Source: Synechococcus sp. WH 8101 (GTDB taxonomy: Bacteria > Cyanobacteriota > Cyanobacteriia > PCC-6307 > Cyanobiaceae). Taken from it: a DNA stretch of 64,000 nucleotides. Position numbers and translations under genes: made by a program. This document shows positions 1 through 64,000 of the stretch, piece by piece; the first letter of the stretch is position 1, and every line of letters starts with the position of its first letter. The notes under the pieces were generated by a model. That model saw nothing but the letters and a program-made list of their open reading frames with translations. It was not told the origin of the DNA and did no database searches. The DNA lies in NCBI RefSeq assembly GCF_004209775.1, contig NZ_CP035914.1, positions 1,488,001 to 1,552,000 on the forward strand, written 5' to 3'.

Positions 1-1434
1 ATCCAGCGCCTGAGCCTGGGCGGGCTGGAGGGCCATGGCACTCTCCACCGTGATCGGCCCGGAGGCCAGGGGCGGCACCACCGCCTGGAGCCGAAGCGGC
101 GCCCCGACCTGACCCGACACCCGCAGCCGCAGCGGCCGCTCCAGGGCTGAGACCTCTAGGGCCGCCTGCCGCTGCCAATGGCTCTGCCACTGGGGATCAT
201 CGGTGAGCCACACGGTGGCGCCAGGACGCAGGGCACGCACATCGTGTCGTTTCGGCCCGAGGCGCAGACGACAGCGATCCGTTCCCAGACTTTGAATCTC
301 CATGATCCGCCCCCCGAGCTCCCGAGGCGGCTCCAGGGGATCGGCGTTGACGTCCGCCACCTCCAGCACCAGCCCCTGCCCGGGCCGAAGCGATTCGGAA
401 CTTCGCAACACCAGCCAGCCCCGCGCTTCCACACGCTCGAGGCGCCCGATCACGGGTCCACGCTTCTTGCTCCAGAGGCCATGGACAAGCCGGCGGTGGT
501 TCACGCCCTCCAGCCAGCCACTCGAGAGGCCACGGGAAAAGCCCAGCTCCAACTGGCGACGAATGGCTGCAGGGTCGACCGCGAGGCCATCCAGCTGCTG
601 GCGATAGGCCTGGGTGACGGAGGCCACGTAGGTGGGGTCCTTCAGGCGACCTTCGATCTTGAAACTGGCGATCCCCAGGTCGACCAGCTCCGGGAGCAGC
701 GCCCAGGCCGAAAGGTCCTGGGGAGAGAGCAGATAGCGCTGCTCCACCAAATCCCGCTGCTCACCATCCACGATCAAGGCGTAGGGCAGGCGACAGGCCT
801 GGGCGCATTCGCCCCGGTTGGCACTGCGCTGCCCGAGCGCTTCGCTGGTGAGGCACTGCCCCGAGTAGGCCACACACAGGGCACCATGCACGAACACTTC
901 GAGCGGCATCGGCTGCTGACACTGACCTATCTGCTGACACTGCCGCAGCTGCTGTTGCAGGCGCCGCAGGTCCTTCAGGCTCAGTTCTCTGGCGCACACC
1001 ACCCGCTCACAGCCCGCCGCCGCCGCCTGGGCGACACCGGCAGCGCTGGTGATCGACATCTGGGTGGAGGCATGCAGGGCCAACTCCGGGACGAGTTGAC
1101 GGGCGAGCATGCAGAGGCCCAGGTCCTGCACGATCAAGGCATCCACCCCAGCCCGTGCCGCGGCCAGCAGCAGGCTCGCCGCGGCGGGGAGCTCATCCGT
1201 GAACACGAGCACGTTGAAGGTGAGAAACCCCTTCACGCCCCTGGCATGCAGCCAGGACATGATCTCGGGCAGCTCCTGGAGGCGGAAGTTTTCAGCCCTC
1301 AAGCGAGCATTGAAGGCCTCCACCCCGAAATACACCGCATCAGCGCCCTGGGCCACGGCCGCTTTGAGTGCGGCCCAATCGCCGGCGGGGGCCAGAAGCT
1401 CGGGCAGCGACAGTGCCGATGCGTTCGACGTCAA
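1..1434 (-). CDS. U32 family peptidase (collagenase-like), 3' end outside window
   Basis: The reading frame stays open from about 1434 to the window edge, so the C-terminus is missing. The N-terminus begins the U32 TIM-barrel domain (LPELLAPAGDWAALKAAV, then GADAVYFG). The U32 signature EVFVHGALCVAYSGQCLTS lies at about residues 179-197, followed by a cysteine-containing stretch (GECAQACR). Family members are YegQ/RlhA/TrhP-like proteins, several of which act in RNA hydroxylation rather than proteolysis, so the exact role is open. No in-frame ATG fits the N-terminus. I chose the TTG at 1434, which overlaps the upstream gene's stop as TTGA. It appears to be translated together with the upstream VanY-type peptidase. 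Confidence 0.88.
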   Translation of the reverse strand, partial: MTSNASALSLPELLAPAGDWAALKAAVAQGADAVYFGVEAFNARLRAENFRLQELPEIMSWLHARGVKGFLTFNVLVFTDELPAAASLLLAAARAGVDALIVQDLGLCMLARQLVPELALHASTQMSITSAAGVAQAAAAGCERVVCARELSLKDLRRLQQQLRQCQQIGQCQQPMPLEVFVHGALCVAYSGQCLTSEALGQRSANRGECAQACRLPYALIVDGEQRDLVEQRYLLSPQDLSAWALLPELVDLGIASFKIEGRLKDPTYVASVTQAYRQQLDGLAVDPAAIRRQLELGFSRGLSSGWLEGVNHRRLVHGLWSKKRGPVIGRLERVEARGWLVLRSSESLRPGQGLVLEVADVNADPLEPPRELGGRIMEIQSLGTDRCRLRLGPKRHDVRALRPGATVWLTDDPQWQSHWQRQAALEVSALERPLRLRVSGQVGAPLRLQAVVPPLASGPITVESAMALQPAQAQALD

Positions 1435-2174
1435 AGCGTTTGGGCGAGCTGTCGGGCTGGCTCGAAGCGCCGCAGAGCTTCGGCTGACCCCTCAAAACGC
1501 CAGTGCCACGGCTCGTAACTCACCCCCTGAGGGTTCGAGGGTGGGAAGGAGAGCACAAAGTGGTAGCTGGCCGCATGGTCCTGGAGCCAGCGGAAGGCGC
1601 GAGTTGTTTCAAACGACTGGGAGAGGTTGGTGCCGGGCGCATCGCCATCCCCCAGATCCATGGCGAATCCCGTGCTGTGCTCCGAATAGCCCGGGGGGGC
1701 ACTCACCTTGGCCCGCTCTGATGCCGTTTGATTCCGCTCCGATTTCACATCGAAGAAAATCCCCTTCTGGAGGGCATGGGAGCGGTAGCCACTGAGCAAG
1801 CGAAGATCCACGCCATCGGCGGCGGCAGCCTGCTGCAGAGCCCTGAACGCCGAGGCCGCATCAGTATGGAGCTCAATGCCAGGCTCCACCGAGACCAGTT
1901 CCGTCACAGAGGCCTCCGGGTAGGGAAAGTGGCCGAGAAGGCGACCGTCGGTGCTGGGGGTTTCCTCGATCCCTTCCACCACCACAGACGGTGGAGACAA
2001 TCTGGCCAGGAGGGACGGACCGAAAAGCACCGTTCCCAAAGACCCCCCAAACACCAGCACACAGGCGATCCAGACACCCGACCCGCCGCCGGAGCGGCGC
2101 CGCTCCGGCCGGGCGCGACGTGCGACCGGAATGTCATCCCGGCTGGTGCGACGGGGCGCAACGGCACGAGCCAC
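1431..2174 (-). CDS. M15 family D-alanyl-D-alanine carboxypeptidase (VanY-like), membrane anchored
   Basis: This is a 247-aa protein with an arginine-rich N-terminus, one membrane segment at about residues 28-50 and a periplasmic M15 domain. The zinc-binding SxHxxGxAxD motif is complete (SEHSTGFAMD), and YEPWHW supplies the catalytic Glu and third zinc ligand. The family trims the terminal D-Ala from peptidoglycan stem peptides. The frame continues far upstream, but that part runs antisense to chlP. A GTG at 2174 gives a sensible basic, membrane-anchored start. The gene diverges from chlP, leaving about 110 bp for both promoters. Its stop overlaps the start of the U32 gene. Confidence 0.85.
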   Translation of the reverse strand: MARAVAPRRTSRDDIPVARRARPERRRSGGGSGVWIACVLVFGGSLGTVLFGPSLLARLSPPSVVVEGIEETPSTDGRLLGHFPYPEASVTELVSVEPGIELHTDAASAFRALQQAAAADGVDLRLLSGYRSHALQKGIFFDVKSERNQTASERAKVSAPPGYSEHSTGFAMDLGDGDAPGTNLSQSFETTRAFRWLQDHAASYHFVLSFPPSNPQGVSYEPWHWRFEGSAEALRRFEPARQLAQTL

Positions 2175-2285
2175 AACGTTGATGCAGTCTTGTGACGATC
2201 GTAAGGGGGGGTGCCAGGCCCCCTCCACAGCACCACCGTTGACGGTGATAGCTTCGCGAGAACAATCCAGCGGAGTCAGGCTGCG

Positions 2286-3647
2286 ATGCTTCGAGTTGCC
2301 GTCGTCGGTGGGGGTCCATCCGGATCCTGCGCTGCAGAAATTCTCGCCAAAGCCGGCATCCAGACCTGGCTCTTTGAGCGAAAACTCGATAACGCCAAAC
2401 CCTGCGGCGGGGCCATCCCGTTGTGCATGGTCGATGAATTCGAGATCCCCGATCACATCATCGACCGCAAGGTGCGGAACATGAAAATGATCTCCCCCTC
2501 CAACCGGGAGGTGGATATCAAGCTTGATCCGCTCGGCTACGACCAAAACGCCTACATCGGCATGTGCCGGCGTGAGGTGTTTGATGCGTTTCTGCGCAAC
2601 CGGGCCGCCGAGCTCGGTGCCACCTTGGTGAATGGTCTGGTGCAGAAGATCGACACCGGCAACCAACGCCAAGGCCCCTACACCCTCCACTACGCCGACT
2701 ACAGCAGTGGTGGACCCACTGGTGAGATCAAAAGTCTGGAGGTGGATCTGATCATTGGTGCCGACGGGGCTAATTCCCGCGTCGCCAAAGCGATGGACGC
2801 CGGCGACTACAACGTGGCGATCGCCTTTCAAGAGCGGATCAAGCTTCCTGCCGAAGAGATGGCTTACTACGAGGATCTCGCCGAAATGTATGTGGGCACC
2901 GATGTGTCCCCTGATTTCTATGCCTGGGTGTTTCCCAAGTACGACCACGTGGCGGTCGGAACGGGCACCATGCAGCAGAATCAGTCGCTGATCAAAGGGC
3001 TGCAGAAAGGGATTCGGGAGCGAGCCAGCAAGCGCCTGTTCAAGGGCGAAGTGATCAAGGTGGAAGCCCATCCGATCCCCGAGCATCCCCGTCCCCGCCG
3101 GGTGGTGGGACGGATGGCCCTGGTTGGTGATGCGGCCGGCTATGTGACCAAGAGCTCTGGTGAGGGGATTTACTTCGCCGCCAAGAGCGGCCGGATGTGC
3201 GCGGAGGCGATCGTGGAAATCTCAGGCAACGGTGCGCGCATCCCCACTGAAAAGGAGATCAAAGCCACCTATTTGAAGCGCTGGGACCGCAAGTACGGTG
3301 CCACCTATGCCGTCCTCGACATTCTGCAGCGCATTTTTTATCGCAACGATGCTGCCCGCGAAGCTTTCGTGGAAATGTGCGATGACCGCGACGTCCAGAA
3401 GCTGACCTTCGACAGCTACCTCTACAAGCGGGTGGTGATGATGAACCCCTGGCAACAGGTCAAGCTCACCCTTCGCACCCTGGGCAGCCTGCTGCGCGGC
3501 GAAGCCCTGGCCCCCTCCAACTACGGCCCGGTTCCCTCAGCGGTGGGACGATCGGATGGTGACTTCCTTGCCCAGGAAGCGGCCGAAGCGATTAAAGCCC
3601 AAGCCAGCGGCAGTAGCGATCACAAAGAAACCGCCACCGTCGCCTGA
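2286..3647 (+). CDS. chlP: geranylgeranyl diphosphate/chlorophyllide reductase
   Basis: This 453-aa flavoprotein reduces the geranylgeranyl chain to phytyl for chlorophyll and tocopherol synthesis. The ATG at 2286 is followed directly by the FAD-binding dinucleotide fold (VAVVGGGPSGSCAAEILAKAG, residues 4-24). The cyanobacterial ChlP hallmark KPCGGAIPLCMVDEF follows, and the second FAD contact ALVGDAAGYVTKSSGEGI lies near residue 280. Length and order match cyanobacterial ChlP. It diverges from the VanY-like gene and converges on glyS, with a strong palindrome between them. An upstream in-frame ATG at 2211 exists, but the extra residues do not belong to the family. Confidence 0.97.
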   Translation: MLRVAVVGGGPSGSCAAEILAKAGIQTWLFERKLDNAKPCGGAIPLCMVDEFEIPDHIIDRKVRNMKMISPSNREVDIKLDPLGYDQNAYIGMCRREVFDAFLRNRAAELGATLVNGLVQKIDTGNQRQGPYTLHYADYSSGGPTGEIKSLEVDLIIGADGANSRVAKAMDAGDYNVAIAFQERIKLPAEEMAYYEDLAEMYVGTDVSPDFYAWVFPKYDHVAVGTGTMQQNQSLIKGLQKGIRERASKRLFKGEVIKVEAHPIPEHPRPRRVVGRMALVGDAAGYVTKSSGEGIYFAAKSGRMCAEAIVEISGNGARIPTEKEIKATYLKRWDRKYGATYAVLDILQRIFYRNDAAREAFVEMCDDRDVQKLTFDSYLYKRVVMMNPWQQVKLTLRTLGSLLRGEALAPSNYGPVPSAVGRSDGDFLAQEAAEAIKAQASGSSDHKETATVA

Positions 3648-3685
3648 GACCAGCCGCCTGAAACCGCGCCCTTGATGCCATCCGT

Positions 3686-3710
3686 GGATCCAGGCCTCAG
3701 GCCTGGATCC
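3686..3710. terminator. Perfect 12-bp inverted repeat between convergent chlP and glyS
   Basis: GGATCCAGGCCT at 3686-3697 is followed by one base and then its exact reverse complement at 3699-3710. The glyS stop codon (3697-3699) sits at the centre. The position between two converging genes suggests a bidirectional terminator or a stabilising 3' hairpin. No T-run follows on either strand, so it is not a textbook intrinsic terminator. Confidence 0.5.
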
Positions 3711-5856
3711 GTTCGAACTGAGCCAACACCGTGGCCTGATTGCGCAGGACAGAGAGCAGATTGAGACGATTGCGGCGAAGCTCTGGCTCGTCGGCCATCA
3801 CCATCACACTCTGATCGCCATCAAAGAACGCTTCCAGGGTGGGCGTGGCCTCCACCAGAGCATGAGTAAGAGCCTGATAATTGCGAGCTTGGGCTAGAGG
3901 CTCCAGCTGTTGCACCACGCCATACATCGCCTGCTCGCTCGGTGAGGCAAACCGTTTCGGATCTACGGCGTCGGCGGCATTGAGCACGCCGAGAGACAGA
4001 TCGCCTTTCTCCGCGAGGCGGGCGGCCCGCTGCACCACCGCCTGAACGGCCACCAGTCGGTTCTGCTGACGCAGCTGGGAGAGAAGGCGGATCCGATCCA
4101 GCACATCGATCGGATCGCAGAGGAGGCGTTCGTCGCTGACCGCATCCCCTGCAACGGCCTGCACCAAGTCGGGGTCATGGCCATCGTCTTCAAGCTGGGA
4201 ATGGATGCGCTGGCGCAACAGGAGCACCAGATCCCTCACCAGGGCATCGGTGTCCACAGCGAAAGCGGGCAGCAGCTCCTGCCAACGCCCAGCAGCGCCC
4301 TTCAGGAGCTCGAGCAGATCGAGACGCCAGCCCCGTTCCCAGAGGATCTGAAGGATGCCATTCCCAGCGCGGCGCAAGGCATAGGGATCGGAGGAACCGC
4401 TGGGTCGCTCACCTTTGGCGAAAATGCTCAGGAGCAGTTCGAAGCGCTCGGCTAGAGCCACCACGGCGCCGGCATCACTGGATGGCAAGGCATCGCCGGC
4501 ACCCCGGGGTTGATAGTGCTCCACTACAGCCAGAGCGACGGCGCGGGATTCTCCCTCCTCCAGGAGATATTTGCCTCCGATCAATCCCTGCAATTCCGGG
4601 AACTCGCCCACCATCTGACTCACCAGGTCGTGTTTGCAGAGGTGGGCGGCACGACGGGCCGCTTCCTGCGTGGCCAAGGGACAATCGAGCTGCTCGAGCA
4701 GCTGGCCTGCGAGGTACTCGATCCGATCGGAGCGATCGCGCAAACTACCCAATCCCTCCGCAAAGGTCACGGCCTGCAGCGCCTCTCTCCGCTCGCAACT
4801 GGGCTGGCGGCGATCCACGGTGAGAAAGAATTCAGCATCGGCCAGGCGCGCACTCAACACCCGTTGATTACCTTCACGAATCCGATCATCTGCCGAAGCC
4901 AGGCCGTTGCTCACCAACAGGAAGTCGGGGCATAAAACCTCGCGGGCTCTCAACCCGAGGGGATCCATGTTCACGCCTGGACGGCGGAGGGGCACATAAC
5001 GTTGATGCGATTGCATCACGGTGATGATCACCTCCGGCGGCAACGCCAGATAGCGATCGGCAATCGAGCCGGTGAGCACCCTGGGGGCCTCGACGAGATC
5101 CACCAGCTCCTCGAACAGAGCAGGCGGGCAATCAGCCTCGCCCTGCAGGGCCTGGGCCCGCTCCTTAAGGGCGGTGCGGATCATCTCCGCTCGCTCGTCG
5201 CGGTCCACCACCACTCCCGCCGCCGCCAGGGCAGCGCCGTAGGCCTCCGCCTCGGCAAGATCCACAGGCTGATCCAACAGGCGGTGGGCCCGGCTGGAAC
5301 GTCCGCTGTGCACCACCGGATCGCTGGCCGCCAGAGTCACTGGCACGCAGGCCTCGCCGAAGAGAGCCACCAACCAGCGCACCGGACGGCTGAAGCGCTG
5401 ATCACCCGAACCCCAACGCATGAAGCGACGCCCCTGCAGTGCATCAATCCAACCGGGGATGCGCGCCTGCAACAGCGCCAGGGTGCTTTGACCTTCCACC
5501 AACACCGTGGCAAACACACAGTCGCCTTTGGGTGTGGCACGGACCTGCAGAGCCGAGGGGTCGACGCCGCAGCGGCGCGCGAAACCAAGGGCAGCCGGAC
5601 CGGGCTGGCCATCGACATAGGCCTGGGCAACGGGCGGCCCCTTGCGGTCCTCGCGCAGATCCTCCTGGCGCTCGACCAGGTTCTCCACGATCACGGCCAG
5701 GCGCCGGGGGGTGCTGGTGACCTGAATCGCGCCATGGTTCAGACGCCACTCCTTCAGATCGCCCGCCACCGTCGCCTTGAGCTGGGGCAGAGCCAGGCGG
5801 GCAAAATCAGCCGGCAGTTCCTCCGTTCCGATCTCCAGCAGAAAGGTTGAAGCCAC
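3697..5856 (-). CDS. glyS: glycyl-tRNA synthetase beta subunit
   Basis: This 719-aa protein is the beta chain of the tetrameric (alpha2-beta2) bacterial glycyl-tRNA synthetase. The start is typical: MASTFLLEIGTEELPADFAR. The C-terminal third carries the anticodon-binding region expected of this subunit. The start codon is GTG at 5856, which fits the family N-terminus exactly. The alpha subunit gene glyQ is not in this window. The gene diverges from the sulfite reductase gene, with about 70 bp between the two starts. Confidence 0.97.
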   Translation of the reverse strand: MASTFLLEIGTEELPADFARLALPQLKATVAGDLKEWRLNHGAIQVTSTPRRLAVIVENLVERQEDLREDRKGPPVAQAYVDGQPGPAALGFARRCGVDPSALQVRATPKGDCVFATVLVEGQSTLALLQARIPGWIDALQGRRFMRWGSGDQRFSRPVRWLVALFGEACVPVTLAASDPVVHSGRSSRAHRLLDQPVDLAEAEAYGAALAAAGVVVDRDERAEMIRTALKERAQALQGEADCPPALFEELVDLVEAPRVLTGSIADRYLALPPEVIITVMQSHQRYVPLRRPGVNMDPLGLRAREVLCPDFLLVSNGLASADDRIREGNQRVLSARLADAEFFLTVDRRQPSCERREALQAVTFAEGLGSLRDRSDRIEYLAGQLLEQLDCPLATQEAARRAAHLCKHDLVSQMVGEFPELQGLIGGKYLLEEGESRAVALAVVEHYQPRGAGDALPSSDAGAVVALAERFELLLSIFAKGERPSGSSDPYALRRAGNGILQILWERGWRLDLLELLKGAAGRWQELLPAFAVDTDALVRDLVLLLRQRIHSQLEDDGHDPDLVQAVAGDAVSDERLLCDPIDVLDRIRLLSQLRQQNRLVAVQAVVQRAARLAEKGDLSLGVLNAADAVDPKRFASPSEQAMYGVVQQLEPLAQARNYQALTHALVEATPTLEAFFDGDQSVMVMADEPELRRNRLNLLSVLRNQATVLAQFERIQA

Positions 5857-5926
5857 GCCCGTCGATCCATCCAGTGGCCGACTGTATTGGAAGCCGTTTC
5901 GCTACTTTCGGAGAGATGGATTTCGT

Positions 5927-7741
5927 GTGCCAGTGAGCCAGCTCGACGTCGATGCATCGCAGAGTCCGCTGGGCTCCGGCAACGGCGACGGTGCTCAGAC
6001 ACTACCCAAGGCGGAACAACGCAAGGTCGACAGCGATTACCTGCGCGAACCGTTACTAACAGAACTGGCGAACGATCGGCCCCAGTTCAGTGAGGATGCG
6101 CTTCAGATCCTCAAGTTTCACGGCAGCTATCAACAGGATGATCGCGATCGGCGCGAGAAGGGAAAAGACAAGCACTGGCAGATGATGCTGCGTTTACGCA
6201 GCCCCGGCGGCAGAATTCCCGCCTCCTTGTTCCTGGCTCTCGACGATCTTTCCAATCGCCTCGGAGACGGCAGCCTGCGGGCCACCACCCGCCAGGCCTT
6301 TCAGATGCATGGGGTGGCCAAAGCCGACCTCAAGGAAGTGATCGGCACGATCGTGCGCCACATGGGCTCCACCCTGGCGGCCTGCGGAGATGTCAATCGC
6401 AATGTGATGGCACCGGCGGCCCCATTCGACAAGGATGGCTATCCGGCAGCCCGGCAGCTCGCCGATGACATCGCCGATCTGCTCAGCCCCGAAACAGCCG
6501 AAGGCTCCTATCTCGACCTCTGGGTCGACGGCGACCTCAGCTATCGGATCAAACCAAACCGCAACGTCAAAGCGGCCCGGCAGCGCCAGCTCGATGGCGC
6601 TGTGTTTTCCGGTGATCCACAGGAACCCCTCTACGGCGACACCTATCTGCCCCGCAAGTTCAAGGTGGCCGTTACCGTTCCCGGTGACAATTCCGTGGAT
6701 CTGCTCACCCAGGACATCGGCCTGGTGGCCTTCAGCGATCCCTCCGGCGCCCTGCGCGGTTGCAATGTGTACGTGGGAGGGGGCATGGGCCGCACCCACA
6801 ACAAAGAGGAGACCTTTGCTCGGATCGCCGACCCCTTGGGCTATGTAGCCGCCGACCAGGTTCTGGATCTCGTGCAGGCGATCCTCGCCCTCCAGCGCGA
6901 TCACGGCGATCGAACCCTGCGGCGCCATGCGCGAATGAAGTATCTGATTCACGATCGGGGCATCGACTGGTTCCGCGACGAGCTGCTGGCCCGCTACTTC
7001 CAGGGGGAGCTAGGCGCCCTGCGCCATGAGGCAAAACCAAAGCTCACCGACTACCTCGGCTGGCACCGCCACCGGCCTGGCATGTGGTTTGTCGGCATCC
7101 CCCTGCTGTGCGGTCGCCTGGAGGGAGAGCTCAAAGCTGGGCTGCGGCGGATCGTGGAGACCTACCAGCTCGAGATCCGGCTGACGCCCAATCAGGATCT
7201 GCTGCTCTGCAACATCGGCACCCCGCAGCGGGCCGGCATCCGCCAGGCCCTTGCCGATCTCGGCATCGAGACGCCGGACGCGCCTGCACCGCTGGCCCGC
7301 CATGCGATCGCCTGTCCGGCCCTGCCCACCTGCGGCCTGGCGATCACAGAATCGGAGCGCATTCTTCCCGACGTGCTCGAGCGGCTCAACACCCAGCTGG
7401 AACAGCTGGCGATCAACAAACCGATCCTGGTGCGGATGACCGGCTGCCCGAACGGGTGTGCACGCCCTTACATGGCGGAAGTGGCCCTGGTGGGCAGCGG
7501 CGTGAATCAATATCAGCTCTGGCTTGGCGGCAGCGCCAATCTGCAACGCCTGGCCCGCCCCTTCCTGCAACGGATGCCCCTCGAACAACTCGAGACCACC
7601 CTGGAACCTCTGCTGATCAGCTGGCGCGACGCCGGTGGCCGGCGCAGCCTCGGCGACCATGTCGAGAAACTCGGCGATCAGGTTGTGGCGGCACTGCTCG
7701 GTGATCAGGCGGTGAGTGATCAGGCGGTGGCCCCCACCTGA
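5927..7741 (+). CDS. sir: ferredoxin-sulfite reductase
   Basis: This 604-aa siroheme/4Fe-4S enzyme reduces sulfite to sulfide with electrons from ferredoxin (assimilatory sulfate reduction). The protein has the duplicated nitrite/sulfite reductase ferredoxin-like half domains (LRLRSPGGRIPA, then RATTRQAFQMHGV). The four cluster and siroheme cysteines are present: C463 and C469 in CPALPTC, and C507 and C511 in CPNGC. The frame runs upstream into glyS on the other strand. GTG at 5927, preceded by GAGAGATGGA, is the most plausible start, and GTG at 5933 is an alternative. Its 3' end overlaps the convergent peptidase gene by 22 bp and contains a short tandem repeat. Confidence 0.94.
   Translation: MPVSQLDVDASQSPLGSGNGDGAQTLPKAEQRKVDSDYLREPLLTELANDRPQFSEDALQILKFHGSYQQDDRDRREKGKDKHWQMMLRLRSPGGRIPASLFLALDDLSNRLGDGSLRATTRQAFQMHGVAKADLKEVIGTIVRHMGSTLAACGDVNRNVMAPAAPFDKDGYPAARQLADDIADLLSPETAEGSYLDLWVDGDLSYRIKPNRNVKAARQRQLDGAVFSGDPQEPLYGDTYLPRKFKVAVTVPGDNSVDLLTQDIGLVAFSDPSGALRGCNVYVGGGMGRTHNKEETFARIADPLGYVAADQVLDLVQAILALQRDHGDRTLRRHARMKYLIHDRGIDWFRDELLARYFQGELGALRHEAKPKLTDYLGWHRHRPGMWFVGIPLLCGRLEGELKAGLRRIVETYQLEIRLTPNQDLLLCNIGTPQRAGIRQALADLGIETPDAPAPLARHAIACPALPTCGLAITESERILPDVLERLNTQLEQLAINKPILVRMTGCPNGCARPYMAEVALVGSGVNQYQLWLGGSANLQRLARPFLQRMPLEQLETTLEPLLISWRDAGGRRSLGDHVEKLGDQVVAALLGDQAVSDQAVAPT
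7701..7730 (+). repeat. 15-bp tandem duplication at the 3' end of sir
   Basis: GTGATCAGGCGGTGA (7701-7715) is repeated next to itself with one mismatch (7716-7730). It encodes a duplicated SDQAV-like pentapeptide in the last residues of sulfite reductase and reaches into the overlap with the convergent gene. It is probably a replication-slippage product. Confidence 0.75.
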
Positions 7742-8445
7742 TCCACCCGGCCGTATCGGGCCGATGGCGCCTGCGTGCGCCAGGCCCAGAGCTGGTCACC
7801 GAAACTGAAATGCCACCACTCGTTCGGGTGACGGACCAATCCCTGGGTGTGCAGGCATTCCGCCAGCAGGCAGCGGCGCTGATGCCAGAGCGCAGCCTCC
7901 GATTCGGGATCGGCAGCAGCGGCGGCGGCGTGGAACTCCGGCTCCGACACCGCATCGATCGCATCAATGGCCCCGCCCATCTCCAGGGGATGGCCGTTGC
8001 GGTCCGCCAGGGTGAGATCCACTGCAGCGCCAGTGCTATGGGGAGGTGGCGTGGCAGGGTCAGCGCTAGGAGGGGCCCAGAAACGGCCCACCCGGCGACG
8101 GAGCTCCTGACGCAACATCGGCTGATCGGCGCCGGTGGGATGCAAGCCATGCCGTCGGCATTCCTCGGCCACGGCATGCTCCACCATGAAGGCCTGCACC
8201 GCCACCGGACGCCAGGCATCAAAAATCGCCAGGCGCAAGGAGGCATCCCATTGCTGCAGCTGCTGCTCGGCCCGGATCAGCCGCTCGCGCACACCCCGGC
8301 GCAAACGAAAGGGATCGGCCCCCTCCCCATAAGGGGCACCGAGGCGCTGATAGGGATGGGGGCGGAGGCAATGAAGAACCGATGGGAGTGGCTCCAGGGG
8401 TTCGCCGCACTCATGAATCGAACACTCGTTCCAGGGCCTGGTCAT
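7720..8445 (-). CDS. M15 family D-alanyl-D-alanine dipeptidase (VanX-like)
   Basis: The protein is about 241 aa and cytoplasmic, with no signal peptide. It carries the M15D zinc motif HSTGAAVD (HxxGxAxD), preceded by proline where VanX has serine, and a C-terminal NEWWHFSFGD that supplies the catalytic Glu and a zinc His. IFDAWRPVAVQAFM matches the conserved arginine region of D-Ala-D-Ala dipeptidases. The likely role is hydrolysis of D-Ala-D-Ala in peptidoglycan turnover. ATG 8445 (MTRPWNE) is preferred over GTG 8454. The gene lies 46 bp downstream of recG on the same strand and overlaps the end of sir by 22 bp. Confidence 0.85.
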   Translation of the reverse strand: MTRPWNECSIHECGEPLEPLPSVLHCLRPHPYQRLGAPYGEGADPFRLRRGVRERLIRAEQQLQQWDASLRLAIFDAWRPVAVQAFMVEHAVAEECRRHGLHPTGADQPMLRQELRRRVGRFWAPPSADPATPPPHSTGAAVDLTLADRNGHPLEMGGAIDAIDAVSEPEFHAAAAAADPESEAALWHQRRCLLAECLHTQGLVRHPNEWWHFSFGDQLWAWRTQAPSARYGRVDQVGATA

Positions 8446-8491
8446 GATTCGCACGCCGAGAAGCTCACCGTCGCATTCCAGACCGTGGCCT

Positions 8492-11062
8492 TCAATTCAA
8501 CTGCCCGGCGGCGGCCGTTCGCTGAAGCTGATCCGCCAGGAGTTGCCGGAGGATCGGCTGGTTCTGCAGGCTGGGGTCAGCGCTGATCAACGCTGCGGCC
8601 TCTTGCCGAGCTTCTTCCAGCACACTGCCGTCATCAGCCAGGCTGGCCAGGGCCAGATCGGGCAATCCAGACTGGCGGGTGCCGAGAACCTGCCCGGGGC
8701 CGCGCAGGCGCAGATCCATCTCGGCGATTTCAAAGCCATCGTTGGAGCGCACCAGCACCTCCAGCCGCTGCTTCGCCAGCACATTGCGGCTGTCGTTGAT
8801 CAGCAGGCAATGGGAGGCGGCCGCCCCCCGACCAACACGACCGCGCAGCTGATGGAGTTGCGCCAAACCAAAGCGATCGGCGTGGTCGATCACCATCACG
8901 CTGGCCTCCGGCACATCCACCCCCACCTCCACCACCGTGGTGGACACCAGCACCTGCGCCCTCCCTTCCGCAAAGGCATGGATCACCGCCTGCTTCTCCG
9001 CACTGCTGAGGCGACCATGCAACAACCCCACCTCCAACTCGGGGAACACCTCATCGGACAGTTGGCGATGGACCTCCACCGCTGAACGAAGGTCCAGTTT
9101 TTCTGAGTCCTCCACCAACGGCAGCACCACATAGGCTCGCTGGCCACGTGCGACCTCCTCACGGATCAGGGCATAGGCCTCATCCCGGGCTGAAGCGGTG
9201 AGCAGCCGGGTCTTGATCGGCGTGCGCCCCGGCGGCAGCTCATCGATCTGACTCACGTCAAGATCGCCATGGAGTGACAGGGCCAGGGTGCGGGGGATCG
9301 GCGTGGCCGTCATCGTGAGCAGATGGGGCTGCAATCCTTTGCCAAGCAGGCGGTTGCGCTGTTTCACGCCGAAGCGATGCTGCTCATCCACCACCACCAG
9401 GCCGAGCCTTGAAAAGTCGACCGGGTCTTCAATCAGGGCATGGGTGCCCACCAGCATGTTCAACTGGCCGTTCGCCAGATCCGTGAGCAGGCGTCGCCGC
9501 GCCGGCCGAGGCGTGGCACCGGTCAGCAGCTCCACCGTCACGTTCAAAGGAATCAACCAGCGACAGAGGCTGCGGTAGTGCTGCTCCGCCAGCACCTCGG
9601 TGGGTGCCATGAACGCGCCCTGCCAGCCCGCCTCCACGGCCTTGAGCAGGGCTGCGATCGCCACCACGGTTTTGCCACTGCCCACGTCGCCCTGCACCAG
9701 CCGTGCCATCGGTTCCGGCCGGGCCAGATCCAGCTCAATCTCCGCCAGTACACGCTCCTGGGCCGCCGTGAGCCGAAAGGGAAGCTCATCAAGAAAACGC
9801 CCCACCAGACCATCACGGGCCCCCAGGGCGCGTAGGGCTGGCGCCTGACGCTGGCGCAAAGCCGCCCGGCGCTGCATCAAGCCGAGCTGAAGCAGGAGGA
9901 ATTCATCAAACACCAGGCGACGCCGGGCCTGCTGGAGGCTGTCGCGGTGGGGCGGCTGATGAATCGCGTGCAGCGCTTCCGAGCGGGTCATTAAACCGAG
10001 CCGCTGACGTTGCTGAGCCGTCAACGGCTCGGGCCAGAGCCGTCCCAGGGGCAGAACGGCGTCAACGGTGCGACGCAGACGATCGGCGGTCAACCCTTCC
10101 GTCAGCGCATACACCGGCAGCAGTCGTCCGATCTGGCGAGAACGCAGCGGCGCCTGGGCGCTCTCCATCACCTCGATCAGGGGATCCTGAAAACTGAGTC
10201 CATAGGGGCCCGCTTTCACCAGACCGCTGACGGCCACCGTGGTCCCGGGAGGGTATTGACGGGTCTGGCTGTGCAAAGCCGCTGGAGAACTGAAGCGTCG
10301 TCCGGCCAGAAAGCGCGTGACCTTCAAACGGCCGGTGGGATCCTGCAATTGCAGCTCCAGAATGGAGAGATTGGGATTGCGCGGACTGGTGAAGCCATGA
10401 CATCGGCGCACGCTGGCGACGATGGTGGCAGTCTCTCCGGCCTGCAGGGCCTCAATCCGGCGCAAGGCGGAGTAGTCGACGTAGTCGCGGGGGTAATAGA
10501 GGAGCAGATCGCGCACCAGCAGCAGACCAAGCGCCGCCAGGCGCTCCGCCAGTTTTGGCCCAACCCCCTTCACCTTCCCCAGGGGCGTGTCAAGGGTCGG
10601 CTGGCCACCATGGCGGCTCGGGGACGGCGACGGTGTTCCCGCCGATGGAGCGGGGGGCGCATCGAAGCGGAGCCGTGGCGGCGCCATCGGTGTGCTGGGC
10701 TCCAGCCGTTGGCGCAGATCATGCAACCACTGCCGCGTGCTGGTCACCAAACGACGCCGCGCCGCCTCATTCAGCTGCGGATAGCCAGCGAAAGACTCCG
10801 CCATCCGAGCCAGACGCTGCCGACTATCAGTAGGAAGGGGGCAAGGGGGCGGTGCCTGCAGTTGCCGGCTCAGAAAGGCGTGGAAGCGCTCCTGGCGGCC
10901 CTGCAGATCAGAGCAACCCCGTTCAACCTCCAGGCCCAGAGCAGTCTGCAGTGGCTGCAACCAGGCCCGGAGCACTGACAGATCTTCGGCGGCTAGACCC
11001 TGACCAGCCGCCCGTGGTGTCAGCTCTGATCCAGTGGAGGATTGGTTGGGCTGGGCCACCAC
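8492..11062 (-). CDS. recG: ATP-dependent DNA helicase RecG
   Basis: This 856-aa protein reverses stalled forks and migrates branched DNA. After an N-terminal extension of about 140 residues it has the wedge/OB domain (VKGVGPKLAERLAALGL, then LLLYYPRDYVDYS). The superfamily 2 motor follows: Walker A GDVGSGKT at about residue 460, DEQH in VVVDEQHRFGVKQR, TATPIPRTLAL, and QLRGRVGRG near the end. It is longer than E. coli RecG (about 690 aa) because of the N-terminal extension, which cyanobacterial RecG proteins commonly show. The start is GTG 11062, overlapping the end of the upstream unknown gene by 43 bp. Confidence 0.97.
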   Translation of the reverse strand: MVAQPNQSSTGSELTPRAAGQGLAAEDLSVLRAWLQPLQTALGLEVERGCSDLQGRQERFHAFLSRQLQAPPPCPLPTDSRQRLARMAESFAGYPQLNEAARRRLVTSTRQWLHDLRQRLEPSTPMAPPRLRFDAPPAPSAGTPSPSPSRHGGQPTLDTPLGKVKGVGPKLAERLAALGLLLVRDLLLYYPRDYVDYSALRRIEALQAGETATIVASVRRCHGFTSPRNPNLSILELQLQDPTGRLKVTRFLAGRRFSSPAALHSQTRQYPPGTTVAVSGLVKAGPYGLSFQDPLIEVMESAQAPLRSRQIGRLLPVYALTEGLTADRLRRTVDAVLPLGRLWPEPLTAQQRQRLGLMTRSEALHAIHQPPHRDSLQQARRRLVFDEFLLLQLGLMQRRAALRQRQAPALRALGARDGLVGRFLDELPFRLTAAQERVLAEIELDLARPEPMARLVQGDVGSGKTVVAIAALLKAVEAGWQGAFMAPTEVLAEQHYRSLCRWLIPLNVTVELLTGATPRPARRRLLTDLANGQLNMLVGTHALIEDPVDFSRLGLVVVDEQHRFGVKQRNRLLGKGLQPHLLTMTATPIPRTLALSLHGDLDVSQIDELPPGRTPIKTRLLTASARDEAYALIREEVARGQRAYVVLPLVEDSEKLDLRSAVEVHRQLSDEVFPELEVGLLHGRLSSAEKQAVIHAFAEGRAQVLVSTTVVEVGVDVPEASVMVIDHADRFGLAQLHQLRGRVGRGAAASHCLLINDSRNVLAKQRLEVLVRSNDGFEIAEMDLRLRGPGQVLGTRQSGLPDLALASLADDGSVLEEARQEAAALISADPSLQNQPILRQLLADQLQRTAAAGQLN

Positions 11063-12183
11063 TGTTGTTGCACCTGCCGGGTCGTTGCACGCCGCTGCCA
11101 GTGGCGTTGCTGTCGCACCATTGTGAGCAGCTGACGGCGCCGTTGGCGCAGGCGGGATCGACAGCGACGCAGATCAATCCGATCAAACTCCAGGTCGGCA
11201 GGGCGCAGCAGCACCCCGGTCAGGTCGACCCAATGGCCGGCTGGGGCCGTGGGCAAGGGCACACGCAGCCGCAGCAGATTGGACACGGACGGCAACGTCT
11301 CGAGCTGACCGGCAAGCGCGGCATCGAGCAGGCTGATCGGCAACAGGCTGTGCATCAGCTGCGCCCGCATCAACTCCACGTTGAGGGCATGGGAGAGATT
11401 GCGAAGCCGGCGCATCAGCGCCTGATCCTGGCCGTCCATCCAATGCAGCAGATCCAACGGCAGGCTGGGCAGGAGGCGATCCGAATCGGGGTCGAGCGGA
11501 TCTGCATCGGTGGTTCCATCCTCCTGTTCAGCCTCACTGCCGGCATCGGACAGCGCGGCACCACTGGCCATCACCTGACCGGCCATGGCAAACAAAGACC
11601 TCAGGGTGGTGAGATCGTCCGACTCGGGAGCCGATGCGTCATCGTCATCTGCGGCATCGGCTGCAGGCTGGAGCGCTGGTGACTCCTGAGTGGGCGGCAG
11701 CAATCCCTGCAACAGCTCCGGCTGATCGATCGGTGGTGTCAGGCTCAGGGCAATCGAAGCGGACGACTCTCCGCCCCCTGGCGCCTCATCGGTGGTGGGG
11801 CGATCGTCAAGCAGGGCCCGCTGGGCCTGCAGTCGCCTCACCAGGTGCTCGCGCTCGATCTGACGCGACAGCTCCATGAGCTGCTCCACCGTGAGCAGGG
11901 AGCAACAGCGCTGCACCAGCGCGTCAATCTTTGCCTGAAACGCCTGGCGTGCCGTTGCGTCCAAAACATCCAGGCGCACGCCCTGGTCAGCCGTCAGGAG
12001 CGCCGTGAGCACGGTGCGAACAGCGGAAGGAAGCTGCTCGCGCAGCAACTGCAGATAAAGGGCCTGATCCCTGTACAACGCCGGGGCCAGGGATTGGCCC
12101 CAGGCGCTTAGGCGAGCGAGTTGTTCGTTCGGATCGCGCACGTGTGAATCGTGCAAGGACGCAGGCTCTGGGGCGGCGACCAA
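11020..12183 (-). CDS. unrecognised protein between tsf and recG
   Basis: The protein is about 387 aa and I recognise no family. The N-terminal 140 residues and the C-terminal 170 are rich in leucine, arginine and glutamine and look helical. The middle (about residues 130-230) is acidic, low in complexity and probably disordered (DDDDASAPESDDL, EAEQEDGTTDADPLD). No signal peptide or membrane segment is evident. The start is uncertain: TTG at 12183 lies one base past the tsf stop, and a GTG near 12140 is another option. It is tightly packed between tsf and recG and overlaps recG by 43 bp, so it is very likely expressed with them. Confidence 0.75.
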   Translation of the reverse strand: MVAAPEPASLHDSHVRDPNEQLARLSAWGQSLAPALYRDQALYLQLLREQLPSAVRTVLTALLTADQGVRLDVLDATARQAFQAKIDALVQRCCSLLTVEQLMELSRQIEREHLVRRLQAQRALLDDRPTTDEAPGGGESSASIALSLTPPIDQPELLQGLLPPTQESPALQPAADAADDDDASAPESDDLTTLRSLFAMAGQVMASGAALSDAGSEAEQEDGTTDADPLDPDSDRLLPSLPLDLLHWMDGQDQALMRRLRNLSHALNVELMRAQLMHSLLPISLLDAALAGQLETLPSVSNLLRLRVPLPTAPAGHWVDLTGVLLRPADLEFDRIDLRRCRSRLRQRRRQLLTMVRQQRHWQRRATTRQVQQQWWPSPTNPPLDQS

Positions 12184-12184
12184 C

Positions 12185-12841
12185 TCAACTCGCAGTCATG
12201 GAGGCGACCTCCGTGGCGAAATCAACCTGCTCCACCTCGATCCCCTCACCCAGGGTGTAACGGGTGAAACGACGCACCTGCACGTTTTCGCCGATTTTGC
12301 CAGCGACTTGCTTCACCAACTCCGCCACGGTGAGGGAGCTGTCGCGAATGAAGGGTTGATCCAACAGGGCCATCTCCTTCAACCGTTTGCCGATGCGGCC
12401 CTCCACGATCTTGGCCTTCATGGCCTCGGGCTTGCCGTCGAGATCGTCGCGGCCCATTTCAATTGCCTTCTCGCGATCCACCACATCCTGAGGGATGTCA
12501 TCGGTGCTCACGTACTCCACACTCGGGCAGGCCGCAATCTGCATGGCGACGTCGCGCAGCAGCCCCTGGAACACATCGCCACGGGCCACGAAGTCAGTCT
12601 CGCAGTTCAGTTCGAGCAGCACACCCACCCGGGCACCGGTGTGGATGTAGCTGCCGATCGCACCTTCAGCAGCGGTGCGACCGGATTTTTTCTCGGCACT
12701 GGCGATGCCCTTCTGGCGCAACCACTCGACGGCCTTGGTCATGTCGCCCTCGGTCTCCGCCAGGGCTTTCTTGCAATCCATCATGCCTGCGCCGGTCTTA
12801 TCGCGCAGATCCTTGACAAGCTTGGCAGAAACGGCAGCCAT
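12185..12841 (-). CDS. tsf: translation elongation factor Ts
   Basis: This 218-aa protein is the guanine nucleotide exchange factor for EF-Tu. The start [20 protein letters not shown] is canonical, with the UBA-like domain followed by the EF-Ts core ([14 protein letters not shown]). ATG 12841 is chosen over an upstream in-frame candidate because it begins the conserved domain. It follows rpsB after 89 bp containing a small hairpin, the standard rpsB-tsf order. The region just before the ATG is pyrimidine-rich, with no Shine-Dalgarno sequence. Confidence 0.98.
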
Positions 12842-12878
12842 CGGAGAGGAGAAAAAGGTGGGAAGGAACTGTGACGAA

Positions 12879-12906
12879 CCGCCGATCCGCAACAGCGCAT
12901 CGGCGG
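12879..12906 (-). other. Hairpin in the rpsB-tsf intergenic region
   Basis: CCGCCGAT (12879-12886) and ATCGGCGG (12899-12906) form a perfect 8-bp inverted repeat with a 12-base loop, just after the rpsB stop. No T-run follows on the minus strand. It may be a partial attenuator or an mRNA-processing or stability element that sets tsf expression relative to rpsB. Confidence 0.4.
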
Positions 12907-12930
12907 CGTGAACTTAGCGGTTCAGGAGAC

Positions 12931-13650
12931 TCAGCCCTGGGCGTCGTCGGCACCACGCTGATCGTTGGCGCCGTGGCGACCTTCATTGATCGCATCAGCG
13001 AGGCGACTCAGCACGAGTTGCACCGAGCGCACGGCATCGTCGTTGCAAGGAATCGGCACTTCGCAGAGATCGGGATCGCAGTTGGTGTCCAGCATGGAAA
13101 CCAGGGGGATATCCAGCTTGCGCGCCTCCAGCACCGCATTGGTTTCGCGGCGCTGATCCACCAGGATCACCACGTCGGGAAGACGACGCATGTTCTTCAG
13201 ACCGCCCAGATACTTCTGCAGACGATCGAGTTCGCGCCGCAGCACGGCGGCTTCCTTCTTCGGACGCATGGCGATGGCACCACTGGATTCCATCCGCTCC
13301 AGATCCTTGAGGCGATCAATGCGGGCCTTCATGGTGGTCCAGTTGGTGAGCATGCCGCCCAGCCAGCGTTGGTTCACATAGGAGGCGCCACAGCGGCTGG
13401 CCTCCAGGGCCACCACTTCAGAGGCCTGCTTTTTGGTGCCAACAAAGAGAAAACGCTTGCCGCTGCGGGCCGCCGAGCGGACCCACTTGTAGGCATTGTT
13501 CATGCAGACGGCAGTCTGCACGAGGTCAATGATGTGAACCCCGTTGCGCGCGCAATAGATGTAGCGCGACATCTTGGGGTTCCAACGACGGGTCTGGTGC
13601 CCGAAATGGGCGCCAGCTTCCATCATCTCGGCGAGAGTGACAACAGCCAT
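12931..13650 (-). CDS. rpsB: 30S ribosomal protein S2
   Basis: This 239-aa small-subunit ribosomal protein has the classic N-terminus [20 protein letters not shown] and conserved [18 protein letters not shown] and [11 protein letters not shown] segments. ATG 13650 is unambiguous. It is first in the rpsB-tsf-unknown-recG run. The only SD-like GGAGG lies about 21 nt upstream of the ATG, too far for normal use, and sits inside a structured leader. That arrangement suggests translational control. Confidence 0.98.
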
Positions 13651-13721
13651 GGTGTTTGGGTTTCGGGTTCGCCTCCACCTGTCAGGGATGGTCTGGGACC
13701 AGCACCCGAAACAGACAGGTG
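13651..13721 (-). promoter_or_regulatory. Structured rpsB leader with interleaved inverted repeats (possible pseudoknot)
   Basis: Read on the transcribed strand, arm P1 is CACCTGTC (13721-13714). It pairs with GACAGGTG (13683-13676). Arm P2, GTTTCGGGT (13712-13704), pairs with ACCCGAAAC (13668-13660). The two pairings interleave (P1-P2-P1'-P2'), as in an H-type pseudoknot. Between them lies a third hairpin, TGGTC-CCA-GACCA (13701-13689). P2' ends 9 nt before the rpsB ATG. E. coli rpsB is autoregulated by S2 through a leader pseudoknot, so a similar role here is a reasonable inference. Confidence 0.6.
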
Positions 13722-13768
13722 TGCGGAATGAATGAACTTGACGAACCTATCAAAGCGTCCGTTGCCGC

Positions 13769-14701
13769 TCAGGCGATGCCCTGCTGCCGCGCTTCCCGCG
13801 CCATCGCCCGCACACCGATTCGATTGAGTGGCAACCGCAGCAACTCCAGAGCCAGATCGGGACGACCGCGGCGAATCAACCAGGCAAGAATCGGCCGCAG
13901 ACTGCGTTCATTCAGCAGCCCTCCCAGGGTGAGCAGTTCCCAGAGTGCCCGATGCAGCCAGGTGAACTGAATGATGAAACGCACCCGACGGCTTGGGTGC
14001 TTCCGATAAAACACAAGCCCCATCCGGGCCCGTTCCTGCTCCACCCGGATCAGATCGGGAATCTGCTCCAGGCGAAAGGCGGGATGCCAGTGGTACCCCA
14101 CAGCTTCCGGACACTTGACCAACACAACGCCCATCTGACGCAGGCGTTCCCCCAGCTCGAGGTCTTCCCAGCCATAGAGACGAAACCCGGTGTCAAACAG
14201 GCCAGAGCGTTCCAGCACCTCCCGATCAATCGCCACATTGCCGGTGGCGAAATAGGCCCAGGAGAGGTCACGCAGCTTGTGACGTTCCGAGGTGGGATCG
14301 GCGAAATTGGCCGTGTTGATCACGGCGCCATAGGTGAAACAGAGTCGATCACCCCGTTGCTGCCAGGTGCGGTCCAGGGCGGCGGCGTGGGAGGCCAGGA
14401 ATCCGGATGTCACGACCAGATCACTGTCGATGAACACGATCACATCGCCTCGGGCCTGATCGACGCCGCGGTTGCGCCCCTCAGCGGGTCCGCCATGGGC
14501 CTGCTCGACGAGCCGCACATGGGGAAAGCGGTGGCTGTTGTCGCGCAGCCAGTCGGGTGTGCCATCGGTGGAGCCATCATCGACGACGACCACCTCATAC
14601 CCCTGCAGCAGTGGACTGGCTTGCTGCTGCTCCAGAGCGTTCAGGCACTTCTCAAGGATCGGCCGCCGGTTGTAGGTGGGGATGACGACGCTGGCAAACA
14701 T
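13769..14701 (-). CDS. family 2 glycosyltransferase
   Basis: The protein is about 310 aa with a GT-A fold. The N-terminus FASVVIPTYNRRPILEKCL is the standard GT2 opening, followed by VVVVDDGSTDGTPDWL and, near residue 95, the metal-binding VIVFIDSDLVV. GYEDLEL-like residues (GWEDLELGERL) follow at about residue 190. It likely transfers a sugar from a nucleotide-sugar to a surface polysaccharide or lipid; the substrate cannot be told. ATG 14701 is preferred, and GTG 14707 is the alternative. It stands alone between the rpsB leader and the terminator of the dev operon. Confidence 0.88.
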   Translation of the reverse strand: MFASVVIPTYNRRPILEKCLNALEQQQASPLLQGYEVVVVDDGSTDGTPDWLRDNSHRFPHVRLVEQAHGGPAEGRNRGVDQARGDVIVFIDSDLVVTSGFLASHAAALDRTWQQRGDRLCFTYGAVINTANFADPTSERHKLRDLSWAYFATGNVAIDREVLERSGLFDTGFRLYGWEDLELGERLRQMGVVLVKCPEAVGYHWHPAFRLEQIPDLIRVEQERARMGLVFYRKHPSRRVRFIIQFTWLHRALWELLTLGGLLNERSLRPILAWLIRRGRPDLALELLRLPLNRIGVRAMAREARQQGIA

Positions 14702-14742
14702 CCGCACGGAATCGGCAGGAGGCTTCTCAGCCTAAAGACATG

Positions 14743-14764
14743 AAAAAAGGGGGCCGAAGCCCCC
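14743..14764 (-). terminator. Intrinsic terminator with UUCG tetraloop
   Basis: On the minus strand GGGGGC-TTCG-GCCCCC (14764-14749) is followed directly by six T (14748-14743). The C(UUCG)G loop is exceptionally stable. It lies 24 bp past the stop of the small basic protein and closes the pcyA-devBCA transcript. Confidence 0.85.
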
Positions 14765-14788
14765 CCAAAAGTCTTGTGCGACCGCAGA

Positions 14789-14944
14789 TCAATCGGCGGC
14801 GCCACCGTTGTTGGCCGTCCCGGTCACGCCATTGCCAGCACCTTCACCACGGCCATCGTTGCGGAGCTTGCGCTTCTTGAACTTGCGGGCGTAGGCGCGA
14901 TTGCGCTCCTGCTTTTCCTTCTTGAGATTTCTGCGCTTGGCCAT
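14789..14944 (-). CDS. 51-aa highly basic small protein
   Basis: The frame translates as a 51-residue protein starting MAKRRNLKKEKQERNRAYAR and continuing KFKKRKLR, then a glycine/asparagine-rich tail ending GGAAD. The lysine/arginine-rich helical first half resembles small ribosome- or RNA-associated proteins, but I recognise no named family. ATG 14944 lies 38 bp after devA and a strong terminator follows the stop, so it is the last gene of the pcyA-devBCA transcript. The position and charge pattern make it a credible gene despite its size. Confidence 0.72.
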   Translation of the reverse strand: MAKRRNLKKEKQERNRAYARKFKKRKLRNDGRGEGAGNGVTGTANNGGAAD

Positions 14945-14982
14945 GCGGTTCGAAGAATGGATCGTCGAGAACTGCCACCAAC

Positions 14983-15708
14983 CTACCCTTCCGCCGCATA
15001 CAGGCGGCCGTCTTCCATGCGCACCAACCGATCGGCCAAATCAAGAATGCGGGGGTCATGGGTGACCATCAGCACCGAACAGGCCTGTTCCCGGGCCAGC
15101 CGACGCAATAGCTCCACCACTTCGCGGCCGGTGGTGCTGTCGAGAGCCGCCGTGGGCTCATCAGCCAGGAGCAACTGGGGCTGGGCCGCCAGCGCCCGGG
15201 CAATGGCGACGCGTTGCTTCTGACCTCCGGAGAGATCGTGGGGGCGCTTGTTCATGTGATCCTCCAGGCCCACCGCCCGCAACCATTCCCGCGCCTGACC
15301 GCGGCGGGCGGCATAGGAGAGGTTGGGCAGAAGGTCGGCGCCCATCTGCACGTTCTGTTCCGCCGAAAGGCAACGGAGCAGGTTGTGGCCCTGAAAGATC
15401 ATGCCGATCCGGCGGCGCAGGCGCTGCCGGGCACCCCGGCCAGCTCCGCGCAACTGCTCGCCGAACACGCGCAGATCACCCTCCTGCACCTGACGCAACG
15501 CACCGATGAGGGTGAGCAGGGTCGTTTTCCCGCAACCGGACGGTCCGGTCAGCAGCACCACCTCGCCGGGCTCGATGCGCAACGACACCTGCTGGAGCAC
15601 CTGACGGCGCATGTCGCGACGGCCATACCAGTGGCTCAGGCCCTCGATGTCGACCGTGGGAGAACTACCCACGGGGCTCAACGCCGAGGGAGACAGGGTC
15701 CTGGTCAT
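14983..15708 (-). CDS. devA: DevA-type ABC exporter ATP-binding protein
   Basis: This 241-aa ATPase drives the DevBC export machine. It shows Walker A GPSGCGKT (residues 55-62), Q-loop IFQGHNLL, signature LSGGQKQR, Walker B LLLADEPTAALD and the H-loop VMVTHDP. It belongs to the MacB/LolD-like subclass that pairs with DevC permeases. ATG 15708 lies 4 bp past the devC stop. In filamentous cyanobacteria DevBCA exports heterocyst glycolipids; unicellular strains have paralogues of unknown cargo. Confidence 0.93.
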   Translation of the reverse strand: MTRTLSPSALSPVGSSPTVDIEGLSHWYGRRDMRRQVLQQVSLRIEPGEVVLLTGPSGCGKTTLLTLIGALRQVQEGDLRVFGEQLRGAGRGARQRLRRRIGMIFQGHNLLRCLSAEQNVQMGADLLPNLSYAARRGQAREWLRAVGLEDHMNKRPHDLSGGQKQRVAIARALAAQPQLLLADEPTAALDSTTGREVVELLRRLAREQACSVLMVTHDPRILDLADRLVRMEDGRLYAAEG

Positions 15709-15712
15709 CGCG

Positions 15713-16882
15713 TCAGAAGATCTCGGCGGGGTCGGCATCGATCAGGCGACGCATGGCGAGACAGGCGGACACCATGCACATCACCAGAATCATGCTGAAC
15801 ACGGTGACGGCACGGGTGACGTCCATCCCCACGGGCAGCCGGGTGGCCTGGCGCACGAACCAATACAGGCCCTGGCCAGCGAGGTAGGCCGGCACGTAAC
15901 CGAACATTGCCAACAGCAGCCCCTCCCGCACCACCACACCCAGCAGTGACGAGAGGCGATACCCCATCGCCATCAGGGTGGCGTACTCGGGCAGATGGTC
16001 GCTCACATCGGTGTAGAGCACCTGATACACGATCACGCAGCCCACCACGAAGCCCATGGCAGCGCCAAGGGTGAAGATGAATCCGATCGAGGTGCTGCTG
16101 CGCCAGTAGTTCTGCTCGAAATCGATGAATCCCTGCTTTGTGAGCACGCGCACGTCCTGAGGCAAGAGGGCCTGAAGTCGCTGCTGCACCAAGGTCGGAT
16201 CTGCACCGGGCTTCAACCGGATCAGGCCGAGCTCGATGCTCCCCGCCGGAGTGTTCGGCATGAGGTCGAGAAAGGTCTCGGAGCTGGTGAGCAGGTTGCC
16301 GTCGGCCCCGAAGCTGGTGCCGAGCGCCACCAGACCGGCCACTCGCACCCGATTGCCACTGATCTCACTCTCCACAGTTCGCCCCTCGCGGAACCATTCG
16401 GCGACGGGGCCAAATTCAGGCCGGGAGCGTTCGTCAAAGAGCACCCGGCCTTTCTGCGAGAGCAGACGAGCCTTGGCGGGCAGGTCCTGATCGGTGAAGA
16501 AAGGATCGCCCGGATCAAACCCCAGAGCGAGGATGGAGCGGGTCTGAAGCGTTTCCGGGTTGCGCCACAACATCAGACTCCAGTGCACCGGGGTGATGCC
16601 TTCCACGGCCGGATCAGCCATCGCCTGGATCAGCCGCCGCCGCGGAAACCCCGCCATTCGCACCGAGCTGGTGGAGCGGGGACTGATCAACACCAGATCA
16701 GCATCAAAGCGACGATGCACGGTGACGCTGGCATCAAACAGCCCGTCCCGAAAGCCGAGCTGCATGAACATCAGAATCCCGGCGAAGCTGATCCCCGCCA
16801 GGGCCACCAGAAGCCGCACCGGTTGGCGCACCAACATCAGCGACGCCAGGGGAATCCGACGCCACCACCAGAACCGGCCCAT
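15713..16882 (-). CDS. devC: DevC-type ABC exporter permease
   Basis: This 389-aa permease has one membrane segment near residues 20-45, a large extracytoplasmic domain (about 50-260), and three C-terminal segments (starting IGFIFTLGAAMGFVVGCVIV). This is the FtsX/MacB-type layout. EYATLMAMGYR is the coupling region typical of the family. It works with the DevB adaptor and DevA ATPase. The gene lies 13 bp after devB and 4 bp before devA. Confidence 0.93.
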   Translation of the reverse strand: MGRFWWWRRIPLASLMLVRQPVRLLVALAGISFAGILMFMQLGFRDGLFDASVTVHRRFDADLVLISPRSTSSVRMAGFPRRRLIQAMADPAVEGITPVHWSLMLWRNPETLQTRSILALGFDPGDPFFTDQDLPAKARLLSQKGRVLFDERSRPEFGPVAEWFREGRTVESEISGNRVRVAGLVALGTSFGADGNLLTSSETFLDLMPNTPAGSIELGLIRLKPGADPTLVQQRLQALLPQDVRVLTKQGFIDFEQNYWRSSTSIGFIFTLGAAMGFVVGCVIVYQVLYTDVSDHLPEYATLMAMGYRLSSLLGVVVREGLLLAMFGYVPAYLAGQGLYWFVRQATRLPVGMDVTRAVTVFSMILVMCMVSACLAMRRLIDADPAEIF

Positions 16883-16895
16883 CAGTGCCCCCTCG

Positions 16896-17807
16896 TCACG
16901 GATTCTGGAAGCGGGCGATCACCTTCATCCCCGCCAACCGGCTCACCTTGGCCGCTGATTCAGGCGAAAGCCGCACCCGTACTTCCACAATGCGCGCATC
17001 GGCATCCCCGGTGGGATCGGTGGAGAGAACCCGCCGTTGGCGCACCTGGGGGCTGATGCGCACCACCTCACCACTGAGACGACCGCTAAAGCCACCGTTC
17101 TCGCTGACCAGGGCAACGGGCTGACCGAGGCGGATGCGATTGACATCCGATTCGTACACCTCAATCAGGGCCTCCATCTGCTGACTGGCACCCACCTCGA
17201 GCACACCGTCGGCACTGGAACGCTCACCGACGCGAGTGTGCAGCTTCAGCACCACACCATCAATCGGTGAGCGCAGCTCGGAGTCGGCCAGATCCGCCTT
17301 CAACTTGCGCTCACGAGCGAGAGCTTCACGCCGCTCACCCTCGAGGCGCACCAGGTCATCCTGCTTGTCTTCCAGCAGAACAAGCGCGGCGGCTCCTTCC
17401 CGGGCAGCAGCGGCATAACGGGACACTTCCCGCTTCTGCATCCGGATTTCGATGTCGAGGGTGCGGAGCTTCTCCCTCACCGCAGCGAGGTCAGCGAGGA
17501 TCTGGGGGCGGCTGTCGAAACGGGCGAGCACTTCGCCCTGAGCCACTGGATCACCCTCCTTCACCAACAACTCAGCGACCCGAGGCGTGCCACCAAAGCC
17601 ACTCACCGGAGCGGCCAGCCGCCGCACATCACCAGCGGGCTCGAGCTGACCCAGGGCCGCAACGGCTTCCGGCGGGCGGACTGCTTCAGCCGTGGGAGCA
17701 ACCGGCTTGGTGGGGGCGGAAGGGCGACGCAGGATCGCCACCAGCAGGATCACAACAAGGAGACCCAGCCCCCCCACGAACCAGACGAGGCGAGGGCGGG
17801 CGCTCAA
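16896..17807 (-). CDS. devB: DevB/HlyD-type periplasmic adaptor protein
   Basis: This 303-aa membrane-fusion protein has an N-terminal membrane anchor ([16 protein letters not shown]), a biotinyl-lipoyl-like half domain ([13 protein letters not shown]), a coiled-coil hairpin (about residues 100-185) and the second half domain ([18 protein letters not shown]). It links DevAC to an outer-membrane exit. The start is placed at TTG 17807, which overlaps the pcyA stop as TTGA and begins the basic stretch before the anchor. The longer upstream frame runs through pcyA and is rejected. Confidence 0.88.
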
Positions 17808-18544
17808 GGTTGCGGCGGATTGTCGAAGAGCAGTTCCTCGATGTAACGGTCCGCCCACTCCGGACTGAACGCCTTCTCCAGAACCCGTCGCGTCTTGTCG
17901 TTGCGTTTCTGTTGGAGGCAATAGGAGAGCTGACCCTGATATCGAGCGATGGTAGGAGCCGCCTGAGGCGGATCGGGCTCGGTCTGGTCGATGGCGGCCG
18001 CAAGAATCGCCAGGTAAGCCCCCACCAGATCAACAAACCACCCCTCCTCTTCCCGATCAACCGGGCGGATGAAGCGCACATAAGGAGAGAAGATCGTGCC
18101 CCAGGGCGGCAACTCGCGCACCTGCTGGAACGGCGGCAACACCAGATCCTCCAGCGGAGTCCGCACCGCATCCGGCAGGCGGTCCGTCACCGGGGAGAGA
18201 TCGACGATCGCGGCGGAGATGCCGGCCGGACTGGCGACAAGATCAGCGCCGAAAACGGGCAGATCAAAACGCGGATCCGGGAAAAACACGCAGTGAAGGA
18301 TCTGCAGGCCAAGCCCCAGTCGGGCCGTTTCCAGGTGGAGCTTGCGCAGGCCCCTGCAGTGATGCAGCTCGTTGCGAATGAACAGAGCTTCGCCATCGAG
18401 GCTCGCGCTGATCTCCTCCAAGGAGGGATCCACCGCCAAATCGTCCAGCGCCGGAAGCTGGGAGCGGCACTCCCGGATCCGATCCGCCAGAGCATCCATC
18501 AACGGATGCATGGGCCGGTCGGGAGCGGTGACGGACGTCGACAC
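17804..18544 (-). CDS. pcyA: phycocyanobilin:ferredoxin oxidoreductase
   Basis: This 246-aa enzyme reduces biliverdin IXalpha to phycocyanobilin, the phycobilisome chromophore, using ferredoxin. Conserved catalytic residues are present with the spacing I recall for the Synechocystis enzyme: H70 and E72 in KLHLETA, H84 in ILHC, and D101 in FGADLV. The C-terminal [16 protein letters not shown] block is diagnostic. GTG 18544 gives the fullest N-terminus, and ATG 18511 is a possible shorter start. It heads a minus-strand operon with devBCA and diverges from an M16 protease gene whose ATG is only 19 bp away. Confidence 0.95.
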
Positions 18545-18563
18545 AGGTGCGAAAGAGCACAGA

Positions 18564-19850
18564 ATGGGACTTTGCCACGGGATCCTGAGCCACCCCACCC
18601 CCGGCCCTGAGCTGTTGCATCAGACCCTGGCCAATGGCAGTCGCTGTGTGCTCGCCCCCATGCCGGAGAGCCCGCTCACCTGTCTGGATTTCTGGTGCCG
18701 GGCCGGCAGCGCCAGCGAAGAGAACGGCGAAGAAGGGCTGGCCCACTTCCTGGAGCACATGGTGTTCAAAGGAAGCGACCGGCTCGGCGCCGGGGAGTTC
18801 GACCTGCGGATTGAAGCCCTCGGCGGCAGCAGCAATGCCGCCACCGGTTTTGATGACGTGCACTTCCATGCCCTGGTGCCGCCCGACGCGGCGGCGGAAG
18901 GGCTGGAGCTGCTGCTCGATCTGGTGCTGCAACCGGCCCTGCAAGCGGAGGCCTTCGCCATGGAGCGGGATGTGGTGCTCGAGGAGATCGCCCAGTACCG
19001 CGATCAACCGGATGAACAGGTGATCCAGCACCTCCTGTCGGCCTGCTGCCCAGACCAGGCCTATGGACGACCGATCCTCGGCTGGGAGAGCAGCCTGCAG
19101 GCCTGCGATCCCGAGGTGATGCGGCAGTTCCACCGCCGTCGCTACCAGGGTCCCCATTGCTGCCTGGCCATGGCCGGCGCAGTCCCAGCAGGCTGGGAGC
19201 AATGGCTGCAATCGAGTGCGCTGGCAGGGCTCGACAGCAAGGGCGACGCCATTCCCGACCCCATCGAACCCACACTCCAGTTCCGACCCGGGCGGCAGGA
19301 ACAACGGGTGCCCCGACTGGAAGCAGCGCGACTGCTGATGGCCTGGCCGGCCCCTCCCGCCCGGGAGCAGACCACCCTCATGGGCTTCGATCTGGCCACC
19401 ACAGTGCTGGCGGAAGGACGCCGCAGTCGCCTGGTGCAGCGCCTGAGGGAAGAGCTGCAGATCGTGGAATCGATCGACATGGATCTGACCAGCCTCGAGC
19501 AAGGAAGCCTGGTGATGCTGGAAGCCTGCTGCCCCCCGGATCTGGTGACGCAGGTGGAAGCGGAGGTGCGCGCCGTGCTCGGGGCGATGATCGACGCACC
19601 GATCGAGAGCCAGGAGCTCGAGCGGGCCCGACATCTGGTGGGCAACGGACTGCGCTTCAGCCTCGAAGCTCCGGGCTCGGTGGCGGCCATCGCCGGCGCC
19701 CAGACCCTCTGGCGAGGTCCCCAGGCCCTTCTAGATCCTTTGCTGCAGATGGAGACCTGGGACGGCCCCAGCCTGCAGGAGCGGATTTTTCCCGCGCTGC
19801 AACCGGAACTGGCCAGCACCCTGATCGCCCTCCCTGCAGATCCTGCGTGA
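18564..19850 (+). CDS. M16 family zinc peptidase, catalytic member
   Basis: This 428-aa protein is an inverzincin peptidase of the processing-peptidase/PqqF group. The zinc motif HxxEH is intact (HFLEH, residues 61-65), and the third zinc ligand lies in [12 protein letters not shown]140/E141, the usual distance away. No signal peptide is seen, so it is probably cytoplasmic. The next gene is a second M16 protein starting within the stop codon (TGATG), so the pair likely forms a heterodimer. ATG 18564 starts just before the family's first conserved segment. Confidence 0.92.
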
Positions 19851-21115
19851 TGGCGACACCTGAATGGATTGTGGATGCGATCAGCACACCCGGTGTGATC
19901 GCCGCCAAGCTCTGGCTTCGGGGGGGGAGCGGCAGTGACCCGCTCGGACAGCGTGGCGCCCATCAACTGCTGGGATCCACTCTCACCAGAGGCTGCGGCC
20001 CCTACGACCATCTCCAGGTGGCCGATCTGGTGGAAGGATGCGGCGCTGGCCTGCGGTGCGACACCCATGAAGACGGCATCCTGATCAGCCTCAAATGCCA
20101 AGACAGCGATGCCAGGCGGCTGCTGCCCCTGCTGGGTTGGATGCTCGACGATCCCCATCTCAGCGAGGAGCAGGTGGAGCTGGAACGGGATCTTAGCCTG
20201 CAGGCACTCCAGCGCCAACAGGAGGATCCCTTCCACCGGGCCCATGACGGCTGGAGACAACTGGCCTATGGAGGCGGTCCCTATGGGCACGACCCGCTGG
20301 GAATCGCTGCCGAACTGGAGACTCTGAATGCGGAGACCCTGCATCCCCTGGCCCGGCAGTTGGCCCGCAGCCAGGGCATCCTCGCCCTCTCCGGCACGAT
20401 CCCTGACGGTCTGCTCACGGAGATGCAGGCCTTCCCGGGGTTCAGCAAACCGGCCACCGACCGCGACTGCCCAGGCGCAACCGGCTTGCCACCCATAGCG
20501 GAGAGCAACCGGTCGGAACGGGTTGGCCTCCAACCGCTCGACACCGAACAGGTGGTGATCATGCTCGGCCAGCCGACCCTGCCCCATGGCCATACCGATG
20601 ACCTGGCCCTGCGCATGCTGCAGGCGCACCTCGGGGTCGGCATGACCAGCGTGTTGTTCCGACGATTGCGGGAAGAGCATGGCGTCGCTTACGACGTAGG
20701 CATCCACCATCCAGCCCGCGCCGGCGCCGCTCCCTTTGTGCTGCATGCCAGCAGCAGTGCCGAGCGGGCGGCGCTGAGTCTGCGGTTGCTGCAGGAGGCA
20801 TGGGATGACTTAGCCCACCGGCCGCTCACGGCCCAGGACATGACACTGGCCGCAGCCAAGATCCGCGGTCAGATCGCCCACGCCACCCAGACCTCAGGCC
20901 AACGGGCCGAGCGTCGGGCCCAGCTCAGGGCCCTCGGACTGCCTGATGATTACGACCACACCAGCCTGGAGCGCCTGGCCACACTCGAACCCGAGCAGCT
21001 GCGCAGGGCCGCCGAACGTCACCTCGATCGCCCCCTGCTCAGCCTCTGTGGACGCGGCGCGGTGATTGATTCTCTCGCCGCAGAGTGGCGCCAAGGGGCT
21101 GAACGGAGCGGTTAA
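19850..21115 (+). CDS. M16 family protein, non-catalytic partner
   Basis: This 421-aa M16-fold protein has GAHQLLGSTL where HxxEH should be, so the zinc site is lost. The C-terminal half keeps the family's substrate-binding pattern (RRLREEHGVAYDVG). In mitochondrial processing peptidase and several bacterial pairs, one subunit is catalytic and the other binds substrate; the same is inferred here. ATG 19850 overlaps the previous stop (TGATG). It converges with sipA, overlapping it by 4 bp. Confidence 0.9.
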   Translation: MATPEWIVDAISTPGVIAAKLWLRGGSGSDPLGQRGAHQLLGSTLTRGCGPYDHLQVADLVEGCGAGLRCDTHEDGILISLKCQDSDARRLLPLLGWMLDDPHLSEEQVELERDLSLQALQRQQEDPFHRAHDGWRQLAYGGGPYGHDPLGIAAELETLNAETLHPLARQLARSQGILALSGTIPDGLLTEMQAFPGFSKPATDRDCPGATGLPPIAESNRSERVGLQPLDTEQVVIMLGQPTLPHGHTDDLALRMLQAHLGVGMTSVLFRRLREEHGVAYDVGIHHPARAGAAPFVLHASSSAERAALSLRLLQEAWDDLAHRPLTAQDMTLAAAKIRGQIAHATQTSGQRAERRAQLRALGLPDDYDHTSLERLATLEPEQLRRAAERHLDRPLLSLCGRGAVIDSLAAEWRQGAERSG

Positions 21116-21354
21116 GAGCTAGCGCCAGCTGATGCGCCGGTCTCGGGGATCTGCTGCAGCTGATCGAGTGGAATCAGAAACGTGCCGCGGCGAAAGCGCA
21201 CCACTGCTGTGTTCAGTGGCCGCAGACCGACCAGTTCACCCGGTTCTTCGGGGGTCACGAGATCAGCCGGCCTGAGCATGGGCATCGGATCAGCCGTTTT
21301 TAAATAGGGCAAGGGGCGTCGGAGCTGGACGCGATCGCCGATGACTGGGTTCAT
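21112..21354 (-). CDS. sipA: regulatory protein SipA (DUF3148)
   Basis: This 80-aa protein is an SH3-like barrel of the cyanobacterial DUF3148 family. The conserved core GDRVQLRRPLPYLKTADPMP, then MLRPADLV, and AVVRFRRGTFLIPLDQL are all present. In Synechococcus elongatus, SipA binds the sensor kinase NblS and modulates signalling in high-light and nutrient responses. ATG 21354 begins the conserved region. The longer upstream frame is antisense to bioY. It sits between the M16 pair and bioY. Confidence 0.85.
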   Translation of the reverse strand: MNPVIGDRVQLRRPLPYLKTADPMPMLRPADLVTPEEPGELVGLRPLNTAVVRFRRGTFLIPLDQLQQIPETGASAGASS

Positions 21355-21402
21355 GATCCCTGGGCAATGGATGCGTCCTACAGCAGGATGGTGGCCAGTT
21401 GA

Positions 21403-21978
21403 GTGTTGCCCGTGCGGGCTCTCGCCACCTGGAGCGGCGCCGTCGCCGGCCTGATGCTGATTCTGGTGGGCAGCCTCATGCCCGCAGCCGTCGTGCTCCC
21501 CGTGCTGCCTCCCCAGGTGCTGCCGCTGCCGAGCACCTGGCAGGTGCCGGCCCTGTTGCTCACCGCCCTGATCTGCGGCCCCCGCGCCGGCGTGATGGCG
21601 GCCATGGCCTATCTCACCATCGGCCTTGTGGATCTGCCCGTGTTCCATGACGGCGGTGGCCTCGGGTATCTGCTCAATCCCGGTTTTGGCTATCTGGCCG
21701 GCTTTGTTCCGGCCGCCTGGTTGTGCGGGCGCCTGGCCCAGCAACGGGGCATGAACGATCTGGCGCGTTTGAGCCTGGCCGCAATCGCCGGGCTGCTCAC
21801 GATTCAGCTTTGCGGTCTGCTCAATCTGCTGCTGGGCAGCCTGTTTGGACGCTGGAGTGACCCCCTGCCCGAATTGCTGTTCAGCTACGGCATCGGTCCG
21901 TTCCCAGCCCAGATCGCTCTCTGCATTGCTGCAGGGGTGTTGGCCCTGCCGCTCCGCCGCCTGCTGATCATCGATTGA
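21403..21978 (+). CDS. bioY: BioY-type biotin transporter substrate-binding membrane protein
   Basis: The protein is about 191 aa with six predicted membrane segments and BioY family features: GPRAGVMAAMAYLTIGLVDL, then PVFHDGGGLGYLLNPGFGYL with the biotin-binding region. BioY is the S component of an energy-coupling-factor transporter and can work alone or with a shared ATPase/EcfT module, which is not in this window. The start is GTG 21403 or GTG 21412. The stop overlaps the start of lspA (TTGATG). Confidence 0.9.
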   Translation: MLPVRALATWSGAVAGLMLILVGSLMPAAVVLPVLPPQVLPLPSTWQVPALLLTALICGPRAGVMAAMAYLTIGLVDLPVFHDGGGLGYLLNPGFGYLAGFVPAAWLCGRLAQQRGMNDLARLSLAAIAGLLTIQLCGLLNLLLGSLFGRWSDPLPELLFSYGIGPFPAQIALCIAAGVLALPLRRLLIID

Positions 21979-22496
21979 TGACGCAACGCTGGCCCCCATC
22001 GATGCCCGCGCTCGCCTCCAGCAGGCGGGGCGTGTCGAGGACAGCGCTCCTCGGCCTTGCGCTTCTCCTGGTGCTCCTCGATCAAGGCAGCAAGGCCTGG
22101 GTGCGGCAGCATCTGCTCCCGGGTGTGGTGGCCCCCCTGATCCCCGGCCTGCTGCAACTGCGCTGGGTCCGCAACACCGGCGCCGCCTTCAGCCTCTTCA
22201 CAGATGCCACAGGGTTGCTCGCCCTGCTCAGCCTGGTGGTGGCGGTGGTGCTGTTGGTCTGGTTGTGGCGTGCTCCCAAGCTTGGACTGTGGCAAGGGCT
22301 AGCGCTCGCCTTTCTGCTGGGCGGAACGGTGGGCAACGGGATCGATCGCTGGCGGCTTGGCCACGTGACCGATTTTCTGGAACTGGTGCCGATCTCGTTT
22401 CCCATCTTCAATGGAGCTGATCTCGCCATCAACCTTGCCGTCGCCTGCTTCGCCATCGACGCCCTCAGCCGACGCCGTGACCCCAACGGCACCTGA
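21978..22496 (+). CDS. lspA: lipoprotein signal peptidase II
   Basis: This 172-aa aspartic membrane protease cleaves prolipoprotein signal peptides before the lipidated cysteine. It has four membrane segments and the conserved VRNTGAAFSLF and GNGIDR blocks. The two catalytic aspartates are D123 (GNGIDR) and D148 (FNGADLAIN). ATG 21978 overlaps the bioY stop, and a TTG codon lies immediately before. The 3' end probably overlaps the FHA-PBP gene by 20 bp. A candidate substrate lipoprotein lies at 57981-58439. Confidence 0.95.
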   Translation: MTQRWPPSMPALASSRRGVSRTALLGLALLLVLLDQGSKAWVRQHLLPGVVAPLIPGLLQLRWVRNTGAAFSLFTDATGLLALLSLVVAVVLLVWLWRAPKLGLWQGLALAFLLGGTVGNGIDRWRLGHVTDFLELVPISFPIFNGADLAINLAVACFAIDALSRRRDPNGT

Positions 22497-24654
22497 GCCG
22501 CCAACGTCGGGCCACCACCCCTCGGTGGCACGGCTCTGCATCGATCAGGCCGGTCAGCCCTCCCAGTCGATCCCCCTCCACGGCGAGGCCTACCGCCTCG
22601 GGCGTGAAGAGGGGATGGAACTGAGCCTCGACCATCCTGCAGTCAGCCGGCAGCATGCGCTGTTGCGCCGGCGTGGCCGCCGCTGGGTCCTGGAGGATCT
22701 CAACTCCACCAACGGGCTCTGGTGGCGAGGGCGACGGGTGCAGGAATTGGAGCTGCGCGATGGCGATCGGATCAGCCTCGCTCCTGCCAGTGAACCAGGA
22801 GCCCCGAGCCTGCGGTTTCTCAATCCAACCGAACAGGGCCGGCGCAGGCTGGAACGGCTGCTGGGGTTTGGGCTATTGACGGGCCTTGGGGCCACGGCGG
22901 CGCTGATGCTCATCGCCGTGCTCGATGTGCCGATCCGCGGACGCCTGGCCACGGTGCAGGGGCCGATCGCCATCTACGACCGCCTCAACAAACCCCTCGA
23001 ATCGGTGGATTCCAGCCGCCACCGGGAGCTGAAGACGATTTCGGCGTTCTCTCCAGCGCTGGTCGATGCCCTGCTGAGCTCGGAAGACAATCGCTTCTGG
23101 TGGCACCCGGGAGTGGATCCCATCGGCACCCTGCGCGCGTTTGCCACCAATCTGAGCGGCGGTCGCCTGATCGAAGGGGGCAGCAGCCTCACCCAGCAGC
23201 TGGCACGCAGCCTGTATCCCGATCAGGTCGGTCAGGGGGACACCCTGGGCCGGAAATGGCGGGAGCTGCTGGTGGCCCTGCAGCTGGAAAGCCGTTTCAG
23301 CAAAGGAGAGCTGCTGCTCAGTTACCTCAACCGGGTGTATCTGGGCGTGGGCTGGGGGTTCGAGGATGCCTCCCGCGTGTACTTCAACAAATCCGCCTCC
23401 AAGGTGTCGCTGCCCGAAGCGGCGCTGCTTGTGGGGCTGCTGCCATCACCCAATGGCCACGATCCCTGCCGCTATCCGCAACGGGCCCTGGAGGCGCGCA
23501 ACCGCGTGCTCAACAAGATGGCGGATGCCGGGCGGCTTTCTCTGGAGGAGGCCCGTCTGGCAAGACGCCAACCGATCCAGCTGGCCAAGGCGGCCTGCAG
23601 CAAGGAAGCGTTGCGCCGCTCCGCTCCCTTTTACACCGATCAGGTTCGGCGCGATCTCAGCGCCCTGGTCGGACCTGATGTGGCCGCCGAGGGCAATTTT
23701 CTGATTGAAACCCACCTCGACCCGGTGCTCCAGCAGGTGGTGGAGCGGCAGCTGCAGGAGCTCCTCAACCAGGCCAAAGGGCTGGGCGTGGGCGAGGGCG
23801 CCGCGGTGGTGATCGACAGTCGCAACGGCGGCGTGCTAGCCATCGCCGGCGGCAGGGACTACCGATCGAGTCAGTTCAACCGGGCCACCATGGCGCTGCG
23901 TCAGCCCGGTAGCACCTTCAAGCTGTTGACCTATCTGGCGGCGCTGCAGCGGGGAATCAAGCCAGGCGACGGAATCGATTGCAGCACTCTGGAGTGGGGC
24001 GGCCAACGCTTTGAAAGCAGCTGCAACGGTCGCCTCAGCCTCACCAGTGCCTTTGCCTCCAGCAGCAACACGGCGGCGCTGCGCCTGGCGCGGCGGGTGG
24101 GGCTTGAGCAGGTGGTGCGCCAGGCTCGGGCCCTGGGGATCAACACGCCGCTCGACCCCGTGCCCGGGCTAGCGCTCGGCCAGAGCGAGGTGCGCCTGAT
24201 CGAACTGACTGGAGCCTATGCCGCCGTTGCCAACGACGGGCTCTGGCACCCCCCCACCACAATCCGCAGGCTGCTGGATGCGGAGAGCTGCACCGCCGAC
24301 ACGTTGAAACGCTGCGGCAGCCTCACCGGCGATGGCTCGGCGCAGGTGACCAGCGCCCGTCGTGCCATCAGCAAAGACGTGGCGCAACGCATGCAGGCGA
24401 TGCTGCGGGCTGTGGTGCGCGGTGGCACCGGCTCCGCCGCCTCCCTGGGGGGCCTGGAGGGGGGCAAGACCGGCACCACCAACGATGGCCGGGATCTGCT
24501 GTTCATCGGCTACGAACCCAGCCGGCACTGGGTTCTCGGCATCTGGCTCGGCAATGACGACAACAGCCCAACCGCCAGTTCCAGCGCCCTGGCCGCCTCC
24601 CTCTGGGGCGACATCATGCGCGCCGCTGGCAGGGGCAGCGCTGGTCAGCGATGA
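22477..24654 (+). CDS. class A penicillin-binding protein with N-terminal FHA domain
   Basis: The protein is about 725 aa. An FHA phosphothreonine-recognition domain lies at residues 40-90 (YRLGREEG, SRQHALL, LEDLNSTNG). One membrane segment follows (about 125-150), then a GT51 glycosyltransferase (LLSSEDNRFWWHPG, GGSSLTQQLARSLYP) and a transpeptidase with S479-x-x-K482 (GSTFK), S529-x-N531 and K664-T-G. It polymerises and crosslinks peptidoglycan in the periplasm, while the FHA part is cytoplasmic, suggesting control by a Ser/Thr kinase. GTG 22477 is the preferred start; ATG 22411 lies deep in lspA. The stop overlaps the next start (ATGA). Confidence 0.9.
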   Translation: MTPTAPEPPTSGHHPSVARLCIDQAGQPSQSIPLHGEAYRLGREEGMELSLDHPAVSRQHALLRRRGRRWVLEDLNSTNGLWWRGRRVQELELRDGDRISLAPASEPGAPSLRFLNPTEQGRRRLERLLGFGLLTGLGATAALMLIAVLDVPIRGRLATVQGPIAIYDRLNKPLESVDSSRHRELKTISAFSPALVDALLSSEDNRFWWHPGVDPIGTLRAFATNLSGGRLIEGGSSLTQQLARSLYPDQVGQGDTLGRKWRELLVALQLESRFSKGELLLSYLNRVYLGVGWGFEDASRVYFNKSASKVSLPEAALLVGLLPSPNGHDPCRYPQRALEARNRVLNKMADAGRLSLEEARLARRQPIQLAKAACSKEALRRSAPFYTDQVRRDLSALVGPDVAAEGNFLIETHLDPVLQQVVERQLQELLNQAKGLGVGEGAAVVIDSRNGGVLAIAGGRDYRSSQFNRATMALRQPGSTFKLLTYLAALQRGIKPGDGIDCSTLEWGGQRFESSCNGRLSLTSAFASSSNTAALRLARRVGLEQVVRQARALGINTPLDPVPGLALGQSEVRLIELTGAYAAVANDGLWHPPTTIRRLLDAESCTADTLKRCGSLTGDGSAQVTSARRAISKDVAQRMQAMLRAVVRGGTGSAASLGGLEGGKTGTTNDGRDLLFIGYEPSRHWVLGIWLGNDDNSPTASSSALAASLWGDIMRAAGRGSAGQR

Positions 24655-26261
24655 AAGGGCAGAAGCGATGGATCGTCTGGGCGGGTGGCGCCCTGGTGGT
24701 CCTGATTGTGCTGGGGATGGTCCTGCAGGCGATTCGCAACCTGCTGTGGGATCTCAGTTACTGGCTGCCACCCTGGCTGGTGGGTCCGGTGCTGCTGCTG
24801 GGCTTCGGTGTGATCGCCGCCCTGGCCTGGCAGCTGGGTTGGCCCTGGTGGCAAGCCTGGCGCCAGGGGAGGGGCCGAGCTGGTAGCGCCGGCCGAAGCC
24901 ACACCACAGCAGCACCGCCAGCGCCGGACAATCGCCGCCAGGCCGCCGAACAGAGCCTGGAGAGCATCGACCGCTTGCTCGAAAAACTCCAGGATGAGGT
25001 AGCCCGCGAAGGCCTGCGTCAAGAGCGTGAGCGGGTGGCGCAGGAGCTCAAGCGCGGTGATCTCACTGTGGTGGTGTTCGGCACGGGATCAAGCGGCAAA
25101 ACCTCCCTGATCCGCGCCCTGCTCCAGGAGATGGTGGGGGAGGTGGGCGCCGCCATGGGCAGCACCAGTGAAACCCGCAGTTATCGGCTGCGCCTCAAGG
25201 GCCTCGAGCGCGGCCTGAAACTCATCGACACCCCCGGCATTCTCGAGAGTGGTCGCGACGGCCGCGAACGGGAGCAGGAAGCGCGCCGACAGGCCAGTCG
25301 AGCCGATCTGATGCTGGTGGTGGTGGACGGAGACCTCAGAGCAGCGGAGCTAGAGGTGACCCGCCACCTGGCCGGATTGGGCAAGCGGCTGCTGCTGGTG
25401 CTGAACAAATGCGACCTGCGGGGAGAGGAGGAGGAGCGGCGCCTGCTCGCCCTGCTGCATCGGCGTTGCGGCGATCTCCTCAGCAAGGAGGACGTGGTGT
25501 CCGCGAGCGCAGCCCCCCAGTCGGTCCCGAGACCTGGGCGCTCCCCCTGGCAACCGCCGGCCGAAGTGGACCGCGTCTTGCGACGCCTCGCCGTCGTGCT
25601 CCATGCCGATGGCGAAGAACTCCTCGCCGACAACATCCTGCTTCAGTGCCGCCATCTGGGCGAAGCGGGCCGGGACTTGCTCGATCGTCAACGTCGCCAG
25701 GAGGCCGGCCGCATCGTCGATCGCTACAGCTGGATCGGTGGAGGGCTGGTGGCGGCCACTCCCCTCCCCGGGATTGATCTGCTGGGAACCGCTGCAGTGA
25801 ACGCCCAGATGGTGATCGAGGTGGCGGGGGTCTACGGGGTGCAACTGACCCGAAGCCGGGCCCAGGAGCTGGCGATGTCGGTGGGACGCACCTTGGCGGG
25901 CCTGGGGGTGGTGAAAGGGGCTGTCTCCCTGATCGGCACAGCCCTCACCCTCAACCTGCCCACCCTGTTGCTGGGCAGGGCGGTCCAGGGGGTCGCGGCC
26001 GCGTGGCTCACCCGCATCGCCGGAGCCAGTTTCATCACCTTTTTCCAGCAGGATCAAGACTGGGGTGATGGCGGCGTGCAGGATGTGGTGCAGCATCACT
26101 ACGACCTCAGCCGGCGCGAGGCCTCGCTCAGGCGCTTTCTGGAGATGGCGCTGCGGCGGGTGGTGGAACCACTGCAGCGGCGGGAGGCGAAACGACTGCC
26201 GCCCCAGCCAGGGCCTCGGGCGGCGGCGGACGCATGGGACCGCGGGAATCCAGCACCGTGA
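24651..26261 (+). CDS. membrane GTPase with C-terminal DUF697 domain
   Basis: This 536-aa protein has two N-terminal membrane segments (residues 8-25 and 40-62). An Era/dynamin-like GTPase follows: P-loop GTGSSGKTS near residue 145, switch/G3 LIDTPGILESG, and G4 LLVLNKCDL. The C-terminal third carries a hydrophobic DUF697 domain (GLVAATPLPGIDLLGTAAVN, about 365-480). Related proteins include E. coli YcjF-type DUF697 proteins; the function is poorly known, with a membrane or envelope-stress role suspected. It overlaps the FHA-PBP gene by ATGA. Its last 134 bp overlap an antisense small gene. Confidence 0.85.
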   Translation: MKGQKRWIVWAGGALVVLIVLGMVLQAIRNLLWDLSYWLPPWLVGPVLLLGFGVIAALAWQLGWPWWQAWRQGRGRAGSAGRSHTTAAPPAPDNRRQAAEQSLESIDRLLEKLQDEVAREGLRQERERVAQELKRGDLTVVVFGTGSSGKTSLIRALLQEMVGEVGAAMGSTSETRSYRLRLKGLERGLKLIDTPGILESGRDGREREQEARRQASRADLMLVVVDGDLRAAELEVTRHLAGLGKRLLLVLNKCDLRGEEEERRLLALLHRRCGDLLSKEDVVSASAAPQSVPRPGRSPWQPPAEVDRVLRRLAVVLHADGEELLADNILLQCRHLGEAGRDLLDRQRRQEAGRIVDRYSWIGGGLVAATPLPGIDLLGTAAVNAQMVIEVAGVYGVQLTRSRAQELAMSVGRTLAGLGVVKGAVSLIGTALTLNLPTLLLGRAVQGVAAAWLTRIAGASFITFFQQDQDWGDGGVQDVVQHHYDLSRREASLRRFLEMALRRVVEPLQRREAKRLPPQPGPRAAADAWDRGNPAP

Positions 26262-26352
26262 TCAGAGCGAGATACACCACACCGATCAGCACCGACAGGG
26301 CCCCGGTCACGATCGCCACCCAGCGACCACGGGGCGAGGCAGGTGCAGCCAT
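26128..26352 (-). CDS. 74-aa single-span membrane protein
   Basis: The protein starts MAAPASPRGRWVAIVTGALS, has one membrane segment (about residues 10-32) and a proline/alanine-rich tail. No named family is recognised. ATG 26352 overlaps the decarboxylase stop as TGATG, which supports translational coupling. The tail lies entirely antisense to the end of the GTPase gene (134 bp overlap), and its low-complexity sequence suggests it simply reads through that region to the next stop. Confidence 0.65.
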   Translation of the reverse strand: MAAPASPRGRWVAIVTGALSVLIGVVYLALITVLDSRGPMRPPPPEALAGAAVVSPPAAAVVPPPAAAPSPESA

Positions 26353-27788
26353 CAGCCGTTCTCCAGAACCGAACGATTGAGCATGGCAGCCAGCTGATCG
26401 AGGTGATGACTTTGGGTGTGGGGATTGCCCAGCACCGCCTTCAACGGATGGCAACCGCCATGGAAGGGGCGCGACAGCATGAATCCCTGCTCAAGCAGCC
26501 TGGCGCGTGTGGTCGCCGACCAGGCATCGACTTGATCGGGCGCAGCGATGCGGGGCCGGCACACCAGCAGATGCAAGGGGCCGGAACTGACCTGAATCCG
26601 CTCCGGATCCAGACGGGCTTCCAGGAGCTGACGACGCTGCAGGGCACCCTGGAGCAGCGATCGTATCCCGGTTTCGCCCAACTGGCGCAGGCCCAGCCAG
26701 AGCTTGAGAATCTCCGCAGGTCTTGAGCCCTGCAATCCCTGCTCGCCTCCATGGGCGTCGCCCCAGGCCGGCTCCATGTAGGGCAGACCGGTGGCGAAGG
26801 CCTCCGCCAGCAGTCGACGGTCGGCAACCAGGAGCAGGGAGGACGTTTTGGTGATTCCGAGCAGTTTCTGGGGGTTGACCGTGATCGAATCAGCAAGACC
26901 CAGCCCCTCCAGGGGGGCCGAGGTGTCGGGGGAGAGCGCATAAACGGCTCCAATCGCACCATCCACATGCAGCCAAACACCGCGGCGACGACAGAGATCC
27001 GCCAGCTGGGGCAAGGGATCGATCGCCCCGCGCACGGTGGTGCCGGCGGTGGCCACCACGGCTAGGCAGGGTCGTCCTTCCGCCTGAAGTTGCTCCAGTG
27101 CGGTCTCGAGCGCCTCCAGCCGCATGGCGCCATCGACATCAACGGCGATGCGACGCAGGCCATCCGGCCGCAACCCCATCACGCGCACCGCCTTGTCGAG
27201 GGACACGTGGGCCTCGTCGCTGGCGAGCACCACCGCCCCGGGCTCGGCGCTGAGACCAGCCCGCTGCCGGGCCACCACCAAGGCCATCAGATTGCTGAGG
27301 CTGCCGCCACTGGCGGGCACGCCACCGGCGCCGGAGGGCAGGCCAAGACGCTGTGCCAGCCACTGACAGAGCTGTCGCTCCAGATGACTGAGGCTGGGCG
27401 CCAACTCTTCGGCAAGGAGATTGTTGTTGAGACCAGCGCAAATCAGGTCGGCCGCGATGCTGGCCGTCAACGGCGGCGGATCAAGGTGGGCCAGAGCGCC
27501 GGGATGGGAGGGGCGGTAGGCCCCATCCATGACCAATTGCAGGTCCTCCAGCAGCGCGGTGGCCGAGCGCGGGGTCGGCTCCGGAGCGATCGCCGGCAAC
27601 ACCGAGAGGGCCGGCAACGGCCCCCGGCCCTCGGCATCGGCGAACCAGCGACAGAGCCTTTGGCTCGCCTGATCGAGAAACGCCTGCAGCGCCGGGTCCA
27701 ACCCCTCCGGCGCAGCAAAGAAGGGCAGGGTCAGCATCGGTTCGCGCGCGGGGTTGCCGACCAAGACCATCGCCAGAACAGACGCCAT
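26352..27788 (-). CDS. PLP-dependent group II decarboxylase (aspartate/diaminobutyrate type)
   Basis: This 478-aa protein of fold type I resembles L-2,4-diaminobutyrate, glutamate and aspartate decarboxylases. Key blocks are ASGGSLSNLMALVVARQ, VVATAGTTVRGAIDP, WLHVDGAIGAVYAL and NPQKLLGITKTSS, with the PLP lysine at K308. The substrate cannot be fixed from sequence. Options are diaminobutyrate (polyamine synthesis) or aspartate (beta-alanine). ATG 27788 is chosen. It diverges from tadA and overlaps the small membrane protein gene downstream. Confidence 0.88.
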   Translation of the reverse strand: MASVLAMVLVGNPAREPMLTLPFFAAPEGLDPALQAFLDQASQRLCRWFADAEGRGPLPALSVLPAIAPEPTPRSATALLEDLQLVMDGAYRPSHPGALAHLDPPPLTASIAADLICAGLNNNLLAEELAPSLSHLERQLCQWLAQRLGLPSGAGGVPASGGSLSNLMALVVARQRAGLSAEPGAVVLASDEAHVSLDKAVRVMGLRPDGLRRIAVDVDGAMRLEALETALEQLQAEGRPCLAVVATAGTTVRGAIDPLPQLADLCRRRGVWLHVDGAIGAVYALSPDTSAPLEGLGLADSITVNPQKLLGITKTSSLLLVADRRLLAEAFATGLPYMEPAWGDAHGGEQGLQGSRPAEILKLWLGLRQLGETGIRSLLQGALQRRQLLEARLDPERIQVSSGPLHLLVCRPRIAAPDQVDAWSATTRARLLEQGFMLSRPFHGGCHPLKAVLGNPHTQSHHLDQLAAMLNRSVLENG

Positions 27789-27826
27789 TCTCCCCTGCGG
27801 TGGCACAGTGCCATCGACAGGTCACC

Positions 27827-28327
27827 GTGACGAGTGCCGTGGCTGCCCACCATGTTCTGAGCGATGCGGAACAGAGCCTCTGGATGGGGCGGCTGCTGCG
27901 GCGCGCCGATCAGCTCGGCCGTGAGGGCGAAGTGCCGGTGTGCGCCGTGATCCTGGATGGACAGGGGCGGTGCCTCGGTTACGGCGGCAACCGACGCGAA
28001 CAGCAACGGGATCCCCTCGGCCATGCCGAACTGGTGGCTTTAAAGCAAGCCAGCGAGCTGCGCCAGGACTGGCGTTTCAACGACTGCACCCTGCTGGTGA
28101 CCCTGGAACCCTGCCCGATGTGCGCCGGCGCCCTGGTGCAGGCCCGCATGGGCCAGGTGATCTTCGCCGCCTGGGACAGCAAACGCGGGGCGCTGGGAAG
28201 CACGATCGATCTGAGCCAGCACCGCAGTGCCCACCACTCCATGCGCGTGGTGGGTGGGGTGATGGAGCCTGAGGCGAGAACCAGGCTGGAGGCCTGGTTC
28301 AGGCAGCGGCGGCAGCGGCCGACTTGA
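27827..28327 (+). CDS. tadA: tRNA(adenine34) deaminase
   Basis: The protein is about 166 aa. It deaminates wobble adenosine 34 to inosine in tRNA-Arg(ACG). The zinc site is complete: H66-A-E68 in GHAELVAL, and C96 and C99 in LEPCPMCAGALV. The C-terminal segment GALGSTIDL is TadA-like, which distinguishes it from guanine or cytosine deaminases. The start is uncertain among GTG 27800, GTG 27827 and ATG 27887. The 3' end overlaps the convergent aminotransferase gene by 29 bp. Confidence 0.92.
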   Translation: MTSAVAAHHVLSDAEQSLWMGRLLRRADQLGREGEVPVCAVILDGQGRCLGYGGNRREQQRDPLGHAELVALKQASELRQDWRFNDCTLLVTLEPCPMCAGALVQARMGQVIFAAWDSKRGALGSTIDLSQHRSAHHSMRVVGGVMEPEARTRLEAWFRQRRQRPT

Positions 28328-29492
28328 ACCGGGGCAGCTCGGTCTCAAACAGGTTGAGCAGGCGATCCACGTTCTCGGGATTGGAGTTGTAGCCCATCAG
28401 GCCGATCCGCCAGATTTTGCCGGCCAGGGTGCCGAGACCACCACCCACTTCGATGCCGTGGTTGTTGAGCAGGTGCTGGCTGAAGGCCTTGCCATCCACC
28501 CCGTCCGGGATGCGCACGGTGGTGAGGGTGGGAAGACGCAACGCCTCAGGGGCATGGAGCACTAGGCCGAGCCGCTCGAGGCCGGCCCAGAGCGCTTCGG
28601 CATTGCGACGATGACGGGCCCAGGCCTGCTCCAATCCCTCTTCCGCCAGCAGACGCAGGGCTTCCCGCATGCCGAAATTCATGTTCACCGGTGCCGTGTG
28701 GTGATAGACCCGGTCACTCCCCCAGTATTGATTCAGCAGGGAGACATCGAGATACCAGTTGGGCACTTTGCTGGAGCGGGAGGCGAGTTTCGCTTCAGCG
28801 CGGGGGCCCATGGTGAAGGGTCCGAGGCCTGGGGGGCAGCTCAGCCCTTTCTGACTGCAGCTGTAGGCGAGATCAACTTTCCAGGCATCGAGGTAAAGGG
28901 GAACGCCACCAAGGGAAGTGACGGTGTCGAGCAGCAGCAGGCAATCATGCTTGCGGCAGAGATCACCCACACCCTCCATCGGCTGGCAGATGCCCGTGGA
29001 GGTTTCGGCGTGAACCATCGCCAGAATCGCGGGCCGATGCTCAATCAGGGCCGCCTCGAGTTCCTCCAGGCTGAAGGCCTCTCCCCAGGGACGCTCAATC
29101 ACCCGCACATCGGCTCGGTATCGACCCGCCATATCAGCGAGGCGATGACCGAAATAGCCCTTCACAGCCACGAGCACGGTGTCGCCGGGCTCGACCGTGT
29201 TGGCCAGGGTGGCTTCCATGGCAGCACTGCCGGTGCCGCTCATGGGAAGGGTGAGGCGATTGTCGGTTTGCCAGGCGTAACGGAGCAGCTCCTGCACCTC
29301 GCTCATCAACTCCACGTAGAGAGGATCGAGATGACCAATCGGAGTGCGCGACAGGGCCTGGAGCACCGTGGGATGGGCATTGGAAGGGCCTGGACCCAAC
29401 AGAAGCCGATCCGGTGTGGCAATCGGGGCAAGAGCCCGGCGGTGGCTCGAATCAACCGGACGCTGAGAGAGCGATGTCGCCAAGGCCTGCAC
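28299..29492 (-). CDS. class V aminotransferase, alanine/serine-glyoxylate type
   Basis: This 397-aa PLP enzyme of fold type I has the family opening LLLGPGPSNAHPTVLQAL, SGTGSAAMEATLAN, VHAETSTGICQPM, DTVTSLGGVP, and the PLP lysine K215 in SCSQKGLSCPPGL. It likely converts glyoxylate to glycine with alanine or serine as donor in photorespiratory metabolism. Cyanobacterial homologues were once annotated as a small subunit of soluble hydrogenase. The start is GTG 29492. It overlaps tadA at the 3' end by 29 bp. Confidence 0.92.
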   Translation of the reverse strand: MQALATSLSQRPVDSSHRRALAPIATPDRLLLGPGPSNAHPTVLQALSRTPIGHLDPLYVELMSEVQELLRYAWQTDNRLTLPMSGTGSAAMEATLANTVEPGDTVLVAVKGYFGHRLADMAGRYRADVRVIERPWGEAFSLEELEAALIEHRPAILAMVHAETSTGICQPMEGVGDLCRKHDCLLLLDTVTSLGGVPLYLDAWKVDLAYSCSQKGLSCPPGLGPFTMGPRAEAKLASRSSKVPNWYLDVSLLNQYWGSDRVYHHTAPVNMNFGMREALRLLAEEGLEQAWARHRRNAEALWAGLERLGLVLHAPEALRLPTLTTVRIPDGVDGKAFSQHLLNNHGIEVGGGLGTLAGKIWRIGLMGYNSNPENVDRLLNLFETELPRFKSAAAAAA

Positions 29493-29577
29493 AAGAAATT
29501 GTTGGCGTGAAGCCTACGCAGTCGCTCCGCCAAGACGGGGAGAGATGTGCGTTTGCAACGGTGACAGCAGCGAACCG

Positions 29578-30102
29578 TCAGCGCTGCCGCACGTCGGTGG
29601 CCGCCAGGCCGGAGGCCATGTGATCAAAGGGCTGACGGATCACCGCACAGCGATCGAGATCCAGACCCTCCGCCACAAGCCGCTCACAAAGAACCTCGGC
29701 CAGCAAAGTGATGCTGCGCACGGTCGGGCCCGTCGGCACTCCCAGGCTCTTGTAGGTGTCATCCAGTCCGTTCAACACCCGTTCGTTGAGGATGGTGCTG
29801 TCACCGGCCGCCAGGGCGTAGCTGGCATAGCGAAGGAAATAATCCATATCGCGCAGACAGGCGGCCAGGCGTCGGGTGGTGTAAGCATTACCACCCGGAA
29901 GCAGCAGTTCCGGGTCGCCGGCAAACAGCCGCTGGCTCGCTTCGCGCACCACCTCAGCGGCCTCGCGGTTGATCAGTTCCACGGCCTTAAGCCGAATGGA
30001 AGCTTCCGAGAGGTAGTCATCGATCCTGTCCATGGCGGAGCGATCGAGGTAACGACCAAGCTGGTCGTAGCGGCCGATCAACCCGGTGATGGCATCACGC
30101 AT
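29578..30102 (-). CDS. apcF: allophycocyanin beta-18 subunit
   Basis: This 174-aa globin-fold phycobiliprotein of the phycobilisome core belongs to the terminal emitter complex with the core-membrane linker ApcE. MRDAITGLIGRYDQLGRYLD and PGGNAYTTRRLAACLRDMDY match ApcF. Asn72 is the site that is N-methylated in beta subunits, and Cys82 is the phycocyanobilin attachment site. ATG 30102 is clear. It diverges from glnA over 236 bp and lies alone, which is usual for apcF. Confidence 0.95.
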   Translation of the reverse strand: MRDAITGLIGRYDQLGRYLDRSAMDRIDDYLSEASIRLKAVELINREAAEVVREASQRLFAGDPELLLPGGNAYTTRRLAACLRDMDYFLRYASYALAAGDSTILNERVLNGLDDTYKSLGVPTGPTVRSITLLAEVLCERLVAEGLDLDRCAVIRQPFDHMASGLAATDVRQR

Positions 30103-30259
30103 GGCGCAGGCATAGACGATGACAAGCTGGAAAGTAACACCAGCGAACCTCGGAGAACGCTTTGGGTAGCTGCGATATGGGCCAATTGACAGAAACGGTT
30201 ACCAAGCAGAAAACCGGCGCATCCGCCACAGCGCGAGTGACGAGCGAGGGCAGCAAAAT

Positions 30260-30301
30260 GTACGCATTGATACAAAAAGGGGGTTGATCTCTCCCTACGG
30301 T
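30260..30301 (+). promoter_or_regulatory. NtcA-activated promoter of glnA
   Basis: A perfect NtcA box GTA-N8-TAC occupies 30260-30273, in the extended palindrome TGTACGCATTGATACA. Exactly 22 bp later a TAN3T -10 element (TACGGT, 30296-30301) follows. This is the canonical class II NtcA promoter layout, with no -35 box needed. Transcription would start near 30308, about 30 nt before the glnA ATG. It makes glnA responsive to 2-oxoglutarate, that is, nitrogen shortage. Confidence 0.88.
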
Positions 30302-30338
30302 CCGCCACGACTGAGGCTTCGTGCCACCCACACCATTC

Positions 30339-31760
30339 ATGGCCAAGACCGCACAGGACGTTCTCCGGCAGATCAAAGACGACGGCATTGAGCTGATCGA
30401 CCTGAAGTTCACCGATCTGCATGGCAAGTGGCAGCACCTGACGGTCTGCGCCGACATGGTGGATGAAGAAGCGTTCAGTGAAGGCCTGGCATTCGACGGG
30501 TCATCGATCCGGGGCTGGAAGGCGATCAACGCCTCCGACATGGCGATGGTTCCCGATCCCAACACTGCCTGGATCGATCCGTTCTACCGGCACAAAACCC
30601 TGAGCCTGATCTGCTCGATCCAGGATCCGCGCACGGGCGAGCCCTACGACCGCTGCCCCCGGGCCCTGGCGCAGAAAGCGCTCTCCTACCTGGCGGGCAC
30701 CGGCCTGGCCGATACGGCCTTCTTCGGTCCAGAACCGGAATTCTTCCTCTTCGATGACGTCCGCTACAACTCCAGCGAAGGCGGCTGCTTCTACAGCGTT
30801 GACACGATTGAAGCCCCCTGGAACTCCGGCCGACTGGAAGAGGGCGGCAACCTGGCTTACAAGATTCAGTTGAAGGAGGGGTATTTCCCGGTCGCCCCCA
30901 ACGACACCGCCCAGGACATCCGCTCCGAGATGCTCCTGATGATGGGACAACTGGGGATTCCCATCGAGAAGCACCACCATGAAGTGGCCGGCGCCGGCCA
31001 GCACGAACTGGGGATGAAGTTCGCGGAGCTGATCCAGGCCGCCGACAACGTAATGACCTACAAATATGTGGTACGGAACGTTGCCAAGAAATACGGCAAA
31101 ACCGCCACATTCATGCCGAAGCCCGTGTTCAACGACAACGGCAGCGGCATGCACGTGCACCAGAGTCTCTGGAAAGGCGGCCAACCCCTGTTTTTCGGAG
31201 AGGGCACCTACGCCAACCTGTCCCAGACCGCCCGTTGGTACATCGGCGGCATTCTCAAGCACGCCCCCTCTTTCCTGGCCTTCACCAACCCCACCACCAA
31301 CAGCTACAAGCGACTGGTGCCTGGCTTTGAAGCGCCAGTGAACCTGGTGTATTCGGAAGGCAACCGCTCCGCCGCAGTGCGGATTCCGCTGACAGGCCCA
31401 AGCCCTAAGGCGAAGCGCCTGGAATTCCGCTCCGGCGATGCTCTGGCCAATCCCTACCTGGCCTTCAGCGCCATGATGATGGCCGGCCTCGATGGCATCA
31501 AAAACCAGATTGATCCCGGCGATGGCGTGGATGTGGATCTGTTCGAGCTGCCCGCCGATGAGTTGGCGCAAATCGCCACTGTGCCGGCATCCCTGAATGG
31601 AGCTCTGGAGGCCCTGAACGCCGACAAGCACTATCTGATGGAGGGGGGCGTCTTCAGCGAAGACTTCATCAACAACTGGATCGACATCAAATACGAGGAG
31701 GTGCAGCAGCTGCGTCAGCGGCCCCACCCCCACGAATTCGTGATGTACTACGACGCCTGA
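30339..31760 (+). CDS. glnA: glutamine synthetase type I
   Basis: This 473-aa enzyme condenses ammonium and glutamate to glutamine, the entry point of nitrogen assimilation. Hallmarks are [25 protein letters not shown] (metal ligands), [27 protein letters not shown] (ATP region), NRSAAVRIP and the C-terminal [19 protein letters not shown] 30339 (MAKTAQDVL) starts the conserved domain. The gene has an NtcA promoter upstream and faces a small unknown gene downstream. Confidence 0.98.
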
Positions 31761-31765
31761 GCCGA

Positions 31766-32017
31766 TCAGCGAAAAGCGTGCCGCAGCTGGGCCAGGGCGC
31801 TGTCATGCAAGTGGCGGCGGTGCTGGTCCCGCTGGGCCCAAGCCCGTTGCTGGGCCATGGCATTGCGGCCATCCAGTTGATCGGGATGGGTTTCCAATTG
31901 CGCCAAGAGCACCTCGTGGTGGCGCTGCTCCTGAGCATGGTGATCCGACCAGGCGACGAATTCAGCGGCGGCCCGTTGGCGACGCTCCAGCAGGTTGCGG
32001 CGATCACGATCGGTCAT
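31766..32017 (-). CDS. 83-aa small charged protein
   Basis: The protein starts MTDRDRRNLLERRQRAAAEF and is almost entirely helical, with heptad-like charge (EQRHHEVLLAQLETHP, AWAQRDQHRRHLHD). It is rich in His, Gln and Arg and has no membrane segment. No family is recognised. ATG 32017 is preferred. It converges with glnA with only 5 bp between the stops. Coding bias and tidy gap filling support a real gene. Confidence 0.65.
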   Translation of the reverse strand: MTDRDRRNLLERRQRAAAEFVAWSDHHAQEQRHHEVLLAQLETHPDQLDGRNAMAQQRAWAQRDQHRRHLHDSALAQLRHAFR

Positions 32018-32156
32018 GGCTTCTCCCTCCGATTCCTGCACTCAGTCTGTAGCAACCACTACCATTTTTTCGGGCTGCGACATGAAACGTGCCATGGCCA
32101 CGCCAGCAGGGTTCGGTGAGCTGGAATAAGCAGCATCTGAAGACCCGACAGCCGCG

Positions 32157-33218
32157 ATGGCGACGCCCAATCTCACTGAAATCGCCTACCGCACCCTGCA
32201 GCAGAGCCGCAGCCTGGCGGGCCTCGCGCACAAGGAATTGAGCACCAAACTCATGGAGTGGGTCGCGCCTGATGCCACCCCCCAAACCGAAGCGGTGCCC
32301 CAGGAGATGTTTCTGGAGCTGCGCCGTTCTCTCGCCACCCTTGAGGATCAAGACTGGCAAGACGCCGAAGCCGGGCTCTACCCCACCCGTCAGCTCTTCG
32401 ATCTCCCCTGGGTCGACTGGGCCACCCGCTATCCCCGGCTCTGGCTCGACCTGCCCTCCACCTGGATGCGGCGCAAAGAGCGGAATGTGCGCGACCTGCC
32501 CGATGAGGCGCGGGATGAGCTCTACCCCTCCTATTACCTGCAGAACTTTCACCATCAGACTGATGGCTACCTGAGCGACCACTCCGCCGAGCTCTACGAC
32601 CTCCAGGTCGACATCCTCTTCAACGGCGCTGCTGACGCCATGCGCAGGCGCGTGATCGCCCCTCTGCTGCGCGGTATCCGCCGTTTTAACAACCGCCCGG
32701 CCGCCACCCTGAAGGTGCTCGATGTGGCCACGGGAACGGGGCGAACCCTGCATCAGATCCGGGCTGCGCTGCCCGACGCCACCATGATCGGCCTTGATCT
32801 GTCCGAGGCCTATCTGCGGCAGGCGAATCGGTGGCTGAACCAGGGCCGGCAGGGTCTGGTTCAGCTGTTGCAGGGCAATGGCGAATCCCTCCCCTTCGCC
32901 GACGGCAGCATGCAGGCGGTCACCTGTGTGTTTCTGCTGCATGAGTTACCCGGCGACGTGCGTCAGGCCGTGCTTGCAGAGTGTTACCGCGTGCTCGAAC
33001 CCGGCGGTGTTCTGGTGCTGGCCGATTCGATTCAGCTGGCCGATTCCCCCCAGTTCAGCGTGGCGATGGAGAACTTCCGCCGCGCCTTCCACGAGCCCTA
33101 CTACCCGGATTACATCCGTGATGACATCGACGCCAGGCTCAGCGCAGCAGGCTTCCAGGGGATCACGGCCGAGTCCCATTTCATGACGCGGGTCTGGGCC
33201 GCCCAGAAAACCCCATAA
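32157..33218 (+). CDS. class I SAM-dependent methyltransferase
   Basis: This 353-aa protein has a cyanobacterial-type N-terminal domain of about 150 residues (including DLPDEARDELYPSYYLQNFH) and a Rossmann methyltransferase domain. SAM motif I is VLDVATGTGRTLHQI near residue 190, then MIGLDLS, GNGESLPFADGSMQAVTCVF and LEPGGVLVLADS. The last segments resemble the UbiE/COQ5 methyltransferases. The substrate is unknown. It stands alone after a 139-bp gap. Confidence 0.87.
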   Translation: MATPNLTEIAYRTLQQSRSLAGLAHKELSTKLMEWVAPDATPQTEAVPQEMFLELRRSLATLEDQDWQDAEAGLYPTRQLFDLPWVDWATRYPRLWLDLPSTWMRRKERNVRDLPDEARDELYPSYYLQNFHHQTDGYLSDHSAELYDLQVDILFNGAADAMRRRVIAPLLRGIRRFNNRPAATLKVLDVATGTGRTLHQIRAALPDATMIGLDLSEAYLRQANRWLNQGRQGLVQLLQGNGESLPFADGSMQAVTCVFLLHELPGDVRQAVLAECYRVLEPGGVLVLADSIQLADSPQFSVAMENFRRAFHEPYYPDYIRDDIDARLSAAGFQGITAESHFMTRVWAAQKTP

Positions 33219-33291
33219 GGTTTCCCTGACACGGGCTCTTGCGCCGGGGTCTCTCGACCATAAGGTGCACTCATCCCTGTTGCGGGAGCCC

Positions 33292-33609
33292 ATGACCAAC
33301 CCCTTTCGTCTTCGCTGGCTTCAGGGCTGGACCTTCCAGCTGGTGCTGATGGAGGGAAAGGTTCAGGTTGAAGCCCATGGCTTCGGCATCTGCCTGCGCA
33401 CAGCCCTCTTCCCCGGTGAAAGCCCCCGCGCTGCCGCTGATCGCCTGGTGCTGGCAGAAGATCGCCGGCGCCGCGCCCTTCATCAGGCCTGGATTCGCGG
33501 GCAGGATCTGACTCAGGCCAGCCCCCAGGTGGTACCCGCCCTCGACGGCCCCCGCCCCGAAGCACCGGAGTCGCTGGTGGTGGTCCACCCCGAGCCCCTG
33601 GCGGCCTGA
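33292..33609 (+). CDS. 105-aa protein of unknown function
   Basis: The protein starts MTNPFRLRWLQGWTFQLVLM and appears soluble, with an N-terminal beta-rich part and a helical segment (SPRAAADRLVLAEDRRRRAL), then a disordered proline-rich end. No family is recognised. ATG 33292 is used; a TTG/ATG further upstream adds only non-conserved-looking residues. It lies 73 bp downstream of the methyltransferase on the same strand. Confidence 0.6.
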   Translation: MTNPFRLRWLQGWTFQLVLMEGKVQVEAHGFGICLRTALFPGESPRAAADRLVLAEDRRRRALHQAWIRGQDLTQASPQVVPALDGPRPEAPESLVVVHPEPLAA

Positions 33610-33641
33610 TCGCTTCGCCACCAGCCGCTGGCTCGCCCTCC

Positions 33642-33944
33642 TCAGAGTCGCGCCAAGATCCAGCCCAGAAGAAGGCCCGGCCCACCCCAGCGCAAAGCGC
33701 GCCAGAACCACCAACCGGAAGGCATCAGGTTCAACCTCTGCTGCTCCGGCAGTGCTTCGAGGAGCTGGCGCACCAGGGCCTGGCGTTGCCGCACACGCAC
33801 GCGCTGCTGCCGGCTGTGGCGCCCAGCCCTAACTGGAGCTGAGAGCTGCTGCTCAACCCGCAACCAAGCCCCCAGGCGATGCAACAGGCCCTGGTCTTTC
33901 AACAGCCTTTGCCGCGCCATCGGTTGCCGTCGCCCTGAAGGCAT
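33642..33944 (-). CDS. about 100-aa arginine-rich protein with C-terminal membrane segment
   Basis: The protein is very basic (RAGRHSRQQRVRVRQRQAL) and ends in a tryptophan-rich hydrophobic stretch (WWFWRALRWGGPGLLLGW), likely a C-terminal anchor. No family is recognised. ATG 33944 or ATG 33920 may be the start. It fills the gap between two plus-strand genes and no competing frame is better, but support is modest. Confidence 0.5.
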   Translation of the reverse strand: MPSGRRQPMARQRLLKDQGLLHRLGAWLRVEQQLSAPVRAGRHSRQQRVRVRQRQALVRQLLEALPEQQRLNLMPSGWWFWRALRWGGPGLLLGWILARL

Positions 33945-33997
33945 GGCTCCATTCCGACGCTGCAGCCCCCAGGATAGAAAGCCGCCACTTTGCCGCC

Positions 33998-34252
33998 ATG
34001 GCCCCCTCCAGCGCCTCCTGGCCCGACACCGCACCAGAACTGGCCCGGACACTGCATAGGCAGCTGAGCCTGAACGATCGCAACTGGCATCAGCTGAAAA
34101 CCGATCCGGATCGCCGCGCCGCTGAACTCCTCGCTGGCGCCCTGGCTCAATTGCTTCAGGGTGGACAGCGCGAAGATGTGGACGCGCTCGTGTGCCAAGG
34201 TCTGCGTTGGCTCAGACGGGAACTGAAGGATCCAGGCTGCCCGCACCGCTGA
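33998..34252 (+). CDS. 84-aa small protein of unknown function
   Basis: The protein starts MAPSSASWPDTAPELARTLH and looks like a compact helical protein (RRAAELLAGALAQLLQGG, EDVDALVCQGLRWLRREL). No membrane segment is seen and no family recognised. The ATG at 33998 lies 53 bp from the divergent basic protein gene. Its last 41 bp overlap the end of the anti-sigma-like gene on the other strand. Confidence 0.65.
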   Translation: MAPSSASWPDTAPELARTLHRQLSLNDRNWHQLKTDPDRRAAELLAGALAQLLQGGQREDVDALVCQGLRWLRRELKDPGCPHR

Positions 34253-34733
34253 CGGCAGGACTCACCGAGGCGGCCTCAGGCCGGCGACAGGCCACCTGCA
34301 GACGATTGCCGCGCCGACTCCAGCGCACATCGTCGAAGCACTGATGGATCAGAAACAGGCCGCGGCCATGGTCGATATCAAGGCGGCTGGGGAGATCGCC
34401 GCGGCGGGCATGGGCCGGCAAGCCCGCTCCCTCATCCTGGATCTGCCAGACCAACCAGTTGGGGGTGAGGATGCGTCGCACCCGCAGGCATTTGCGCGGA
34501 TCGCCGGCATTGCCATGGCGCACCGCATTCACCAGAGCCTCCTGCAGGCCGAGCTCAAGGCGACAACAGGTGTCGCGGCAGCGCACCGGCTCGAGGAGCA
34601 GCTCCAACAGCGGACTGAGCTGCAGCGTGGACGGCAGGATGAAATCCGCCCAGCGGAACATGGGCGCCACGCCAAAGGACTGCAGCAAACTCTGTAGTGG
34701 GTCAACGCTGACGCTCCGTTGCCCGGACGACAT
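34212..34733 (-). CDS. anti-sigma-factor-like GHKL ATPase (RsbW/SpoIIAB type)
   Basis: This 173-aa protein is a stand-alone HATPase_c domain. The N-box is LGLQEALVNAVRHGNAGDP, the G1 box DEGAGLP and the G2 box GRGLFLI. Such proteins bind sigma factors or phosphorylate STAS-domain antagonists. No cognate STAS protein, phosphatase or sigma factor gene is nearby, so the partner lies elsewhere. ATG 34733 is clear. It is 51 bp downstream of the GUN4 gene on the same strand. Confidence 0.82.
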   Translation of the reverse strand: MSSGQRSVSVDPLQSLLQSFGVAPMFRWADFILPSTLQLSPLLELLLEPVRCRDTCCRLELGLQEALVNAVRHGNAGDPRKCLRVRRILTPNWLVWQIQDEGAGLPAHARRGDLPSRLDIDHGRGLFLIHQCFDDVRWSRRGNRLQVACRRPEAASVSPAVSGAGSLDPSVPV

Positions 34734-34784
34734 CGCAGATCCTGCATCCTGTTTCGACCATACCGGGATGCGGACCGGCTGCCA

Positions 34785-35513
34785 CTACCGCATGGAGCTG
34801 GAGCGACGGGCCAGCAGAGAGGGGTGGTTGAGAATGGCATCCATCAAGCGCACGCCTCGGAGCTGGTTGATCAGGGGCATGTGGCCTTCCGGCGCCGTGA
34901 TCGACCAATCGAACGCACCGGGATACCGGGTCCAGACCCCGTCGAGCTTCCAGCCGATCCGCGGCCAGAGGCGGTCGTAGCGGCCATTGAGGCCCTCCAG
35001 GAGACGGGCCTGAACACTGAAACCGAAGCGACCCTGGGAGTAAGCGAACCAGAGGCGATCGAGCGTGACCAGATCCTGCCCCGGCATGGCAGGAACTTCG
35101 CTGAAGTACACGTAACCGCGGCGCTCCGCCTCCGCACCGGCCAAGCGGCGGAGAATCGCGCTGGTGCTGCGGTCGGCATCTTCGAACCGTTCGGCCAACA
35201 GATCCCGCTGCAACGGGCCGTAATCGATGCCGACCGAGGACGAGGCCTGGAACCATCCGTCGCGGGCGCCGAGCAGGGCGGGCAACACCTGGGGTTGATG
35301 GCGTTGCAACACCTGGAGCAACCAGCCCGCTTCCCAGGCGTCGCCGGCTGGGTCAAAAGCGGCAAGGGCGGCGGAACCGAGCGCCGCGATCTCGCCGGCC
35401 CTGGATTCCAGCGTGGGGATCAGGGAGCGACGCTGCCGGGTGGAGCCGCTGCTGAAGCGCTCCAACAGTTGTTCAGCGCTGAGGCTGGTGCTGGGAGAGG
35501 AACCGGAAAGCAT
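34785..35513 (-). CDS. gun4: GUN4 domain protein (Mg-chelatase/tetrapyrrole regulator)
   Basis: This 242-aa protein has an N-terminal helical bundle (residues 10-90) and the tetrapyrrole-binding GUN4 core (LLAERFEDADRSTSAILRRL, TLDRLWFAYSQGRFGFSVQA, LWPRIGWKLDGVW, GAFDWSITAPEGHMP). GUN4 binds protoporphyrin IX and its Mg form and stimulates Mg-chelatase, channelling flux to chlorophyll. ATG 35513 sits 40 bp from the divergent selU. Cyanobacteria can carry several GUN4-domain proteins, so the assignment to the main Gun4 is likely but not certain. Confidence 0.9.
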   Translation of the reverse strand: MLSGSSPSTSLSAEQLLERFSSGSTRQRRSLIPTLESRAGEIAALGSAALAAFDPAGDAWEAGWLLQVLQRHQPQVLPALLGARDGWFQASSSVGIDYGPLQRDLLAERFEDADRSTSAILRRLAGAEAERRGYVYFSEVPAMPGQDLVTLDRLWFAYSQGRFGFSVQARLLEGLNGRYDRLWPRIGWKLDGVWTRYPGAFDWSITAPEGHMPLINQLRGVRLMDAILNHPSLLARRSSSMR

Positions 35514-35553
35514 GGGTCAGGGCCGGCGCTGACAGGCTCGGCGTTGGCCCACT

Positions 35554-36618
35554 ATGTCAGGCATGGGCCCATCAACTTCTCTCGAGCTGGAGAGCTTCCG
35601 TTGCACGGCAGGTCCGCTGGTGGATGTGCGCAGCCCATCGGAATTCCGGCAGGGTCACTGGCCCGGAGCGATCAACCTGCCGTTGTTCAGCGATGACCAA
35701 CGGGCCGAGGTCGGCCTCACCTACAAAACCGTCGGCCGGGAGGAGGCGATCCAGCTGGGCCTGGAGGTGGTGGGACCCCAGCTGGCAAGCCTGGCCAAAC
35801 AGCTTCGCCAGGTTGCGGCTCCAGCGAAACACTCCGCCTCGGGCGCAGCCCTGCGGATCTATTGCTGGCGCGGCGGCATGCGTTCCGGCAGCGTGACCTG
35901 GCTGGCCCAGCTGATCGGCCTGTCCCCCGTGCTGCTGGCGGGGGGCTACAAGACCTATCGCCGTTGGGTGCTGCAGCAGTTCCTACGCCCATGGCCCCTG
36001 CATCTGTTGGGTGGACGTACAGGAACTGGCAAAACCGACCTGTTGCTGAGCCTGCAGCGGCATGGTGTGGCCGTGGTGGATCTCGAAGGACTCGCCCATC
36101 ACCGCGGCAGCAGCTTCGGTGGTCTGGGCCAGCCGGAGCAACCGAGCACGGAGCACTATGAAAATCTGCTGGCGGAGCAGCTGGACCACCATCGTGCGCG
36201 CGGAGCGTCGCAGATCTGGTTGGAAGCGGAGAGTGCCCAAGTGGGTCGTTGCCGCATCCCCCAGGCCCTGTTTCAGCAGATGCGTGACGCGCCCGTGCTG
36301 GAAATCCAACGCAGCCTGGAGGAACGCATCGCCCAACTAGTCAAGGTCTACGCCCCCCTCGGTGCGGCTCCCCTGCAGGCAGCGACGGAACGGATCAGCC
36401 GTCGTCTCGGCCCCCAGCGCACCAGGCAAGCGCTTGAGGCGATTCAAGACGCTGACTGGGCGACGGCCTGTCGAGCGATGCTGGATTACTACGACCGCTG
36501 CTACGACCATGAGCTCGCCCGGGCCGTGAAGCGCCGGGAGGTTGATCTGCAGGGGCTGGATGTGGAGGAGTCCACCCAGCTGCTGCTGGAGCAGGGCCTG
36601 CTGGATTGGTCGGTTTAG
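35554..36618 (+). CDS. selU: tRNA 2-selenouridine synthase (rhodanese/P-loop)
   Basis: This 354-aa protein joins an N-terminal rhodanese domain (PLVDVRSPSEFRQGHWPGA; catalytic C104 in CWRGGMRSG) to a P-loop domain (GGRTGTGKT, K160). It converts 2-thiouridine at the wobble position of tRNAs to 2-selenouridine through a geranylated intermediate. Selenophosphate would come from SelD, which is not in this window. ATG 35554 or 35563 may start. It is followed after 30 bp by psb28. Confidence 0.93.
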   Translation: MSGMGPSTSLELESFRCTAGPLVDVRSPSEFRQGHWPGAINLPLFSDDQRAEVGLTYKTVGREEAIQLGLEVVGPQLASLAKQLRQVAAPAKHSASGAALRIYCWRGGMRSGSVTWLAQLIGLSPVLLAGGYKTYRRWVLQQFLRPWPLHLLGGRTGTGKTDLLLSLQRHGVAVVDLEGLAHHRGSSFGGLGQPEQPSTEHYENLLAEQLDHHRARGASQIWLEAESAQVGRCRIPQALFQQMRDAPVLEIQRSLEERIAQLVKVYAPLGAAPLQAATERISRRLGPQRTRQALEAIQDADWATACRAMLDYYDRCYDHELARAVKRREVDLQGLDVEESTQLLLEQGLLDWSV

Positions 36619-36648
36619 TGTTGGCGTTTGGCCTGCTGGGGGACCGCA

Positions 36649-37068
36649 ATGGCAGAAGACACAAACGCTGGTGCAGCGAACAGCGCCGGGCAGGCGGCGG
36701 CGGCCATCCAGTTTTTCCGGGGTGTGAATGAGCCGGTGGTGCCCGACATCCGACTCACCCGCAGCCGTGATGGACGCACCGGCCAGGCGATGTTCGTGTT
36801 CGAGGAACCGGATGCCCTGGCACCGGAGAGCATGGGTGACATCACCGGCATGTTCTTGGTGGATGAGGAAGGCACCCTGGTGACCCGGGAGGTGAAGGCC
36901 CGCTTTGTGAACGGCAAACCGAGCGCGATCGAGGCCACCTACACCTGGAAGAGCGAAGTGGACTTTGAGCGATTCATGCGCTTCGCCCAGCGCTACGCCG
37001 ATGCCCATGACCTGGGCTATTCGCAGAATTCCGGCAACAATGCCGAGGACGACGACGGGAACGGGTGA
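36649..37068 (+). CDS. psb28: photosystem II assembly factor Psb28
   Basis: This 139-aa cytoplasmic-side assembly factor binds PSII intermediates carrying CP47. The core [20 protein letters not shown], then [14 protein letters not shown] and [14 protein letters not shown] are family hallmarks. ATG 36649 is preferred over an upstream frame start at 36628. The protein has a longer acidic C-terminal tail ([10 protein letters not shown]) than the shortest homologues. Its stop overlaps the next gene's GTG (GTGA). Confidence 0.95.
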
Positions 37069-38174
37069 AGCTGCCCCAATGGCTTGGACTCGCGGCCCTC
37101 ATGGCCGCGGTCGTTCTGCTCTGGACGCTCAAGGATGTCCTGATCCATTGCTTTGCCGCCGTCGTGTTGGCGATGGCGCTCTGCACCCTGGTGGGTCGGT
37201 TGCGCCAACGCCTGCCCATGCCCAGACCCCTGGCCCTGCTGGTCTGCCTGGTCGGTCTGGCTCTGGTGATCGGTATCGGCGCCGCGATCGTTGTGCCGCC
37301 CTTCACCACCCAGTTTCATCAGTTGCTTCTGCAGCTGCCCGCCGCGGCCCGCGAGTTGAAATCGCTCGCGATCCAGAGCATCAACGGCATTTCCGGCATG
37401 GTGTATGGCTCGGGAACTGCGGCCAGCTGGAGTGAGCGCCTCTTCCCCGATGGCGTGAACGGTTGGCCCGACGGTTCCGCCCTGGCCTCCGGACTGGGGG
37501 GGAGCCTTCAGGGACTGCTCGGGCTCGCCGGCAATCTGGGCAGCGGCCTGGTGCAGATCGTGTTTGTGATCGCTGTGAGCCTGATGGTGGCCGTGCAGCC
37601 CCAGGCCTACCGCGAGGTGGCGATCCTGCTGGTGCCCTCCTTCTATCGGCGCCGGGCTCGGGAGATCCTGCTCCAGTGTGGTGATGCGCTGAGCAGCTGG
37701 ATGGTGGGCCTGCTGATCAGCTCCCTCTGTGTGGCCGTGCTGGCAGGCATCGGCCTCTCCCTGCTCGGCGTGCGCCTGGTGATGGCGAACGCCCTGTTGG
37801 CGGGGCTTCTCAATGTGATCCCCAACGTGGGGCCCACGATGAGCACGATCTTTCCCATGGCGATGGCCCTCCTGGATGCCCCCTGGAAATCCCTGGCGGT
37901 GCTGGGCCTCTATGTGGTGATTCAGCACCTGGAGAGTTATGTGATCACCCCTTCGGTGATGCACCACCAGGTGAAATTGCTTCCCGGCCTCACCCTCACG
38001 GCCCAGTTTGTGTTCACGGTGTTGTTCGGCCCCCTCGGTCTGCTGCTGGCCCTGCCCCTGGCCGTGGTGCTGCAGGTGCTGATCCGAGAGGTGGTGATCC
38101 ACGACATGCTCGACCGCTGGAAACCGGCACACCGCCACCGGCTCAACCGACAGCTTCCCCACCCGGCCCGATGA
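37065..38174 (+). CDS. AI-2E/PerM family membrane transporter, copy 1
   Basis: This 369-aa integral membrane protein has the seven-to-eight-span layout of the AI-2E exporter (PerM) family. The C-terminal signature [20 protein letters not shown], then [15 protein letters not shown] is typical. Family members export autoinducer-2, act as Na+/H+ antiporters, or have unknown substrates. GTG 37065 overlaps the psb28 stop and the stop overlaps the second copy's ATG. The two neighbours are paralogues, probably from tandem duplication. Confidence 0.87.
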
Positions 38175-39169
38175 ACGCCAGGACCCTGCTCGCCGCCCTC
38201 ACCCTCGTAGTGCTCGCCCTGTTGGTGTGGGAACTGCGCTGGGTGCTTCTGGTGCTGTTTGGGGCCGTGGTATTGGCCGTTGCCCTGGACGTGCCGATCG
38301 GCAAGCTGATGCATCTGGGGCTGCCGCGCCATCTGGCGCTGCTCGTGGTGCTGGCCGTGATGACCCTGGGGGGAGCGCTGGTGATCCAGCTGCTGGTGCC
38401 GGAACTGCTCACCCAGCTGCAACAGCTCACCTCCCTGGTGCCGAGCCTGTTCGACAAACTCAAATCAATGGTCGCCAGCCAGCCCCAGCTGAGTGAGCTG
38501 GAGCGGTCCTTGCCCGATCAGTTCAGCTGGGATCGCATCCAGCCCGTGGGGGTGCAACTGCTCGGAGTGGCGGGGGGTGCCGCCAACAGCGTGATCCAGC
38601 TGTTGCTGATGAGCCTTCTCGCCATCCTGATGGCCCTGGACCCCGGAGCCCATCGGCGCATGGTGGTGGCGGTGACACCCCGGCCCGCCCGGCCGATGAT
38701 GAATCGGGTGCTGGATCGGTGCCGCACGGCCCTCGGCGGCTGGCTGGCCGGGATGACCCTCTCGGCAACGGCCGTGTTTCTGTCCACCTGGCTCGGCCTG
38801 GCCCTGCTCAAAGCTCCTTTGGCCCTGCTCAGTGCGCTGGTGTGCGGACTGTTCACCTTTGTGCCCACCATCGGTCCGACGGCGGCGACACTGCTGCCCA
38901 TGGGCCTGGCCCTGCTGATCTCACCCACGCTCACCGTGCAAGTGCTGGTGCTGCGGCTGGTCCTGCAGAACCTGGAGGCCTTCGTGCTCACGCCGGTGCT
39001 GCTCAGCCGCACGGTCAACCTGCTGCCCACGGTGGCCCTAATGGCCCAGCTCAGCCTGGGGGCCCTGCTGGGTTTACCCGGCGTCTTGCTGGCCCTCCCT
39101 CTGGTGGTGGTGCTTCAGGTGGGCATGGAGCTGGTGGTGGTGCGCCAGATCATGGATCGCTGGTCTTGA
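38171..39169 (+). CDS. AI-2E/PerM family membrane transporter, copy 2
   Basis: This 332-aa paralogue of the preceding gene shares the same signature (GLFTFVPTIGPTAATLLPMG, LVLQNLEAFVLTPVLLSRTV). It is shorter in the loop after the second membrane pair. ATG 38171 overlaps the upstream stop (ATGA), so the pair may form a heteromer or have split substrates. Its last 20 bp overlap a small minus-strand membrane protein gene. Confidence 0.87.
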   Translation: MNARTLLAALTLVVLALLVWELRWVLLVLFGAVVLAVALDVPIGKLMHLGLPRHLALLVVLAVMTLGGALVIQLLVPELLTQLQQLTSLVPSLFDKLKSMVASQPQLSELERSLPDQFSWDRIQPVGVQLLGVAGGAANSVIQLLLMSLLAILMALDPGAHRRMVVAVTPRPARPMMNRVLDRCRTALGGWLAGMTLSATAVFLSTWLGLALLKAPLALLSALVCGLFTFVPTIGPTAATLLPMGLALLISPTLTVQVLVLRLVLQNLEAFVLTPVLLSRTVNLLPTVALMAQLSLGALLGLPGVLLALPLVVVLQVGMELVVVRQIMDRWS

Positions 39170-39344
39170 CCTGACGAATCGTGTTGCGCGGGCTTGTGCG
39201 GGCGGGCCTGGCCTTCGAAGGCCGCAGCTTGGTGGCGGGTTGCCCGGGGCGATGGGGCTGAAACTGGGAGCGGCTACGCGCCATCAGCATCACCAACACC
39301 AGGCCGCAGAGCAGATACACAGCCCAGAAGCGCTGCAAACCCAT
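39150..39344 (-). CDS. 64-aa small membrane protein
   Basis: The protein starts MGLQRFWAVYLLCGLVLVML, a single membrane helix, followed by a basic, proline-rich tail. No family is recognised. ATG 39344 lies 3 bp after the stop of the upstream small membrane protein, at the end of the secDF transcript. The close spacing supports it as a gene. The tail overlaps the convergent transporter gene by 20 bp. Confidence 0.6.
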   Translation of the reverse strand: MGLQRFWAVYLLCGLVLVMLMARSRSQFQPHRPGQPATKLRPSKARPARTSPRNTIRQVKTSDP

Positions 39345-39347
39345 GGA

Positions 39348-39599
39348 TCACTCCTGACCTGAGGGTCCATAACGCCGCCACAACGAAGGCATGGCACAGA
39401 GCACCGTGATCGCGAGCGCATGATGACGAATCGCGTAGGAGAGCGCCGTGACGGTGACGTGATCACGGAGGAGGAGAAGCTCCGTACGCAGGTCCAGCAG
39501 AGCCAGCAACAGGAGCAGCAGCGGGAACCAGCGATTTCCGCTCGGGGCCGGGCCAACGACACGCTGGCGCCGCCGCGACGTCAGCGGATCAGGCACCAC
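39348..39599 (-). CDS. 83-aa membrane protein downstream of secF
   Basis: The protein starts at GTG 39599 or GTG 39596, within the last codons of secF, giving an overlapping start. It has a basic N-terminus, a leucine-rich membrane helix (WFPLLLLLLALLDLRTELLL) and a second hydrophobic segment (HALAITVLCAMPSLW). No family is recognised. Overlap with secF suggests co-translation, so a link with the Sec machinery is possible but only by context. Confidence 0.65.
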   Translation of the reverse strand: MVPDPLTSRRRQRVVGPAPSGNRWFPLLLLLLALLDLRTELLLLRDHVTVTALSYAIRHHALAITVLCAMPSLWRRYGPSGQE

Positions 39600-40542
39600 G
39601 ACGCTGCTGGGACCAGAGCATGAGGAGAGAGGGGGCCAGGGCAATGCTCGACCAGCTGCCCACCACCACGCCCACCGCCAGGGCGATGGCAAACCAGTAG
39701 AGCGTGGCGCCACCGAAAAGGATCAGCGCCAACAGGGGCAACAGGGTGGTGCCACTGGTGTAGAGCGTGCGGGTGAGGGTGGCATTCACCGCATTGTCGA
39801 CCTGTTCCGGTAGGGAGAGAGCGTCATCGAGCCGCTGCCGTTCCCGAATCCGATCGAACACCACCACGGTGTCATTCACCGAATAGCCCGCAATCGTGAG
39901 CAGGGCCACGGCGAACAGGCTGTCAACCTCCAGGGAGATCAACAGACCCAGCCAGGCGAACAGGCCACAGACGATCACCACATCGTGGGCCAGGGCCACC
40001 AGGGCGAGGAAGGCATAGCGACGGTCGTAGCGAACGCTGATGTAGGCCGAAATCCCGATGAAGGCCACCGCTAGGGAGATCAGGCTGCTGCGCAGCAGCT
40101 GGCTGCCGAGGGTCGGACCGATCGTGTCGACCGCTTCGCCACCGGCTTGAAACGGTCCAGCCACAGGCTGAAGTGCCTGAATCAGCGCCTGCCCCTGGGC
40201 GGCCGTGAGCGTGGGCAGCCTCAACACCAGCGACTGGCCCCGATCGAGCAACTGCACCCGCGCCGAGGCGAGGTCGGGCGCCGGGATACCGTCCTGCTCA
40301 GGCAGGGAGAGCTTGGCCAGGCTGGCCTGCACCTCGGAGACCCGCAACTGGGAGCAGGTGGCACCACAGGCGCGTTCCAGCTGAATCTGGGTGCCGCCCG
40401 TGAAGTCAAGGCCAGGGCGGAGCGGCGCCTGAATCGAGGGATTGGTCCAGCAGAGCAGCAGACCAAGGCTGCTGATCAGCAGCACCAGCAACGACACCCA
40501 CCAGACGCGGCGACGAAGACGACTGAGAGGAAAAACGACCAT
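39589..40542 (-). CDS. secF: protein translocase subunit SecF
   Basis: This 317-aa, six-span RND-family protein works with SecD to pull exported proteins across the thylakoid or plasma membrane using the proton gradient. Key features are PGLDFTGGTQIQLERACG, the periplasmic P4 loop, and GYSVNDTVVVFDRIRERQR in the membrane core. The start ATG 40542 lies 3 bp after the secD stop. Confidence 0.96.
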   Translation of the reverse strand: MVVFPLSRLRRRVWWVSLLVLLISSLGLLLCWTNPSIQAPLRPGLDFTGGTQIQLERACGATCSQLRVSEVQASLAKLSLPEQDGIPAPDLASARVQLLDRGQSLVLRLPTLTAAQGQALIQALQPVAGPFQAGGEAVDTIGPTLGSQLLRSSLISLAVAFIGISAYISVRYDRRYAFLALVALAHDVVIVCGLFAWLGLLISLEVDSLFAVALLTIAGYSVNDTVVVFDRIRERQRLDDALSLPEQVDNAVNATLTRTLYTSGTTLLPLLALILFGGATLYWFAIALAVGVVVGSWSSIALAPSLLMLWSQQRRGA

Positions 40543-40545
40543 GGC

Positions 40546-42045
40546 TCAGGCGGGAGTCGAGGGGAGCTGCCGGGCCGGCAGGAAGTTGGTGGGTCGGCGG
40601 AGCGCCTGGTACCCCATCAGGAAGCGCAGCAGCGTTCGCGTGCAGGTGAGGGCCGTGAACAGACTGAGCAGCACGCCGATGCCCAGCGTTGCCGCGAAGC
40701 CCTTCACCAGACCGGTGCCGAGGAAAAACAAGGCGGCACAGCTGATCAAGGTGGTGAGGTGACCATCCACGATCGAGGAGAGCGCTTCGGAGAACCCGGT
40801 TTCAATCGAGCGAATCAAGGTGGTGCCGCGCCGCAATTCGTCTTTGATGCGCTCGAAGATCAACACATTGGCGTCGACCGCCATGCCGATGCTGAGGATG
40901 AATCCGGCGATGCCCGGCAAGGTGAGCGTGACCGGGATCAGGGCGTAAACCGCCAGGTTGAAGAGGGCGTAGAGGCTGAGCGCGAGAACGGCCACGAGGC
41001 CGGCGAGGCGATAGACGAGCAGCATGAACAGGGCCACGAGCGCCAAACCGGAGAGAGCGGCGATCAGGCTGCGCTGCACGTTCTCCGCCCCCAGGGTGGG
41101 GCCGATGGTGCGCACCTCGAGAATTTTCACCGGCAGGGGAAGGGAACCACCCCGGAGTTGCACCTCAAGATCGCGAGCTTCCTCGGCGCTGAAATTGCCC
41201 GTGATGCTGGCGGCGCCCCCCGTGATGCCCGCCGCCTTGAACTGCTCCCCCACGCTCGCTTCGCTGATCGGCTGACCATCGAGAACGATCCCCAGCAGGC
41301 GACCAGTGCCGGCAATCGAACTGGTGAGATTGGCAAACGCTTCACCGCCTTCCCGATTGAACGTGAGCGTGACCTCCCAACCGGTGGCATTGGGCTGCTG
41401 CTGACGTCCGGCAGTGACCAGATCCTTGCCGGTGAGAGCGGCCGGTTCGAAACGGGCGACGATCTCCTCGTTGACCTTGGCCTGCAACTGCTCCAGCTGC
41501 TCCTGTTCACTGCCGGCGCTGCCGCTTAACCCCAGAGCTTGCTGAGCCTTGGCCAGCTGCTCCTGATCCAGGGCCGTCTCGGCATCGTCGGCGGACGACT
41601 CCGCACTCCCATCACGGCTGCGAGCCTCCCGCAGGGCGAGAATCTGACGCACCTGGTTTCGCAGTCGCAGCAGACCGCGCATCTCCTCCTCGGTGCCAGG
41701 CTTCTGGGCACGGAATTCGAGCAGGGCTGTGCTGCCCAGCACCTTTGCGGCGCGGGACGGGTCGGTTTCGCCCGGAAGCTGCAGAACCAACTGGTCATCA
41801 CCCACGGTCTGAAGCGTGGATTCCGCCACACCCAGGCCATTGACGCGGCGATCGAGCACGGCCTTCACGGCCTCGAGCTGCTCCGGCTTCACGGTTTGAA
41901 TTGAGCCTCCCGGCTGCACTTCAAGGGTGAGCTGACTGCCGCCACGCAGATCGAGGCCCAGCTGAAGAGGGAAGCTGGCGAGCACCGAAGCGGCGGCGAT
42001 CGCCAAAGCGAGGATGAGGGCAAACCAGCCCTGCTGTCGGGCCAT
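40546..42045 (-). CDS. secD: protein translocase subunit SecD
   Basis: This 499-aa, six-span partner of SecF starts with a membrane helix followed by LGLDLRGGSQLTLEV. It has the large P1 domain (about residues 30-310) and the core AGFILSIGMAVDANVLIFER, with the conserved D in GMAVDANV. A cyanobacterial insertion rich in Glu/Gln (about residues 140-210) interrupts the P1 region. ATG 42045 lies 3 bp after the pdhB stop, giving the order pdhB-secD-secF. Confidence 0.96.
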   Translation of the reverse strand: MARQQGWFALILALAIAAASVLASFPLQLGLDLRGGSQLTLEVQPGGSIQTVKPEQLEAVKAVLDRRVNGLGVAESTLQTVGDDQLVLQLPGETDPSRAAKVLGSTALLEFRAQKPGTEEEMRGLLRLRNQVRQILALREARSRDGSAESSADDAETALDQEQLAKAQQALGLSGSAGSEQEQLEQLQAKVNEEIVARFEPAALTGKDLVTAGRQQQPNATGWEVTLTFNREGGEAFANLTSSIAGTGRLLGIVLDGQPISEASVGEQFKAAGITGGAASITGNFSAEEARDLEVQLRGGSLPLPVKILEVRTIGPTLGAENVQRSLIAALSGLALVALFMLLVYRLAGLVAVLALSLYALFNLAVYALIPVTLTLPGIAGFILSIGMAVDANVLIFERIKDELRRGTTLIRSIETGFSEALSSIVDGHLTTLISCAALFFLGTGLVKGFAATLGIGVLLSLFTALTCTRTLLRFLMGYQALRRPTNFLPARQLPSTPA

Positions 42046-42048
42046 GGA

Positions 42049-43032
42049 TCAGAGCCCCTTGCGCACGATCTGCTGCGCCGCCTCAACAATCTGATGGGGC
42101 TGGATGATGGTGAGATTCTCCAGGGTGCCGTTGTAAGGCGTGGGAATGTCCTGGCTGGACAACCGCAGGGGCCGGGCGTCCAGGTCGTCGAAACATTGCT
42201 CTGTGATCAGGGCGATCAGTTCGGCACCGATGCCACCGGTTTTCATGCACTCCTCCACCACGATCACGCGGTGGGTCTTGCGGACCGATCGGGCGATCGT
42301 GTCCATATCGAATGGCTTAAGGCTGATCAGATCGATCAGTTCGGCGCTGATGCCATCGGCCTCAAGTTGCTCCACAGCCTTCAGGCAGTGATGACGCATG
42401 CGGGAATAGGTGAGGATCGTGACGTCCGATCCCTCCTGCACCAGATCGGCCTGATCAAGCGCACAGGTGTACTCGCCAGCTGGCAGTTCTTCGCTGAGGT
42501 TGTAAAGCAACACATGCTCGAAGAACAACACCGGGTTGTTGTCGCGAATGGCGGCCTTCATCAGGCCCTTGGCATTCGTGGGCGTGCTGCAGGCCACGAT
42601 CTTGATGCCGGGCACCGCGTGGAAATAGGCCTCGAGCCGTTGGCTGTGCTCGGCGCCCAGCTGCCGGCCCACCCCACCGGGCCCACGCACCACGGTGGGA
42701 ATGGTGAAGTTGCCGCCACTGGTGTAGCGGAGCATCCCCATGTTGTTGGAGATCTGGTTGAAGGCCAGGAGCAGGAACCCCATGTTCATGCCCTCCACGA
42801 TCGGGCGCAGCCCCGTCATCGCCGCACCCACCGCCATGCCGGTGAAGCTGTTTTCCGCGATTGGAGTGTCCAGCACCCGCAGCTCGCCGTACTTCTCGTA
42901 GAGATCCTTGGTGACCTTGTAGGAACCGCCGTAATGACCGACGTCCTCCCCCATCACGCAGACATGGGGATCACGGGCCATCTCCTCGTCGATGGCTTCA
43001 CGGAGTGCATTGAAAAGGAGCGTCCCTGCCAC
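42049..43032 (-). CDS. pdhB: pyruvate dehydrogenase E1 component, beta subunit
   Basis: This 327-aa E1 beta subunit belongs to the thiamine-diphosphate pyruvate dehydrogenase complex. It opens [20 protein letters not shown] and contains the PYR-domain Glu region ([19 protein letters not shown]), [18 protein letters not shown] and [16 protein letters not shown]. The alpha subunit and E2/E3 are elsewhere. The start is GTG 43032. It precedes secD by 3 bp. Confidence 0.96.
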
Positions 43033-43094
43033 GGCGTTGCTGTCGGTCCGGCCAGGCCGGCGTCAGCGGCCAAGCTATCTCAGTCCGGTCAGGC

Positions 43095-43190
43095 TCAACC
43101 GCCGGCGGCAAAGGTGGTGAGCAGCAGCACCGACAGGAGCAGTCCTGGTGAGAGCAGCAGCACCAGTTGACCAAGGTCATGCAGCGTCAT
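43095..43190 (-). CDS. 31-aa hydrophobic peptide
   Basis: The frame starts MTLHDLGQLVLLLSPGLLLS and ends TTFAAGG, a short N-terminal tag plus one membrane helix. This size and topology are typical of photosystem, cytochrome b6f or NDH-1 accessory peptides, but it does not match any I can name. An AGGGGAG ribosome-binding site lies 9 bases before ATG 43190. It sits 38 bp after the DUF3082 gene and 62 bp before pdhB. Confidence 0.65.
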   Translation of the reverse strand: MTLHDLGQLVLLLSPGLLLSVLLLTTFAAGG

Positions 43191-43228
43191 GGCAGCCACT
43201 CCCCTGAGTGCATCGCATTGGTTGGACC

Positions 43229-43540
43229 CTAGGCAGGGTCGGCGGGCCGGCCTGTGAAAAGACTGCGAAGAAACACCAGCGCCAGGCCCAGGCCGATGAA
43301 GGCAAAGCTGAAGGTGGCGAGAAAGCACATGCCAGTCAGCAGGGTCTTGAGCGCCGAAGCAATGCTCTGGGCGATCGCCGAGCTGTAGTGGGGTGGATGC
43401 TCCGCGAAATAGAGCACCATGCGCTTGCTCAGACCAAGGCTGAGCCAGGCCAGCACCAGGCTCGTGAGGGATCCGGAGAGAAAACTGAGCGGCCCTTTGC
43501 GTCGCTCGTCGACCGGGGGGGTGCTGTTGGTGTCACTCAT
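43229..43540 (-). CDS. DUF3082 family membrane protein
   Basis: This 103-aa protein has a charged N-terminus ([20 protein letters not shown]) and two to three membrane segments ([40 protein letters not shown]). The pattern matches the cyanobacterial/plastid DUF3082 family, whose function is unknown. ATG 43540 overlaps the ispE stop as ATGA. Confidence 0.78.
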
Positions 43541-44478
43541 GCCAACAGCTTGGCCCCATGGGCGAGAAAGGAACAACTCCAGGCCTCCAGTCCGGCGGCC
43601 TGAAACTGCTGCATCCCCTGCTCCAGGGCCCTGTCGGCCTGGGGTCGCCCCGGAAACAGGGCGAAGCAACTCGGCCCCGACCCGCTCATCGCCACCCGCA
43701 GCTGGCCGGGAAGCGCCTGCAACAGCTTGAGGGCTGTTTGCACCGCCGGCGTCTGCGGCGCCACCACATCCTGAAGGTCATTGCGCAGAGGCGGTGGCAT
43801 CGCGGCCTGGGCCGACGCCAACCAGGGAGCCTGTCGCAGCGCAGAGCGCCGTTGCTCAAACGCCTCTTCTCCGTCTTGATAGGTGGCATCACGCCGGCGA
43901 CGGCATTCGCCGTAGGCCCATGGCGTTGACACGCTGACGCCGGGATCCTTCACCAGCACAATCCCAAAACCCTCTGACGCTTCAGCAGCAGCGGGCAAGG
44001 GCTCGAGGCGTTCGCCTCGCCCAAAGCACAACTGGGTGCCTCCCGCCACGCAGAAAGGCATGTCGGAGCCCAGCTCGGCCGCCATCCGCTCCAGATCGGC
44101 CTGAGAATGCCCCAGTCCCCAGAGCGTGTTGAGGGCCACGAGAGTGGCAGCCCCATCACTGGAACCACCGGCCAACCCTGCACCGATGGGAATCCGCTTG
44201 CGCAAATGGAGACGTGCCCCCAACTCGGAAAAGCCTGAGCGTTGTCGCAGCAGCTCAGCGGCGCGAAGTATCAGGTTGTCAGGTCCGCAACTGAGCTCAG
44301 GCCGATCGCAACTGAGCTGGAGTGAGGCGTCGGCGGTGTTGTCGCAGAGCAGCTCGTCGGCCAGGTCGATGCTCTGCATCACCATCGCCAGTTCATGAAA
44401 ACCGTCGGGTCGCAACCCGAGCACCTCCAGATGGAGATTGATCTTGGCGGGAGCGCTGACGCGAACCGTGGCCGTCAT
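43537..44478 (-). CDS. ispE: 4-diphosphocytidyl-2-C-methyl-D-erythritol kinase
   Basis: This 313-aa GHMP kinase catalyses the ATP-dependent step of the MEP isoprenoid pathway that feeds carotenoid, phytol and quinone synthesis. Motifs are [20 protein letters not shown], the ATP loop [17 protein letters not shown] near residue 100 and [12 protein letters not shown] near the C-terminus. ATG 44478 overlaps the rsmA stop and its own stop overlaps the DUF3082 start (ATGA twice). Confidence 0.96.
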
Positions 44479-45317
44479 GGCATCGATGCGGCGGGATCGG
44501 TCTGATTCAAGCCCCTGGCCAGCGCCACCCAGGCCGCCGGCGCAATCTCCTGAGGCCGTTGCTGAAGATTGATCCCAGCCGCAGTCGCCAGGGCCTGCAA
44601 CTGATCCGGCGCCGCGAGAGGAGCCAGGGTGTTGCGCAGCATCTTGCGGCGAGCCAGAAAGGCCATACGCAGCAAGCGCTCAACGCCACGGGCCAGCTCG
44701 ATCGGCAAGCGCTGGTCTGCAGGCAGAGGGTCGAGTCGCACCACTTCCGACTGCACCTTCGGCGGCGGTTGAAAACAGCGCGGCGGCACAGGACAGACGC
44801 TGCTGCAGTGCGCCAGCAACTGCATGCGCACGCTCAATGCACTGAAACTGCTCTGCCCGGGGCGGGCACGGATCCGCTCGGCCACCTCCTTCTGCACCAG
44901 CAGCACCAGCGACTGATAGGGCGGATCCACCGGTCGATCCAGCCGTCCGACCAGGCGCTCCAGCAAAGGGCCTGTGATGTTGTAAGGGATGTTGGCGACC
45001 ACCTTGGTGGCACGGCTGCCGCCTGGGCCCTCCAGGGCCACGGCCAGCACATCCCCCTCCTGCAGGGAGAAGCGGGGCTCGACCGCGAAGCGCTGGCGCA
45101 GCCCACCCACCAGGTCGCGATCGAGCTCCACCGCATGCACCCACGCGACCGGTGAGGCCAGGAGACGCTCGGTGAGGGCGCCGCGCCCAGGCCCCACCTC
45201 CAGCACCCGGTCATCCGCCTGCAGATCGGCGGCCTGCAGGATCCGCTCCAGCACCTGCTCATCCCGGAGCCAGTGTTGGCCGAAGCGTTTGCGCGCGGTG
45301 TGACCAGAAAACGTCAT
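44475..45317 (-). CDS. rsmA: 16S rRNA (adenine1518/1519-N6) dimethyltransferase
   Basis: This 280-aa KsgA-family enzyme dimethylates two adjacent adenines in the 3' loop of 16S rRNA. It shows [21 protein letters not shown] motif [33 protein letters not shown] (catalytic NIPY) and [15 protein letters not shown] 45317 is clear. The rsmA-ispE order is common in bacteria. Confidence 0.97.
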
Positions 45318-45338
45318 GGCGTGTGGCTCGACAAGGTT

Positions 45339-46277
45339 TCAAAGACGACGCAGGGCACCACTCAATTCAATCGGCGTGCGCGTTTCCACCTCAATCGCCT
45401 CGAAGGGAATCCGGATGCCGTTCTGATCCAGCGCCTCCTTCATCGCCTGCTGCACGATCCGTGTGGCCCACCACTGATTTTCATTGCCATGGATTTTGGT
45501 GTTGACGCGCACCACCACCGCATTGGCACGCAATTCCTCCACATTCGAGAAATAAGGGTTGTCGAGAAAAACTTCTTTGTATTGCGGGTCCTGCCCTAAC
45601 GATTTGCCAGTGGCGTTGATGATCGCCTCCACCTGGCGCAGATCGGCGTCGTAAGGAACCGGCAGTCGCACCAGAGACCAGGTCCAACCTTTCGACTGAT
45701 TGGCCAGAAACGTGACTTGGCTGTTGCGGATGTACCAGACCACCCCCCAGTAATCACGGATGCGGATGTTGTAGAGATTCACCTCCCGCACCTGGCCCAG
45801 CACCTCTCCGATTTTCACCGAATCACCGATGCCGAGCTGATCCTGAAAGATGATCAACGTTCCGGCGATGATGTCGGCCACCAGGGATTGGGCACCGAAA
45901 CCCACCACGCCGGCCACAATGCCCGCGCCGGCCAGCAAGGGCACCAGATTCACCCCAAGGGAATCGAGCATCCAGAGCAGCGCCATGAAGGCCACCAGCA
46001 ATCGCCACAGGCTCTTGAAGAGGTTGCCCAGGGCCGACACGTGCTGTGCACGCCGGTCGAGCATCATCTTGGTGGCCATCTCGAAGTCGGTCTCACCGAA
46101 GAAGGCCGCCCGATCCTGAGGAGGGCGTTTGCGCACCAGCCGCCCCACGACCCGCTCGATCAATCGGGATCCCAGCAACACCGCCAGCCAAGACACCAGG
46201 AGAATCACGAGCAGTTGGGGGAGGGCCAACCACAGGCGACTGCTGGTCAGCAACTCCAGCGGGTGAACCAACGGCAC
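45339..46277 (-). CDS. MscS family small-conductance mechanosensitive channel
   Basis: This 312-aa protein has an N-terminal membrane region (LLVILLVSWLAVLLGSRLI, then LLVAFMALLWMLDSL), a glycine/alanine-rich pore helix (VPLLAGAGIVAGVVGFGAQS) and the cytoplasmic beta domain (QDQLGIGDSVKIGEVLGQV, then EVNLYNIRIRD). It releases solutes on hypo-osmotic shock. GTG 46277 is the start. It lies 22 bp before rsmA and 9 bp after yraN. Confidence 0.92.
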   Translation of the reverse strand: MPLVHPLELLTSSRLWLALPQLLVILLVSWLAVLLGSRLIERVVGRLVRKRPPQDRAAFFGETDFEMATKMMLDRRAQHVSALGNLFKSLWRLLVAFMALLWMLDSLGVNLVPLLAGAGIVAGVVGFGAQSLVADIIAGTLIIFQDQLGIGDSVKIGEVLGQVREVNLYNIRIRDYWGVVWYIRNSQVTFLANQSKGWTWSLVRLPVPYDADLRQVEAIINATGKSLGQDPQYKEVFLDNPYFSNVEELRANAVVVRVNTKIHGNENQWWATRIVQQAMKEALDQNGIRIPFEAIEVETRTPIELSGALRRL

Positions 46278-46285
46278 GGAATCGA

Positions 46286-46675
46286 TCAGATCAGTCTTTC
46301 CACCATGACCCAGCGCACCGGCCTTGTGCTCGGCGCCAAGGGCACCAGTGCCAGCACCACCTCGAGCCCGGCCGTGGCCATCCAGGGATGGTCCGCCTGC
46401 CAGCAGGCCAGGGCCCGTGCCAGCCGCAGTCGTTTGCGGTGATGAAAGGCGGCCAGGCCGCCGGCATCAGGACCAAGGCGCCGCCGGGCCTTCACCTCCA
46501 CGGCGAGCAGACGCATGCGGCAGGAGCGTCCCTTGACCATGAGCAAGTCGATCTCGCCGTAGCGGCAGCGCCAACGCTGGGCCACACAACGCCAACCCTG
46601 ACCCCGTAACAGACGCAGGGCCCGCTGCTCCGCCCAGCGACCATCCAGGTTCCGGCCGCGGTTCCGTGGTTCCAT
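46286..46675 (-). CDS. UPF0102 (YraN) family endonuclease-fold protein
   Basis: This 129-aa protein belongs to the YraN family. The PD-(D/E)XK-like core is visible: GRWAEQRALRLLRGQGW, then CRYGEIDLLMV, and LLAVEVKARR. The function is unproven. ATG 46675 starts a basic N-terminus. It is first in a long minus-strand run and diverges from the pentapeptide-repeat gene across about 35-50 bp. Confidence 0.88.
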   Translation of the reverse strand: MEPRNRGRNLDGRWAEQRALRLLRGQGWRCVAQRWRCRYGEIDLLMVKGRSCRMRLLAVEVKARRRLGPDAGGLAAFHHRKRLRLARALACWQADHPWMATAGLEVVLALVPLAPSTRPVRWVMVERLI

Positions 46676-46725
46676 GCTCTTGTCTCAGGCTCCGCTCTTA
46701 GGGTTCCCCTGTGGCCTTTCGATCG

Positions 46726-47211
46726 ATGTCGTTCCGTCCCGCTGCAGCAGTCCTTGCCCTGCTGCTCTCCGTTTGCACCCTGGTGATGGCGCCGCCGGCC
46801 GCCCAGGCCGCCATGGACTACGCCAAACAGGTGCTGATCGGCGCCGACTTCTCTGGACGGGAGATGCAGGGCGTCACCTTCAACCTCACCAACCTGCGCG
46901 AGGCCGATCTCTCCGGCAGTGATCTGCAGGGGGCCAGCCTGTTCGGCGCCAAGTTGCAGGATGCCGATCTGAGCAACACCAACCTGCGCGACGCCACCCT
47001 CGATTCCGCCGTGCTGGATGGCACCAACCTCAACAATGCGGTTCTGGAAGATGCCTTCGCCTTCAACACCCGCTTCATCAATGTGACGATCAGCGGCGCG
47101 GACTTCACAAACGTGCCCCTGCGCGGCGATGTGCTCAAAACCCTCTGCGCCGCCGCCGATGGCGTCAATCCGGTGACCGGCCGCAACACCCGCGACACCC
47201 TCGGCTGCTGA
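46726..47211 (+). CDS. secreted pentapeptide-repeat protein (thylakoid lumen type)
   Basis: The protein is about 161 aa. A signal peptide ends near AAQAAMDYA, followed by about ten A(D/N)LxX pentapeptides (LREADLSGSDLQGASLFGA, LQDADLSNTNLRDATL) forming a right-handed beta helix. The C-terminal cap has two cysteines (LKTLCAAADG, DTLGC). It resembles plant thylakoid lumenal pentapeptide proteins of unknown role. ATG 46726 is chosen over GTG 46711. The stop overlaps the next ATG (TGATG). Confidence 0.87.
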   Translation: MSFRPAAAVLALLLSVCTLVMAPPAAQAAMDYAKQVLIGADFSGREMQGVTFNLTNLREADLSGSDLQGASLFGAKLQDADLSNTNLRDATLDSAVLDGTNLNNAVLEDAFAFNTRFINVTISGADFTNVPLRGDVLKTLCAAADGVNPVTGRNTRDTLGC

Positions 47212-47633
47212 TGAGCTTCGATCCCCGCAGTCTCGAACGCCTGAAGGAACTGGGCCGGACCCTTCCCCAGGCCCTGCCGACGCCTGAGGCGAAACCAGCG
47301 CCAGCGCCGAAGGCCAGTGAAAGGCGCCACAAGGTGGAAACGGAGCAAAACCCGGAGCAGCTGTTTCGCGAACTGATGCAGGTGAGCCCCGATGGCACGG
47401 TGCCCGAGCATCTGATGCAGCGCCTGAAGGAGGCGGAACAGCGCAGCAAAACGGAACGCCGGCCGGCCACAGGGGCCACCGGCTCCCCCTTGCCGGCCCC
47501 GACGGCTGCTCAACGGCCGAACAAAGGCAAAACCACCCGCCCCCAGCGGCCCTCTGTGGCGCCTGGCAGCGAGGAGGAAAGCCTCTATGTGGCCTTCGGC
47601 CAGTTGCTGCTGGAAGACGAGGAAGAGGATTGA
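47211..47633 (+). CDS. 140-aa acidic/proline-rich protein of unknown function
   Basis: The protein opens [20 protein letters not shown], with a helical segment ([20 protein letters not shown]) between proline-, lysine- and glutamate-rich disordered parts, and ends [18 protein letters not shown]. No family is recognised. Its ATG overlaps the pentapeptide-protein stop and its own stop overlaps the rlmH TTG (TTGA), so the three genes form a coupled unit. Confidence 0.75.
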
Positions 47634-48064
47634 ATCCCTCCCGCTGCCGGATCATCGCCGTCGGCAAAGTGCGCAAAGGCTGGGTGCAGGAGGGGGTGGA
47701 GCTCTACCTCAAACGGCTGCCTGGACTCCAGGTGCTGGAACTCAAAGACAGCAACCGAGACAAGGAGGCGGAGGCGATCCGAGCGGCGCTGCGCTCCGAT
47801 GAGCATCCGGTGATGCTGATGGAGCAGGGGGACAGCCTCGCTTCGGTGCCCTTCGCTAAGCGGCTGCAGCAGTTCGGCAACGAACGCCTGGCCTTTGTGA
47901 TCGGCGGCGCCGATGGACTCAGCGATGGGCTCAAAGCAGCCGCCCGCTGGCAACTGAGCCTCTCACCGATGACCTTCCCCCATGAACTGGCCCGGCTCCT
48001 GCTGCTCGAGCAGCTCTACCGCGCCCAGGCGATCCTGCAGGGGAGCCCGTATCACCGGGCTTGA
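47630..48064 (+). CDS. rlmH: 23S rRNA (pseudouridine1915-N3)-methyltransferase
   Basis: This 144-aa SPOUT-fold enzyme methylates pseudouridine 1915 in helix 69 of 23S rRNA. The knot region [17 protein letters not shown], then [20 protein letters not shown] and the final GSPYHRA are diagnostic. The TTG at 47630 (TTGA overlap) is the only start consistent with the family N-terminus ([16 protein letters not shown]). The last 102 bp are overlapped by an unknown gene on the minus strand. Confidence 0.95.
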
Positions 48065-48733
48065 AACATCTTCAGCGCACGCCTCTGTCGCCAAGGCTTC
48101 TGCCCAGGCATCCCGGCAGCGCCACCAGTTCAGATACCCCAGTTGACGAACATGGGGCAGCAGTTCACGCATCATGGCAGCGGCGGCTGAACCGGCAGGG
48201 TTGGACTGTTGCCGCGCCAGGCGATAGTTGGCGCAGAAGGCGCCGAACGTTCCCTTTCGCACGCCTTTCTGGCGCTCTAGATGCTTTTGCAACAAGGCAT
48301 CGCAGCGGTGGGTGCTGACCTCCGTGGCAGCGGCTGAGGCGCCGTAATCCTGATCTCCAGGCAGTAGATCTTCGCCGGTGAATCCGCACACGACACCAGC
48401 AGCGCGTGCCGCCCGGTTGTCGTCATCAAAAGCCTGCACCGCTTCCCCGCCCCGGTTTGCCATCTCCTGACGGCAGATCGCAGCGATGTCCTGATCGCGC
48501 CAGTCGAACAGATCGCCCACTCCATTGGAATGCACGATGTCGACCATCTGACGGCGCAGCATCCGTTCACTGGCAGCAGCCTGCAGGCGATCGTGCTCCG
48601 TTGCCTGCGGCTGGCGCAGCGCCCATTCCGCATTGAGAAAAAACGCCGATGTCGTTCCCTTGCGATGCCCTCCGGCACTCTGCTGGGACTCTCCCATGAT
48701 CTGCTCCGGCGTCACGACAGGGCCTTCAGGCAT
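47963..48733 (-). CDS. unrecognised protein, 256 aa
   Basis: The protein starts near [20 protein letters not shown] and is probably soluble. It has helical charged segments ([40 protein letters not shown]) and many cysteines for its size (CRQEM, VVCGF, HRCDAL, FCANY, WWRCRD, ACAED). No family, signal peptide or membrane segment is recognised. The last 34 residues are antisense to rlmH and may be recent read-through extension. ATG 48733 is chosen; 48739 and 48742 are alternatives. It overlaps the end of the upstream unknown gene by about 8 bp, so the two are one unit. Confidence 0.65.
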
Positions 48734-49190
48734 CACCATCACTCCGTCCAGATGACGTCATCCAATCCGTCAACGTCAGTGGCTGGAACTTGGCGACGCT
48801 CAGGGTCCAGCCGCGGCCGGCCATCGCCCGAAGGCCGGCCTGGAACGCTGGGGTATCCCCCGTGTTCAGCCAGGCGGCCTTGAGAGCCGGCAAGTCTTCC
48901 GGCAACCGCTCCATCGGCAACTCCACCAGCAGCAGACTGTCCAGCCCGCAGGCGCGGCGTAGCGGTCCGTCATCACTGCGCTGCCACACACGCAGCAACA
49001 GCTCCAGCGCCAGGACATGCGCCACCTCCAAGGGCTGCTCAGCCGCAGCAGCCTCGGCCGTGAGCGAGCGACCGGCCAGAGGCAAGGCCCGTCGCCCCTC
49101 CTGCTCGATCAGGGCCAGAGCGACGAGATAGGGAGCCTCAGCCATCAGGAACGCGCCAATGGGCGCATCCTCACCGATCACCCACGCCAT
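48726..49190 (-). CDS. unrecognised protein, 154 aa, divergent from umuD
   Basis: The protein starts MAWVIGEDAPIGAFLMAEAP and is mostly helical and leucine-rich (VAHVLALELLLRVWQRSDDG, LLLVELPMERLPEDLPALKA). It lacks a clear signal peptide and no family is recognised. ATG 49190 lies 45 bp from the umuD start on the other strand, so the two share a regulatory region. It is the first of two unknown genes read leftwards. Confidence 0.65.
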   Translation of the reverse strand: MAWVIGEDAPIGAFLMAEAPYLVALALIEQEGRRALPLAGRSLTAEAAAAEQPLEVAHVLALELLLRVWQRSDDGPLRRACGLDSLLLVELPMERLPEDLPALKAAWLNTGDTPAFQAGLRAMAGRGWTLSVAKFQPLTLTDWMTSSGRSDGDA

Positions 49191-49235
49191 CGCCGGAGAA
49201 CGCCTGTACTATTGCGGTGCGTTAGATGGTCTCCT

Positions 49236-49679
49236 TTGGCGGTCGATCGCTCCTCTCTTCAGCCCCCGCTGCCCCTGCGGGCCCAGCGCCAGCCCCTGCT
49301 GCTGCCTCTGGCGGGCGAACGTGTCGCGGCGGGGTTCCCCTCACCCGCCGACGACTACGTGGAGGTGGGCATCGATCTCAACGACCAGCTGATTCGCCAT
49401 CCCCTCAGCACCTTCTTCCTGCGGGTGAGCGGCGATTCCATGCTCGGCGCCGGCATCCACGACGGCGACCTGCTGGTGGTGGACCGCAGCCTTGAACCCA
49501 GACCAGGCCGGGTGGTGGTGGCCGTGCTCGATGGCGCCTTCACCCTCAAACGCCTGGCCCGCCATCGCGGCCAGCTGCGCCTGGAGGCGGCCAACCCCGA
49601 CTATCCCCCCCTCGATCTGCACCGCTGCGGTGACGTGCAGATCTGGGGGGTGGCAATCCATGTGATTCACCCCCTGTGA
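49236..49679 (+). CDS. umuD: UmuD-type LexA-fold self-cleaving protein
   Basis: This protein of about 147 aa belongs to the S24 peptidase family. It has a candidate self-cleavage site A32-G33 (VAAGFPSPADDYVE), the catalytic Ser68 in VSGDSMLG and Lys105 in AFTLKRLAR. RecA-stimulated cleavage would give UmuD', the subunit of polymerase V. The first in-frame start consistent with the family is TTG 49236. A TACTAT -10-like element lies at 49207-49212, but I see no convincing cyanobacterial LexA box. umuC follows after 33 bp. Confidence 0.9.
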   Translation: MAVDRSSLQPPLPLRAQRQPLLLPLAGERVAAGFPSPADDYVEVGIDLNDQLIRHPLSTFFLRVSGDSMLGAGIHDGDLLVVDRSLEPRPGRVVVAVLDGAFTLKRLARHRGQLRLEAANPDYPPLDLHRCGDVQIWGVAIHVIHPL

Positions 49680-49712
49680 TCCACCCGCTCTGAGCCCTCA
49701 GAACGCAGCGCC

Positions 49713-50987
49713 ATGCCTGCCGCCACGGCACTGATTGATGCCAACAACTTCTATGCCTCCTGCGAGCAGAGCCTCGATCCCTCCCTGATCGGCCGGCCGG
49801 TGGTGGTGCTCTCCAACAACGATGGCTGCATCGTGGCCCGAAGCGCCGAAGCCCGGGCCCTGGGCATCGCCATGGGCACGCCATTCTTCAAGGCAAAACG
49901 GGAGCTGGAACGCCATGGCGTGGTGGTGCGCAGCTCGAACTACGCCCTCTACGCCGACATGAGCCAGCGGCTGATGAGCCTGCTGGAGAGGCAGGTGGAA
50001 GACCTGGAGATCTATTCGATCGACGAAGCCTTTGCACGCCTGAGCCGACCGGCCGACGGCGACCTGCTGGCCTGGGGGCGACACCTACGCGCCCTGATCC
50101 GTCGCAATCTGGGCCTCTCCATCTGCATCGGCCTGGGGGCGAGCAAAGGGCAGGCCAAACTCGCCAACCGCCTGGCCAAAATGGTGGCGGCCCATGCCGG
50201 CCTGTTCGACCTGACGCGGTGCAGCGACCCCGACCGCTGGCTGGAAACCATCGCGATCGAGGATGTGTGGGGCATCGGCCGCCAGTTGGCCCACTGGTGT
50301 CGAGCGCGGGGGGTGACCCACGCCCGGGCACTGCGCGACATGCCCAGCGGCATCCTGCGGGCCAAGGCGGGGGTCGTGGGAGTGCGGCTGCAGCGAGAGC
50401 TGCAGGGTCACAGCTGCCTGCCGCTGGAGCTGACGCCCGCACCGAAGCGGGAAACCTGTGTGAGCCGCAGCTTCAGCCGACCGATCACCGGCCTGGAGGA
50501 GCTGCGCGAGGCGGTGGCCACCTACGTGGTGCGCGCCGCCGAAAAATTACGCCAGCAGCATCAGCGCGCCGCCGCCCTCAGCGTCTACACCCGCACCAGT
50601 CCCTTCGTCCCCGGTTTCTACAGCAACACCGCCAGCACCCGTCTGGACCTACCCAGCAACGACACCCAGGCGCTGCTCAACGCAGCTTTACCTCTGGTGG
50701 AGCGGATTTTTCAGCCGCACCGCCAACTCGCCAAAGCCGGCGTGTTGATGCAGCACCTGGAGAGCACCGACCAGCTGCAACATCACCTGCTGGTGCCCTG
50801 CAGCGCCGCCGAGCAACAGCGTCGGCAGGCGCTGATGGCCACGATCGATGCACTAAACCGGCGCTATGGCCGTGGCACGGTGCAATGGGCCGCCTGTGGC
50901 CTGGATCCGAGTTGGGCGATGCGGCGGGAACGGCTGGGCCGGGCCGCCACGACCCGACTGCGTGATGTGCCGATCGTGCAGGCCTGA
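49713..50987 (+). CDS. umuC: Y-family DNA polymerase UmuC
   Basis: This 424-aa catalytic subunit of translesion polymerase V has the palm residues D9 (LIDANNFYASCE) and D104-E105 (IYSIDEAF), the helix-hairpin-helix thumb (IEDVWGIGRQL), and the UmuC-specific C-terminus. It pairs with umuD upstream for error-prone bypass of UV damage, sensible for a surface phototroph. ATG 49713 is clear. Confidence 0.96.
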   Translation: MPAATALIDANNFYASCEQSLDPSLIGRPVVVLSNNDGCIVARSAEARALGIAMGTPFFKAKRELERHGVVVRSSNYALYADMSQRLMSLLERQVEDLEIYSIDEAFARLSRPADGDLLAWGRHLRALIRRNLGLSICIGLGASKGQAKLANRLAKMVAAHAGLFDLTRCSDPDRWLETIAIEDVWGIGRQLAHWCRARGVTHARALRDMPSGILRAKAGVVGVRLQRELQGHSCLPLELTPAPKRETCVSRSFSRPITGLEELREAVATYVVRAAEKLRQQHQRAAALSVYTRTSPFVPGFYSNTASTRLDLPSNDTQALLNAALPLVERIFQPHRQLAKAGVLMQHLESTDQLQHHLLVPCSAAEQQRRQALMATIDALNRRYGRGTVQWAACGLDPSWAMRRERLGRAATTRLRDVPIVQA

Positions 50988-51024
50988 GCCACGATGTCAA
51001 GCAGCACACAACCCAGAGATCAGC

Positions 51025-52149
51025 ATGAACAAAGTGCTCAGAACGCTGGCCACAGCCCTGGCGGGGGTGGGACTGCTCGGAAGCACGGTGGGGACGCCGA
51101 CCCAGGCCTGCACCAGCTTCACCTTGAAGGGCAATGACGGTGGCCATGTGTATGGCCGCACGATGGAATTCGGCCAACCGCTAAACAGCGAGGCGGTTCT
51201 GATTCAGCGGGGCACGCCGTTACGCGGCAATGGACCCAACGGCGGCATCGGCAATGGCCTGGCCTGGACCAGTCGCTACGCGGTGGTGGGCATGAACGCC
51301 CTGGGCCTCAAGGATGTGGTGCCCGATGGCATGAATGAGAAGGGGTTGGCGGGCGGCCTGCTCTATTTCGCTGGCTATGCAGACTTTCAGACAGTGCCGG
51401 CAGGGCAGACGAAGCGATCGATCAACAGCGCCCAACTACTCACCTATGTGCTGACCAACTTCGCCACCATCGAGGAGGTGAAGCAAGGACTTCCCAAGAT
51501 TCTGGTCAATGGAGCCGCCGTGAAGGCCTTCGGCGGACCGCTGCCCATCCACATGACGCTGCATGACAGCAGCGGCAAAAGCCTGTCCGTGGAATACATC
51601 CAAGGGGAGCTGACCATGATGGACAACCCCACGGGGACCTACACCAACGATCCACCCTTTCCTTATCACCTGGCGACGGCAGGGAATTACGCCAACTTGA
51701 GCGCCATGCCACCGGCGGAGATGACGATCAATGGTCTGAAGCTGCCACCCACCAGCACCGGTGGGGGCCTGCATGGCCTGCCCGGAGATTTCCTCTCCAC
51801 CTCCCGCTTCATTCGTGCCCTGCTGCTCAGCCGCTTCGCACCAACCAATCTCAGCACCCGGCAACAGGTGGGCACCGCCTTCCGGCTGTTGGGCCAATTT
51901 GACCTGCCACCGGGGAGCATTCTGCTGCCGCCAGGTGGGTCTTTCGGTGGTGCCGGATCCACAACCACTTACGAGATCACGGAATGGACCGTGGCAGCGG
52001 ATCAGAAAAACCTGGTGTATTACATCCAGACCTATGACAATCCCGGCTTACGCAGTCTGAATTTCGACCAGCTGCCCCTCGATGGAGGAACAATCAAGGT
52101 GATGCCGTTGAATCAACCTCTCGACGTGACAGTGCTGACTCCCTCCTGA
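51025..52149 (+). CDS. secreted choloylglycine-hydrolase-family (linear amide C-N) hydrolase
   Basis: This 374-aa Ntn hydrolase has a signal peptide (residues 1-28, MNKVLRTLATALAGVGLLGS, then PTQA). The nucleophile C29 follows the predicted cleavage point (CTSFTLKG), so export processing would expose it. The family's GRTMEF (R45, E48) and DGMNEKGLAGGLL blocks are present. Relatives cleave bile salts, penicillin V or acyl-homoserine lactones. In a marine phototroph an N-acyl amide or signalling substrate is more likely than bile. ATG 51025 is clear. It stands 37 bp after umuC. Confidence 0.88.
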   Translation: MNKVLRTLATALAGVGLLGSTVGTPTQACTSFTLKGNDGGHVYGRTMEFGQPLNSEAVLIQRGTPLRGNGPNGGIGNGLAWTSRYAVVGMNALGLKDVVPDGMNEKGLAGGLLYFAGYADFQTVPAGQTKRSINSAQLLTYVLTNFATIEEVKQGLPKILVNGAAVKAFGGPLPIHMTLHDSSGKSLSVEYIQGELTMMDNPTGTYTNDPPFPYHLATAGNYANLSAMPPAEMTINGLKLPPTSTGGGLHGLPGDFLSTSRFIRALLLSRFAPTNLSTRQQVGTAFRLLGQFDLPPGSILLPPGGSFGGAGSTTTYEITEWTVAADQKNLVYYIQTYDNPGLRSLNFDQLPLDGGTIKVMPLNQPLDVTVLTPS

Positions 52150-52156
52150 GCCGAGC

Positions 52157-52453
52157 TCAGATGTGCTGAAGCAGCTGCACAGCCTGCTCGCGCTGGCTGA
52201 GCAGCAACACCATCCGCTCGCCGTGGCTGTTGAGACCGGTCTGCTCCCGGAGCAGATCGTTGCTGGCCAGGGCCAGACCGCAGGTTTCACAGAACAGCAC
52301 CGGCAGGGTGCCGTCATGGCCAGCCATCCCCTGAAGGTCGAGGGCCTGACGCACGGCCCGCTGCGCTCTCTCAAGACCGAGTCGTTCCACCAGAGCTGGC
52401 CAGAGGTGGTTGACGGGGGTGCAGCTGGCGAAATCAAACGACGACGCTGTCAT
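52157..52453 (-). CDS. 98-aa protein with CxxC motif, end of ACR3 operon
   Basis: The protein starts MTASSFDFASCTPVNHLWPA and has a FCETCGLALAS segment (CxxC) plus one more cysteine near the N-terminus. Its C-terminus is leucine-rich (ERMVLLLSQREQAVQLLQHI). No family is recognised. ATG 52453 is used, and an adjacent TTG gives one more residue. It lies 4 bp past the stop of the upstream gene, so it belongs to the ACR3 transcript. Confidence 0.7.
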   Translation of the reverse strand: MTASSFDFASCTPVNHLWPALVERLGLERAQRAVRQALDLQGMAGHDGTLPVLFCETCGLALASNDLLREQTGLNSHGERMVLLLSQREQAVQLLQHI

Positions 52454-52457
52454 CAAA

Positions 52458-52715
52458 TCAGACCGGGAGCTGCTCGATCGCGACCACGATCATCTGCGGT
52501 GTGACCGGGATCGTCTCCAGTGCATCCTCGTTGTCGAGATAGGCGTCGAAGGAGGCGAAGCGTTCGATCCGAGGGGCTGCACCTTCGGCGGCACAGGCCT
52601 CAATCCAGTCGTTGTCGTCGGGCTTCACCGCCACGTAGGCCTGAAGGGCTTCCTGCAGGTCGCCACCATCGCCGATGCCCTCCCCGTGCCAGATCGCTTC
52701 AAAAAATTCAGACAT
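52458..52715 (-). CDS. 85-aa small acidic protein in ACR3 operon
   Basis: The protein starts [20 protein letters not shown] and has a strongly acidic composition with alternating predicted helix and strand ([34 protein letters not shown]). It resembles no family I can name. ATG 52715 overlaps the ACR3 stop by 8 bp, so translation is likely coupled to the permease. Confidence 0.7.
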
Positions 52716-53751
52716 GGCCCGTGGGGAACAGACGACGGTTGCGGTTGGCGATCGCCACCAACGACAGCATGACCGGAACTTCCACCAGCACACCCACCAC
52801 GGTGGCTAACGCAGCACCGGACTGCAAGCCAAACAGACTGATGGCCACGGCGACCGCCAGCTCGAAAAAGTTCGATGCCCCGATCATCGCTCCCGGCGCA
52901 GCAATCGCGTGCGGTTGCCTCCAAAGGCGCATCCACTGGGCGCTGATCCAGAAGATCAGATAGGTCTGAAGGATCAGGGGTACGGCGATCAAGGCGATGG
53001 CCAGGGGATCCGCCAGGATTGATTCGGCCTGCACCATGAACAGCAGCAACACGGTGCCGATGAGGCACACCACGGTGAGCGGTTTCAGGCGTTGTTCCAG
53101 CCGCTCAATCCGGCCGGGCGACCTGAGGAACACCCTCGTGAGCCAGCCGGCCGTGAGCGGCACCACCACAAACAAGCCGACAGCAGCAATCAACGTGTTC
53201 CAGGGCACCAGAACCTCACTCACCCCCAGCAGCAGGGCGGCAATCGGTGCGAAGGCGAACACCATGATCAGATCGTTCACCGCCACTTGCACGAGGGTGT
53301 AGTTGGCATCTCCGTCGCTGAGACGGCTCCACACAAACACCATCGCCGTGCAGGGAGCCACGCCGAGCAGGATCATGCCAGCCACGTACTGATCCCCGAG
53401 CTCGGCAGGGATCCAGGCAGAAAACAAGCCACGGATGAACAGCCAGGCCAGCGCCGTCATCGTGAGGGGTTTGATCAACCAGTTCACCACCACGGTGATG
53501 AGCAGACCGCGGGGCTGACGGCTGAGACCACCGATCGCGGCGAAATCCACCGCCAGCATCATCGGGTAGATCATGCCCCAGATCAGCAGAGCGATCGGCA
53601 GGTTGATCCCAGCCACCTCAAGGGAGGCGATCGCCTGCGGCCATGCGGGCACAGCCGCCCCGAGGGCCACACCGGCAAGGATCGCCAAAGCCACCCACAC
53701 ACTGAGATACCGCTCAAAGATGCCCATCAAATTTCGAGAGTGTGTCGTCAT
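52708..53751 (-). CDS. ACR3 family arsenite efflux permease
   Basis: This 347-aa, ten-span permease expels arsenite (or antimonite) from the cytoplasm. The conserved cysteine C134 lies in [13 protein letters not shown], and [18 protein letters not shown] carries the essential glutamate region near the C-terminus. ATG 53751 ([16 protein letters not shown]) is preferred; ATG 53727 (MGIFERYL) is possible. A GTCAT-N7-ATGAC inverted repeat (53747-53763) overlaps the start. No arsR or arsC lies nearby. It diverges from a low-GC flavoprotein gene. Confidence 0.92.
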
Positions 53752-53862
53752 ATTGTCGATGACACCATGCGCCGCCATGCAGCCAAGCAACCCTACACAG
53801 CTGCTTACATAGAATCTACGAGACTGAAAAGAGGCGCAGTTTCGCTGGGAACCAAATTAAAG

Positions 53863-54921
53863 ATGGCTTCAACTCAAAACCAGACTCGAGAAGTCAATGT
53901 CGATGTTTTGATCGTGGGACTTGGGCCAGCTGGTACCGCCTGCGGCCTGGAACTCAACGCAACAGGCATCAAGGTGCTTGGTATCGACCGAAGCCACTTC
54001 CCTCGCGACAAGATTTGCGGTGATGCACTTCCTACAGAAGCACAGTTCGAGGTCGACAGGCTCGGACTGGGACAGTCTTGCCCTGAAATAAGGACAACAT
54101 CACGATTTGCGCAATGGAGCCCAGACGGGAGCCCAAGCTATCAACACTGCTTTCAAACACAAGCGCCCATTTTCCAGGCCATTCGGCGATACGATCTTGA
54201 CAATTGGCTTGTTAGACAATGCGCCAGCGAAGGGCTCTGGATGGAATTCGGCTGGAAAGTGCAAGTGATCCAACGCGACAACAAGAATAAGACGTGGATT
54301 GCCAGCGGATCAATACACTCAAAAAGAGGCCTAAGAATCGGCTCATTTTCGATTTATACGCGCTGCATCGTTGGCTGTGACGGAGTTGGCTCTGTTGTAA
54401 GGCGTGCAACAGAACGAAGCAAAGAAACAAAAACCATTGTCCTGGCATCGAGGTGCTATCGACTAGTCGATCCCAGTAGGAATCACAACCAGTCGACCAT
54501 TGCATTTCGCTGGCAAGGAACGGGGGCATACTCCTGGCGTTTCGCAGTGCCGGGTGGACACAACTGCGGCATCGCTTGGCTTTGCCAGTCGGATCAACCA
54601 AAAATCTCAGGAAAAGCCATCATAGATCTCACTCGGACGCTCGAGCCAGGCTGCCGAGACGTCCGCACCATGGGGCTCCCTATCCTTCAATCTATTCCTT
54701 CGATCGATGGCGCTGAAGGAATTTTTCTTTGCGGAGATGCCGCCTGCTTGGTCGATCCACTGCTGGGCCACGGAATCGATCGTGCCATGAAAAGCGGAAA
54801 GCTCGCTGGCAAGGCATTGAGGGAGAGCCTGAAGAAGGGCGAAAAGCCTGCAGAAACGAGCTTTCGTTATCGAGAAAACCTAGCGAAACAATGCAACGAA
54901 TGGCTGAATCGTTGCTCATAA
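53863..54921 (+). CDS. FAD-dependent oxidoreductase, probably horizontally acquired
   Basis: This 352-aa flavoprotein belongs to the geranylgeranyl-reductase/halogenase-like superfamily. It has the FAD dinucleotide fold (VLIVGLGPAGTACGLEL, residues 15-31), FPRDKICGDALPTEAQ, and the second FAD motif FLCGDAACLVDPLLGHG near residue 290. Base composition is visibly more A/T-rich than its neighbours, with AAA, AAT and ATA codons frequent, which suggests transfer. The substrate is unknown. ATG 53863 starts the domain. It diverges from the ACR3 gene and its stop lies close to the end of dnaG. Confidence 0.85.
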   Translation: MASTQNQTREVNVDVLIVGLGPAGTACGLELNATGIKVLGIDRSHFPRDKICGDALPTEAQFEVDRLGLGQSCPEIRTTSRFAQWSPDGSPSYQHCFQTQAPIFQAIRRYDLDNWLVRQCASEGLWMEFGWKVQVIQRDNKNKTWIASGSIHSKRGLRIGSFSIYTRCIVGCDGVGSVVRRATERSKETKTIVLASRCYRLVDPSRNHNQSTIAFRWQGTGAYSWRFAVPGGHNCGIAWLCQSDQPKISGKAIIDLTRTLEPGCRDVRTMGLPILQSIPSIDGAEGIFLCGDAACLVDPLLGHGIDRAMKSGKLAGKALRESLKKGEKPAETSFRYRENLAKQCNEWLNRCS

Positions 54922-54923
54922 AT

Positions 54924-57008
54924 TCAGGCAGTGGGAGGCAAAGCACTGGATGATTCCGAATCGGGATGCACAGGAACAGAGGGTGAATAACCGGCGCAGC
55001 GCTGTTGATCGAGAAAAGACAGATGTTGACGCTCGCTGTAATACAGCTGCTGAAAACGCAAGGCATCCGCATTCAGCGTTTCGAACATCGACTGAATGCG
55101 CTGCTCCATGTCAACCGAGGGCTGGGGGTCCTGCTGCTCCTCTTGAATCAAGGCCGCAATGCAGCGTTCCAGCGTTTCCAGTCGTTGGCCACTCCAGGCC
55201 TCAAGCAGATGGCGACAGCGCTTGAGACTTTTCTGACGCTCGAGCATGGCAGCCGTTCCCCGCAGCTGCTGCAACGGCTGCTCCAGGCTGAGTCGCTGCA
55301 ACTCGCCTGGTTCCAGCAGCGGGGTCAGCCTGGTGACCAGGGCACTGTTCTCTAGCAACAACTGATCGGTGAGCAGTCGCGCCAATTCAAGATCGGCCAA
55401 GGCATGGCCGGGATCGTCGCCCCGACTGATCGCTTCCAGCCGTCCCGCACCCAGGTTGGTTTCCTCCAGTTCACTGATGGCAGCCCAAAGCAGGCGATGG
55501 TGCTGAAGGCCAAAATCCTCCAGCTCCCGCTGGCGCAGCTCGCGCCGGATCTCCGGCCGATGGGACGGGCAATGGAGATACAACATCAACAGCTGAGCCT
55601 CACAACGCTCCCGTTGACTCGACTCGCCCGGCTGTTCAAAGCGGGCTGCCCGGCCATGCCAACGCTGACCCTTGACCTGCTGACGCAGGTCGTCTTCCAA
55701 CTGCAAGGCCACCCGGCTCTGACCACCACTGAGGCGTTCAGCCACCTGCTGCAGGTAGTGGGTGCGCAGTGCGGACTGGGGCAATTTGCCCAGCAGTTGC
55801 ACCATGCCTGACACCGCCTGCTGAAACTGGTCGGCCCGATCAAGATCACGCCCCTCCAGCACCTGCTCGATCTGCCAATCGAGCCAGAGCGGCGCCTGAT
55901 CCAAGAGGGCGCGGTAGTCGCCGGCGCCATGATCCTGGAGAAATTCATCCGGATCCTTGCCCGAGGGCAGGTGGAGAACCCGCAATTCGAGCTGCCCCTG
56001 AAGGGCCAGCTGCTCCACCTCACCGATCGCCCGGTTGGCGGCACGCACACCAGCCCGATCGGCATCAAAGTTCAGAATGATGCGCTTGCTGTCGGTGCAA
56101 CGGCAGAGCTGGGTGATCTGCTGACCGCTGAGCGCCGTGCCCAGAGAAGCCACCGCATTGGTGATGCCGGCAGCGTGGAGGGCGATGACATCGAAATATC
56201 CCTCCACCACCACAGCGCGATCGGCTTTGCGAATCGCGTTGGCGGCCCGATCCAATCCAAACAGGTGCTTGCCTTTTTCAAACACCTCCGTTTCCGGTGA
56301 ATTGAGATATTTCGGTTCGCTGCCATCGAGGCTGCGCCCACCGAAACCGATCACCCGGCCCTGGCGGTCGTGGATCGGCACCATCACCCGATGGCGGAAC
56401 CGGTCATAAAAGCCATTCCCCCCCTTGCGCGGCACCACCAGCCCCGCCGCCTCGAGCAGTTCAGGGGCCAGTCCCTCCACCTGCTGGAGATGCTTGAGCA
56501 GACCGTCCCACTGATCCGGGGCGTACCCGAGACCGAACTGCTCCAGCGTCGCCTCCCGCAGCCCCCGTTTCTCCTTCAGATAGGCGAGGGCCTCAGCGCC
56601 GCCGGCGCTTTTCAACTGGCCGCGGAACCAGCCGGCTGCCAAGGCGAGAGCCCGCTGCAACGTCTCACGACGGGACAGTTGCTGCCGCAGGCGCTCCTGC
56701 TGGGGGCCCTCGACGGTTTCAACCGGCAACTGATATTTGCGCGCCAGCTCCAGCACCACGTCACTGAAGCTGCGGCGCTGCAGCTCCATCAGAAACTTGA
56801 TCGCATTGCCGCCGGCGCCGCAGGAGAAGCAGTAATAGAACTGCTTGGCGGGGGACACCGTCATCGACGGCTTGCTGTCGTCGTGGAAGGGGCAGATCCC
56901 CACGAACTCTCTGCCCTTCTTCTTGAGCACCACGTGCTCGCCGACGACATCGACGATGTCGGCCCGTTCCTTGACGGCGTCAATCGTGCGCGGGTGGAGC
57001 CTGGGCAT
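54924..57008 (-). CDS. dnaG: DNA primase
   Basis: This 694-aa protein makes RNA primers for replication. The CHC2 zinc finger has C39, H42, C60 and C63 (CPFHDDSKPS, then CFSCGAGGN). The TOPRIM core includes RAVVVEGYFDVIALHAAG and RIILNFDADRAG. The C-terminal helicase-binding domain is extended (about residues 430-694), with glutamine-rich segments. ATG 57008 (MPRLHPRTIDAVKERAD) is preferred over ATG 57014. Confidence 0.97.
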   Translation of the reverse strand: MPRLHPRTIDAVKERADIVDVVGEHVVLKKKGREFVGICPFHDDSKPSMTVSPAKQFYYCFSCGAGGNAIKFLMELQRRSFSDVVLELARKYQLPVETVEGPQQERLRQQLSRRETLQRALALAAGWFRGQLKSAGGAEALAYLKEKRGLREATLEQFGLGYAPDQWDGLLKHLQQVEGLAPELLEAAGLVVPRKGGNGFYDRFRHRVMVPIHDRQGRVIGFGGRSLDGSEPKYLNSPETEVFEKGKHLFGLDRAANAIRKADRAVVVEGYFDVIALHAAGITNAVASLGTALSGQQITQLCRCTDSKRIILNFDADRAGVRAANRAIGEVEQLALQGQLELRVLHLPSGKDPDEFLQDHGAGDYRALLDQAPLWLDWQIEQVLEGRDLDRADQFQQAVSGMVQLLGKLPQSALRTHYLQQVAERLSGGQSRVALQLEDDLRQQVKGQRWHGRAARFEQPGESSQRERCEAQLLMLYLHCPSHRPEIRRELRQRELEDFGLQHHRLLWAAISELEETNLGAGRLEAISRGDDPGHALADLELARLLTDQLLLENSALVTRLTPLLEPGELQRLSLEQPLQQLRGTAAMLERQKSLKRCRHLLEAWSGQRLETLERCIAALIQEEQQDPQPSVDMEQRIQSMFETLNADALRFQQLYYSERQHLSFLDQQRCAGYSPSVPVHPDSESSSALPPTA

Positions 57009-57072
57009 CGCCATCCCCGCATTCTGCGAGACCCGGAGCCGGGTGGCATGGTTGACAGGCGATCGGCGCTGG

Positions 57073-58008
57073 ATGGGGATGGCGAGCCTGCTCAAGGCCC
57101 TGCGTGGTCGACAGTCGGATGCGGAATGGCGAGCCTGCGGACTGCTGGTGGCCTGCGCCCTGGCGTTCAGCCTGATGACCGTGTGCGTGAAGCATCTCGG
57201 CGGTCGGCTGCCGGTAGCGGAAATCGTGCTGGTGCGTTCCGTGATCAGCCTGGCGATCACCCTCGCCATGCTCCAGCAAGCCCAGATCTCGCCCTGGGGA
57301 CACCAACGCCCCCTGCTGATACTCAGGGGAGCCCTGGGCACCGGCGCCCTGCTGCTGTTCTTCGAAGCCCTGGCAAGGCTGCCCCTGGCCGCCGCCACGC
57401 TGATCCAATACACCTATCCAACCCTCACGGCGCTGACCGCCTGGCTGCTGCTCGGTGAACCCCTGCGCAAGCGCATCGGCCTCGCCGTGTTGCTCGGCTG
57501 GCTGGGGGTGACCCTGGTGGTGCAGCCCGAATGGATGGGGGAAACGGTGCGGAACCTGCCGCTGCTGGCGGTGCTGGTCGGCCTGGGAGGGGCCCTGCTC
57601 ACCGCCCTGGCCTATGTGAGTGTGCGCCGCCTGTCGGTGCGGGAACACCCGCTGGTGATCGTGTTCTATTTCCCGTTCATCTCAGTGCCGGTGACCCTGC
57701 CACTGCTGTGGGGGCAGGGCGTCTGGCCCACCCTCACCGAATGGTTCTGGCTGATCGGCGTGGGGCTGTTCACCCAACTGGGTCAGGTATGGCTCACGGA
57801 GGGACTGGCGGTACTCCCCGCCGCCAGGGCGACCTCGATCAATTACGTGCAGGTGGCCTTCGCCACGCTCTGGGGTGTGTTGTGGTTCGCCGAACCGATC
57901 ACGGGCACAGTGGTGATCGGGGCCGGCTGCGTGCTAGCCGCCACCCTGATCAGCCTGAGCGCGAGGCAGCCGCGCAGCCTTCAGGAAGGATCCAGCGGCA
58001 AAGGGTAG
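57073..58008 (+). CDS. EamA/DMT family transporter
   Basis: This 311-aa protein has about ten membrane helices in two EamA repeats (MTVCVKHLGGRLPVAEIVLV, LIQYTYPTLTALTAWLLLGE; then TSINYVQVAFATLWGVLWFA, EPITGTVVIGAGCVLAA). The drug/metabolite transporter superfamily exports amino acids, nucleosides or metabolites; the substrate is unknown. The start is ATG 57073 or 57079. It diverges from dnaG and overlaps the lipoprotein gene at the 3' end by 28 bp. Confidence 0.88.
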   Translation: MGMASLLKALRGRQSDAEWRACGLLVACALAFSLMTVCVKHLGGRLPVAEIVLVRSVISLAITLAMLQQAQISPWGHQRPLLILRGALGTGALLLFFEALARLPLAAATLIQYTYPTLTALTAWLLLGEPLRKRIGLAVLLGWLGVTLVVQPEWMGETVRNLPLLAVLVGLGGALLTALAYVSVRRLSVREHPLVIVFYFPFISVPVTLPLLWGQGVWPTLTEWFWLIGVGLFTQLGQVWLTEGLAVLPAARATSINYVQVAFATLWGVLWFAEPITGTVVIGAGCVLAATLISLSARQPRSLQEGSSGKG

Positions 58009-58439
58009 GTGACCCATTCCTGCGTGAGGCCATCAGACGATCCCACCGGCTGGGCCAGCCTCCAACTCTCTCCCCGTTCGCCTTGTTCCAGGAAGAGCTC
58101 GAAGGGGCTGTCGACCCGCACCCGATCACCGGGAAGCCGCCAATCGAAACGGCCGGTGAGATGAACGCCACGGTGCTCGCCCAGGCGGATGCTCTCCTGG
58201 TCTTCCAGCCGCACCCGGCTCACATCCGGATCCCCGGCGACATCGAGATCAAGGGAATGGGCGATCGCGGACTGCGTGAGTTGAATCTGCAGCCCGAGGG
58301 CGCTGAGCAGCACCGAGCGGGGCGGCTGGGAGCCACTACCGCAGGCGCTGAGACCGAGAAGAAGACACACACTGAGAAGCGGACCGAGCGATCGTTTCAG
58401 CAGCAAAGCCCTGGTGCGGGCCCAGGTGCGACTCAGCAC
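57981..58439 (-). CDS. 152-aa putative lipoprotein
   Basis: The protein starts at GTG 58439 with a basic N-terminus and a hydrophobic stretch ending in a lipobox (LLGLSAC, then GSGSQPP), so it would be lipidated and cleaved by LspA. The mature part looks beta-rich (SVLLSALGLQIQLTQSAIAH, GVHLTGRFDWRLPGDRVRVD). No family is recognised. It lies between the EamA gene and ruvA, diverging from ruvA across about 60 bp. Confidence 0.72.
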   Translation of the reverse strand: MLSRTWARTRALLLKRSLGPLLSVCLLLGLSACGSGSQPPRSVLLSALGLQIQLTQSAIAHSLDLDVAGDPDVSRVRLEDQESIRLGEHRGVHLTGRFDWRLPGDRVRVDSPFELFLEQGERGESWRLAQPVGSSDGLTQEWVTYPLPLDPS

Positions 58440-58500
58440 GGAGACCCCCTGGGTGAACGGCGTCTGGTCGGGCAGCATGGGCGCAGGCGGGAACATCCCC

Positions 58501-59151
58501 ATGATCGGCTGGCTGCAAGGGGATCGCATCGACACCTGGGAGCAGGGAACCCGGCGGGGCTGGCTGATCGCCTGTGCCGGCGTGGGCTACGAGGTGCAAC
58601 TGTCGGAACGGCACATGGCCGATCCAGAGCAGCAACGCCAGGTGACCCTCTGGATCCACCAGGTGCAGAAGGAGGATGGCAGCAGTCTTTTCGGCTTTCC
58701 GGAACGGCGTGAACGCGATCTGTTTCGTCAGCTGATCAGCGTGAACGGTGTGGGACCGCAGGTGGGGTTGGCGTTGCTGGCGTGCTGGCGTGCTGATGAG
58801 CTGGTGAACGCGATCCTTGATGGTGATGTGCGCCGCCTGAGCCAGGCGCAGGGGGTGGGGAAGCGCACGGCCGAGCGTTTGGCCGTGGAATTGCGCGATC
58901 GCCTCGCCGCCTGGAGCCACCGCGTGGACGCGCCACTCTCCCTGGTGGACCGCCAGGACGTGCACGCCCTACCGATTACGGCCGATCCCCTGCAGGATCT
59001 GCAGCTCACCCTGACCAGCCTCGGCTATGAGGATCTGGAGATCCGTCGTGCCCTCAAAGCGGTGGCGACCAGCGCCACCAGCCCTGCGGCAACGGACGGG
59101 GAGGCCTGGTTGCGGGAATGCCTGCGCTGGTTGAGCCGAGAGGCAAGTTGA
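58501..59151 (+). CDS. ruvA: Holliday junction DNA helicase subunit RuvA
   Basis: This 216-aa protein has the OB-fold N-domain (MIGWLQGDRIDTWEQG, VGYEVQLS) and the paired helix-hairpin-helix motifs (LISVNGVGPQVGLALL, AQGVGKRTAERLAVELRDRL). It also has the C-terminal RuvB-contact domain. It binds four-way junctions and guides RuvB-driven branch migration. ATG 58501 begins the conserved domain; the upstream frame is rejected. rpsO follows after 83 bp. Confidence 0.96.
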   Translation: MIGWLQGDRIDTWEQGTRRGWLIACAGVGYEVQLSERHMADPEQQRQVTLWIHQVQKEDGSSLFGFPERRERDLFRQLISVNGVGPQVGLALLACWRADELVNAILDGDVRRLSQAQGVGKRTAERLAVELRDRLAAWSHRVDAPLSLVDRQDVHALPITADPLQDLQLTLTSLGYEDLEIRRALKAVATSATSPAATDGEAWLRECLRWLSREAS

Positions 59152-59234
59152 GGGATTCACAGAGAGGCGAGCTGATGAGGGGGCCGTCGAGGAGGTAAAT
59201 TGGTTGTTTGCACTGTCAGGGCCAGACGCCGCGC

Positions 59235-59504
59235 ATGTCGCTCGATACCACCGAAAAGCAGCAACTGATCAACACCCATCAGACGCACGCCACCGACACC
59301 GGATCGGCGGAAGTGCAGGTGGCGATGCTGACCGAGCGAATCTCCAAGCTCAGCAGCCATCTCCAGCAGAACATCCACGACTTCTCGTCACGCCAGGGCC
59401 TGCTGAAGATGATCGGACGCCGCAAGCGCCTGCTCGGCTATGTGCGTGGGAAGAGCGAGGAGCGCTACACCAGCCTGATCGCCAAACTGGGCATCCGCGG
59501 CTGA
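59235..59504 (+). CDS. rpsO: 30S ribosomal protein S15
   Basis: This 89-aa protein binds the central domain of 16S rRNA. It matches family S15 throughout: [38 protein letters not shown] 59235 follows a conserved MSL start. The upstream gap holds a GAGGAGG stretch about 35 bases before the ATG, too far to be the normal ribosome site, so leader structure may matter here as well. Confidence 0.97.
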
Positions 59505-59537
59505 TCCGCCGCGGTTCCGCCTCGCTCCCCTGCCTTG

Positions 59538-59966
59538 ATGGCCGATCCACGCCGCCCCCTTCCTTTCGAGCCTCGTCGTGCCCCCGCTGCTGGCCCATCC
59601 AGCGGCAATGGGAAGCCAAGCAAGGCGAGCCAATCAGCGAAGGGTAGAGCGAACACTGAGGCAATCCCCAAGCACGTGGCCAATCGGATGGCACGCCGGG
59701 TGGCGATCGCCACGGGTGTGCCATCCGTGCTTGGCATGGCCGTGTTTGTGATCAGCTACTGGTTGGTGAGTCGAGGCATTCTCGATATTCCCCCCGGTGT
59801 CACCCTGCTCGCTTCCGGTGGCTGCTTTCTGCTGGGGCTGGTGGGTTTGAGTTTCGGTGTGCTCTCTGCCAGCTGGGAACCCGAGGCCGGAAGCCTGCTG
59901 GGGCTTGAAAACATTAAGCCCAATCTTCAACGCATGCGCAGCTCGATCAAAGCCCAGAAGAGCTGA
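59538..59966 (+). CDS. PAM68 family photosystem II assembly protein (DUF3464)
   Basis: This 142-aa protein has a basic, disordered N-terminus (PRRPLPFEPRRAP) followed by two membrane helices (VAIATGVPSVLGMAVFVISY, GGCFLLGLVGLSFGVLSASW) and a short tail. This is the PAM68/DUF3464 architecture. PAM68 helps build PSII core modules (CP47, D1). The start is ATG 59538, preceded directly by TTG. It lies 33 bp after rpsO and converges on dnaE. Confidence 0.85.
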   Translation: MADPRRPLPFEPRRAPAAGPSSGNGKPSKASQSAKGRANTEAIPKHVANRMARRVAIATGVPSVLGMAVFVISYWLVSRGILDIPPGVTLLASGGCFLLGLVGLSFGVLSASWEPEAGSLLGLENIKPNLQRMRSSIKAQKS

Positions 59967-59967
59967 A

Positions 59968-62900
59968 TCAACTGAGCAGGGGATCGGTGCAACGCGCTGT
60001 GAAGGCCTTTGCAGACAGATCGCTGGCGGCCAGGGCCGCATCGCGCACACAGAACTGGGGTCCAAAGCGCACGTAACGCACCTGGGGTCCTTGGCGAACG
60101 GCCGCCACCACAGGAACGCGCACCCCCAACTCATCCTGTTGGGGCCGGTGCGACTGCAGGCATTCCCGCAGCCGGTGCTGCACCGCCACATCGCTGGCCT
60201 GGTCAGGATCAAGCTCCACAAGCAACAGGCGCAGATCATCGATGGCGCGGCAGTCGTCCACGATCAACTGAACCCGCTCATCGCGGCGATCCACCGCAGC
60301 CCACACCAGCAGACGGGCCTCGGCCATCAGGTGATCGGCCAGACGGGCATAACTCTTCGGGAACACCACGGCTTCGCAGCTGCCGGTGAGATCCTCCAGC
60401 TGCAGCACAGCCATGCGATCACCCTTGCGGGTGGTCACCTGACGCAGCTCACTGACCATCGCGATCGCACTGACCTTGGCCTTGTCGGCCTGCTCCTGCA
60501 GGCTTGCCAAGCCAATGGGAGCCAACAGCCTGGCCGGTGGCCTGAGCTGTTTGAGCGGATGGTCGGACAGATAAAAGCCCACCAGTTCCTTCTCAAGCCG
60601 CAGTTTTTCGGAGGGGTGGTAGTCAGGAACGGGGGCAGCCTTGGGGGCCAGGCTGAGATCCGCAGGGCCCGATCCCGCACTGTCTGCGGCGGACGCCATC
60701 AGATCAAACAAATTGCCCTGGCCGCTATCGCGATCCTTCGCGCGGGACGAGGCCCAATCGAGCAACAGATCAAGATCGGCGATCAACTGGGCCCGATTCG
60801 CCTCGGGCGCCAGGGCATCCATCGCACCGCAGTGAATTAAAGATTCAAGGCTGCGGCGATTCAGCACCGATGAGGGCAAACGGTCGCAGAGATCGGCCAA
60901 CGACTGGAACGGACCATCCGTCTCACGGGAGGCGATCAGCTGCCGGATCGCACCGTCACCGAGATTGCGCACCGCGGAGAGACCGAAAAGGATGCGATCG
61001 CCGGTGGGAGTGAAATCGGTGCCCGATGCATTCACATCCGGTGGCATCACTTCGATGCCCATGGCATTGCAGTTCGCGATGTAGCGCTGCACCTTGTCGC
61101 TGGCACCGGCATTCACCGTGAGCAGGGCCGCCATGTAGGCCACTGGGTAGTGGGCCTTGAGATAGGCGGTTTGATACGTCACTGCGCCATAGGCCGTGGA
61201 GTGGCTTTTGTTGAAGCAATACTCCGCGAAGAGCACCATCTGATCAAACAGCTCATCGGCGACCTTGTCATCGACACCGCGTTCGCAGGCGCCCTTCACA
61301 AAAATGCTGCGGTGTTTCTGCATCTCCGCCACCTTCTTCTTGCCCATGGCGCGACGCAACAGATCGGCCTCGCCCAGGGAGTAACCGGCCAGATCCTGAG
61401 CGATCTTCATGATCTGCTCCTGATACACCATGATCCCGTAGGTTTCCTGAAGGATTGGCTCTAGCGATTGATGGGCGAAATCAATCGCCTCGCGCCCATG
61501 CTTGCGATTGATGAACTTCGGAATCAGGCCGGCATCGAGAGGGCCAGGGCGATAAAGCGCCAGGATGGACGAAATGTCCTCCAGCGACGAGGGCTTCAGA
61601 TCGCGAACAATCTGCCGCATTCCCGTTGATTCGAGCTGGAAGATACCTTCCAGATCACCGCGAGCGAGCAGAGCAAACGTGTCGGGATCCTTGGCAGGCA
61701 GTTTATCGGGATCAATCCGTTCTCCCAGGCTGGTCTCCACCAGCTCGAGAGTTTTGTCGATCATCGTGAGATTTTTGAGGCCAAGGAAATCCATCTTCAG
61801 GAGTCCCATCGACTCCACATCCTCCATGAAATATTGGGTGATCACCTGGCCGTCGTTGTTGCGCTGCAAGGGCACCAGTTCATCCAGCGGGTCAGCGGCA
61901 ATCACCACCCCGGCCGCGTGCACACCGAAGGTTTTATTGGTGCCTTCGATGCGCATGGCCATGTCGACCCAGCGCTTCACCACCGGATCCTTGTCATATT
62001 TGTCGCGAAATTCAGGATTCGGAGACTCTTCTCCAATCATCGCCTTGAGCTTGGCGGGCTTACCGCGCACCACCGGGATCAACTTCGCCAGTCGGTCGGC
62101 ATCGCCATAGGGGATATCCAGCACCCGCGCCACATCCTTCAACACCGCCTTGGAGGTCATGCGGTTGAAGGTGATGATCTGCGCCACCTTGTCGTCGCCG
62201 TAGCGGCGGGTGACGTAGTCGATCACTTCACCACGGCGCTCAATGCAGAAATCGGTGTCGATATCCGGCATCGATTTACGCTCCGGGTTGAGGAAACGTT
62301 CGAACAGCAAGCCATTGCTCACCGGATCGATATTGGTGATGCCAAGGGCGTAGGCCACGAGAGAGCCTGCCGCAGATCCACGGCCCGGTCCCACCGGAAT
62401 GCCCTGGTCGCGGGCAAAGCGGATGTAGTCCCACACCACCAGGAAGTAGGTGGGGAAGCCCATCTGCTCCATGATTCCCAGCTCATAGGTGAGCCGTTCG
62501 CCGTAGGTGGGGGCGATCACCGCATCGGCATCGAGCTCCAGGCGCTCGCGCAGGCCACGCTCCGACACCTCCCGCAAATAACTCACCGGGGTGTGCCCCT
62601 CCGGGATTGGGAACCTCGGCATCTGGTACCGGCCGAGAATGTCGTAATCCTCGACCTTGTCGGCCACCAACGCCGTGGTGGTGATCGCCTCCTGCACCAC
62701 CTCCGGCGCGAGATGGTCAGCGAAGAGACGCCCCATCTCCTCTTCGCTGCGGATGTATTCCGTGCCGGTGTAGCGCAGGCGTTTCTCGTCGCTGATCAGC
62801 TTGCCGGTGAGCACGCACAACAGGGCGTCGTGGGCCTCCACGTCGTGGCGCGTGAGGTAGTGGGCATCGTTGGTGGCGATCAGACCGATGCCCAGCTCCT

Positions 62901-63489
62901 TGGCGATGCGCACGATCTCCACATTGACGATGCGGTCTTCGGGAGAACCGTGATCCTGAATCTCAAGGTAGAAATCATCACCGAACACCTCCTGATACCA
63001 ACGGGCCACATCCCTGGCCACATCCGGACGACCACGCAAAATCGCCTGAGGAATCTCGCCGCCGAGACAGGCCGTGGCGATGATCAGACCTTCGCTGTAT
63101 TGCTTGAGCAGGTGCTTATCAATGCAGGCCCGCGAGAAAATGCCTTTGCCGCGCATGCCGCGCAGATGACTGAGGCTGGTGAGCTTCACCAGATTGCGGT
63201 AGCCGGTGACATTCTTAGCCAGCACCACCAGGTGATAGCGCCGTTCTTTCTTCTGCTGGGGATCCTCGATCGAGCCGTTGATCACATACATCTCATTGCC
63301 GATGATCGGCTTGATGCCTGCGGCTTTGCAGAGTTTGAGCAGCTCGATCGCCCCATACATCACGCCGTGATCGGTGAGGGCCAGCGCCGGCATGCCCAGC
63401 TCCTTGCAGCGCTCCACCATCTGGGGCAACTGGGAGGCGCCATCGAGCAGGCTGTAGTCGCTGTGGTTGTGTAGGGGAACGAATGCCAT
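59968..63489 (-). CDS. dnaE: DNA polymerase III alpha subunit
   Basis: This 1173-aa replicative polymerase has a PHP domain at the N-terminus ([19 protein letters not shown]), the catalytic palm near residue 405 ([12 protein letters not shown]), fingers ([17 protein letters not shown]), and C-terminal helix-hairpin-helix and OB domains. The site where many cyanobacteria carry a split intein ([11 protein letters not shown]) is continuous here, at 61218/61219. ATG 63489 is clear. Confidence 0.97.
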
Positions 63490-63565
63490 AACCCCAGCCT
63501 AGGGGGCGGCGCAAGATAGGGGGTCAGGGGCTGAGGTCAGACACCAGATCTGGCGCCTTGACCGC

Positions 63566-63587
63566 CCCGGGGCTGGGTCAGCCCGGG
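63566..63587 (-). terminator. Hairpin overlapping the gatA stop codon
   Basis: GGGCT (63570-63574) and AGCCC (63580-63584) form a stem with a 5-base loop, extended by CCC/GGG around one bulged G. The gatA stop (63578-63580) lies in the loop and arm. No T-run follows, so it may protect the 3' end or act as a weak terminator between gatA and dnaE. Confidence 0.3.
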
Positions 63588-64000
63588 ATCAGGGCCCCCT
63601 CAGGACGATGCTGCATCACGGCCGCCGCCTGTTCGTATTGGTGGGCTACCTGCAGCAAACGGGGCTCCTCAAGCACATTGCCAATCAACTGAACACCGAT
63701 CGGTAGTCCGGCTTCATCAAAGCCACAGGGAACGCTGATCGCCGGCAGGCCGGCGAGGTTGGCCGGGATGGTGAGCAGATCGGCCAGATACATCGCCAGA
63801 GGGTCATCGGCATGGGCACCGCGACGGAACGATGTGGTGGGAGCCGTGGGCGTCAGCAGCACATCCACTTGTCGGTAGGCCGCATCGAAGTCCTGACGGA
63901 TCAGGGTGCGCACCTGCTGCGCTTTTTTGTAGTAGGCATCCACATAACCGGCCGAGAGGGCGTAGGTGCCGATCAGGATGCGGCGCTGCACCTCGGCCCC
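63578..64000 (-). CDS. gatA: Asp/Glu-tRNA amidotransferase subunit A, C-terminal part
   Basis: The visible 140 residues are the end of GatA; the start is beyond the window. Diagnostic segments are [34 protein letters not shown] and [20 protein letters not shown], all near the C-terminus of the amidase-signature family GatA. GatA supplies ammonia to GatB for making Gln-tRNA and Asn-tRNA. It lies on the same strand as dnaE. Confidence 0.93.

Follow-up and report, generated by a model that had tools for sequence, protein, structure and literature searches.

The window analysed here, a stretch of 64,000 nucleotides of Synechococcus sp. WH 8101, contains a gene whose product is quite probably a member of the choloylglycine hydrolase family (Pfam CBAH, MEROPS C59), namely, a cysteine Ntn-hydrolase that is exported and becomes active at removal of its signal peptide, a confidence that does not extend to its substrate. 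The protein is most likely a periplasmic or extracellular amide hydrolase, and its task would most likely be to hydrolyse N-acyl amides that the cell meets beyond its cytoplasm, either as nutrients or to detoxify them; N-acyl amino acids and similar compounds are a guess at the substrate.

Identification of the gene and its family

PF02275 matches a single gene in the genome around the window (2.63 Mb, one contig), namely, a 374-codon open reading frame that begins with an ATG at 51025 and ends with a TGA at 52149. The features used in our analysis, in positions of the window, are as follows.

49017-49679, plus strand: ORF with umuD-like S24 peptidase, whose true start is probably further downstream
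49713-50987, plus strand: umuC-like Y-family polymerase, 37 bp upstream of the gene under study
51025-52149, plus strand: CDS of the predicted exported choloylglycine-hydrolase-family amide hydrolase (Pfam CBAH), 374 aa, Glu-type
51025-51108, plus strand: predicted signal peptide, residues 1-28, with cleavage predicted at A28|C29
51109-52146, plus strand: mature Ntn-hydrolase domain, residues 29-374 (AlphaFold2 model; PDB matches 2oqc and 3pva)
51109-51111, plus strand: Cys29, predicted N-terminal nucleophile, Cys1 of the mature enzyme
51157-51159, plus strand: Arg45, Arg17 of the mature enzyme and Arg18 in literature numbering
51166-51168, plus strand: Glu48, mature position 20 (Asp20/Asp21 in the solved relatives seen)
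51364-51366, plus strand: Tyr114, equivalent to Tyr82 of 3pva, the oxyanion-hole backbone position, aromatic as in Gram-positive penicillin V acylases
51646-51648, plus strand: Asn208, equivalent to Asn175, oxyanion hole
51805-51807, plus strand: Arg261, equivalent to Arg228, predicted transition-state/substrate contact

The CBAH profile covers residues 29-356 over its positions 1-312 of 316 with an E-value of 2e-55 (189.1 bits against a cut-off of 20.4), and the match starts exactly at Cys29. Besides this whole-domain score, the family is recognized by an N-terminal Cys with Arg, Asn and Arg partners, which are found here as C29, R45, N208 and R261, and by the alpha-beta-beta-alpha Ntn fold, which is found in the predicted model (compared with 2oqc); on the other hand, the Asp that partners the alpha-amino group in characterised enzymes (Asp20/21) is replaced by Glu48. 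A phmmer search aligned the protein with the penicillin V acylase 3pva of B. sphaericus (E-value 3.1e-35), putting Cys29 on Cys1 and R-T-M-E-F on R-T-M-D-F, with R45 on Arg17, E48 on Asp20, Y114 on Tyr82, N208 on Asn175 and R261 on Arg228. The initial annotation had assigned the protein to this family from the letters alone, and both the CBAH score and the 3pva alignment bear it out; it had also read a signal peptide followed by C29-T-S-F, and a G-R-T-M-E-F motif, which indeed lie with the Cys at residue 29 (codon 51109-51111) and at residues 44-49, respectively.

An AlphaFold2 model built with 28 sequences has a mean pLDDT of 84.2 and a pTM of 0.87, with poorly predicted loops at mature positions 216-226 and 275-286. 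When aligned by VIA-align, the model gave Z-scores of 39.5 with 2oqc (rmsd 3.1 over 303 residues), 39.1 with 3pva (rmsd 2.4 over 299 residues) and 36.7 with the bile salt hydrolase (BSH) 6ufy of B. thetaiotaomicron, and Foldseek ranked the same enzyme group first. The fold as predicted fits that of penicillin V acylases (PVAs), and a fold of this kind does not name the substrate.

Signal peptide and maturation

A predicted Sec-type signal peptide ends directly before Cys29, and its pattern is beyond chance when the clade of close relatives of the protein (the window clade, see below) is considered. The 30 residues preceding the Cys are divergent among the 17 distinct clade members, each of which nevertheless has an 11-residue stretch with a mean Kyte-Doolittle value of 2.0-3.0, and all 17 have Ala at position -1 and 16 have A, T or S at position -3, although these related rows do not amount to 17 independent events. 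The window protein has Thr at -3, where Ala is commoner in the clade, which we counted against our main reading. Of the 40 Glu-type rows of our alignment, 35 have Ala at position -1, four have Met and one has Gly; the Met cases look like cytosolic forms without a signal peptide, in which removal of the Met, if it is the start, would free the Cys. Thus, by either the signal-peptide or the Met-removal route, the Cys would become the first residue.

From this pattern we infer that signal peptidase I cuts at A28|C29 and that the protein is probably exported. The precursor would be exported via Sec, and the cut would leave Cys29 as a free N-terminus without a self-cleaved propeptide, so the proposal that the nucleophile is created by signal-peptide cleavage gains support from a predicted site placed just where it would free the putative Cys nucleophile. 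The alternative that Cys29 is acylated, as in a lipoprotein, or internal, with no activation by signal peptidase I, draws on the fact that lipoproteins also place a Cys right after the signal region, but we consider it extremely unlikely, given that the lipobox pattern matched none of the 17 clade members and that the catalytic residue of characterised family members is Cys1, according to a section of PMC8066178.

Active site and the Glu/Asp position

We collected homologues from genome searches, a related-locus search and a plasmid collection, 87 loci in total, and reduced them to 65 distinct alignment rows by removing those with no match (L067-L069) or with a missing N-terminal part (L037, L064, L065 and L087) and by merging identical mature sequences. 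Rows were selected by the Cys and an R-[TSN]-x-[DE] motif; therefore, the Cys and the Arg45 equivalent, found in 65/65 rows each, are no independent test of conservation. The Asn175 position is Asn in all 65 rows, and the Arg228 position is Arg in 64 and Lys in one. Mature position 20 is Glu in 40 of the 65 distinct homologues and Asp in the other 25, proportions that are not family-wide frequencies since both the window protein and the Pfam model served as queries in collecting the rows. At the Tyr82 position, Tyr is found in 33 of the 40 Glu-type and 15 of the 25 Asp-type rows, and Asn in three Glu-type rows, including L024 of the window's own clade, and in two Asp-type rows.

The Glu noted by the initial annotation in place of the usual Asp is therefore real and aligned with the canonical Asp, but it is not peculiar to the window protein. 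Those 11 of the listed PDB chains that have a printed alignment at position 20 all have Asp there, so that, with Glu in 40/65 homologues, Asp appears as a mark of the enzymes studied so far rather than of the whole family. Simulations of C. perfringens CBAH, as described in part of PMC3289653, indicate that Asp21 bonds the amino group of Cys2, that it mainly tunes the pKa of Cys2 with little effect on the barrier, and that its backbone oxygen bonds the leaving group. Since the effect of Asp21 in that account is such a modulation, Glu would be a tolerable stand-in, and by analogy it could keep both the charge and the backbone contact. Against our main reading we counted the extra methylene of Glu relative to Asp, at the very residue bonded to the amino group of the nucleophile.

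In the mechanism that we propose, the thiolate of Cys29 would attack a small acyl or aryl-acyl amide, the oxyanion would be held by Tyr114 through its backbone NH and by Asn208 through its side chain, and Arg45 together with Glu48, the latter doing the job of Asp, would control how the amino and thiol groups of the Cys are charged. Arg261 would bind the leaving-group side, and water would release the acyl group.

Phylogeny of Glu-type and Asp-type proteins

The Glu/Asp exchange is not the sole difference between the two types. All 40 Glu-type rows have Gly at mature position 50 and, likewise, at position 218 (40/40 each), and the stretch around mature positions 195-218 is kept in the Glu type, whereas 22 or 23 of the 25 Asp-type rows have a gap at most of its columns. 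The best matches of an Asp-type cyanobacterial protein (L056) are the solved B. thetaiotaomicron BSH, AtPVA and PaPVA, all with Asp in the printed alignments. We built a tree of 62 rows, leaving out L012, L046 and L066, in which a fully supported branch splits 21 Asp-type rows from 39 Glu rows plus two Gram-positive Asp rows, though the deep order is unsure since several long branches meet. Glu may or may not mark a single origin: the best tree needs two Glu/Asp changes, yet a topology with one Glu clade is not rejected (AU test, p = 0.443).

The window clade consists of 16 tree rows, all from the window's family or Cyanobium, on a branch of length 1.16 with support 100/100. In the mature part, its members are 65-98% identical to the window protein, compared with 26-37% for the other Glu-type and 22-31% for the Asp-type proteins. 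Thirteen positions are fixed or nearly so in the clade (17 rows when L046 is included) in a state unlike the commonest one of the other Glu-type rows, which is a gap at one of them. The clade also has P-Y-H-L-A-T-A-G-N-Y where 12 of the 13 other Glu-type rows printed have W-H. The phylogenetic comparison that the initial annotation had suggested thus sets the window clade apart, and a Gram-positive row annotated as bsh (L077) falls outside it. Furthermore, dN/dS ratios (NG86) are 0.05-0.14 in 17 of the 18 clade pairs (one undefined), and 0.06 to the copy of genome G181, values that are rough because many dS values exceed 1; such low ratios imply that the protein is maintained under purifying selection.

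One might go further and view the Glu-type proteins as a functionally separate class of secreted amidases, with Glu replacing Asp in the Ntn pair, in which the altered pocket of the picocyanobacterial branch serves a habitat substrate that no characterised BSH or PVA handles, under SOS control beside umuDC in some lineages; we regard this combined proposal as rather improbable.

Possible substrates

Among the candidate pockets, we find one of the PVA kind somewhat more likely than one of the bile-salt kind, based on Phe49, Tyr114 and Met47. Two traits of PVAs, an aromatic residue in place of Asn81 and a Met before the acidic residue, are present as Tyr114 and Met47, although the source of these criteria also describes the Met as widespread in Lactobacillus BSHs too (PMC8066178). 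The Asn at the Tyr position in 3/40 Glu-type rows, including L024, and the aromatic residue of the BSH 6ufy speak against a PVA-like pocket, and the NCBIfam model for YxeI-type penicillin V amidases (NF058572) gives 157.7 bits, below its cut-off of 600.

Could the protein be a bile salt hydrolase acting on the taurine- or glycine-conjugated bile salts that aquatic animals produce? It shares fold and family with BSHs, and fish release bile salts. The oxyanion position (81/82) has Tyr114, in contrast to the Asn of Gram-positive BSHs, but this does not exclude a BSH since Asn is not universal there, B. thetaiotaomicron 6ufy having an aromatic residue instead. Also against this function are the score with the NCBIfam bile salt hydrolase equivalog (NF038245, 169.7 bits against a cut-off of 350) and the position in the tree, outside the window clade, of L077, which scores above that cut-off (480.8 bits). 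We hold this function to be very unlikely, if slightly less so since the 6ufy residue was checked.

A quorum-quenching acylase that mainly cleaves acyl-homoserine lactones (AHLs) of neighbouring bacteria is also unlikely in our view, though less so. AHL acylase activity is possible since, according to parts of PMC8066178, the related AtPVA, PaPVA, L. plantarum PVA-like proteins and S. loihica Slac1/2 degrade AHLs, and the predicted exported location would suit it. But AtPVA (5j9r) and PaPVA (4wl2) match an Asp-type protein with E-values of 2.1e-118 and 1.4e-107 and the window protein only with 9.2e-17 and 2.8e-15, the S. loihica CGH (5x8z) is 16% identical, and no gene accompanies the window gene at all its sites. 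The initial annotation had proposed an exported amidase that may degrade signals or lipids of other bacteria: the export signal and the family stand, while the role in signals or lipids is left as a possibility, and for signals in particular our results lend it no support: AtPVA and PaPVA, with their reported AHL activity, carry Asp and lie near the Asp-type clade, and the gene context has no pointer to quorum quenching. The hydrolysis of N-acyl amides stated at the outset remains our preferred guess.

Distribution, loss and gene neighbourhood

In named records, the closest homologues come from Cyanobium and Synechococcus, besides a fragment from a Rubripirellula-labelled metagenome-assembled genome (MAG) and a distant match from Bacteroidia. 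Within the genus, 10 of 31 genomes have a match, eight of them clade copies at 64-100% identity and two Asp-type proteins at 32-33%; the genomes with an Asp-type choloylglycine hydrolase, G295 and G213 (L028/L047 and L048), have no Glu-type match. In the family, which we take to be Cyanobiaceae in the GTDB naming (NCBI places L031 under Prochlorococcaceae), 50 of 300 sampled genomes match, and 13 have an intact clade copy (63-100%). In the phylum, PF02275 matched in 29 of 386 sampled genomes, 20 of which are outside the family, and none of these matches placed in the tree (L064-L069 are absent from it) puts the window clade outside the family. The Rubripirellula-labelled piece (L037, contig JAAXIK010000238.1) is 96% identical to the window protein and is probably cyanobacterial contamination of the MAG; apart from this contig, the window clade was found confined to the window's family in our samples.

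Remnants of the gene were seen in several genomes. G144 has a fragment of a clade gene at 79%, both gene ends adjoin in one open frame in G269 (C2:53857-54078), and G023 has separate broken clade pieces on C1, near 2548909 and at 2653732-2654178, one of them with a stop. In G260, 61 bp right after umuC (L132, 2793-2853) are 82% identical to the last 19 codons of the gene, so this genome most likely lost it. In our reading the gene is accessory, moving between sites and frequently disappearing. A phage origin was considered and dropped, as three viral stretches matched a pattern and none encodes a relative, in a search that reaches close relatives only.

The gene follows umuC on the same strand at a distance of 37 bp, which raises the idea of an SOS-linked enzyme that acts after DNA damage and is encoded here, as the third gene, in an umuDC operon under LexA control. 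A LexA-like site lies at 49198-49210 on the minus strand in the umuD region of the window, similar sites occur at the corresponding place in the five relatives scanned (L088, L132, L134, L136 and L139), and the gene and umuD diverge from either side of such a site in four genomes of genus g10. However, the window and g10 sites fit only looser forms of the LexA consensus, the strict form being found, among the loci scanned, in L088 and L132; the 13-base motif occurs three times in the window, where 0.86 occurrences are expected, and 6 of 100 shuffled sequences yield as many. Upstream of the gene at 19 clade loci (some of them duplicates), sites were found only at the four g10 copies beside umuD, plus the match GAACTGGGGTTC in L101 and its duplicate L035, which is GC-rich and chance-like. 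Moreover, umuC is present in 29 of the 31 genus genomes, and the gene follows it in only two of the 29, namely, the window genome and G181. The scan of 48900-52300 gave no promoter-like site and is uninformative, as shuffles give only 0.4. We thus rejected SOS control as an intrinsic property of the gene, given that, apart from the L101/L035 match, LexA-like sites occur only where umuD adjoins, and we consider an SOS role at the window locus improbable, the umuDC neighbourhood being suggestive at most as a functional hint.

A conserved operon partner was likewise sought and not found: of the 40 largest ORF clusters at 17 loci (flanks of up to about 6 kb, some ended by contig ends), only the gene's own cluster spans all 17. 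The next cluster occurs in 10 loci, and its example ORF is antisense to the gene. Pfam searches of 10 hand-picked flanking proteins gave unrelated functions for eight (Clp-type ATPase, acyltransferase, zinc alcohol dehydrogenase, TauE, HD domain, histone-deacetylase-like, transposase and flavin reductase) and no match for two.

Two further genes downstream were noted. For an ACR3-family arsenite efflux gene (52711-53790), the best match at the corresponding place in G181 extends over only some 73 codons (70%); the gene is present, at 89-93%, in 4 of 14 other umuC loci. An FAD-dependent geranylgeranyl-reductase-like gene (53866-54921; 52.4% G+C compared with 64.2% for the window) has an 85% match in G181, but of the 14 other umuC loci, some of which are incomplete, only two match it, at 38%; it was probably acquired recently.

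Comparison with known enzymes

Among the papers listed by full-text searches for these enzymes in cyanobacteria, Synechococcus and Prochlorococcus, with subscription papers and supplements outside their reach, none treats a picocyanobacterial enzyme of this family, judged by title and start of abstract. The main text of three Synechococcus proteome papers has no occurrence of the terms for the enzyme family, a part of PMC7005997 lists a linear amide C-N hydrolase gene among distinct Thermosynechococcus genes with no function given, and a portion of the Brucella CGH paper (PMC3234258) yielded no residue information. We met no characterised member or activity of the Glu type, nor a solved structure among the 11 PDB chains checked at position 20; therefore, transfer of bile-salt, penicillin or AHL activity to Glu-type proteins is unsafe. 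This matters as many family members in environmental bacteria belong to the Glu-type group. Since the picocyanobacterial branch is patchy and no natural substrate was found for it, we see the window protein mostly as an ordinary member of a known family. A secreted amidase that picocyanobacteria acquire and lose could influence which N-acyl compounds circulate around abundant aquatic phototrophs.

The window protein resembles the Bacillus/Lysinibacillus PVAs 3pva and 2oqc in fold (Z 39), in the N-terminal Cys with its Arg, Asn and Arg, in Tyr at position 82 and in Met before the acidic residue, but it is only 26-28% identical to them and has Glu in place of their Asp20; in 3pva a short propeptide, which the enzyme removes itself, takes the place of a signal peptide. 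The Gram-negative PVA/BSH clade (PaPVA 4wl2, AtPVA 5j9r and B. thetaiotaomicron BSH 3hbc/6ufy) shares family and fold, and PaPVA is also named as exported, as is predicted for the window protein; however, this clade has Asp followed by Trp, is 24-25% identical, and its relatives in our alignment mostly lack the stretch around mature positions 195-218. The Shewanella loihica CGH 5x8z, with the same family fold (Z 30.6) and 16% identity, is much more distant. Closest in type are the other Glu-type proteins of cyanobacteria, Legionella adelaidensis, Desulfobaculum, Persicobacter, Parabacteroides, Acinetobacter, an E. coli plasmid and Paraclostridium, which share with the window protein Glu at position 20, the 195-218 stretch and, in most cases, a signal peptide running up to the Cys, but differ from it at their level of identity (26-37%), the window clade forming a separate branch.
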